A stretch of DNA of 33,701 nt from IMG/VR virus record IMGVR_UViG_3300031673_000275, positions 1 through 33,701 of that record; one strand, 5' to 3'. Source of the stretch: a virus. The position numbers and the translations under genes were made by a program. Of the stretch, positions 1 to 33,701 are shown one piece after another. The notes beneath the pieces are model-generated. The model was given only the letters and a program-made list of their open reading frames with translations. It did no database searches and had not been told where the DNA came from. Position 1 is the first letter of the stretch; every line of letters starts with the position of its first letter.

Positions 1-2
1 CG

Positions 3-44
3 CTTATTGCTTTCGTGACCAACGATGGGGCTGCGTGGGTTTAG
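3..44 (+). CDS. Possible 3' end of an upstream gene (partial)
   Basis: Reading from base 3, 13 codons run to a TAG at 42-44 and translate as LIAFVTNDGAAWV. This is plausible as the C-terminus of a gene entering from the left. A second frame from base 2 is also open, to a TAA at 47-49, so the frame choice is uncertain. Too little is visible to assign a function. Confidence 0.25.
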   Translation, partial: LIAFVTNDGAAWV

Positions 45-60
45 CGTAAGCTAACAACCC

Positions 61-525
61 ATGGCAACATTACCTAAAAGTCTGAGGTATCGGGGAGCCA
101 TTTATCAGCAGGTTCGCGCTGCGGACGCGGAAACTGCTGATGAGGGTGGCCTTGTTGACCAGGTGGAAGACGAGGTCGAAAAAGCTGTTGCTGCACTTGG
201 CGGACGTCGTACGGGCCAGAAGATCGGTGGTCCCGACAAGCTACGCGATGGTGGCGAGCCTTGGTCGACTGAGGTTGTCGTCAAGGTATCCAAGCTGCAA
301 CCCGAGACTGATTTGGCGACGGCTTTCCCTTTCAGCACCATTGAGTGGTGTGGTTGGGTGGAGGCTCGTTTAGTAGAAGGCAAACTACAACTGTCTGCTA
401 CCGGAACCCTAGCTCTGGACGGTTTGTGTTTTGACGACCAGGCGCGCATCTTGAGTAGGGATGATGTGGTTGTGGGTGAGTGGGATGGTTCGGAGTGGAC
501 CTGGCGTCGTGACGTGCGAAGCTGA
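61..525 (+). CDS. Hypothetical protein with N-terminal recurrent YxG..Y tag
   Basis: This 154-residue protein is of unknown function. Residues 5-18 (P5, R9, Y10, R11, G12, Y15, V18) are a copy of the short recurrent module found across this window. The tag is followed by an acidic linker (about residues 20-40) and a body rich in beta-prone segments containing several tryptophans. No signal peptide or membrane segment is visible. The ATG at 61 is chosen because it places the tag at the N-terminus, as in many other tagged proteins here; the upstream ribosome binding site is weak. The stop lies six bases before the next start, so the two genes are probably co-transcribed. No enzyme motif is recognisable. 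Confidence 0.8.
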   Translation: MATLPKSLRYRGAIYQQVRAADAETADEGGLVDQVEDEVEKAVAALGGRRTGQKIGGPDKLRDGGEPWSTEVVVKVSKLQPETDLATAFPFSTIEWCGWVEARLVEGKLQLSATGTLALDGLCFDDQARILSRDDVVVGEWDGSEWTWRRDVRS

Positions 526-531
526 TCTAAC

Positions 532-1512
532 ATGATCCAAGTACCAGAATTGAAGCCTGTACGCGATTATAGCAACATCCGTAAGGATGCGCTTGGGCCG
601 TTTTTACGTGCGGCTGCTGGAAGCAACGAGGGTCTCGACCAGCGTGCTAAGGATTTCCGTGTGCATGCTGTTCGAGTGCTGGGTCCTGAAACGTTCCAGA
701 AGGATCGAGCGCAGCTTCTCGAAGCGTTGAAAGACGAGGCGCGCAGTTGGGGGTTGCCTTTCCACACGGATCCAGACAAGGTAATCGACTTTGTTGCAGC
801 GAACCCGATTGCTTTACGGCTACCGTTGGGTAAGCTGCTTCATGTGCCTGCAAGTCACGATACAGTCACAGGATTGTTGGCAGACGCTGTCGATTCCGTC
901 GTGGTCCGAGTTGTGTTAAATTCTACCGAGAAGGAAATCCAGCAAGCGCTTCAACGTGCTGCTGGTGTTGGTGGTACAGACAGCCCAGTTTTCCACGCGC
1001 TCAGCCCTATAGACTTTGGCAGGTTGAAGAAGTGGCCCTTCGAGGGACTCAACCAACCAACGTTCCACTACTTGGACAAGGTTGTTGAAAATTGGGCAAA
1101 GAACGTTCCCAACGTTGAGCGGCTCGTGCCTGATGAGCTTCACTCCTTCATGATCAGCAACGCGCCCCGTACGCAGGATCTGGCACCAGAAGAGAAGTTG
1201 GGGCTTCTTAAAAAGTCGGCACTACTGTCCGTATCCAAGATAGCACCTCTGCTGCGGAAAATGAACACAGCGCGTAACAACGTGGGCGACGTTGTCTCTG
1301 CAGCGCTGGACACGGCTATTCATGAAAACGCGTTGAAGTGGCTTGAGGAAGTTGGCAGAAGCATCGATTGGAAAGACCGCTTCTCCGGTGAGTTTCAGCA
1401 AAGAGGGCTGAGGCGCATCGAGGAGATCGGTGGTAGACCCAGAGGTAACATAGTGCAGTCTCCCTCAAATCAGCCTAGTAGAGACGACGTCGACACAAAA
1501 GTACTTAAATGA
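532..1512 (+). CDS. Hypothetical protein, mostly helical
   Basis: This 326-residue protein is not recognised. It is predicted by eye to be largely helical and soluble, with no transmembrane segment, signal peptide or cysteine motif. The last 25 residues are polar and probably disordered. It lacks the recurrent tag of its upstream neighbour. Its TGA overlaps the ATG of the next gene (ATGA at 1509-1512), which suggests translational coupling with the nucleotidyltransferase-like protein. Position upstream of the terminase and portal genes suggests a virion or assembly role, but this is context only. Confidence 0.8.
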   Translation: MIQVPELKPVRDYSNIRKDALGPFLRAAAGSNEGLDQRAKDFRVHAVRVLGPETFQKDRAQLLEALKDEARSWGLPFHTDPDKVIDFVAANPIALRLPLGKLLHVPASHDTVTGLLADAVDSVVVRVVLNSTEKEIQQALQRAAGVGGTDSPVFHALSPIDFGRLKKWPFEGLNQPTFHYLDKVVENWAKNVPNVERLVPDELHSFMISNAPRTQDLAPEEKLGLLKKSALLSVSKIAPLLRKMNTARNNVGDVVSAALDTAIHENALKWLEEVGRSIDWKDRFSGEFQQRGLRRIEEIGGRPRGNIVQSPSNQPSRDDVDTKVLK

Positions 1513-2615
1513 GTATTTTCAACTACCATAGACGCTTGTTGAGCCCCACTGTGTGGAAGACGGACGAGCTCCGTCCATCACCTCGGGTGCGCAACCAAAT
1601 CCGTAATCAGATACAGGCGCGGTTTCCAGCAGCGAGTCGGGTGTTCCTAGCTGGAGATTTGGCTGGGCACTACTACGACGAAGTATCGCCACTCGATCTC
1701 ATCGTCTACGCGCCCAAGGAAAAGGTGGCGCAGTACAAACAAGAATCTCAAGTGGTCAACGGTTACCTGCTCAGCGGAACAGACCACGGCGTTTATTTCC
1801 ATATCCTGTCCAATACCATCAAACCAGAGCTCCTGGCAGAAAAGTTTGGTCCCATTTTCGACATCGAGATGAACCGCTGGTTTGGAAAGCGTGTGACGGG
1901 TAACACAGAGCTCATTCGTCCTGATGCTATCCTACAGCGCATCAAGTGGCGCCTGTACAAAGTCAAGGACTACGACGACGAGCTCTACCCTTACGAGTGG
2001 ATCGTTCTCTCTGAAGCTGTGCGCCACCTGTCCACAGAAGGTCGTCAGAATCTGAAGGACTCCCTCAGGGAAGTCATTGCGCGATTGAAGCACAACGTCG
2101 GAAACGTACTTGCGAGCTACACCGACGCTGCCGTGTGGCGTAGTGCTTCAGCGTTGCAGGAGCTTATTGACGAAGACTCGTACGCGGACGACATCCAAGA
2201 GTTTGTCGAAGCCAACAGTATACCTTCTCCTGTTGTTCTAGCAATGATCAACGTGCTACGTTACCAGGACGTGCTCGCTGAAATTGAAGAGGTAGACGAG
2301 CAGATAAAAGAACTGGACGAGATTCAGTCACAGGGACGCGGGGTGCAATTACAGTCGATTGCGAGCACGAAGCGAACGTCATCACGTCGGAAACAGGCAG
2401 CGAAAGCTGCTTCCGAGTTTGTGTGGCAGCGCCTCGCCAATCTCGTAGACCTTGTCATTATACAAAATGGTGGGTATGGTAACGCGGTGGAGACTGTATT
2501 TCAACTCGTGTCACGCGTTCTTGACAAAAGTCGCTACATGAATACAGGTATTCGACGTCGTAAGGTGGCGTTGAGGCTCTACCAAAAATACTACCGGCAC
2601 ATGAAAGACGTGTAA
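1509..2615 (+). CDS. Degenerate nucleotidyltransferase-like protein
   Basis: This is a 368-residue protein. Residues 45-67 (VFLAGDLAG, then YYDEVSPLDLIVY) follow the layout of the nucleotidyltransferase fold as seen in a family of phage structural-region proteins (hydrophobic strand, G-S, about ten residues, S-D-x-D-hydrophobic). Here the GS is GD (49-50), the first metal-binding Asp is Pro (P61), and only D63 of the pair remains. A following strand near residues 94-100 (GVYFHIL) lacks the usual third acidic residue. Fold membership is inferred; catalysis looks unlikely. The rest (about 130-368) is helical and charged, with a basic patch near 290 and a basic C-terminus. It is coupled to the upstream gene by an ATGA overlap. 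A structural or binding role would fit. Confidence 0.8.
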   Translation: MSIFNYHRRLLSPTVWKTDELRPSPRVRNQIRNQIQARFPAASRVFLAGDLAGHYYDEVSPLDLIVYAPKEKVAQYKQESQVVNGYLLSGTDHGVYFHILSNTIKPELLAEKFGPIFDIEMNRWFGKRVTGNTELIRPDAILQRIKWRLYKVKDYDDELYPYEWIVLSEAVRHLSTEGRQNLKDSLREVIARLKHNVGNVLASYTDAAVWRSASALQELIDEDSYADDIQEFVEANSIPSPVVLAMINVLRYQDVLAEIEEVDEQIKELDEIQSQGRGVQLQSIASTKRTSSRRKQAAKAASEFVWQRLANLVDLVIIQNGGYGNAVETVFQLVSRVLDKSRYMNTGIRRRKVALRLYQKYYRHMKDV

Positions 2616-2625
2616 GGAGCACACG

Positions 2626-3267
2626 ATGTACGTAACCAAGCAGACACCAGGATATGCAGCAGTTTCCCTTGAGGGTCCGCGTGATAGTTTGCAGGAGGCA
2701 CAGGCTTCCCTCAAGCTGGCAGGGTTGACGGTAGACACTGTAGGTCGGAACTCCATCCTGCTTCGGGATGTCCGTGAAGCTTCAATGGGCAACGTTAGTA
2801 CTATTGCCGAGGCGCACGGGATGCAGGTGGTTGGCGCTTACGGCAAAAAGATGTTCGTCCAGCGAGAGCAGCTGGTTTCTCGTAAGGCGTTCAGGCTCAG
2901 CTTGGAACCAGACAAGTGGTACTTCGCGGAGAACCTCGAGGAGACATACCCCTTCATCGTGGTGCGCGATGTTCGTATCGAGAAGACGGGCAACAACGGT
3001 GATGAGGACCAGGTACTCGAGCTCGAGTTCTACGGTCCAGATCACGCGATGCCCATCCACCAGCTGGTCACCTCTCGTGAAGCTGCTCAGTACGGTATGC
3101 GCCCTGCTACTGAAGATGACTTCGAGAAGATGGACATGATCGTTCCTGTCTCCGAGCTCTCCACGTTGCAGCTTCCCGGTAGCGACAGCCATGGTATTCC
3201 AGACGATATCATTCAGGTGGACGAGACGCCCAACCCCTCTCCCAGCCAACTGCCGAGCCAGGTTTAA
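2626..3267 (+). CDS. Hypothetical protein
   Basis: This is a 213-residue protein of unknown function. The ATG at 2626 has a good ribosome binding site (AAGGAG at about 2614-2619), only ten bases after the previous stop. Two alternating alpha/beta segments are apparent (about residues 10-75 and 75-185). The C-terminal 25 residues are rich in Pro and Ser and are probably flexible. There are no cysteines, membrane segments or known catalytic motifs. The next gene starts immediately after the TAA, so it belongs to the same operon. A virion-component role is guessed only from location. Confidence 0.8.
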   Translation: MYVTKQTPGYAAVSLEGPRDSLQEAQASLKLAGLTVDTVGRNSILLRDVREASMGNVSTIAEAHGMQVVGAYGKKMFVQREQLVSRKAFRLSLEPDKWYFAENLEETYPFIVVRDVRIEKTGNNGDEDQVLELEFYGPDHAMPIHQLVTSREAAQYGMRPATEDDFEKMDMIVPVSELSTLQLPGSDSHGIPDDIIQVDETPNPSPSQLPSQV

Positions 3268-3268
3268 C

Positions 3269-3910
3269 ATGGGATGCGATCTGTGTAATAACTTCCCTAC
3301 TAGAGCGCTCCGTCAGCTTAACGACGACATCGAGGGTGGGGAGTTATCAGTAGCAGAGCTCGCAGAGAAGCACTATGTAAGTGTACCAATGCTCAACGAA
3401 CACATTCAAAAATGTGTAAGCGTCATGAACAACGTAGGGCACGAGCTCTTGCACGAGCTTCTGGGTGAGATTAGGCGGGTGGCTGAAGATCGAAAAGCTC
3501 AGTACGAGTACGACCCTGACGCTAACGCTCAAGGGATGACTCACTACGTCAACCTGATGCGGGAGGCACGTGAACTCGTAGTAGCGATGGAGCGGATTCG
3601 TCCTTCAGACGAGCTCACTGAGGACGTCGTAGAAAAGATTCTTTCTCCACTTGTCCGTCAGACGATACTGCTAATAGCTGAGGAGGCCAAAAAGCTTCGT
3701 GAGGAGTTAGCAATGGTTATCGACGAAACGCAGTATCAGGCGATGGACAAAGCCGTGAAGCGCATGCTAGAACGTTTTGGTGCTCGACTTGAGACCGAGA
3801 CCGAGAGCCTAGTAGAGCGCCTGCAGAAACTGCTAGCTTCTCCAATAAAGCGTAAACCTTCAAAAAAATCCGCCGACTCAAACCCTTCGCAGGATCCCAG
3901 CCTCCACTAG
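3269..3910 (+). CDS. CxxC/helix-turn-helix protein, candidate small terminase subunit
   Basis: This is a 213-residue protein. It opens with MGCDLC (C3, C6), then a helix-turn-helix-like stretch at about residues 24-48 (SVAELAEKH, VSVPMLNEHI) ending in H45 and C49. Known phage and regulatory proteins share the layout of CxxC, HTH, then a terminal His/Cys that could complete a zinc site. The remainder (60-195) is long charged helix with coiled-coil character, and the tail is basic. HTH plus coiled coil resembles small terminase subunits, and the large terminase lies 3 kb downstream, but a transcription regulator is equally possible. The ATG at 3269 is chosen because it directly follows the upstream stop; an in-frame start at 3191 would overlap the preceding gene and precede the CxxC. 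Confidence 0.75.
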   Translation: MGCDLCNNFPTRALRQLNDDIEGGELSVAELAEKHYVSVPMLNEHIQKCVSVMNNVGHELLHELLGEIRRVAEDRKAQYEYDPDANAQGMTHYVNLMREARELVVAMERIRPSDELTEDVVEKILSPLVRQTILLIAEEAKKLREELAMVIDETQYQAMDKAVKRMLERFGARLETETESLVERLQKLLASPIKRKPSKKSADSNPSQDPSLH

Positions 3911-4011
3911 TCTTTCCTTTCCAAGGATATGAGATGATCGACGTAAGTCGAGACAATTGCGGTCGAAAATGCAACTTCGTCTTTACTTTTCTGGATTGTT
4001 TTCCTGAAAAG

Positions 4012-4039
4012 TTGCCCACGGCTTGTAAATTAGTAGTAT
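4012..4039 (+). promoter_or_regulatory. Possible sigma70-like promoter before the secreted lysin gene
   Basis: TTGCCC (4012-4017) and TAGTAT (4034-4039) are separated by 16 bases within a 178-base gap between genes. They resemble -35 and -10 boxes. The call rests on consensus similarity alone. Confidence 0.3.
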
Positions 4040-4088
4040 GCAACGAGTCGCAGACATTTGCGGAGTTGTACAAAAGGAGTCGAATATT

Positions 4089-5213
4089 ATGAAGAGGACA
4101 CTGTTACTGAGTATGTTTGTGGGGACAATTTTTTGCGCTGCCATTGCAGTTGCAGACACCCCTCCGTCTACTGCCCCAACTGTGACCACAGTTGAGCGCG
4201 ACACCACTAAAGCTGCAGCCAAGGAGTCTGCGCAGAAGAAAGAAGGTGTGGAGATCAAGCAGAGCGTTGTGGTAAAAGACCCTGTCTTGTCAATCAACAA
4301 GATCACCTTTGCGGCACCTGAGCTTCGGAAGAAGCACCTCGATAAGCTAGCGCAAGCTGTAGCTGCTGTCGAGGACAGGGGAGGCAAACCTCTCGACCGC
4401 CAGCAGTGTGACAAGAAGTGGAAAATGCGTTGTGATAAGCTCAAGACGGACGCTGATCCTCAACGCAGTAACAAAGCTTACCGTCACCGACTCTGCTTGC
4501 GACGATGGAAGCACTGCTACAAATGGGACGCTCGTTGGATTAAAAAGCGCTACACCATCGCAGAAGCAGCGCTTAGTGCCCAGGAGCACACTGGCGTGGA
4601 CGCTACCTTCCTGATCGCTGTGGGACGCATGGAGAGTGACTTCCGTAACCTCACGCTGATTAACACTGCGTGTAAGTATGGTCTGCGCAAGCACAGTTGT
4701 TTTGCAGACTGTGGCATGACACAGCACCACGTACGCGGCAGCATGAAGTACGTGACAGCTTACTGCAAAAAGCTGGCGCGTTCTCCTAAGCTCTCTTTCC
4801 GCAAGAGTGCTGAGGAGTTCGCCAGGCACATAACGTACTGCACGGACGCAACGAGGACCAAGTGGCATTCGCCTATCCGACGTTGCATCATGAACCGCTA
4901 CAATCAGGGGCCTTTCTACCGGCGCTCTGAGAAATGCTCCAAGTGCTGGATCAGCCCCAAGCATTTCGCAAGTCGCGAGTCCTATCGTCAGGTACTCATC
5001 GCTTGTCAGCAGCGACGCAGAAAGTGCCGAAATAAAGCAGCTTATTGGAAGAAGGTCACCTGCTTTGAGTACGGAGCACGACACAACACCCGTTCCAAGA
5101 GAAGCTGCCGACGCTGCTACAGCCTGGCGAAAATCCGTACGCGTTTCTACACGCTCCCACAGACTGGTACAGAGCTCACCTCTTTCATTTTCCCAAAGCC
5201 CTCCTCTAAGTAG
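4089..5213 (+). CDS. Secreted cysteine-rich lytic transglycosylase-like protein
   Basis: This is a 374-residue protein. The ATG at 4089 is preceded by AAAAGGAG at 4072-4079. It starts a Sec-type signal peptide: MKR, a hydrophobic core to about residue 22, and a likely cut at AVA/D. Residues about 165-240 resemble the lysozyme/soluble lytic transglycosylase fold: VDATFLIAVGRMESDFR with catalytic Glu at E182, followed by a CGMTQHH segment that parallels the G-x-x-Q motif. It would cleave peptidoglycan glycan strands in the periplasm or outside the cell. The mature protein carries 17 cysteines and is strongly basic, which is unusual for a phage lysin and suggests disulfides or metal binding. An in-frame ATG at 4038 would bury the signal peptide and was rejected. 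A membrane protein gene two positions downstream suggests a lysis cassette. Confidence 0.85.
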   Translation: MKRTLLLSMFVGTIFCAAIAVADTPPSTAPTVTTVERDTTKAAAKESAQKKEGVEIKQSVVVKDPVLSINKITFAAPELRKKHLDKLAQAVAAVEDRGGKPLDRQQCDKKWKMRCDKLKTDADPQRSNKAYRHRLCLRRWKHCYKWDARWIKKRYTIAEAALSAQEHTGVDATFLIAVGRMESDFRNLTLINTACKYGLRKHSCFADCGMTQHHVRGSMKYVTAYCKKLARSPKLSFRKSAEEFARHITYCTDATRTKWHSPIRRCIMNRYNQGPFYRRSEKCSKCWISPKHFASRESYRQVLIACQQRRRKCRNKAAYWKKVTCFEYGARHNTRSKRSCRRCYSLAKIRTRFYTLPQTGTELTSFIFPKPSSK

Positions 5214-5349
5214 TACTTCGCTACAAAATCCAACAAATTAAAGTTACTGTCTACTAGGGCACACCAAGTCCTAAAGGGGTCCTGTGTCAACAGTATGCGG
5301 CACAGGCATTTGTCGTTACAGCCAACTTGGGTGCGCTAAGAGGTTCAGT

Positions 5350-6039
5350 ATGCCTGCTACTTCTGCAGCACATTTTATCAACGAGTTGCGGGACTTGCTT
5401 TTACTGCGGGTACCGTCAAGTCGGTTGCCTGTAATAGAAGCTGACGTGTCCTCTGCACAGCCCACATTGCTACTCGAGTGGTCCTCCGAAGATGACAGTC
5501 TTCCTCCTACGGTGGAGAGCGTTATCGATATACTGTCTCACCGTTACCCTAACGTAGCTATTGGGCAGCCCACTCTTTCTTACAGCGACCACGATCGCCA
5601 GTGCTTGGAAGTGGTCGCTACAGAGGTTGAGGCAGAGACGCCCGCTGAGCTTCCTGAGGACATGAGTGAAGGTGATGGGGAGCCCATCCCTTCAGACACA
5701 TCCTTCCCCGTGTCGATCAACGTAGGTGACGTAGCTTTCGACGTGGTTAGCTACGACGGAATGACGTACACGCTTTTGCGTGACGGTGAGACAGTTGAAG
5801 CGGAGCTACCAAGCGTGGCAGCTGCGGTGGGTGCGCTTCTTGGGTACGTACTTCCAGAGATAGCGCACCATGAAGCGCAGAAGGGCACCCCTCATCCAGA
5901 CACGGAAGTAGACAAAGATTTTCTGTTTTCAATTTCCCAATTCCTGCGCAATAGCCCGATCATTCCCGACGACAGCATCCGCAAACACTTGGTGGATTTC
6001 GTAGAGCTAACTACTCATCGGGATTTCAATGCCAAGTAG
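5350..6039 (+). CDS. Hypothetical acidic protein
   Basis: This 229-residue protein from the ATG at 5350 has AAGAGG at 5338-5343 with six-base spacing. A GTG at 5284, with AAAGGGG before it, would add 22 residues including three cysteines, so the start is uncertain. The N-terminal part (1-90) looks like an alpha/beta domain, the middle (100-125) is acidic and flexible, and a strand-rich part contains VVSYDGMTYTLL at 132-143, a loose match to the recurrent tag. A helical C-terminus follows. No enzyme motif or membrane segment is visible. It sits between the secreted lysin and a membrane protein, but a lysis role is not supported by its sequence. Confidence 0.75.
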   Translation: MPATSAAHFINELRDLLLLRVPSSRLPVIEADVSSAQPTLLLEWSSEDDSLPPTVESVIDILSHRYPNVAIGQPTLSYSDHDRQCLEVVATEVEAETPAELPEDMSEGDGEPIPSDTSFPVSINVGDVAFDVVSYDGMTYTLLRDGETVEAELPSVAAAVGALLGYVLPEIAHHEAQKGTPHPDTEVDKDFLFSISQFLRNSPIIPDDSIRKHLVDFVELTTHRDFNAK

Positions 6040-6051
6040 CTTTACTACTCT

Positions 6052-6513
6052 ATGGCCATGATGAACCTTCTACACGGTTTATTGTTTCCCCTACTGAGCT
6101 CAGCAAACAAAGCAGCGCAGCAGAGCACAGGTGCGTTTAGCTGGCGCGACGTTCTAACAATACTGAGCATTGTTATACCACTGGTACTGGGAGCATTCAT
6201 CTACCTATTACGCAAGAAGCAAGAAGCAGAGAACGAATTACGTAAGCAGCAGATTCAGGACGTCAAAGAATCGATTAAGCGTGCACAAGCTGACGCGGAC
6301 GCTGCGCTCCGAAAGATTGAGAGCACGATCAATCAGCATCTGTCTCACCAGACTATGTGTGTGAGCAGGTTTGTTAGTAACGACGTCTACAAGCAGGATA
6401 TGGAAACGCAGAGTAGTCACGTTGCATCCATGAAGGGAACCATTGATACGTTAAATCAGATCATGGTGCACCAACAGACACTAGTAGTGCAACTGGTGAA
6501 GACGTTGCCTTAG
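6052..6513 (+). CDS. Single-pass membrane coiled-coil protein (holin or spanin candidate)
   Basis: This is a 153-residue protein. A hydrophobic segment at 34-53 (VLTILSIVIPLVLGAFIYLL) is flanked by RKKQ on its C-terminal side. A charged, heptad-like helix follows at about 55-100, and the tail is polar. A weaker hydrophobic patch is at 4-16. One membrane span followed by a coiled coil is the architecture of inner-membrane spanins and of some holins, and a secreted transglycosylase lies just upstream. The assignment to lysis is inference from topology and context. The starts at 6052, 6058 and 6061 are close together and no strong ribosome binding site separates them. Confidence 0.75.
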   Translation: MAMMNLLHGLLFPLLSSANKAAQQSTGAFSWRDVLTILSIVIPLVLGAFIYLLRKKQEAENELRKQQIQDVKESIKRAQADADAALRKIESTINQHLSHQTMCVSRFVSNDVYKQDMETQSSHVASMKGTIDTLNQIMVHQQTLVVQLVKTLP

Positions 6514-6526
6514 GGGGTGGTCCACA

Positions 6527-6877
6527 ATGTGTGCCCAGGACGGTAGGGAAGACGAGCATGATGACCGAGAGGGAGAATCAATGATTTCCGCACCAAGAGA
6601 AGCCACGCCTCCAGATGATAATCCAGTGACAGAAGAGGCAACGGATAAGGGGGTGGAGTTGCCCCGTACCACCACGGGAGTAATCCGTATCATGCGCGCC
6701 AAGGGGCGTGCCGAGATGGCTGATTTGGTAGAAGAGCTTCATAGCGCACACGCCAGCGTGAAGGAAACCACAGAACGCGCCAAGGATTTGCTGCAATTGT
6801 TACGTACATTACAACGCAAAGCTACAGGTGTGCACGCCACAATCAAATCTTCTAAACACGTTGGTGACAACGTTTAG
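6527..6877 (+). CDS. Small coiled-coil protein upstream of the large terminase
   Basis: This protein has 116 residues from the ATG at 6527, or 98 from the ATG at 6581, which has GAGGGAG immediately upstream; the shorter form may be the real one. The N-terminus is acidic and disordered. Residues about 50-105 form a charged amphipathic helix with coiled-coil spacing. Its position directly before the large terminase makes it an alternative candidate for the small terminase subunit or a packaging accessory, but no HTH is visible. The TAG at 6875-6877 lies 20 bases before the next start. Confidence 0.7.
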   Translation: MCAQDGREDEHDDREGESMISAPREATPPDDNPVTEEATDKGVELPRTTTGVIRIMRAKGRAEMADLVEELHSAHASVKETTERAKDLLQLLRTLQRKATGVHATIKSSKHVGDNV

Positions 6878-6897
6878 AGACTACACAGAAGCTACTT

Positions 6898-9213
6898 GTG
6901 TCTTCCAAGAAATCCATAAGTCGTCTGAAGTTAAAGAAGCGTTCGATTGACGCTTTTGGAGGCATGGAAGACTCACGTCGTGGCACTAAGAAAGCCAAGA
7001 AAAAAACTGTACCGGTGGAGGAGGAACCTGTTGCAGTTGTGGTGTCACCCCCCTCTCAGCAGCCTCCTCCCGAACAATTCGGAGATATCTACGCGGCGTT
7101 GGACGCAGCTTCTGAAGCGGATGTAGCCGAAGCTGACGGGCTTCCCAGTCCTCGGGAGCTTATGCGGCTTGCTATCTCGGCAGACCTAGACCCTTCTATC
7201 TTTACCGAGCGCAGTTTTTCTGTTGCCCCCAACGTTATTGAATGGTGCCGTGGAGCTAACTTCTTAGGCTTCTCTGGTGAGCTACGTCCTCGGCAATTTC
7301 AGGTGCTAGCTCAATTCTTCGGGGACGTTTGCTACCTGTGCTCTGATACTCACTACGTACACACTGTTCCCGTTGCCGATAGCATCGGTAATTTACTGGA
7401 CCGCTTTGTGCTGCTCCAACACGGCGTATGTCCGAAGTGCCGTCGTAACCGCACGGAGATGCTCGCCGATTGGATACGAGATCCCCGTTTCGCAGACTAC
7501 AACGTCTACGACGATCAAGCCCCCGTCCGCCCAGTTCCACCTAACGAGTTCGTTGGCGTATGGGGCCAACGTTCTGGTAAATCGTTCACCGTGGCCACGT
7601 TCGCCGCACCCTACGTGCTGCACCGCTACCTGGCACTCCCCAACCCAACACGGTACTTTGAGCAGGCTAGCAACTCCATCCTGCAGGCTTCGTTCGTGGC
7701 GCCTACTATTTACCAGGCTGAAGACAACTTGTGGAAGTCGTTCCGACAAATCTACGAGAACTCTCCCTGGTTCAGGTCGGTAAAGCAGCACAACATTGAT
7801 GAAGGTAAACGATTGGGTGTTCCTCTCTACGAAGCAGCCAAGCGTTTCATCTTCTATCCAGGCAAACGTATTGCCATCTACATGCAGGCTGCGAGTTCTA
7901 TCACCCTCCGTGGCGCGACCAGAATTTTTGCTACGATGGACGAGATGGGCCACTTCAACACAGACGCTGGTGGTAAACGACGTACGGGCGTCAAGGATGG
8001 CACCGAAGTATTCAACGCACTGGAGAATAGCCTGCAGACCATCCGTACCCAGGCAAATAAGCGACGTAGAGCTCAAGGTGACTACAACTCGCTCGACGCC
8101 TACATGTTCAACATCTCGAGCCCTACTTCCGTGTCGGACCCTATCATGCAGCGCGCAAGCGTGGCTGACAAAAGTCCACGCATGTTTTACACACACTACG
8201 CTACTTGGGATGCCAACCCGGAAGAGGATGAGGAAACAATCAAGGAGCAGAAGCGCGGTGACCAGGAGTCCTTGAAGCGAGACTTCTACGCCATCCCGCC
8301 TCGAGCTCTCAGTCCGTTCTTCCCAAACTACGCTTTGGTAAAACAGCTGGTAGCTGAAGAGGGTGTCATTGAGCCGCTGTTCGACTACACCATTGAGAAG
8401 GAGCACCGTACAGACAGCTTGGCGCTCCTTCGCCCTACACTGAAAAGCATACATCCCGATGTTTACAATGCGCGGGTGCTCGCTATCGATAATGGTGAGG
8501 TCAACGCCTCATTCGCGCTATGTATCTCTCGGTATGACCCAGAGACAGAAGGCATCGTACACGAGGAGTTTCTCGAGGTTGCTCCGTACAAGGGATTCCA
8601 TGTGGACCTGCTATGGTGCTACAACGAGCTCATCGTTCCACTTATGCAGACCTTCCATTTCGTACACGTTGTCTTCGACCGATGGAATAGTGCAATGCAG
8701 GTGCTCGACCTTCGTGAGTCCTACGGGCAGGAGGTCGCACAGCGATACACTTTGAAGTGGAAAGACTTCGAAAATTACAAGCACGACTTGCAGGATATGA
8801 AGGTCCACTTCCCCGCTGCTGAAATTGATCCAGATGAGCTCCTCAAGATGCGTACGGTAGCGATGCGTTCCGATTACCCCAGAGCACACTTCCAGATGCA
8901 GTTGACTACAGTGGAGCAGTTTGGGCGATCATTGTACAAGCCTGAGAATGGAACGGACGACCTGTTCCGGGTGGCGGCTTTGGGGCACAGCCAAATCCGC
9001 CGCAACCAAGATGAATATATAAAGCGGAGCTACGGACGAGGGCGCCGGATGCCTGGGCTGCAGACCGCTGGTGTATTCCGTGGCGCGAGTAACCGTGGCA
9101 CGAGTGCCGTGGGCTCTATGTATAGCGATGGAGGGGTTGCTGGAGCTCGCTCGAGTGACCGTTCCGTGGGTGTTTCTTACAACAGAACAAACCGACTTTT
9201 CAGAGGACATTAA
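6898..9213 (+). CDS. terL: Terminase large subunit (packaging ATPase/nuclease)
   Basis: This is a 771-residue protein. The ATPase half shows Walker A GQRSGKS at 223-229 and Walker B FATMDE with D348-E349. The nuclease half has the RNase H-like pattern: D531 in LAIDNGE, D594 in VVFDRWNS, and D687-D688 in NGTDDLF. It would translocate DNA into the prohead through the portal and cut the concatemer. An insert before Walker A carries C145-x2-C148 and C178-x2-C181, a probable zinc ribbon. The first 70 residues are basic then acidic and probably disordered; the last 70 are rich in Gly, Ser and Arg. The start is GTG at 6898 with a weak ribosome site; an ATG at 6964 is the alternative. The portal follows one small gene later. 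Confidence 0.95.
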   Translation: MSSKKSISRLKLKKRSIDAFGGMEDSRRGTKKAKKKTVPVEEEPVAVVVSPPSQQPPPEQFGDIYAALDAASEADVAEADGLPSPRELMRLAISADLDPSIFTERSFSVAPNVIEWCRGANFLGFSGELRPRQFQVLAQFFGDVCYLCSDTHYVHTVPVADSIGNLLDRFVLLQHGVCPKCRRNRTEMLADWIRDPRFADYNVYDDQAPVRPVPPNEFVGVWGQRSGKSFTVATFAAPYVLHRYLALPNPTRYFEQASNSILQASFVAPTIYQAEDNLWKSFRQIYENSPWFRSVKQHNIDEGKRLGVPLYEAAKRFIFYPGKRIAIYMQAASSITLRGATRIFATMDEMGHFNTDAGGKRRTGVKDGTEVFNALENSLQTIRTQANKRRRAQGDYNSLDAYMFNISSPTSVSDPIMQRASVADKSPRMFYTHYATWDANPEEDEETIKEQKRGDQESLKRDFYAIPPRALSPFFPNYALVKQLVAEEGVIEPLFDYTIEKEHRTDSLALLRPTLKSIHPDVYNARVLAIDNGEVNASFALCISRYDPETEGIVHEEFLEVAPYKGFHVDLLWCYNELIVPLMQTFHFVHVVFDRWNSAMQVLDLRESYGQEVAQRYTLKWKDFENYKHDLQDMKVHFPAAEIDPDELLKMRTVAMRSDYPRAHFQMQLTTVEQFGRSLYKPENGTDDLFRVAALGHSQIRRNQDEYIKRSYGRGRRMPGLQTAGVFRGASNRGTSAVGSMYSDGGVAGARSSDRSVGVSYNRTNRLFRGH

Positions 9214-9214
9214 G

Positions 9215-9583
9215 ATGAATATCTACAACTTGGTACAGCACGTTTGCGAAGACGCAAAAGTGACCATCAGTACAAGCGGTGTGCAGCGACTGGTAGGCAC
9301 CCTCCGTGCGGCAGGGTTCACAGACACGCTCAACACACACGAAACTGGGATAGCCACAGACATTATTTCCAGTCGTATCAACAAGTTAGGTACTCCAAGC
9401 CTACGCACTGCAGGGATTGAGGCACCTATTGCATCGACTGCTCGGTTCGAAGAAATCGAGTCTTTACGTAGCAAAAACAAGTGCCCACGCTGTAAAAGTG
9501 ATATGGAGCAGGTAAAACTAGCTACGTACGAACTTGCCAAGTTTTGTAAGGCATGCAAGGTAGCCTTGTGGATGGATCAGTAA
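9215..9583 (+). CDS. Small zinc-ribbon protein between terminase and portal
   Basis: This is a 122-residue protein. The ATG at 9215 is one base after the terminase stop, with AGAGG at 9202-9206 inside the terminase end. The N-terminal 80 residues are polar alpha/beta without recognisable motifs. The C-terminus holds two knuckles, C90-PR-C93 and C111-KA-C114, a likely zinc ribbon. A longer in-frame extension from 9071 would run inside the terminase gene and is unlikely. Function is unknown; the position suggests a packaging or portal-associated role. Confidence 0.8.
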   Translation: MNIYNLVQHVCEDAKVTISTSGVQRLVGTLRAAGFTDTLNTHETGIATDIISSRINKLGTPSLRTAGIEAPIASTARFEEIESLRSKNKCPRCKSDMEQVKLATYELAKFCKACKVALWMDQ

Positions 9584-9630
9584 TACGACGCAAAAAGTTT
9601 ACAGCAGCCTTATAGGTTGTTGAGGTAAGC

Positions 9631-12600
9631 ATGTTCAAAGTAAAATTCGACATGACAGAGGGGCGCTACAGACGCGTAGCCAACCGTACTGCTGCGGTAA
9701 TGCGTCCACATAGCTCTTCTGCAGCTGCCCGTCGTCGTTACGGAACTGCTACCACAAGCGGAGCTCCTGGCCATATGCGTCGGGAGGCAGTAAGCTCCCT
9801 AACCAACGTGACTGCGCCTTCTCAAGCAGGCGCAGACATGTCTCAAAGGTACTCTCCAGTCTTCGAGCGAGCGGAAGATCCAACTATCGCCGAAGACTTC
9901 ATGCCCGCAGATCCCCAAACCCAACATAAAATATTCCGCAACCTCATCATGTTTGACCCCATCGCGGGACCTGCAACCGAGTACTGGAAAGACCTTGCGT
10001 TCAGCCAGAACGTTATCCTGAGCGGGATTGACGACAACGAAATCCTCGAGTTCTACCAAGACGCCATCGACGCGTCTGGTATTATTTCCGTAATGCCCAT
10101 GCTGCTGAGTGACTACCTCACGTTCGGCAAGTTTGTGTTCCACATGATCATGGACAAGCGCTTGGGCTACTGGACAGAAACTATCCCGCACGACCTCGAC
10201 TACGTGTCCATCAAGGTCTCCCCTATTCCGAGCTTGGATCCGATCATCGATATCCAACCGACTCAGGATATGCGAGAGTGGGCCATCTCCTCGGATGAAC
10301 GTATTGTCGCTCAGCGTCGTGACGTAGACCCAGTACTTGTCAGCCTTATGGCTGCTGGACGCCCAATTCCTCTCGCTCCAGAAAATACGATGTTCCTGCC
10401 CCGTCGCGTGTTCTCCACGGACTACTACGGTACATCGTACCTCACGCGTATAATGCCCTTCAAAATTTATGAGAAGGCTCTCCTTGATGCTAGCATCGCA
10501 GGAGCTCGTAGGCGCGCAGGCCCCCTCTGGCACATTAAAGTCTGGCCGGATGCTACCGATGTCGAAATGTCCGAGGTGCTCGATCTCTTCTTCGCTGCTG
10601 AAGAAGACCCTATCGGCGGCAAGGTCGTCACCCGAGAAGGTGTAGAGGTTATTCCTGTAGGGGGCGGCGCTGCTGACTTCTGGAAACTGTCCGATGAGTG
10701 GCAGTTCCTCAGCGAAGCCAAGATGAGAGCCCTTGGAATAAGCGAGACCTTCCTTTGTTTGGCGGGAGATACATACCTCCCGACAAAAGAACACGGAATC
10801 GTCCAGATTGGTGACCTAGGAGACGACGCAGAAGGTGTTGGAGACATTGCGCTAACAGTAGGGAGTGTCAAGGGTGCCGCTCCAGCGAAAAAGTGGAAGT
10901 ATAGTGGTTATGCTGACACTCTCCGCGTAATCACCAAGCGTGGATATTCCATCCAACCAACCTACACACACGAAGTCCTGGTACTCGACCAGGGTGATCT
11001 GGTGTGGCGGGAAACGCAGGACCTATCCATTGGGGACCTGCTGTGTGTTAGCTTACACGAGACGACGCGTGACGAGCCCCTTACGTTGAGTATACCGGAG
11101 TACCAAGACCATCCCCTGGCACGTAACACCAAGATGCCCACCAAGCCTGAGCAAATGACCCCGGTGTTGGCATTCATCTTGGGTCTTGTTGTCTCAGAAG
11201 GGTGCCATGATAGGTACCGCGTACGATTCTTCAATAGCGATACGAAGCTCAACGAGCACTATCAAGACCTGGTGCGTCAGGTGTTCAATCTTGACACTGT
11301 ACTGACTCCAACGTCGGGTGTTGGCGATCCCCTCGTCATCGGTGGCGTAGCGACAAAAACGACCAAGGTAAGCTACGAGGTGCTCATTCAAAGTAAGGTA
11401 GTCGCCAACTGGTTGTCCTATCTGGGGGTTATTCCCTCCACTGGCTACACCAAGAACAAAGAAGCCTCGTGGCACAAAGTAGTACCTTGGAGTGTTCTTC
11501 AGGCGGACCGTAAGTCGCAGCTAGCTTACCTAGCTGCTTACATCGAAGGCGACGGACGCGTTGATCTAGAAAACAACTCCGACATCGCGTTTTACTCACG
11601 CTCTACAGAAAACCTGTTCCAGCTCCAAGTGATGCTTTCCTCCTTCGGGATCGTGAGCACTCATATGGAGAAGTACCACCGTCTTTACGTGAGTCCGGAG
11701 CACGCAAGGAAGTTGCATGTTTTGGTTTCTCCCTACCTCGTCAGCAAATGCCCTGCAGAGGGGTACTTGGAAAGCGCGCATCCAGGTAGAACTACCGTCG
11801 TACCTGCTTCTTTTGTAGTAAACGTGCTGAACGACAGGTTCCTTAGGCAAGAGCACGACGGCACGTGGTTCCGTGACGACGACGACGATGAAGTATTCGT
11901 CCCCCGTGGTGGAACGATCTTCAATAACTATAGCCGCCGCAAGGGGTTCTCTTACGCATCCTACAGTGTAGGAAAATTTGATGACTACCTGTCGGCACTT
12001 CAGAAAATATCGATTTCCACTCACAGGAAGTTGATGGTCCTCCTTAACTCCAATTACCACTTCGAGCCTGTGCAACGCATTGAAGACGCAGGTAAAGCAC
12101 ATGTGTACGATATATGCATGGGTGATGGAGAGGCTCCGGTTTTTGAAGCAAATGGATTGCTAGTGCACAATTCGGGCGAGGCGAACTACAACAGCATGGA
12201 CATGATTCTGTCCACCTTCCTCGAGAAGGTGCGCGCTGTCCGTTCCCACTTCACCCGTAAAATCCTCATCGAGAAAATCTGTCTGCAGCTAGCACAGCTA
12301 CATGGGTTCCAGAAACGCTCTCAGGCAGACCTATCACATAGAATACGGACAAGCAGAAAGCTCAACAAGAGCTCGAGTCCTGAGTATCATCTCCCCACCA
12401 TTGAGTGGGATAAGCCCCTTTCTCCCATAGCAGACAGGGATTATCTAGACATCATGAACATGCTGGAAGAGAAGGGCCTTCCAATCCCTCTCCGCATGAT
12501 AACGCAGATCGCTGGGTTTGATTTAGACAAAGCTCTTGACTCATTCGATTCAGATTTGGAGACACAGAAAGTTGTTCTCGAGCATCGTCGTGCGCTGGCG

Positions 12601-13455
12601 CAGCTTAAGCAGCAGTACGGCTTCGATGAAACTGGTGCTTTTCAAGGAAGTGAGCTTGGAGATAGTGGCCTCGGTGGTGAGCTTCCTGGTGAGCTCCCAC
12701 TAGGTGAAGAGGGTGATATTGGGGGACTTGGAGAGCTCGGTGGCGAACTTCCAGCAGGTGAAGAGAGTGGCCTCGGGGAGCTTGGTGGAGGAGAGACTGG
12801 TGGAGGAGGAGAGGCTGCTGGAGCAGAGTTACCACCTGCTGCTCCTACACCTGGTGCTGGAGGTGGCTTTGGTGCTGATCTTGCGAAGCCTCGTTTCAAT
12901 GTAAAGCCTCTACCTGCCAAGCTCGTTGTTGGGAAAGCACGCATCAAAGCGGCCAACGATATTGTTAAAGATCTGAAGAGCGTACCTGTGTGGGACGCAG
13001 ACGGTGCCCTTTTTGGTATGACGCAGCGGCGCGTGGCAAAAATGCTAGATAGGATTGATCATACTGACCCTCGGCAAGATCGACGACAGGCACTTGCCAA
13101 CAAGCTACCCAACGAGCTTCGCCGCAAAGAGGGACTCGATTCCATGCAGGCTACCATGGTGCAGTATCTGGCCATCCGGTTAGGTTTTGTTCCTCCGGTA
13201 AAACTTCCTGAAGAAGCGTTCAATAGTCTTCGCAAGTTCATTGTCGATAGAATGGATGGCAACGGTCTCACGAAGGCGGTGAGTAACGAGATAGTTATGC
13301 TATCCAAGATCGCGGAAGCCGGTGGGCGTCGCAGTCAAAGTAGGCTTGCTGAATTCGTCAACCCTGTTGGTGTTATTCCTCGTTACGAAGGAATGCTTTC
13401 AGGCAGCCAAGTACTCACTGGCGTTGTTGACTCCAACCCATTCCTGAAATCTTAA
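9631..13455 (+). CDS. Portal protein precursor with in-frame intein
   Basis: This is a 1274-codon reading frame. The exteins (residues 1-375 and 848-1274, 802 residues after splicing) form a portal protein: TEYWKDLAF, the LLSDYLTFGKFVFHMIMD core, YGTSYLTRIMPFKIYEKALL, and EAKMRALGIS before the splice site are typical of phage portals in the position after terL. Portals form the dodecameric ring at the head vertex through which DNA passes. The N-terminus (VKFDMTEGRYRRVA) loosely resembles the recurrent tag. The C-extein carries a Gly/Glu/Leu/Pro-rich low-complexity stretch at about 1010-1081, then a further globular domain to the end. The ATG at 9631 has GAGG at 9622-9625. The intein is listed separately. 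Confidence 0.9.
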   Translation: MFKVKFDMTEGRYRRVANRTAAVMRPHSSSAAARRRYGTATTSGAPGHMRREAVSSLTNVTAPSQAGADMSQRYSPVFERAEDPTIAEDFMPADPQTQHKIFRNLIMFDPIAGPATEYWKDLAFSQNVILSGIDDNEILEFYQDAIDASGIISVMPMLLSDYLTFGKFVFHMIMDKRLGYWTETIPHDLDYVSIKVSPIPSLDPIIDIQPTQDMREWAISSDERIVAQRRDVDPVLVSLMAAGRPIPLAPENTMFLPRRVFSTDYYGTSYLTRIMPFKIYEKALLDASIAGARRRAGPLWHIKVWPDATDVEMSEVLDLFFAAEEDPIGGKVVTREGVEVIPVGGGAADFWKLSDEWQFLSEAKMRALGISETFLCLAGDTYLPTKEHGIVQIGDLGDDAEGVGDIALTVGSVKGAAPAKKWKYSGYADTLRVITKRGYSIQPTYTHEVLVLDQGDLVWRETQDLSIGDLLCVSLHETTRDEPLTLSIPEYQDHPLARNTKMPTKPEQMTPVLAFILGLVVSEGCHDRYRVRFFNSDTKLNEHYQDLVRQVFNLDTVLTPTSGVGDPLVIGGVATKTTKVSYEVLIQSKVVANWLSYLGVIPSTGYTKNKEASWHKVVPWSVLQADRKSQLAYLAAYIEGDGRVDLENNSDIAFYSRSTENLFQLQVMLSSFGIVSTHMEKYHRLYVSPEHARKLHVLVSPYLVSKCPAEGYLESAHPGRTTVVPASFVVNVLNDRFLRQEHDGTWFRDDDDDEVFVPRGGTIFNNYSRRKGFSYASYSVGKFDDYLSALQKISISTHRKLMVLLNSNYHFEPVQRIEDAGKAHVYDICMGDGEAPVFEANGLLVHNSGEANYNSMDMILSTFLEKVRAVRSHFTRKILIEKICLQLAQLHGFQKRSQADLSHRIRTSRKLNKSSSPEYHLPTIEWDKPLSPIADRDYLDIMNMLEEKGLPIPLRMITQIAGFDLDKALDSFDSDLETQKVVLEHRRALAQLKQQYGFDETGAFQGSELGDSGLGGELPGELPLGEEGDIGGLGELGGELPAGEESGLGELGGGETGGGGEAAGAELPPAAPTPGAGGGFGADLAKPRFNVKPLPAKLVVGKARIKAANDIVKDLKSVPVWDADGALFGMTQRRVAKMLDRIDHTDPRQDRRQALANKLPNELRRKEGLDSMQATMVQYLAIRLGFVPPVKLPEEAFNSLRKFIVDRMDGNGLTKAVSNEIVMLSKIAEAGGRRSQSRLAEFVNPVGVIPRYEGMLSGSQVLTGVVDSNPFLKS
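10756..12171 (+). mobile_element. LAGLIDADG intein in the portal gene
   Basis: This is a 472-residue intein. It starts at Cys (residue 376 of the precursor, CLAGDTYLPT, block A). Block B has T444-x2-H447 in PTYTHEV. The homing-endonuclease core has two LAGLIDADG-type helices: LAFILGLVVSEG with E523 and LAAYIEGDG with D641. Block F/G reads VYDICMGDG and then EANGLLVHN, followed by Ser848 as the +1 nucleophile. All residues needed for splicing (Cys1, His of block B, terminal His-Asn, Ser+1) are present, and both endonuclease acidic positions are occupied, so splicing and homing may both be functional. The insertion point, ISETFL/SGEANYNS, lies in a conserved part of the portal. Confidence 0.92.
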
Positions 13456-13473
13456 CCACTGTGAGGTGGTACC

Positions 13474-14046
13474 ATGTCGGATAAGGAAGACCTCCTAGAG
13501 GGAGGGATCACTCTGCATTACAACGCACCCTCCTCGTACGATCTACCAAGCGCTGTTCAAGTACAAGCGCAAGATCCAGAGGAAGAGGAGGTAGCGGTAG
13601 AAGAAGACACCGCGCCTGCTGATGCACCTGCTGATGCAGCGGAGGAAGACGTAGCAGACGAAGCAGCACAGGAGGACACTGGTCCCTCCGAAGACGAGAT
13701 GCTGGACGAAATAGAAAACAGTCCAGGTGCCCAGTGGAAAAAATATCTACGTCCCATCCTCAAGATGATCAAGGACACCAATCTTATGGTGCCCATTGAG
13801 CTACACAACAGCTACGCAATAGGCGTTGACGACGACACGCTTCTGGGATTCCACATCACTGGTGTTGTTCATTTCCTCGATGACATCCCAGAAGATGTAG
13901 CTGCCCAGTTAAAGGGAGAAGTGCTGCGCTACGATGCTACCATTACTCCCGACGGAACAATTGGCGATGTCGACCTCGTATACCCGACATTAAAACCTCC
14001 TTACGAACCCATCTTTCGCATAAATCGCAACGTAGACAGCCTTTGA
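13474..14046 (+). CDS. Acidic protein downstream of the portal
   Basis: This is a 190-residue protein. The ATG at 13474 follows GAGGTGG. Residues about 33-85 are almost entirely Glu, Asp, Ala and Pro and should be disordered; residues 88-190 look like a compact alpha/beta domain. There are no cysteines or catalytic motifs. Very acidic segments are common in phage scaffolds and head-core proteins, and the location between portal and scaffold candidate fits this, but no family is recognised. Confidence 0.8.
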   Translation: MSDKEDLLEGGITLHYNAPSSYDLPSAVQVQAQDPEEEEVAVEEDTAPADAPADAAEEDVADEAAQEDTGPSEDEMLDEIENSPGAQWKKYLRPILKMIKDTNLMVPIELHNSYAIGVDDDTLLGFHITGVVHFLDDIPEDVAAQLKGEVLRYDATITPDGTIGDVDLVYPTLKPPYEPIFRINRNVDSL

Positions 14047-14095
14047 GGTTAGTCTATAGAGTGATTGAGAACGTATAAACAAGCAGGTTACGCGC

Positions 14096-14500
14096 ATGCC
14101 ACAATGGAGCTTCGTGTGGAGCCAAGGTAGTACTGCTGGAGGATGCTGTCCTACCAGTTGTTACAATCCCTTGAACCCTTCTCCCAGCAAAGAGGGCAAC
14201 GTTCTAAACGGGTTTCCTCTCTATATCCAGACGTCCGGGCAGGCTATGCGCGAGTTTGGGCTAGCTCTGCAGTCTGCGCTCCCCGCGAACAACGTGATCG
14301 TGAAAGCCAACTCGGCATCCAACTACACGTTTGACATCCGTATTGACGCTAAGCGTACGGCGACCGCTACTGTTTACTTCACCAACAATAATTGTGACTT
14401 TCCTGTAACAGGAAAGTACACCAAAGGTGCAAGCACAGGCACTGCTTCCTTCGGCGGGTTGACCGAGCTTCTCAATTGGCTTGTATCGTCCATCCGTTAG
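14096..14500 (+). CDS. Hypothetical small protein with N-terminal cysteines
   Basis: This is a 134-residue protein of unknown function. The N-terminus (GGCCPTSC near residues 16-22) is Cys-rich, followed by a strand-rich body with many Asn, Thr and Ser (NYTFDIRID, TATATVYFTNNN). A short C-terminal helix ends the protein. The beta-rich composition would suit a small virion or decoration protein, but this is inference. The ribosome site is weak (CAGG about ten bases before the ATG). The next gene begins five bases after its stop. Confidence 0.75.
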   Translation: MPQWSFVWSQGSTAGGCCPTSCYNPLNPSPSKEGNVLNGFPLYIQTSGQAMREFGLALQSALPANNVIVKANSASNYTFDIRIDAKRTATATVYFTNNNCDFPVTGKYTKGASTGTASFGGLTELLNWLVSSIR

Positions 14501-14504
14501 CACA

Positions 14505-14774
14505 ATGATCATCCATGCACGTACGGCTCCTATAGAGTTAATCCTCTACGTGCATGTATGGGATTCTTCAGGGACACTGGTGGATAGGGTTGTCTACCTG
14601 GATACAGACCGAATGGTTGCCCGACAATACGTGCGGAACACCGATGAATCCTCCTTCGAAGAGATTGAGGTAAGCAGGTTTGAGTTTCGTGCGAACCACC
14701 AGTTAACTGAGCAGATGCTACGAGAGCTACTTCCAGAGGAATTGCAGGACAAAATTGTGAGTGCAAAAACATGA
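14505..14774 (+). CDS. Hypothetical small protein
   Basis: This is an 89-residue protein of unknown function. It starts at the ATG at 14505, four bases after the previous stop. A TTG at 14481 lies in frame but would overlap the upstream gene. It has strand-forming segments near the N-terminus (IELILYVHVWD) and a charged helical C-terminus (MLRELLPEELQDK). Its stop overlaps the next ATG (14771-14774), so translation is probably coupled with the tagged protein that follows. Confidence 0.7.
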   Translation: MIIHARTAPIELILYVHVWDSSGTLVDRVVYLDTDRMVARQYVRNTDESSFEEIEVSRFEFRANHQLTEQMLRELLPEELQDKIVSAKT

Positions 14775-15007
14775 CAGTAGCAAGCAAAAAAGATGCGCCA
14801 GCGAAGTTAACCTATAGAGGACATCAATACCGTCGAGTGGCGATTACGGACGAGGGAAACATTTGGAAAACCAAAGTCGCACCCCGTCTGGAGATACTAC
14901 TTGAGCTAGCTACCGACGGTGACGCCGAAGACCATCTGAAAAAACAACAAGCTGTCGGTGTCTTGTTTGAACTCAAAGAGTACTTCAAGTTACTGGGTCT
15001 CCAGTAA
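14771..15007 (+). CDS. Small protein with N-terminal recurrent tag
   Basis: This is a 78-residue protein. Residues 10-24 (P10, L13, T14, Y15, R16, G17, Y20, V23) are a clear copy of the recurrent module. The remaining 50 residues are charged and helical (LEILLELATDG, then a Lys/Gln/Leu-rich C-terminus). It is one of the smallest tagged proteins, so the tag is about a fifth of its length. It overlaps the preceding gene by four bases. Function is unknown. Confidence 0.8.
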   Translation: MTVASKKDAPAKLTYRGHQYRRVAITDEGNIWKTKVAPRLEILLELATDGDAEDHLKKQQAVGVLFELKEYFKLLGLQ

Positions 15008-15017
15008 TTTAATTACG

Positions 15018-15056
15018 CCTGTCAACATTACCCCTTCAACAACGGCAGGTTTTTTG
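15018..15056 (+). terminator. Weak terminator candidate
   Basis: GCCTG and a later GGCAGG can form a short stem followed by TTTTTT, in the 71-base gap before the scaffold candidate. The stem is short and the loop is long, so this is a weak call. Confidence 0.25.
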
Positions 15057-15078
15057 CCAGCAACATCAGGAGAATGGA

Positions 15079-16776
15079 ATGAAAAAAGAAGCGACGAGGA
15101 CGTATAGGGATTTGAAGAGTCGAACGACTCAAAAATCCCGTGTGCGTCAGTACGATCGCATCCCGGGCGAACAATTCGATGCCGACCGGGCCCTCGACGA
15201 AGGCTACCTCAATGTAGAGGAAGTTGGGGGCATGGACGTGGCAGAGGAAGTTGACCCTGGTGATGTGGATGTAGTCACAGAGCTCGCACCTCCAGAGTTC
15301 GAGCCGGAAGCATCACAAGAACAAGGCTACCCTACAGAAATGTCTGATGAGATAGACGTGTACAAGGGTGGTGAAGATGAATCTGAGGAAGACGACGAAG
15401 AGGAGCAAGAGGACATGGACTACGAAGAGGGAATGGAAGTAAAAGACGAGGACATCGAAGCGGTATACTACGGCGACGAGACCCCACCGGAAGCTGATCC
15501 CTACTCTGACGAGGATGGTGATGATGGTAAGGTTGAAGCGTGTGATGGACGCGGTCCCAAAATGGAAGCCACGATGCTGAAGCGTTCTGAGGGCAGCTTC
15601 GCTGAGCGCCTTCGCATGGCTATGGATCCCAGCATGGCGGATCCCAGTGAAGAAGGTCTGATGTCTGACCTCGGTGAAGAGGTTGGTATGGAGCCAGAAG
15701 CTCCTGCTACGGAAGGTCCGTGCCCCGCTGGTTGTGAGCCTGTGACCACAGAGGAAGCTCCTCCTGCCGAAGACGAGGGTATCGTTGAGGTGGGCGAGGA
15801 TGAGGTGACGTTCCTCGACGAAGAGCCCAAAGAGGCTGCTGTGGAAGACGAGCCCGCAGAGGAAGTTTTCAGCACTGCTCCCGCTTCTGTAGAGGCAGCG
15901 GAAGAAGCAGGCGACGAGCCTGTGTATGAAACGCTGGGAAACATCGAAGCGTTGGCCGACGTCGGCACCGACCGTGTAGACCTCATCCTCACCCGCGAGG
16001 AGAGCGAGAACCCGCAGTACGTCGTTCTCGTGGATGGCGACCCCGTTGCCAAGGTAGCCCTCAGCGACCAGCCTGAGAGCCTGACCGCCGACCATGACCT
16101 GTTCATGGATGAGGACTACCCGAAGTTCGTGCTCGAGAGCGTGGACACCTTTGGTCTGCGGGAGACGCTGCAGCACGTCAACGCACGCTACTACACCGCC
16201 AGCGCTATGGAGGGTGAGGTAGCCCAGCAGATGCGTACTGCCGCTGTTCATGACCTCGAGGGTGAGCACCGTCAGCGTTTAGCTGAGATGAAAGATCAGC
16301 TGCTCAACACCGCGAACATCGTACTCGAGGGTTCCCTCAAGAACTACATCACGGACAACCCCCTTCGCGACTCCCTGGTGCGGCGCATGCGGTCCGTAAA
16401 TGTGGACGAGCGCGCCGCTTTGGACATCGTGGAAGCTGCTTTCCGTGAGAAGGGCAGCGACTTCTTCCGCGCCATCATCAAGAAAGCTGAGGAGTGGGTC
16501 GGCGCCCCGAGTGAGGTACTCGAGCATCACGTCAAGGAAATCACTCAGATGAATTACCGGCACCCCGGTTATTCCGCTGAGGGGGATGAGATTCCGATGG
16601 AAGAGCCTCCCGTGATCTCGGCGTCCTCGGTTCCAGCCAGCATTCCACTTCGTACGGTGGCGTCTGCACCACACGCACCGCAGCACAGTAGCTCCACGAG
16701 GGAGCAGTTGAAGCAGGAGCTCAACCTGCACGGGCTGCTCGTGCAGAAGTCTCTCGCTAACCGTCCTCAGCGCTAG
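15079..16776 (+). CDS. Large acidic protein, candidate head scaffold/core protein
   Basis: This is a 565-residue protein. The first 25 residues are basic; residues about 35-300 are dominated by Glu, Asp, Ala and Pro with little order expected; residues about 300-500 form a compact, mainly helical domain (VDLILTREES, FVLESVDTFGLRETLQHV, LLNTANIVLEGSLK, FFRAIIKKAEEWVG). A Ser/Pro linker and a short C-terminal helix follow. Acidic proteins of this size placed between the portal and the prohead protease/capsid genes are typically internal scaffolds that are degraded during head maturation. No direct scaffold signature is seen, so the role is inferred from composition and order. A strong hairpin follows the stop. 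Confidence 0.85.
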   Translation: MKKEATRTYRDLKSRTTQKSRVRQYDRIPGEQFDADRALDEGYLNVEEVGGMDVAEEVDPGDVDVVTELAPPEFEPEASQEQGYPTEMSDEIDVYKGGEDESEEDDEEEQEDMDYEEGMEVKDEDIEAVYYGDETPPEADPYSDEDGDDGKVEACDGRGPKMEATMLKRSEGSFAERLRMAMDPSMADPSEEGLMSDLGEEVGMEPEAPATEGPCPAGCEPVTTEEAPPAEDEGIVEVGEDEVTFLDEEPKEAAVEDEPAEEVFSTAPASVEAAEEAGDEPVYETLGNIEALADVGTDRVDLILTREESENPQYVVLVDGDPVAKVALSDQPESLTADHDLFMDEDYPKFVLESVDTFGLRETLQHVNARYYTASAMEGEVAQQMRTAAVHDLEGEHRQRLAEMKDQLLNTANIVLEGSLKNYITDNPLRDSLVRRMRSVNVDERAALDIVEAAFREKGSDFFRAIIKKAEEWVGAPSEVLEHHVKEITQMNYRHPGYSAEGDEIPMEEPPVISASSVPASIPLRTVASAPHAPQHSSSTREQLKQELNLHGLLVQKSLANRPQR

Positions 16777-16786
16777 CGACCAACTT

Positions 16787-16832
16787 GTGTGCTTTGCACA
16801 CGGAGGCAGGAGGGCAACTTCCTGCCTCCTTT
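16787..16832 (+). terminator. Tandem hairpins / Rho-independent terminator after the scaffold candidate
   Basis: A six-base-pair hairpin (GTGTGC at 16787-16792, loop TTT, GCACAC at 16796-16801) is followed by a perfect ten-base-pair stem, GGAGGCAGGA (16802-16811) with TCCTGCCTCC (16820-16829), and then TTT. The U-run is short, so it may attenuate rather than stop transcription. Confidence 0.65.
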
Positions 16833-16868
16833 GGAGAGCATTCATCTTCATACCTCAAGTCGTGAAAA

Positions 16869-17672
16869 ATGTATCTAAAGTCAACCAACAAGATAGTTCA
16901 AGCTGGTCCTGGTCTTCACGTTGGGGAATCTTTTCTTTCTCGACGTTTTGATGGTAGCAAGTTTGTCGATGAGCCTGCAATTATTGAGGGGCGAACGTTG
17001 GACGTTCACCGTTCTGGAACCAACTTACGCATAGCGGGCGCAGAGCTCGACAAGGTAGGAAACTGCGCCTGTGGTTTCATGGACATTTCTTGGTTGCCCT
17101 TCTGTGCTGAACGTTACCACATTAGCCCTCATATCGCAGACTACGTGTTGGTGGATGTACCTATTGTTGTTGCGGATTTTCCCAATCGCAATATGGATGC
17201 GTTCACTTACGACCAGCTAACAGACTGGCGGACACCCATTGGGCGTGTGGCATTCCAAACATTCATTGGAAAGCCTGTACACCAGGACCATGACAACCTG
17301 GATGACACCCGCGCTAAGGGCGTTATCTTCGACGCGACGATGGTCAAGTTCCGCGACCGCTGGCACGTCAAAATTCTGAAGGGTTTTGACCGTTCAAAAG
17401 ATCAACGGTTAGCGAAGCTGGTACAGCATAAGGACAGGGTCGGCCACAGCATGGGTGCGTTGGTAGAGCGCACAGTCTGCTCGCTGCCCTGGTGTGGCTT
17501 CCACAGTGATGGTCGCATCACCTGTGACCACATTAGAAATGGTGCTGGCAAAGCTGATGTTATCAACGGGCACCTCGTCTACGAGAACATGCTCGACTTC
17601 TATTTTGTGGAGAGCTCTAGCGTAGAAGACCCAGCATACGTGGTAGCGCTGTCCGATAAAATCTGGGGATAG
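16869..17672 (+). CDS. Prohead (head maturation) protease candidate
   Basis: This is a 267-residue protein. The core fits the prohead serine protease fold of tailed phages: a VLVDVPIVVADFPNRN strand region, a catalytic His in GKPVHQDHDN (H138 or H141), a strand pair around GVIFDATMVKF, and the nucleophile in VGHSMGA (S194). A Cys/His cluster after this (C-SLPW-C, then C-DH) resembles the CxxC...CxH insert seen in some phage proteases and may bind zinc; another Cys group lies near 65-80. It would degrade the scaffold and trim head proteins before DNA packaging. The position after the scaffold candidate and before the capsid gene supports this. The ribosome site is weak. Confidence 0.8.
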   Translation: MYLKSTNKIVQAGPGLHVGESFLSRRFDGSKFVDEPAIIEGRTLDVHRSGTNLRIAGAELDKVGNCACGFMDISWLPFCAERYHISPHIADYVLVDVPIVVADFPNRNMDAFTYDQLTDWRTPIGRVAFQTFIGKPVHQDHDNLDDTRAKGVIFDATMVKFRDRWHVKILKGFDRSKDQRLAKLVQHKDRVGHSMGALVERTVCSLPWCGFHSDGRITCDHIRNGAGKADVINGHLVYENMLDFYFVESSSVEDPAYVVALSDKIWG

Positions 17673-17684
17673 AAAGGGCGCGTT

Positions 17685-18464
17685 ATGGCATATAACGGTG
17701 TTCCATACGAAGTGACGTACAAGGGGGCGCTTTACCGTTTACGCACAGGTGGCGGCTTAGGCGCCACTGGCGAGAACGACTTTACGGTCATCAAGAAGGA
17801 AAACTCTACTGACGTACGAGAGCTTCGTTATTCCGGTGGTAACTTTTTTCTTGAGGTAAAGCTGCTGTGGGGGTTTGCGCGTGGTGTGAAGGTAGACCTT
17901 CCTGCTCTTCCCCTTGACGAGGAAAGCGCAGGGTTGCTGTTTGCCGCGCTGTCTCGTGATGGCGGTACTCTGAGTGATGAGTATAAGCGACTAGTAGCAG
18001 ATGGTGACGTTCCTGATCTAGTGGAGCAGATCACTAAGGGACTCGCACCACGAGCCGAACAGAAGCAGCTGACAGCAAAAACAAACCGCGTGGCAGTCCT
18101 TCTAAATTGGGAAGGGGAAAAGTTGTTGCGCGTGCCACCAGATAAAGAAGTAGCTCGAGTAATGTTTCGCATGTGCACCCCGGCTAAGGGGTTTTCTGTG
18201 GGAGACATTCCCTACAAGGACGTGCCGCGAGACCTGGTAGAACGATTCTCCCAGGCTTTGCACGTCGAGCTCATGCAGATGTTCCCTGGAGCAATTGTGG
18301 ACACCCAGGTAGTGGATGAGCCCGACCCTCACTGTGGGCATCCGATTGTGCTGAACAAGCATGGCGCTCCTGTAGATGGGCACGAAATGCCGATCAATAT
18401 GCTCGCGATGGATTTGTGGCGTGGGTACTACCAGAAGCACCAGCAGGGACAACAGGAGTCTTAG
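17685..18464 (+). CDS. Hypothetical protein with N-terminal recurrent tag
   Basis: This is a 259-residue protein. Residues 7-19 (P7, V10, T11, Y12, K13, G14, Y17, L19) are the recurrent module, followed by a Gly-rich linker (GGGLGATG). The body is alpha/beta without a recognised motif; two cysteines are present but not paired as a zinc knuckle. AAAGGG lies ahead of the ATG at 17685, 13 bases after the protease stop. The next gene starts two bases after its TAG. Being adjacent to the protease, this is a natural candidate for a head protein that carries the tag. Confidence 0.8.
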   Translation: MAYNGVPYEVTYKGALYRLRTGGGLGATGENDFTVIKKENSTDVRELRYSGGNFFLEVKLLWGFARGVKVDLPALPLDEESAGLLFAALSRDGGTLSDEYKRLVADGDVPDLVEQITKGLAPRAEQKQLTAKTNRVAVLLNWEGEKLLRVPPDKEVARVMFRMCTPAKGFSVGDIPYKDVPRDLVERFSQALHVELMQMFPGAIVDTQVVDEPDPHCGHPIVLNKHGAPVDGHEMPINMLAMDLWRGYYQKHQQGQQES

Positions 18465-18466
18465 CA

Positions 18467-19180
18467 ATGGCGAAGATTGTAATCAAGTCTAAGGACGCAG
18501 TACAGAAGATGATTACTGCCGTACGTGGCAGAGATGCTGATCGTCGTCCGGGGGCTCTTCCTTCCGAGCTTCGCAACAGAATTCCTGACGTTCTTGCCCG
18601 GGAATTCTCTACTGTAGGGGAAGATCTCTACGACAAAGCGATGGCCGAGATAACGGAGAGTGTAAAGCGCAACTTTGGTGACGGCATTCAAACGTTGCGT
18701 GACACGGTCACCACCGAAACTGGCAATCAGGGCTTCGAGAAATCGAAGCGCTATATCCACGATTGGCTACGCGGTATCGTCAAGGATATTCAGGTTACTG
18801 GCGTGGATGGTTTGAGTAGCTCGTTGGGCAACTTAGCCAGCGAGTTTTCCGTCCAGTACAAGGAATCCCCTGCGGAAGCTCCTGTAGAAGAGGTAACGGA
18901 CGAGGGAGATGCACTTCTGGAAGTAGAAGCTCCCGAACCTGCCCCTGCTGAAGCCGAAGAGCCTGAGAAAGCAGACGAGGTATCCGATGCAGATCTCACT
19001 GCCATCCTGGAAGGCAAGGACGCTGGTGGTGAGAAGGTCGAAACTGCAGCACGGACTGTAGGTGATTTCATACGCAGTCTCCGGTCCAACCGTAAACAGC
19101 GGCGTGTTGAGGCGCAGGGGAAAACTCGCGCAGAGTTGCTCCGGGAAGCTGGCGTACACCTTCGGGAATTGGAAGCATAA
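18467..19180 (+). CDS. Hypothetical protein with acidic central linker
   Basis: This is a 237-residue protein. The ATG at 18467 has AGGAG at 18454-18458; an in-frame upstream start at 18416 lies inside the previous gene. Residues 1-130 are helical and charged. Residues about 140-185 are a Glu/Ala/Pro-rich flexible linker. The C-terminus (from about 195) is basic and helical (SLRSNRKQRRVEAQGK). No tag copy is visible. It could be a scaffold-like or head-core protein, but that is only a composition argument. The stop overlaps the next start (TAATG). Confidence 0.8.
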   Translation: MAKIVIKSKDAVQKMITAVRGRDADRRPGALPSELRNRIPDVLAREFSTVGEDLYDKAMAEITESVKRNFGDGIQTLRDTVTTETGNQGFEKSKRYIHDWLRGIVKDIQVTGVDGLSSSLGNLASEFSVQYKESPAEAPVEEVTDEGDALLEVEAPEPAPAEAEEPEKADEVSDADLTAILEGKDAGGEKVETAARTVGDFIRSLRSNRKQRRVEAQGKTRAELLREAGVHLRELEA

Positions 19181-19704
19181 TGTCTAAGTACTTAGTAGAA
19201 GGTGCACCTCCCCCCATCCCGCAAGACGCACGTAAGCCTTCTCAGCAGAAGGTGGAGAAAGCCCAGCGTACTGTTTTGCAGTTCATGCCGGATGCAGCAG
19301 AGGTGGCGGGCGAGCTAGCACTAATTGCTAAGAAGGCACGTGATGACTTTCACGCACAGCGGGAGCGGGTATTAGAGCTCGCCGGGCTGGTACGTTCTTT
19401 CCACAAGAAAAACCCTAAGGGGTTCGAAGTTGCTATGCAGCAGCTGCAGGCAGGTGGCAATGCTTGGATGGTTCTTGACAAAGCCATCATGGACTCTGGT
19501 ACTCAGGCATATCAATCCTTCAACAAGCTATACTCAGCGTTGAATACGTTTGCCCAGAACGTTCAGCCTGCCGAGAAGATACCTGTTGATCGTCGGGCGA
19601 TGGGACCTGATGGAAAAATGTCTCCGACGCTCGTTCGTTTCCGGGGCAAGATGTACCGTCGTGTCTCTACACTGTCCAAACTTCCTCGATTCAAAAATCT
19701 CTGA
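19180..19704 (+). CDS. Helical protein with C-terminal recurrent tag
   Basis: This is a 174-residue protein. The N-terminus is Pro-rich, and residues about 25-135 are long helices with coiled-coil character. Unusually, the recurrent tag is near the C-terminus: P149, V152, R153, F154, R155, G156, Y159, V162, followed by 12 basic residues. This shows that the module is not simply a start-codon-proximal signal. It overlaps both neighbours by one base (TAATG before, TGATG after), so translation is tightly coupled. Confidence 0.8.
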   Translation: MSKYLVEGAPPPIPQDARKPSQQKVEKAQRTVLQFMPDAAEVAGELALIAKKARDDFHAQRERVLELAGLVRSFHKKNPKGFEVAMQQLQAGGNAWMVLDKAIMDSGTQAYQSFNKLYSALNTFAQNVQPAEKIPVDRRAMGPDGKMSPTLVRFRGKMYRRVSTLSKLPRFKNL

Positions 19705-20249
19705 TGGACCTTATTTTTTCCAGAGTAGACTTCGGGCGTCTCCTGCCAGAGCTTCTAGCGCTTTGGCCGCTCACTGGAGATTGGGATCGAAGGAACCAGG
19801 CGAGAGTTTTAGCTCTCTCCCTGACGAGTCGTCGGCACCACACAGCAGCAGACGAGGACGACCACATCTGCGTGAACACCGAAATAGATAGAGAGCAGCT
19901 TCGGGAAGTGGGTGTACGTGTGGCAGCCATACGCTCGGTTCCCTGGAAGTACCAGCGGTTTTTTGAAAAGGGGCGTCCCACGAATAGGTCGGCTCTGAAG
20001 ATACGTCCTGGCGTGATGCTACCCCTTACCATCAACGGTGTGGACACCACTGCTCGTGTCAACACCGTACGTCGGATAAACAAAGGTGGTAAGTCCCACT
20101 TCTTAAAGGCGGACCTTACGATAGACACAAAAAATCTACCCGTGATTCTGGAGCGTGAAACGCGCTGCAACTGTCTTTACTGTGGAGCACCTGCCATTGA
20201 GGATGACACACATTGCAGGTCCTGTGGTGCCCCGCTACCTCCCTGTTAA
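19704..20249 (+). CDS. Protein with C-terminal double-cysteine zinc ribbon
   Basis: This is a 181-residue protein. The C-terminal 30 residues contain CNCLYCGAP and CRSCGAPLPPC, two CxxCGAP knuckles typical of a zinc ribbon. The preceding part is alpha/beta, with a segment rich in strands near 95-140 (LPLTINGVDTTARVNTV). Function is unknown; zinc ribbons of this type usually mediate protein or nucleic acid contacts. The start ATG overlaps the stop of the tagged gene upstream. Confidence 0.8.
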   Translation: MDLIFSRVDFGRLLPELLALWPLTGDWDRRNQARVLALSLTSRRHHTAADEDDHICVNTEIDREQLREVGVRVAAIRSVPWKYQRFFEKGRPTNRSALKIRPGVMLPLTINGVDTTARVNTVRRINKGGKSHFLKADLTIDTKNLPVILERETRCNCLYCGAPAIEDDTHCRSCGAPLPPC

Positions 20250-20262
20250 GTAGAGGTCAATT

Positions 20263-20859
20263 ATGAAACGTCGCATGAAGCCGATTTACGCTACCCAGCC
20301 CCCCAGTGTTCGCTACAAGGGGCACATTTACGTACTTGCTGCGGAAGGTGAAGAAGGTGCAGAAGGGGAAGAGTTACCGCTTCCCGAAGAGGAAGAAGCA
20401 CCCCCTTCCAAAAAGATGTCGACAGGAGCAGCACGTGTACGCATTGACGAGTGCACGGGTGAAAGCATCACATTCAACATCAAAGCGCTCGTTCACAGCT
20501 ACGATGGTGATGGTGTTCCAGGGTTGGCTGACGCTGACGGTTCAGTACGCAAACGCAACTTCAAGGTCAGGCAGATTACCAAGATCAATAGCATCCCCAG
20601 TGACGTGCTATCTATGATCGAGGCTGACGAGAACGGTGAAGCTGTCATGCAACGCATCGAGAAGATGCTACGTGTCAAGCCTTCTCCTCCTCTCTATTTC
20701 CTTACCGCCACTGGTGGTTGGAACTGGCACAAGCGCAATGGTGACAAGGATGTAGCAGCCATTCAGGAACTGCTCGAGTTTCTGCGTGGACGCAAGTCCC
20801 TTCTGTTCTCCTACTGTCACAACAAGGTTAACTACGGGGACAGCCCCTCCCTCATCTAA
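20263..20859 (+). CDS. Hypothetical protein with N-terminal recurrent tag and acidic linker
   Basis: This is a 198-residue protein. The ATG at 20263 has AGAGGT upstream; an ATG four codons later is possible. Residues 14-26 (P14, V16, R17, Y18, K19, G20, Y23, L25) are the recurrent tag, directly followed by a Glu/Gly-rich acidic linker (about 27-48). A globular part follows, with a DGDGVPGLADADG loop that faintly resembles a calcium-binding loop. Function is unknown. The tag, acidic linker, domain order is shared with other tagged proteins here. Confidence 0.8.
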   Translation: MKRRMKPIYATQPPSVRYKGHIYVLAAEGEEGAEGEELPLPEEEEAPPSKKMSTGAARVRIDECTGESITFNIKALVHSYDGDGVPGLADADGSVRKRNFKVRQITKINSIPSDVLSMIEADENGEAVMQRIEKMLRVKPSPPLYFLTATGGWNWHKRNGDKDVAAIQELLEFLRGRKSLLFSYCHNKVNYGDSPSLI

Positions 20860-20864
20860 TTTCG

Positions 20865-22037
20865 ATGCCCACGTTCTTGAAAACAGCCAAACGGGAGTTC
20901 GCCGTTGTCGACCTCGACGTTGCAGTCCTCGAGCGCATCCACGACGCGTGGGATGCTGAGGACTACGATGGGATGCTGCTGTTCTTAGACGAGTGGGCTC
21001 CCATGATCACTTTCGAGACTGCGAAAGAACTAATCAACAGCTTCGAACTTGAAGAGGAGCTTGGAGACCCCGCTACTATTGAAGAACGCTACGATCACGT
21101 AGACGATGTTTTCTACGATATAGAGGATGCACTCAACCGAGGCGACATTAAAACGCTCAACCGTAGGAGCGGCATCGCGAAAGTAGGTGGCCCTGAGTAC
21201 GCTGCTGGTAGAGATGGTCTGAAGTTCGGTTTGATTTTTCATGCCTCGAGCGCAGACCTGGAAGACCTACGCGAACGTTTTCCGAAAAAATCTGTTGATA
21301 CAGAGCCCACCGTGGAAAAGAGCGAGGACGAGGAGATGGCTGAAGAGATTTCTGAAGCTGCTCAAGAAGTGGAAGAGGAGCTCGGCAAAGCTGCCTCTGT
21401 TGTTGTAGCTGCTCCGCCTCCATATCCACCAGCGTGGTGCATGCAGAAGGCGATCAACCTAATTAAGTCGGTGGACTTTGGGTACGGCAAAGACGCAGGC
21501 ATCATTGGTCTCGAGCAGGCAGACCATCTACTGGATACCTGTGAGCTTCCCAACGGTAACCTCAAGATGGCGATCCGTTATTTTTTGACAGACCGTCATC
21601 GATCTCGAGAATTCATCTACGGAACCGAGAGTGGCTCCAACGTCGGGGCACTTTCAGAGCTTATTAACTCAGTGGAGCTTCCAGTGGCTGCTTCAGCGAA
21701 GGTTTCTCGTTTCGTGACTTTCCGTGGTGCGTTGTACGAGCTCGTACCTCCCACTGTGGAGGCGCTCGAGCGCACCGAGGAGCTCACTTCCAAGGTGCAC
21801 GAGGCATACCATCTGCCTCCCGGTAAGATGAAGGGCGTCAAGACCTGCACACCCAAGGACCAGAACGACAAGAAGCCGAAAGGCGAGCAGGTCTGGTGTG
21901 TATTCGACAGTCATGGAAAGCTGCGAGCTCGCTATAAAACGGAGACCGAAGCCAAGCGGTACAAGGTTTTCATGATCAGCCGTTACTGGTCTTCTGGGAA
22001 GGGCAAAAAACGGTCCGACCGTCCTACCAATAAGTAG
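20865..22037 (+). CDS. Multi-segment protein with internal recurrent tag
   Basis: This is a 390-residue protein. Residues 1-110 are acidic and helical; 145-175 is a Glu/Ala-rich linker; about 190-265 is a helical domain; the recurrent tag lies internally at 281-293 (F283, V284, F286, R287, G288, Y291). The C-terminal module around W344-C345 (GEQVWCVFDSHGK, then YKTETEAKRYKV) resembles short phage modules that end in a basic helix, and parallels the N-terminus of the protein at 28458-30875. The order suggests assembly from smaller parts. It is the last gene before the non-coding leader of the capsid genes. Confidence 0.82.
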   Translation: MPTFLKTAKREFAVVDLDVAVLERIHDAWDAEDYDGMLLFLDEWAPMITFETAKELINSFELEEELGDPATIEERYDHVDDVFYDIEDALNRGDIKTLNRRSGIAKVGGPEYAAGRDGLKFGLIFHASSADLEDLRERFPKKSVDTEPTVEKSEDEEMAEEISEAAQEVEEELGKAASVVVAAPPPYPPAWCMQKAINLIKSVDFGYGKDAGIIGLEQADHLLDTCELPNGNLKMAIRYFLTDRHRSREFIYGTESGSNVGALSELINSVELPVAASAKVSRFVTFRGALYELVPPTVEALERTEELTSKVHEAYHLPPGKMKGVKTCTPKDQNDKKPKGEQVWCVFDSHGKLRARYKTETEAKRYKVFMISRYWSSGKGKKRSDRPTNK

Positions 22038-22367
22038 TTTGCGTTCTGTGTTTACGGAACGTGAAACTACTTACTATATGATGAGCAACTGAGCCAGCAA
22101 CATTATTCCCTCCTGCTCAGCATCACCAACATTATTGAACAGTCGTGCGACGTGACACATCACAACGCGGGCACGAGTGCTTTGTCAGAGATTCACGTAA
22201 TATTACTTTCCAACCAAGATTAATTTCGAATCTCAGCAAGGACGAAGCGGCAGCATTACTCCCGTGATAAATGTGGCGCACTCGTGCCCTCTCAGAGAAC
22301 GAGATGTCACAGTGTGGAACGTCGTGAATATCAACAGCGGTACAAACGTATTCATGGAGGATAGAAA
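22038..22367 (+). promoter_or_regulatory. Non-coding leader with nested inverted repeats upstream of the capsid genes
   Basis: This is a 330-base gap with no credible gene. It holds a promoter candidate (TTTACG 22051-22056, 17 bases, CTATAT 22074-22079), two copies of CAACATTATT (22098-22107, 22127-22136), and a nested stem set. The clearest stem is a perfect 12-base inverted repeat, GGGCACGAGTGC at 22169-22180 and GCACTCGTGCCC at 22278-22289. Inside it are TCACG/CGTGA (22193-22197, 22263-22267) and a hairpin AGATT/AATCT (22217-22221, 22229-22233). Outside it are ATC/GAT and GAC/GTC pairs and CGACGT/ACGTCG (22148-22153, 22319-22324). GGAGG at 22356-22360 is the ribosome site of the next gene. 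A structured mRNA leader, or a DNA-level recognition site, is likely. Confidence 0.6.
22051..22079 (+). promoter_or_regulatory. Sigma70-like promoter candidate for the capsid genes
   Basis: TTTACG and CTATAT with 17-base spacing lie at the start of the 330-base gap. A short inverted repeat, CGTTC/GAACG (22042-22046, 22057-22061), surrounds the -35 box and could be an operator. Consensus similarity only. Confidence 0.35.
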
Positions 22368-23150
22368 ATGCCGCTTCTTCCAAACGCGTCCGTAAAGACC
22401 AAGTATGACTTTACAAGGTCGCGCTTCGAGTGGAAACGCCAGTTCGAAGTGTCTCCAACCACGAATATCCTCGAAGAGGGTAGCGTGCTTACGCGTCTTC
22501 CCGGTCCTGCAGGCAACGAAGTGGTCCAACTGGGCCACGCTGCTGCCATGGCAGCTGGGGAGCGTCCTTGTGGTCTCTCTCTGCAATCTCGCATCACTGC
22601 GGACACCTTCGCGGATGTTCGCAACTACACCGTGCCTGCAGCACCTGGACCGTACACGATCCAGCTGCCGCACGCCAACCTAGTGCAAGCTGGCGCTCTG
22701 CTGGCTGAAGCCTATGTATGGGACAACACGGCTGCTGCTGCGCTGACCGTCATCGCACACGTCGCGCCTCCCGTACCTGCCGCTACTCAGGTTGACATCG
22801 ATCCCGTAACGGGTCTGCTGGCCTTCAACGTAGCAGAGGCTGAGCACAACATCACGATCACCTACCGGTGGAACCTCACGGCCATCGAGCGTGATCTCAT
22901 CCTGCGGCAGAGTCATGTCAACCGTGGCGCCGAAGATCAGTTCGGTCTCATGACGGTTGGCTACGGCAACTGCCTTGTTTACACCAGCATGTACGAGTGC
23001 GATCAGGCGTACACCGTGGGGGCACAGTTGACCCTCGGTGCAGGCGGTATGTTCACGCTCGGTGGTGTAACTAACTTTGGTCAGGTTGTATCTGTACCTA
23101 CTCCGGGTGACCCCTACCTCGGCGTAGAGTACATCAGCCCGACCACCTAA
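22368..23150 (+). CDS. Capsid decoration-like / minor head protein
   Basis: This is a 260-residue protein. The ATG at 22368 has a perfect GGAGG seven bases upstream. The sequence is strand-rich, with many Ala, Thr, Val and Gly (GLSLQSRITADTF, LLAEAYVWDNTAAAALTVIAHV, a GAQLTLGAGGMFTLGG end), typical of beta-barrel virion proteins. Placement directly before the major capsid gene, in the same short transcription unit, is where decoration or head-stabilising proteins often lie. No family is identified with certainty. It carries no recurrent tag. Codon use appears as GC-rich and regular as in the capsid gene, which fits high expression. Confidence 0.85.
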   Translation: MPLLPNASVKTKYDFTRSRFEWKRQFEVSPTTNILEEGSVLTRLPGPAGNEVVQLGHAAAMAAGERPCGLSLQSRITADTFADVRNYTVPAAPGPYTIQLPHANLVQAGALLAEAYVWDNTAAAALTVIAHVAPPVPAATQVDIDPVTGLLAFNVAEAEHNITITYRWNLTAIERDLILRQSHVNRGAEDQFGLMTVGYGNCLVYTSMYECDQAYTVGAQLTLGAGGMFTLGGVTNFGQVVSVPTPGDPYLGVEYISPTT

Positions 23151-23176
23151 CCCGAAACTGAAGAGAGGAGAAAAGC

Positions 23177-24313
23177 ATGTCTAAAGTGTTTTCAGGAAAA
23201 GCTGCTCTTCGGGATCGGAGAGGCAACGACATCGCCAGAGGACCTGCTTTCAAGGTCATGCCCCGCACGGGCAGCGTAAGCTACTCGGAAACCACCCCCC
23301 TCGTGGGTGCGGACGGGTCTTACAACCAAGACAGCGTCTCTGGACTCATCAACCAGATGGATGCCATCGTCAAGCAAGCTCGCGCAGGCGAGATTCACCG
23401 CGACGAAGGTCAAGCCATCACCACTTCTTCTTGGAGCCAACAGGGTCACATCGTGCAGGCTGCTCTCGCTGAGCAGCGTCCCGCTGAGGGTGGTCCCTTC
23501 CAGGTTCTGGGCGAAGTGTTCACAGACTCCGTGGCAGAGACCATGGGTCGTATGGGCTTCACCAACAAGGTGTTCGCTCAGCAGGACGTAGCCGAAGGTG
23601 GCACGGCCCGTATCCGCATTCGTCAGAAGGACGTAACGTCCTGGCTGATGCTGTCGGATGGCCACACCATCGAGTCTCTCATCCGCCAGAAGTACATCTA
23701 CCCTCGGGGCTACAACCTCGAGACGTTGGTGCTGATGGAGGAGGCTGAGATTCATGAGGCTGGCGCGCAGATCATCGAAGAGAAATACAACGACGCCCTC
23801 GAGGCGACGATGGTTCGTGATGACAACATCACGAAGTTCCTCCTCGACCAAGCTGCACCCACTGACAATGACGTAATCGCGTTCAACGCGTTCACGCCTC
23901 AGGTCTTCGTTACCCTGCGTAACCAGATCTGGCAGTGGAGCCTCCCCGTCCCGCACGCCTTGATGGCGATCGACCTGTGGGACGACCTCTTCGCGGATGC
24001 GGACTGGGCCAGGTGGTACTCGCCCATCGAGAAGCACGAGTTGGCCGTAGAAGGCAAACTTGGTCGTCTCGGTGACATCGAGCTCATCACCGACGGCTTC
24101 CGCTACGACACCTTGCAGGTTCTGCAACCTGGTGAGGTGTACTTCCTGTCTTCGCCCTCGACCCTGGGTGTGAAGGCAAACATGATCGCTCTGAACTCCA
24201 GTGTAGTGGACCAGCGCATGCTCGGAAGGGCTGTGCGCGGTTGGTTCATCTTCCTGCGTCAGGCGAGCGTGCTCGGCAATAGCCGGGGTGTCTCGAAGGG
24301 TGTTCGGCTCTAG
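23177..24313 (+). CDS. Major capsid protein (HK97 fold)
   Basis: This is a 378-residue protein. The ATG at 23177 follows AGAGAGGAG. Features of HK97-fold capsid proteins are visible: a helical, flexible N-terminal arm (residues 1-100), a long spine-like helix rich in Glu (LVLMEEAEIHEAGAQIIEE), a DLWDDLFAD segment, and the KLGRLGDIELITDGF segment that matches the G-x-x-G-x-hydrophobic signature of the C-terminal A-domain, then YFLSSPS. Normal length for the family. The N-terminal arm may be removed by the prohead protease, but no site is obvious. It shares a transcription unit with the decoration-like gene and is followed at once by a strong terminator. It has no recurrent tag. Confidence 0.88.
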   Translation: MSKVFSGKAALRDRRGNDIARGPAFKVMPRTGSVSYSETTPLVGADGSYNQDSVSGLINQMDAIVKQARAGEIHRDEGQAITTSSWSQQGHIVQAALAEQRPAEGGPFQVLGEVFTDSVAETMGRMGFTNKVFAQQDVAEGGTARIRIRQKDVTSWLMLSDGHTIESLIRQKYIYPRGYNLETLVLMEEAEIHEAGAQIIEEKYNDALEATMVRDDNITKFLLDQAAPTDNDVIAFNAFTPQVFVTLRNQIWQWSLPVPHALMAIDLWDDLFADADWARWYSPIEKHELAVEGKLGRLGDIELITDGFRYDTLQVLQPGEVYFLSSPSTLGVKANMIALNSSVVDQRMLGRAVRGWFIFLRQASVLGNSRGVSKGVRL

Positions 24314-24328
24314 TAGCTAAGCGTCCAT

Positions 24329-24363
24329 CCCCCGGGGGAGTTTCGGCTTCCCCGGGGGTTTTT
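24329..24363 (+). terminator. Strong Rho-independent terminator after the major capsid gene
   Basis: CCCCCGGGGGAG (24329-24340) pairs with CTTCCCCGGGGG (24347-24358) over twelve positions with one G-U, closing a six-base loop, and is followed by TTTTT (24359-24363). This is a textbook intrinsic terminator. It separates the capsid genes from the tagged-protein cluster downstream. Confidence 0.92.
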
Positions 24364-24433
24364 CTCGTCTTGGGTTGTTCAACCAGTTTCTACCGGGACC
24401 TGCTTCAACAGTCCGAATTCAGAGAGTAGCACG

Positions 24434-24895
24434 ATGTCCACAAAGCCTCCTTCACATATCAAGGTCAACGGATGTCTGTACCGCCTCGCTGCTAGCCCCA
24501 AACTGGACAAGCCGCTCAGCGAATACAGTGATGAGGAACTGGTACGGCTGGAAGAGCAGAATGAGGCGCACCGCGAGATGATGGCGGAAATGACGCCAGA
24601 GGAGCGCGAGGAACATTTCAAGCGTCACCCGGAAGATCGTCCAGAGCAGCACATTACACGGAAGGACATTCCTCCGGAAGAAATAATCCATGCGGTACGG
24701 GAGTCGTTGCGGGATCCGAGGGGTCTGGAGCTCATGCGTACCATCTTTCTAGGGCAGGGTGTCACAACCAAAAGTCTTTGGGATGCCCTTGTGCTACTGC
24801 AGCGAAAAAATAACGAAGCGTTCGGTCCTAATGACCACAAGGCGCTCGTTGACCGTTTTCTGGATGAAGCGACCTACCTCCACAGGAATCGCTAA
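24434..24895 (+). CDS. Hypothetical protein with N-terminal recurrent tag
   Basis: This is a 153-residue protein. Residues 6-20 (P6, I9, K10, V11, N12, G13, Y16, L18, A19) are the recurrent tag in its I-x-V-x-G form. The rest is helical and very charged, including a Glu/His/Arg-rich segment (MTPEEREEHFKRHPED) and a compact helical C-terminus. It is the first gene after the capsid terminator; no convincing promoter is seen in the 70 bases between, so either read-through or an unrecognised phage promoter drives it. Confidence 0.8.
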   Translation: MSTKPPSHIKVNGCLYRLAASPKLDKPLSEYSDEELVRLEEQNEAHREMMAEMTPEEREEHFKRHPEDRPEQHITRKDIPPEEIIHAVRESLRDPRGLELMRTIFLGQGVTTKSLWDALVLLQRKNNEAFGPNDHKALVDRFLDEATYLHRNR

Positions 24896-24916
24896 TACAA
24901 TCAAGAGGAAGCAGTC

Positions 24917-26188
24917 ATGGCTCGTCTCAACAAAAAAGCTCCGCAGACGGTCACGTACCAAGGACTGTCCTACGAACTCGTAGAACGGAAGGCCACCGTG
25001 CCCAAGACGGTCACCTTTAAGGGTGCTAAGTACAAGCTCGTTTCCGCAAATGAAGAAGCCATTCCAGAGTTCATGCAGGGTATACAGGAAGAATATAGCG
25101 ACAAAGGTGGATTTAAAACTCACTACGAGCACAGGTTGGCACCCTCCGAAGAGAACATCTACGTTCGCATGTCGACCGACGACTACGCTCTGTTGTTAGC
25201 ATTGCCAGAAGCTACATACGGTCCAGTGCGTAACTTTCTGCAGCGAGCTAGCAAAAAGAAGTTGGAGTCTGGGCGTGCCGAAGTAATGGCGTCTGAAACA
25301 GAAGTATCAGATGTTGTAGCTGCTTTGGAAGACTTCCTTGAGGAAGATGACGGAGCTCCAGCTTCCATCGCCCACGCGCAGGATATGCTGGCCACGTGGA
25401 AGCGTAACTACATCGTTCCTGACAAGCCGCTGTCCAAGCCACTCCCTACCTACAAGTCTGAGCTTCCCCCAAGCTCGAACATTCGTATGTTCCACTACAA
25501 GGGTGCGCGGTACGTACTGGTGCGGGCAGACGAACAAGATCCACAAGAGCGTCTGCTGGAGGAGTACCAAAAGGAAAACGAGTTCTTCGCAGACGAACTT
25601 TTCGATAAATATGTCAGCAAGGTGAGTCGAGCAGTACAGGACGCTACCCCTCTGGGTGAAACGCGAAAACAGATCGACACCCTGGTTTCTGCAGTAACCG
25701 CTATGAGACAGTCCGTGGAGAAACCGGGTGGTGCTAACTGGGAAGGAAAATTTGAGGACGGAAGTGCGGGAATGCGTAAGCTGACCGACATTCTCTATAA
25801 AGGCCACGAGAAAGACCTTGTTTACGTTCTTAATACTCCCGGTGCTATTGACGACATGATTGCAAAGTACGTAAGCTCGCTTAACGAGTTCAAGAGCAAC
25901 CTGGACACCGCAAACATGCACTACAAGGCAGCGTTGGATCATGCTGTTCAAAAAGGCTGGACGAGCAAGTGGGCGGCTACCCGTGAAGCCTCCAAGCTAA
26001 GAAAAGAGATTCTTAGCAAGTTCTATGGCGTCAAAGATCCAGACAACTTCATCAAAGATTTCTACCACGTTCCGAAAAATCGTCCAGAGAAAGTTCCTGG
26101 GAAGGGCCCAGAGCAAACAGAGGCCAGCGTAAAGACGGCACCACGCACCATTCGTTTCAAAGGTGTCCAGTACGTTCTTCAGGGTTAA
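24917..26188 (+). CDS. Protein with four copies of the recurrent tag
   Basis: This is a 423-residue protein. Tag copies lie at residues 9-23 (Y14, G16, Y19), 29-42 (F34, G36, Y39), 188-202 (Y194, G196, Y199) and at the very C-terminus, 409-423 (F414, G416, Y419). The first two are in tandem. Between them are two largely helical domains, about 50-175 and 205-400. There are no cysteines or catalytic motifs. AAGAGGAA precedes the ATG at 24917. The arrangement of tag pair, domain, tag, domain, tag looks like a concatenation of tagged units, or a multivalent protein. The next gene starts two bases after the stop. Confidence 0.85.
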   Translation: MARLNKKAPQTVTYQGLSYELVERKATVPKTVTFKGAKYKLVSANEEAIPEFMQGIQEEYSDKGGFKTHYEHRLAPSEENIYVRMSTDDYALLLALPEATYGPVRNFLQRASKKKLESGRAEVMASETEVSDVVAALEDFLEEDDGAPASIAHAQDMLATWKRNYIVPDKPLSKPLPTYKSELPPSSNIRMFHYKGARYVLVRADEQDPQERLLEEYQKENEFFADELFDKYVSKVSRAVQDATPLGETRKQIDTLVSAVTAMRQSVEKPGGANWEGKFEDGSAGMRKLTDILYKGHEKDLVYVLNTPGAIDDMIAKYVSSLNEFKSNLDTANMHYKAALDHAVQKGWTSKWAATREASKLRKEILSKFYGVKDPDNFIKDFYHVPKNRPEKVPGKGPEQTEASVKTAPRTIRFKGVQYVLQG

Positions 26189-26190
26189 GG

Positions 26191-26622
26191 ATGGCAACCA
26201 AGCTACCAACGACGGTCACTTTCCATGGCCGCACGTACAAACGGGTGGAGGCTCAGCAGGTCTACTCAGTGTACGTTGGTACTATTTACGCGGAAGAGGA
26301 CGCACCCTACGACAACCCTGCTTACGGGGTGGGTGTTGACGTCGGACCCACGTCAACAGTAGCGATTTTGGCAGCCCGCGATCTAGATAAGTTGAAGAGG
26401 GAGCTTCAGGAAGCTGAGGCCAGTTTGCTGTTTGGACTTGAAAAAGCGCCCACCGATTGGACGTTCCGTTTGTTTACCGACATCAAAGCCAAGTCTCTTC
26501 ATGAATTTGAGCGCCAGGTTCGTGAAGAGTGGAACAACGCGGAAGAGATTCTACGAGATATTCACTTGGGCAAAGCTGTGATGCTCGAAAACGTCATCGA
26601 CAAAGTGCTTATGGGTGTGTGA
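26191..26622 (+). CDS. Hypothetical protein with N-terminal recurrent tag
   Basis: This is a 143-residue protein. Residues 6-20 (P6, V9, T10, F11, H12, G13, Y16, V19, E20) are the tag. A strand-rich part with several Tyr and Gly follows (VYSVYVGTIYAEEDAP), then a helical C-terminal half. Its TGA overlaps the next ATG (26620-26624), so it is translationally coupled with the DUF5661-like gene. Function is unknown. Confidence 0.8.
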   Translation: MATKLPTTVTFHGRTYKRVEAQQVYSVYVGTIYAEEDAPYDNPAYGVGVDVGPTSTVAILAARDLDKLKRELQEAEASLLFGLEKAPTDWTFRLFTDIKAKSLHEFERQVREEWNNAEEILRDIHLGKAVMLENVIDKVLMGV

Positions 26623-27578
26623 TGAAACGTGGATTTACCCTAGAAGAAGCTGAGCGCATCGCAACAGAGATAGGCGTCCACTGGCCAGACGTGCTGTTCA
26701 ACGTCGAGCAGTTCCGTAAGGGTCTCGACGTAGAGCTCGAACACGGTAAGCGATCACCAGATACCAACGTTACCAACGACGACCCGCTGGCTACTGGAAA
26801 AATAGCGCTGGCGCATTTGCTCGAGAAGGCCAACTACTACGAGCTCCTCGCGCTTTTGGAGAGTGGCGCTGTGCAACTTGAACAGGGCCCAGAGATGACC
26901 GTCAACGAACTATCAGATGCGGTTGAAAGCTACGACCGCACTGTTTCATTTGCGTCCACCAAAGGGGAGCAGGAAAAAATCATGGAGCACCCAACCTACA
27001 TCAAAGTAGCAGGCCACCTTTACCAACTGGAGCCCGAAGAGGCCCCAACATCCATTCGTGTGAACGGCTTCGAGTACGACCGGGTCGACGCTCCCGAGGA
27101 GCCCGCAGCACCTACCTTCATTAAAGTGAAGGGGATGCTCTTCCGCCGCGATGACAGCTTGGTAGAAGCTGCAAAAAAGGGCAAGAAGAAGGGCAAGAAG
27201 GACGACAAGAAGGCGCCCAAAAAGTCCCCTAAGAAGGACGACAAGAAAGACGACAAGAAGGGAAAAGCCAAAGGGAAGGGCGATAAGAAGGACGACGACA
27301 AGAGCAAGGGTAAGTGGAGTACACTTCCCAAGGGCTGGACGAAAAAGTCGGCCAAGTCTTTCTGGAATTCCATTGGTGGCTCCGTCACCGAATGCAAACG
27401 CAAGCTCAAAGACGCCAAGGAAATCGACAACACTGGCACTACTTGCGCGTCGCTGAAGGATCTCATGGAAGGTGATGGCTGGCGTAAGGAGCCCAAGAAA
27501 AAGAAGAGCAAGAAAGCTTCCACGGGCGCTCCACAATTCATCACGTACAAGGGTGTACGTTTCCAACTGGACGACTAA
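26622..27578 (+). CDS. DUF5661-like protein fused to four recurrent tags and a Lys-rich linker
   Basis: This is a 318-residue protein. Residues 1-95 match my recollection of DUF5661 (FTLEEAERIATEIG, FRKGLDVELEHG, TNVTNDDPLATGKIALAHL), a small phage domain of unknown function. Three tags follow at 124-137, 143-157 and 164-176, then a Lys/Asp-rich linker (about 183-232). A small domain with LPKGWTKKSAKSFWNSIGG and a later CASLKDL segment is another recurrent phage module. A fourth tag forms the C-terminus (304-318). An in-frame ATG at codon 121, with AGGA upstream, begins exactly like a stand-alone tagged protein, suggesting a fusion or an internal start. The ATG at 26622 is chosen because it overlaps the upstream stop; an in-frame start at 26529 lies within the upstream gene. 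Confidence 0.85.
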   Translation: MKRGFTLEEAERIATEIGVHWPDVLFNVEQFRKGLDVELEHGKRSPDTNVTNDDPLATGKIALAHLLEKANYYELLALLESGAVQLEQGPEMTVNELSDAVESYDRTVSFASTKGEQEKIMEHPTYIKVAGHLYQLEPEEAPTSIRVNGFEYDRVDAPEEPAAPTFIKVKGMLFRRDDSLVEAAKKGKKKGKKDDKKAPKKSPKKDDKKDDKKGKAKGKGDKKDDDKSKGKWSTLPKGWTKKSAKSFWNSIGGSVTECKRKLKDAKEIDNTGTTCASLKDLMEGDGWRKEPKKKKSKKASTGAPQFITYKGVRFQLDD

Positions 27579-28036
27579 TGAGTAGCACACCAAGCACCAT
27601 CACCTATCGTGGACGCCAGTACCAACTGGTCGAAGCGTTAACTGAGGACGACCTGCGCAACAGTGCACAGATTCTGCACGACCTCGCGATGACGCTTCGC
27701 CCTAGCATTGCGAGCTCCGATGCTGCGCAGGCGCTGGACTCTATGCAGAGTGCGCTCACCAACATGGTGCGCTCGAACAAGCTGCTCATCGAAGAAGAAG
27801 CAATTCTTCCCAAGGGTGTGCCTGGTAACAGTGCGCGGATCATGGCTCTTGTTACTGACGCCGCAGACTCAGTGGACGAGCTCAAAGAGCGGCTCGATCG
27901 CCTGTCGGGCAACATCGGTGTGTGGGCACTCAAAATCGATAAGCACATGCGTGGCCAAGAGAGTGAACGTTCTCTCAGCCACGAAACGAAAATGACCACA
28001 CCACAAGAGTCCAAGCAGTTCAGTCATCTCTTCTAG
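27578..28036 (+). CDS. Helical protein with N-terminal recurrent tag
   Basis: This is a 152-residue protein. Residues 5-19 (P5, I8, T9, Y10, R11, G12, Y15, L17, V18, E19) are a near-consensus tag followed by Ala, reading Y-x-L-V-E-A. The rest is helical (LRNSAQILHDLAMTLRP, VDELKERLDRLSG) with a polar tail. It starts on the stop of the upstream gene (TAATG). Function is unknown; the design of tag plus helical bundle is shared with the next gene. Confidence 0.82.
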   Translation: MSSTPSTITYRGRQYQLVEALTEDDLRNSAQILHDLAMTLRPSIASSDAAQALDSMQSALTNMVRSNKLLIEEEAILPKGVPGNSARIMALVTDAADSVDELKERLDRLSGNIGVWALKIDKHMRGQESERSLSHETKMTTPQESKQFSHLF

Positions 28037-28045
28037 GAGATACAG

Positions 28046-28456
28046 ATGTCACATCCACGCTACATTGAAGTGCACGGCCAGCTGTACCGGATAGTCGAAG
28101 CTGAGCAGGAAGCTCCCATGACTTTCCGTCAGGCTATCCAAGCGCTGAGTAGCCTGTACACGAAACTGTTTGCCGCCGCAGATATAGAACCTGGACTCAA
28201 CTCCATCCTTGAGGCAGTCAAGTTTGCTCGTTCCGCTGCACAGGACGTGGAAAAGAAGCTACCGGATGCCCTACGCCCTGGTACTGGTTCCCTGTCGAAG
28301 TGGAGCCTTAGTGATGAGTTCATGGACACCCTGCAGCAGTTGAACAAAACGTACAAGAAGCTGCACCGTGCGTGGGTGGCAGCTGACCGCCGCAAAGCCA
28401 TGCAACAATTCCTTGCTGCTCGAGGTATCCACACCCCCGAGGCGCACCGGGCATAA
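28046..28456 (+). CDS. Helical protein with N-terminal recurrent tag
   Basis: This is a 136-residue protein. Residues 4-18 (P4, I7, V9, H10, G11, Y14, I16, V17, E18) form the tag, in the I-x-V-x-G form, ending Y-x-I-V-E-A. A helical body follows (FRQAIQALSSLYTKLF, DTLQQLNKTYKKLHRAW). AGGAG sits upstream of the ATG at 28046. No catalytic motif. The layout resembles the preceding gene, so the pair may be distant paralogues. Confidence 0.82.
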   Translation: MSHPRYIEVHGQLYRIVEAEQEAPMTFRQAIQALSSLYTKLFAAADIEPGLNSILEAVKFARSAAQDVEKKLPDALRPGTGSLSKWSLSDEFMDTLQQLNKTYKKLHRAWVAADRRKAMQQFLAARGIHTPEAHRA

Positions 28457-28457
28457 A

Positions 28458-30875
28458 GTGGCTACTCTTCGTATAGCACACCTCGTTAGATGCCGGGACC
28501 AGGACAAGAAACCTGGGCGCAAGTACCCTGTTAGCGAACAGGAATACTGTTTGTGGGACAAAGCCAAAAAGAAAATTCTGATGGCTGGGCCTAAGAAAGC
28601 TGTCCAAGAGCACGAGAAGGCTGTTCAGTGGTACAAACGGCAAGGAACCATCAAATACAAAGGTGCTTCTTACGTTCCAGTTTACTTCGGTTGGTACTTA
28701 ACAGCAGCTTCTGATGAAGAGCGAAAAGAGCGCGCAGAGTTTGCTAAAAAACATAAACAGCTAAAAGAAACTGACCCCGAGGCTGCTGCTAAGTTCTTCT
28801 ATGAGCATAGGCTAGAGTACCAACGAGAGTACAAAAGAAAGCAGCGGGAAAAAAATATAGAAGAGCAGCTAGCGCAGCTAAAAGAAACTGATCCTGCTGA
28901 GTATGCACGGCAGAAGGAACGAGCAGAGTACAAAGCCAAGCGCAAGCAATTAAAAGAAACTGACCCCGAAGCTGCGGCTAAGCTCCTCCATAAGCATAGG
29001 CTAGAGTACCAACAAGAGTATAAAAGAAAGCAGCGCGAAAAGCAGATAGAACAGCTAAAAGAAACCGATTCTGCTGAGTATGCACGGCAGAAGGAAATTG
29101 TAGAGTACAAATCTAAACGCAGGCAACTACGGAAAACTGATCCCGACGCTGCTGATGAGCTCCTCCGTGAGCGTAACCGAGCGTGGCAACTAGAGTACAG
29201 GAGAAAGCAGCGCGATGAGCAGATAGAGCAGCTAAAAGAAACTGACCCTGCTGAGTATGAACGGCAGAAGGAACGCACAGAGTTCCTATATAAATACAAA
29301 CAACTAAAAGAAACTGACCCCGAAGCTGCTGCTAAGCTCCTCCATGAGCATAGGCTAGTACTGGACAAACGCAAACGAGAAAAAGAGCAATTAAAACGTA
29401 AAGAAATTAAACAGCAGAAAGAACGCGCTAAGCTCGCTCCAGCAAAAGAAGAACTGCGTAAACGTATGAGAAATCGTACAATTAAGCAGTTTCCTAAAGA
29501 TAAAAGTCAACCACCCGTTCCAGAAGAAATACAAGAGGCACTGAACGACATCGGTCTTACTAAAGATGTCTTAAAAGAACGAATGGAACGACGCCAGCAG
29601 GGGCTAGACCCCAACACTGCCGTTCCGGTGGCGCAAGAAGAAGTACAAGAGGAAGTAAAGGGCATCGGTTTTGCTAAAGATATCATAAAAGAGCGGATCA
29701 AAGAACGCAAGCTAAAAAGGCAGCAAATGAACGCCAATGTTGTAAAATATAAGGGAGCCTACTATAGGTTAGCAGCCACACACGAGAAGGATGTCCAGTG
29801 GTATAAGCGACAAGGGGACGCCGACGAAGACCTCGATTTAGCAAAAGAAACTATAAAAGATCGTATTAAAGAACGACAGCGAGGAGATATCCCTCAACGC
29901 ACCCCTTTAGAGCTCGTTCCTAGACGTATTCTTACGAAAGAAGAGCTTTTATCAAAGAAAAAAGAGCTTTTAGAAAAACTAAAAGAGACGGACCCTGAAG
30001 CGTACGCGAGAGAGCAAACGGAAGAACGACTGACCGAGTTCGTCAGAGAACAAATGGCAAAGTCACGTGAGCATCGTAGGCTGTTGCCCACAAAAAAGAT
30101 ACTAAGACAACGCATGCAAGAACGCGAGCAGCAAATGAACGCCAATGTTGTAAAATATAAGGGAGCTTACTACCGCCCGGTCGAAGCTCTTCAACAGCAC
30201 TTCGACCCAAGCAAACGTCTTCCTGTTGGGAACAACGTAGGCGACGCTGCGTCATCTGAGTTTCAGGTGATGCAGATCGACATGTGGCTCGAGGGTGCAG
30301 AGAAGGAATTCGACGCCTTGGTGGCCTCTCCTGGAATGGAGAAGTACGACGACAAGCGGAAGGCGATTGACGCCTACATCACCAAAGCACGGGCGGCGCT
30401 CAAGAACCTCAAGGCGTTGACGGGGCGCATGGGCGACAAAATCGAAAGTCAACAAGAAACCATTGCACGGTTTCAGAACGCTTTAAAGGAACTTCAAACG
30501 AAACGCGCCGCGAGTGTGCAGAGGACTAGTGAAAAAATGGCAACTCAAGAAAAAGCTCCAGAGATGGTGAAATACGCTGGGCACCTCTACGTGCTAGCGG
30601 AAGACGAAGAGAAGGAAGAAGAGAAGGAAGATAAAGAAGAGGAGCAAATGGAGGGGGAAGCTGGCGAGGAGATAGAATTGCTAGACGCCCTCAAGGGCCA
30701 CTGGCAGACCATCCTCGACAAGCTTCCCGACGACCTTGAGGTGGACGAGGAGTTCGAGGCGGCGCTCAATGGCATCGATGAAGTCATCGCCGTGATGGAT
30801 AAAATCCATGCAGAATACGCCGATGAGGCAGCTGGTGAAGAAGAAAGTTCAGAGGAAGAGCCTGAGGGTGAGTGA
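28458..30875 (+). CDS. Long repetitive charged coiled-coil protein with four recurrent tags
   Basis: This is an 805-residue protein from the GTG at 28458, right after the previous stop; an earlier in-frame start would overlap that gene. The N-terminus has an EYCLWDKAKKK module and a tag at 64-75. Residues about 100-310 are tandem 59-63-residue units (QLKETDPEAAAKLL, then EYKRKQREKQ, then ETDPAEYARQKER). A second repeat, about five copies of a K-[DE]-x-[IL]-[KR]-x-R-[IM] helix, spans about 330-555. Further tags follow at 428-438, 564-574 and 703-713. The C-terminus is a helical domain with long Glu-rich runs. Base and codon use (AAA, AGA rich) differ from the neighbours in the repeat part. It probably forms elongated helices; function is unknown. 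Confidence 0.82.
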   Translation: MATLRIAHLVRCRDQDKKPGRKYPVSEQEYCLWDKAKKKILMAGPKKAVQEHEKAVQWYKRQGTIKYKGASYVPVYFGWYLTAASDEERKERAEFAKKHKQLKETDPEAAAKFFYEHRLEYQREYKRKQREKNIEEQLAQLKETDPAEYARQKERAEYKAKRKQLKETDPEAAAKLLHKHRLEYQQEYKRKQREKQIEQLKETDSAEYARQKEIVEYKSKRRQLRKTDPDAADELLRERNRAWQLEYRRKQRDEQIEQLKETDPAEYERQKERTEFLYKYKQLKETDPEAAAKLLHEHRLVLDKRKREKEQLKRKEIKQQKERAKLAPAKEELRKRMRNRTIKQFPKDKSQPPVPEEIQEALNDIGLTKDVLKERMERRQQGLDPNTAVPVAQEEVQEEVKGIGFAKDIIKERIKERKLKRQQMNANVVKYKGAYYRLAATHEKDVQWYKRQGDADEDLDLAKETIKDRIKERQRGDIPQRTPLELVPRRILTKEELLSKKKELLEKLKETDPEAYAREQTEERLTEFVREQMAKSREHRRLLPTKKILRQRMQEREQQMNANVVKYKGAYYRPVEALQQHFDPSKRLPVGNNVGDAASSEFQVMQIDMWLEGAEKEFDALVASPGMEKYDDKRKAIDAYITKARAALKNLKALTGRMGDKIESQQETIARFQNALKELQTKRAASVQRTSEKMATQEKAPEMVKYAGHLYVLAEDEEKEEEKEDKEEEQMEGEAGEEIELLDALKGHWQTILDKLPDDLEVDEEFEAALNGIDEVIAVMDKIHAEYADEAAGEEESSEEEPEGE
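28758..29378 (+). repeat. Tandem coding repeats, period 177-189 bases
   Basis: Units begin near 28758, 28947, 29124 and 29301 with variants of CARYTAAAAGAAACTGAYCC, giving periods of 189, 177 and 177 bases (63, 59 and 59 residues). The fourth unit is truncated. All units stay in frame. DNA similarity is still visible between units, so the expansion is fairly recent. Confidence 0.8.
29721..29764 (+). repeat. Direct repeat copy 1 encoding a start-like tag segment
   Basis: This 44-base segment recurs at 30129-30172 with a single mismatch; the first 38 bases are identical. It encodes MNANVVKYKGAYY, a tag with an in-frame ATG. AAAAAGG lies six bases before the repeat's ATG at 29727. Confidence 0.85.
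30129..30172 (+). repeat. Direct repeat copy 2
   Basis: This is the second copy of the 44-base segment, 408 bases downstream of the first and in the same frame. Its ATG at 30135 has no good ribosome binding site, unlike copy 1. Confidence 0.85.
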
Positions 30876-31224
30876 CCCTTTGCCTGAGGAAGCTAGGTTA
30901 GCTACCCGGGAGCCTGCACTTCACGAACTGCTGAAAAAGCTCCCGCAACAACTACGTAGCGACCCGCACGTAAGGACACTTTTCGTGCGAGCTATCGTCT
31001 TAGCGATAGTACTTCCTCTTTCCGGTAAAGAGCTCCGGGTTCGTCCTGGGATGGGTTTGACCTACCAACGTTTGTTTGGTCAAGCTCTTGCCACCATTAC
31101 AACGATGCTGCGTACGTATCGGGCGGACGTTCTTACAGAGACACGTCGGTTGCTCCGGGTAGGCGCGGAAGCTTACGTCAAGTCGACGTTGCAAGAGCTT
31201 AATGAGTTGTTCAAGGAGTATTGA
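30868..31224 (+). CDS. Small helical hypothetical protein
   Basis: This is a 118-residue protein from the GTG at 30868, which has AGAGGAAGAG about eight bases upstream and overlaps the previous stop by eight bases. An ATG at 30808 is in frame but would overlap 68 bases of the preceding gene. The protein is basic and helical (LHELLKKLPQQL, TLFVRAIVLAIVLPL, STLQELNELFKEY). The hydrophobic stretch near residues 38-52 is short for a membrane span. There is no tag. The ATGA overlap with the next gene implies coupling. Confidence 0.7.
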   Translation: MSDPLPEEARLATREPALHELLKKLPQQLRSDPHVRTLFVRAIVLAIVLPLSGKELRVRPGMGLTYQRLFGQALATITTMLRTYRADVLTETRRLLRVGAEAYVKSTLQELNELFKEY

Positions 31225-31502
31225 TGCCCGTACCTCCGACACACATCAGAGTTAACGGTCACCTTTACAAAAAGGCAATCGCTTTGGGCGACGACGGCAA
31301 GCAGGCTTTCGACACGCTCATCCAGGTTTGGCTTGGTGATGGCTACCGTGAGCTTTTCCAACAGAACTTCGCTCATCTGCCAACGGACGACCTGGCGATG
31401 AAAATGGCTGACAAATTCGGCGTGTACATCGGCGCTTTAGCGGAAGAAACCATTCCATGGGAACGCTACGCAAAACAAATCAAGGGTGAGAAGGAACAAT
31501 AG
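31224..31502 (+). CDS. Small protein with N-terminal recurrent tag
   Basis: This is a 92-residue protein. The ATG at 31224 has AAGGAG at 31213-31218. Residues 5-18 (P5, I8, R9, V10, N11, G12, Y15) are the tag in the I-x-V-x-G form. The body is a single helical domain with aromatic residues. It overlaps the preceding stop by one base and the next gene starts two bases after its TAG. Function is unknown. Confidence 0.8.
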   Translation: MPVPPTHIRVNGHLYKKAIALGDDGKQAFDTLIQVWLGDGYRELFQQNFAHLPTDDLAMKMADKFGVYIGALAEETIPWERYAKQIKGEKEQ

Positions 31503-31503
31503 A

Positions 31504-31869
31504 ATGGCCAATCTACCTCAATACATCATGGTCAAAGGGCACAAGTACCGCTTGGCTGCCAAAAACACCGTCACGCCTGACGATGTCAAAGAAAGCATCT
31601 CTAAAGCTGCTGACAAAGCTGCTATTGAGAACATCATCGGCAACCTCGTGGTACACGCTGGGCACATCCAAGAATCCGCTCCGCACATTCTTGAAATGCT
31701 CGAGGGGCCCAAGTCCAAGGCGGACAAGGCTGTGGCGAATCTGAAGGCCCACTGTGACGTCATCCAAGAGTTTCTGGGGCAGCTGATGCCGACGTACAAC
31801 AGGTACACGACGAAGCATACGTATAAGAAACGTAAGCCCAAAGAAGAAAAAGAATCTGCGGACGAGTAG
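31504..31869 (+). CDS. Small protein with N-terminal recurrent tag
   Basis: This is a 121-residue protein. The ATG at 31504 is just after the previous stop and has AAGGAA upstream; an in-frame ATG at 31486 would add six residues and overlap the previous gene. Residues 5-19 (P5, I8, V10, K11, G12, Y15, L17, A18) are the tag. A helical body and a very basic then acidic C-terminus (KKRKPKEEKESADE) follow. Function is unknown. Confidence 0.8.
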   Translation: MANLPQYIMVKGHKYRLAAKNTVTPDDVKESISKAADKAAIENIIGNLVVHAGHIQESAPHILEMLEGPKSKADKAVANLKAHCDVIQEFLGQLMPTYNRYTTKHTYKKRKPKEEKESADE

Positions 31870-31875
31870 CCACTC

Positions 31876-33231
31876 ATGAACCGGGACGCCGACAACAAGG
31901 TTGAAGTTTCCAACGAGGAGGTCTTCGACCTTTTGCAGATAGGCCAGCAGGTGAACACCCCGCTTGGACCGGGGGTGGTCACCAAAATTGGTCTGCAGGC
32001 TGGCCGTTACGGCGACCGCGTGGAGCTCGAGCCCCCGGCGATCACCGTCAGGTTGGGCGAGCCCGAACCCGGTCAGCCCGATGAAGTGACTGTCTGCATG
32101 TGCAAGTTGGGACTTGACGACCCCAAGCATGAAGCACTCATCCGTAAAGAGTACGCACGTCTGTGGCCACCCATTGAGGAAAACGTGCCTGAGGATATTC
32201 ACATGCTAATGGACGTGAACAAAAAAGAAGAGGATATGGGGAAGGTGCGGTCTCGCTTCGAAGAGCATACCCTTACCGCGCATCGCGTGGCCTCAGTAGC
32301 TCTACGGCATCGCCGCCAGCGCCGTATCTTCAGCGACTACGTTGAGCTCGCACTGCACTACGCAGAGCCTGCCATTGATGAGGTGAGCAAGATTGGCCCC
32401 GGTACCGTACTTACGGGCCTCGAGGATGCGGGGCTTGATGAAGCTGGTGTCGTCCTCAAATCCCTCAAGCTTAAAGGCAAAGACGGGGAGGATGCTGGGC
32501 AGGTCTACGTGCTGCTCTACAATCCCGACTCGGACACCACACGACAGCTAACACTACCCGAAGACTCGCAGTTCATGGGACACGACGGTGGGGATGCTAC
32601 AGGGTTTACTCCCACCGTGTACGATCCCGCTGCCCTGGATAGCTCGGAGCTCCACCCGATTCGGCTGCTCCCCAATACCTATCTGCCCAAGAATCCTAAC
32701 TATCCATCATCCATCACGGATACCGTTTGGCGTCCCACCGTTCGTCAGACCCCCATCCGCTTCTACCAGACCAAGAAAGAAGCTGGTGGTTTTCAGCGTC
32801 GGCCCGACTACCACGATCCCCAAGAGTGGCCTCCCACCAACACCGTCCATTATCCTACCAGGGATACGGTGAACCCACCGGACAAGTCGCGCAACAGAAT
32901 GCGTGGGGAAGAGGCGTTTGACCCCAACGACCAGACGCCTGACATGGACGAGGACACCAACCAGAAGATGGAAGACCTCGCCATGAAGTTCTGGGGCGAC
33001 TACCAGCACTATCGGGAGCAGAAGATTCCTGGGAAGGGTAACACGCTGGACGTATCCATCGAGGATTTCGCGGACGTCTTTCAGGGTCGTACCAAGACGG
33101 ACGACGACGACATGCTGCAGCTGTTCAACTACTTCGTCCAAATCGGTATGATGGACGAGTCGCTGCTGCACAAGTATCTCATGCGCCAGGATGAGAAGTT
33201 CCGTCAGCTAAATACGCGCACTCACTACTAG
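31876..33231 (+). CDS. Hypothetical protein with SH3-like N-terminal segment
   Basis: This is a 451-residue protein with no recurrent tag. Residues about 20-70 (LQIGQQVNTPLGPGVVTKIG, then VELEPPAITVRLGE) look like a small SH3/KOW-type barrel. The middle is mixed. Residues about 270-360 are rich in Pro, Tyr, Thr and Asn (NTYLPKNPNYPSS, TVHYPTRDTVNPP) and probably extended. The C-terminal 90 residues are helical. The composition suits a structural or assembly protein. The ribosome site is weak. Base composition is more GC-rich than in the gene at 28458-30875. Function is unknown. Confidence 0.82.
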   Translation: MNRDADNKVEVSNEEVFDLLQIGQQVNTPLGPGVVTKIGLQAGRYGDRVELEPPAITVRLGEPEPGQPDEVTVCMCKLGLDDPKHEALIRKEYARLWPPIEENVPEDIHMLMDVNKKEEDMGKVRSRFEEHTLTAHRVASVALRHRRQRRIFSDYVELALHYAEPAIDEVSKIGPGTVLTGLEDAGLDEAGVVLKSLKLKGKDGEDAGQVYVLLYNPDSDTTRQLTLPEDSQFMGHDGGDATGFTPTVYDPAALDSSELHPIRLLPNTYLPKNPNYPSSITDTVWRPTVRQTPIRFYQTKKEAGGFQRRPDYHDPQEWPPTNTVHYPTRDTVNPPDKSRNRMRGEEAFDPNDQTPDMDEDTNQKMEDLAMKFWGDYQHYREQKIPGKGNTLDVSIEDFADVFQGRTKTDDDDMLQLFNYFVQIGMMDESLLHKYLMRQDEKFRQLNTRTHY

Positions 33232-33239
33232 GTGCCACT

Positions 33240-33701
33240 ATGGCCAAGAAGCCATTCCCCACAAAACGTCTGTTGTACAAGGGAGCGTTCTACGATGTCG
33301 TAGATCTGCCGCCTACCCTTATGTACAAGGGGGCCTTCTACGACGCTGTACAGGTGTCTAAGTTCAGGTTTGGAGCGCTACCACCCAACAAAATAAAGGG
33401 CCTCGAGAAACTAGTCAAAAAATACGGTCCTGATGCTGCTGATGAGTTTACACCACCTGACCAGTCGGTACCTGATGAAGAGGCGAAAAAGGGTGAGGAG
33501 CAACGGTGGAAGTCCACACCAGAGAAGAAAGACAAGCCGGAAGGGGAAGGGCGGTTTCCGGGGGTAGACAAAGAAATACTTCTGGCTGCCCTGACGCCCT
33601 TCGCTGCAAATTTAGTAGACGAAGCCAAGTCGATGCTCAGTAAGTATGGGGTAGCAGTATCTGGGAAAATAAACTTTGATGCTGATGAAGCTGATGGTGT
33701 G
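33240..33701 (+). CDS. Tagged protein cut by the window end (partial)
   Basis: The ATG at 33240 opens a frame that stays open for all 154 codons to the last base, so the gene continues beyond the window. Residues 11-20 (LLYKGAFYDV) and 27-36 (LMYKGAFYDA) are two tandem copies of the recurrent module, 16 residues apart and nearly identical in sequence. A Lys/Glu/Pro-rich linker (about 70-110) and the start of a helical domain follow. The upstream gene ends nine bases earlier. Function is unknown. Confidence 0.8.
   Translation, partial: MAKKPFPTKRLLYKGAFYDVVDLPPTLMYKGAFYDAVQVSKFRFGALPPNKIKGLEKLVKKYGPDAADEFTPPDQSVPDEEAKKGEEQRWKSTPEKKDKPEGEGRFPGVDKEILLAALTPFAANLVDEAKSMLSKYGVAVSGKINFDADEADGV

Follow-up and report, generated by a model that had tools for sequence, protein, structure and literature searches.

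What is the function of the nested inverted repeats that precede the capsid genes in the window analysed here, the whole stretch of 33,701 nucleotides of viral DNA? The preliminary description placed them in a region devoid of genes, and proposed a structured RNA controlling capsid expression, a small RNA, or a DNA recognition site such as a packaging site. The repeats lie within an intergenic gap (22038-22367, + strand), between an ORF coding for 390 amino acids, with no assignment (20865-22037), and the gene of a virion structural (decoration-like) protein (22368-23150, + strand; phrog_16710, E = 3e-7); the major capsid protein gene comes next (23177-24313, + strand; phrog_2522, E = 3e-41). 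The Shine-Dalgarno sequence of the structural-protein gene, GGAGGA (22356-22361, + strand), is conserved in relatives. In the alignment of the relatives' leaders, gaps are often of 1-2 nt, which makes a hidden reading frame less likely. The reported inverted repeat is part of a larger feature, which looks like a structured mRNA leader of 330 nt.

The perfect 12-base inverted repeat (22169-22180 / 22278-22289) was confirmed, as was the flanking pair CGACGT/ACGTCG (22148-22153 / 22319-22324), found at the base of the predicted fold. A further flanking pair, GTGAC-ATC/GATGTCAC, is softer, being unused in the fold predicted for the + strand, where CACAT (22156-22160) pairs with GTGTG (22312-22316) instead. 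Folding was evaluated against dinucleotide shuffles. For the RNA of 22148-22324 (177 nt) an energy of -60.2 kcal/mol was predicted, versus -44.1 +- 4.1 for the shuffles (z = -3.98), and none of 200 shuffles was as low. The opposite strand folds well too (z = -3.0), as expected for inverted repeats, and the DNA-strand fold is likewise below shuffles (z = -2.6). For the longer leader, 22085-22367, the fold is weaker (z = -1.87).

All elements of the fold are on the + strand. Hairpin 1 (22089-22120, CTGAGC/GCTCAG) comes first. Helix P1 is formed by a 5' arm, GCGACGT (22147-22153), continuing as the above CACAT, and by a 3' arm, ACGTCGT (22319-22325), with GTGTG as the partner of CACAT; the reported inverted repeat provides the two arms of P2 (22169-22180 and 22278-22289). 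These are followed inwards by helix P3 (22181-22246; TTTGTC 22181-22186 / GACGAA 22241-22246) and by hairpin P4 (22188-22234; GAGATTC 22188-22194 / GAATCTC 22228-22234), which has a large loop, while the short helix P5 (GCGG 22247-22250 / CCGT 22262-22265) belongs to the consensus of the relatives. The whole window gave no match at or above the gathering threshold in Rfam 15; under permissive settings, only chance matches to microRNAs were obtained for the leader region (E at least 1.2), and ARAGORN returned no tRNA or tmRNA. Similarly, no terminator-like site, such as an intrinsic terminator or attenuator, was found on either strand of 22038-22367. This last result bears on the possibility that a separate noncoding RNA is produced from the leader by processing: an excerpt of PMC8545117 describes such a precedent for a jumbo phage, the phiKZ p40 RNA, derived from a structured 5' UTR, and the compact fold would suit it as well, but with no terminator-like site in the leader we regard this origin as highly improbable.

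The best promoter candidate is a conserved element, TACTTACTATATG (22068-22080, + strand), which would start the RNA just ahead of hairpin 1. In the form (T/A)ACTTANNNTAT(A/G) it is present in 9 of the 11 leaders described below, at a similar distance past the upstream stop codon; as TACTTANNNTAT(A/G), it occurs in a single copy in the window and in a single copy in a relative that sits in a contig of 349,793 bases (the 350-kb relative). A perfect 10-bp inverted repeat, TAAGTAGTTT/AAACTACTTA (22031-22073), extends across both the promoter-like element and the end of ORF 20865-22037 with its stop codon; relatives in which this repeat is imperfect still keep the element. Directly past the major capsid gene a strong terminator-like hairpin is followed by TTTTT (24329-24358), an arrangement compatible with the capsid having a transcript of its own.

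A capsid search of IMG/VR identified 14 loci, corresponding to 11 distinct leaders once duplicates were removed; these share descent and represent about four lineages. All 11 directly precede the same structural-protein/capsid pair, the conserved place expected of a cis-regulatory leader, and in the relatives they span about 292-349 nt, with one (L011) cut by the contig start. Six are mutually alignable (the window, L003, L010, L005, L006 and L012). The other five (L007/L008, L009/L013 and L011) produce no blastn alignment to the window over the leader, and the structural proteins that they precede share 56-62% identity with the structural protein of the window.

The consensus of the six alignable leaders includes helices P1 (in two segments), P2, P3, P4 and P5, and 93.5% of the pair cells in the alignment are standard pairs. 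In these six sequences, and for a structure derived from the same alignment, changes on both sides were counted for 8 pairs, in 13 cells, versus shuffle means of 4.4 and 4.9; these values were reached by 1 of 500 and by none of 500 shuffles, respectively, and slid structures gave 1-3 pairs. P1 reads GCGACGT/ACGTCGT in the window, GCAGCGT/ACGCTGC in L010 and GCAGCGTT/AACGCTGC in L006, and P2 is rebuilt with different letters in L006 and L012. P3, P4 and P5 hardly vary (P3 is almost invariant among relatives, and P4 is paired in 100% of cells across the six leaders), and are neither supported nor contradicted by covariation. The stems persist via compensatory changes in the six alignable leaders, and such changes, typical of cis-regulatory leaders, are found for P1, for P2 and in a second leader described below. 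The preliminary description had made its proposal depend on covariation of the pairs in relatives, and this covariation is what was observed. The minimum folding energy is below that of shuffles in all 11 leaders, with individually weak values (mean z -1.3).

A repeated motif, (A/G)GC(A/G)ACATTA, overlooked in the preliminary description, is present in the capsid leaders; its variants have ATCA replacing ATTA, or G or T as the fourth base of CAACATTA. Under the strict form CA[AG][CG]AT[TC]A, 39 copies were found in the 11 leaders versus 0.8 expected, and none on the other strand; one leader (L011) matches the relaxed motif only. The density is 11.1 per kb in the leaders, versus 0.15 per kb on the + strand of the 350-kb relative, in which no other motif cluster of comparable density was found. 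AACATTA is the sole 7-mer common to all 11 leaders, including those that cannot be aligned with the window. ORF 61-525 contains a motif-like word at position 65, which was attributed to chance, as nothing matches near the corresponding place in the 350-kb relative.

The five copies in the window, all on the + strand, are irregularly spaced. Copy 1, AGCAACATTA (22096-22105), invariant in six leaders, is contained in the loop of hairpin 1, and is followed by ACCAACATTA (22125-22134). The large loop of P4 holds two copies, TAATATTAC (22198-22206), which is degenerate, and CCAAGATTA (22214-22222), and copy 5, GCAGCATTAC (22250-22259), is found in the P5 loop of the consensus. Throughout the leaders, many copies are located in hairpin loops, which reach 36 nt and frequently contain two copies at a distance of about 12-17 nt; the closing stems vary from lineage to lineage. 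Hairpins enclosing the motif outdo motif-keeping shuffles in 11 of 11 leaders (mean z 2.0). Single-strandedness of the copies is 0.73, versus 0.45 for AT-matched 8-mers; as compared to motif-keeping shuffles the excess is only modest (mean z 1.3, with two leaders negative), and loop accessibility is therefore partly explained by base composition. One short word (AGCAACAUUA) appears to be displayed several times in the loops of a folded RNA.

When the window and the 350-kb relative were scanned for the motif, the same arrangement was found in one other place, the leader of ORF 15079-16776 (15008-15078, + strand). Here a hairpin, GCCTGTC/GGCAGGT (15017-15050, + strand), holds CAACATTA in its loop (15023-15030), and a second occurrence, AGCAACATCA (15059-15072, + strand), abuts the Shine-Dalgarno sequence AGGAG; the Shine-Dalgarno copy of the window reads AGCAACATCAGGAG. 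One loop copy and one copy on the Shine-Dalgarno are present in all eight distinct relatives, 30-38 nt apart, and the start codon follows 18-23 nt after the beginning of the latter. A stem of 6-7 bp, for which three unrelated sequences were found, closes the loop. The three families cannot be aligned by sequence, and RNAalifold, run on a sequence alignment, misplaced the stem; the arms were compared directly. For (G/A)CCTGTC/GGCAGGT, GCTCGTC/GACGAGC and ACACACC/GGTGTGT the comparison with shuffled arms gave P values of 0.017-0.023, 0.004-0.009 and 0.016, respectively, with an imperfect arm-swap control, as the 5' arm of L092 pairs nearly as well with the 3' arms of the first family. In this first family a rival short hairpin, GGCA/TGCC, overlaps the stem, and is preferred by the minimum-energy fold of some members.

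The gene following the second leader (15079-16776, + strand) codes for an acidic protein of 565 amino acids, and is immediately followed by the gene of the head maturation protease (phrog_18299). No family match was found for this protein in databases, and the low quality of its predicted structure (mean pLDDT 48.5) allowed no fold to be assigned; the protein is possibly a scaffold. The homologue in L087 and L093 gave a two-piece match with a single in-frame TGA, which may reflect either a faulty assembly or a gene copy that is broken.

The two leaders allow different explanations of the motif to be compared. The capsid leader might simply protect an abundant mRNA, or provide a strong ribosome site, with the motif being structural and having no partner in trans. 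Capsid mRNA must be abundant, 5' structures do stabilise mRNAs, and all 11 leaders fold better than shuffles, but protection fails to explain why one word is kept in leaders that cannot be aligned, and on the Shine-Dalgarno of a short second leader; we consider it rather unlikely to be the whole explanation. Somewhat less probable still is that the repeats act as duplex DNA, bound by a transcription regulator or by a replication or packaging protein, with folding as a by-product. An array of repeats in one orientation, adjoining a candidate promoter, is a typical form of regulator site, and the DNA strand also outfolds shuffles, as reported above; the stems flanking the motif, however, change letters yet keep pairing, which DNA binding does not require, the spacing is irregular, and the word of the second leader is placed on the Shine-Dalgarno. 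The pattern of conservation, as read from the sequences, points to RNA rather than to a packaging site.

If the RNA is what is recognised, the partner could be a small RNA, or ribosomal RNA, carrying the complementary UAAUGUUGC, and the loops could be seed-pairing sites or translation enhancers. Display of a short word in loops would serve kissing contacts no less than the binding of a protein, and a copy beside the Shine-Dalgarno suits repression by a small RNA. On the other hand, the 350-kb relative shows no cluster of the complement, its reverse strand having at most two motif matches per 300 nt, and both the ATTA/ATCA exchange and the CAAC/CAAG variants would require G-U pairs or mismatches; an RNA partner is considered unlikely. 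The loop words, the kept pairing, the restriction to one strand, the occurrence in two head leaders and the copy on the Shine-Dalgarno argue for a trans-acting factor that recognises RNA. As for the functions initially proposed, there is anatomical support for a structured RNA that controls capsid expression, in the form of compensatory changes, strand-specific loop motifs, a constant place and a motif common to the second leader, whereas the small-RNA and packaging-site options gained no support.

The reading that we prefer, and consider fairly probable, is a translational operator distributed over two leaders and read by a trans-acting factor, the capsid leader being a multi-copy platform. 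According to this model, 22038-22367 would be transcribed as the 5' leader of the head-protein mRNA, and its RNA would adopt the long closed P1-P2 stem, preceded by a hairpin, with about five (A/G)GC(A/G)ACAUUA copies mostly single-stranded. The motif would be read by a factor, most likely an RNA-binding protein encoded by the phage, which in the second leader (15008-15078) would occupy the loop and Shine-Dalgarno copies and keep ribosomes from entering the acidic-protein gene, possibly a scaffold gene. The copies of the capsid leader are located about 110-270 nt upstream of the start codon, and simple occlusion cannot act there because none is found at its Shine-Dalgarno; activation, stabilisation or titration is more likely, and the platform would either stabilise or activate the capsid mRNA, or draw the factor off the second leader. 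The net effect would be the coupling of two head operons, with a presumed direction of control, and the putative RNA-binding partner is probably used by the phage to tune head-protein production. A more specific version is put forward tentatively, and is more doubtful than the operator itself: a lineage-specific head-assembly RNA regulon, in which a phage protein, perhaps a head protein, reads AGCAACAUYA loop words, represses the acidic scaffold-like gene via its Shine-Dalgarno and is titrated by the array in the capsid leader, so that the abundance of capsid mRNA sets the output of the upstream head operon.

Parts of this arrangement recall known systems. Sponge RNAs of the CsrB/CsrC type carry many copies of GGA in hairpin loops; many copies of one short word in loops would make the capsid leader analogous, but it belongs to an mRNA, displays AGCAACAUUA instead of GGA, and has no CsrA-like partner that we know of. 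In RNA phages, the coat-protein operator of MS2 has an AUUA loop, following an ANYA loop rule; the AUYA core found here resembles it, and may be taken as a lead only, since the capsid type is unrelated and the loops are far larger. Closer in anatomy is the gene 43 operator of T4 and RB69, used by the DNA polymerase gp43 for autoregulation, where a hairpin situated about 40 nt ahead of the start codon presents a short word in its loop and is combined with a contact overlapping the ribosome site (PMC3014915). The second leader, with its loop and Shine-Dalgarno copies 30-38 nt apart, has this anatomy, and the capsid leader, with copies remote from the start codon, does not; in addition, the gene 43 loop word is UAAC, whereas another word, loops of 20-33 nt and a head-related gene are found here, along with a multi-copy array in another leader. 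The T4 gene 32 leader, in which a pseudoknot and gp32 binding control an abundant protein (PMC3014915), is likewise a phage mRNA leader with structure and binding sites; the putative sites described here are discrete loop repeats, and no pseudoknot was found in a search of limited depth. The phiKZ p40 RNA is similar in being a structured 5' UTR RNA of a jumbo phage, and different in lying upstream of another gene, with no repeated loop word mentioned in the excerpt (PMC8545117).

The cultured phages having a recognisable capsid protein, such as BcepSauron, Lu11, NCTB and AD1, have genomes of about 195-314 kb, with a capsid identity of 26-30% among the matches listed; together with the contig of 349,793 bases, this indicates that the source is probably an uncultured lineage of the jumbo type. 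Two other features of the window were observed. The portal protein gene (9631-13455) carries an intein with a LAGLIDADG endonuclease domain. A 12-residue peptide motif, approximately hhhY(K/R)GxxYxxV, has at least 20 occurrences in 11 ORFs of the structural region (0.04 in shuffled proteins), including 61-525, 24917-26188, 26529-27578, 28368-30875 and 33240-33701. Many of these lie close to protein termini and some are arranged in tandem; the peptide may serve in head targeting or in processing.

Seven cultured jumbo relatives retain the gene order, but their gap before the structural-protein gene measures only 15-91 nt and lacks the motif. A nucleotide search of named phages gave no match, no capsid relative was found in bacterial and archaeal genomes, and profile searches with the structural protein and with the terminase produced no new contigs. 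IMG/VR matches to a conserved block, GACGAAGCGGCAVMATTA, outside the lineage had 0 or 1 strict copies nearby, looked coding-like and were rejected. When IMG/VR was scanned for a loop word combined with a Shine-Dalgarno copy, the matches with a hairpin and, suitably spaced, a long ORF were all within the lineage; the remaining ones, mostly coding-like by inspection, were discarded. No equivalent of the capsid-leader RNA was found described for dsDNA or jumbo phages in the open-access literature. From the short gaps without motif in cultured relatives, and the confinement of the IMG/VR cases, the leader looks like an invention of this uncultured lineage, as does the motif.

In tailed phages the proportions of scaffold, protease and capsid proteins are mostly explained by gene order and by the strength of promoters and ribosome sites. 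The motif provides a short, testable bait sequence for finding its partner, and a conserved RNA word common to two head-gene leaders would link them directly at the RNA level.
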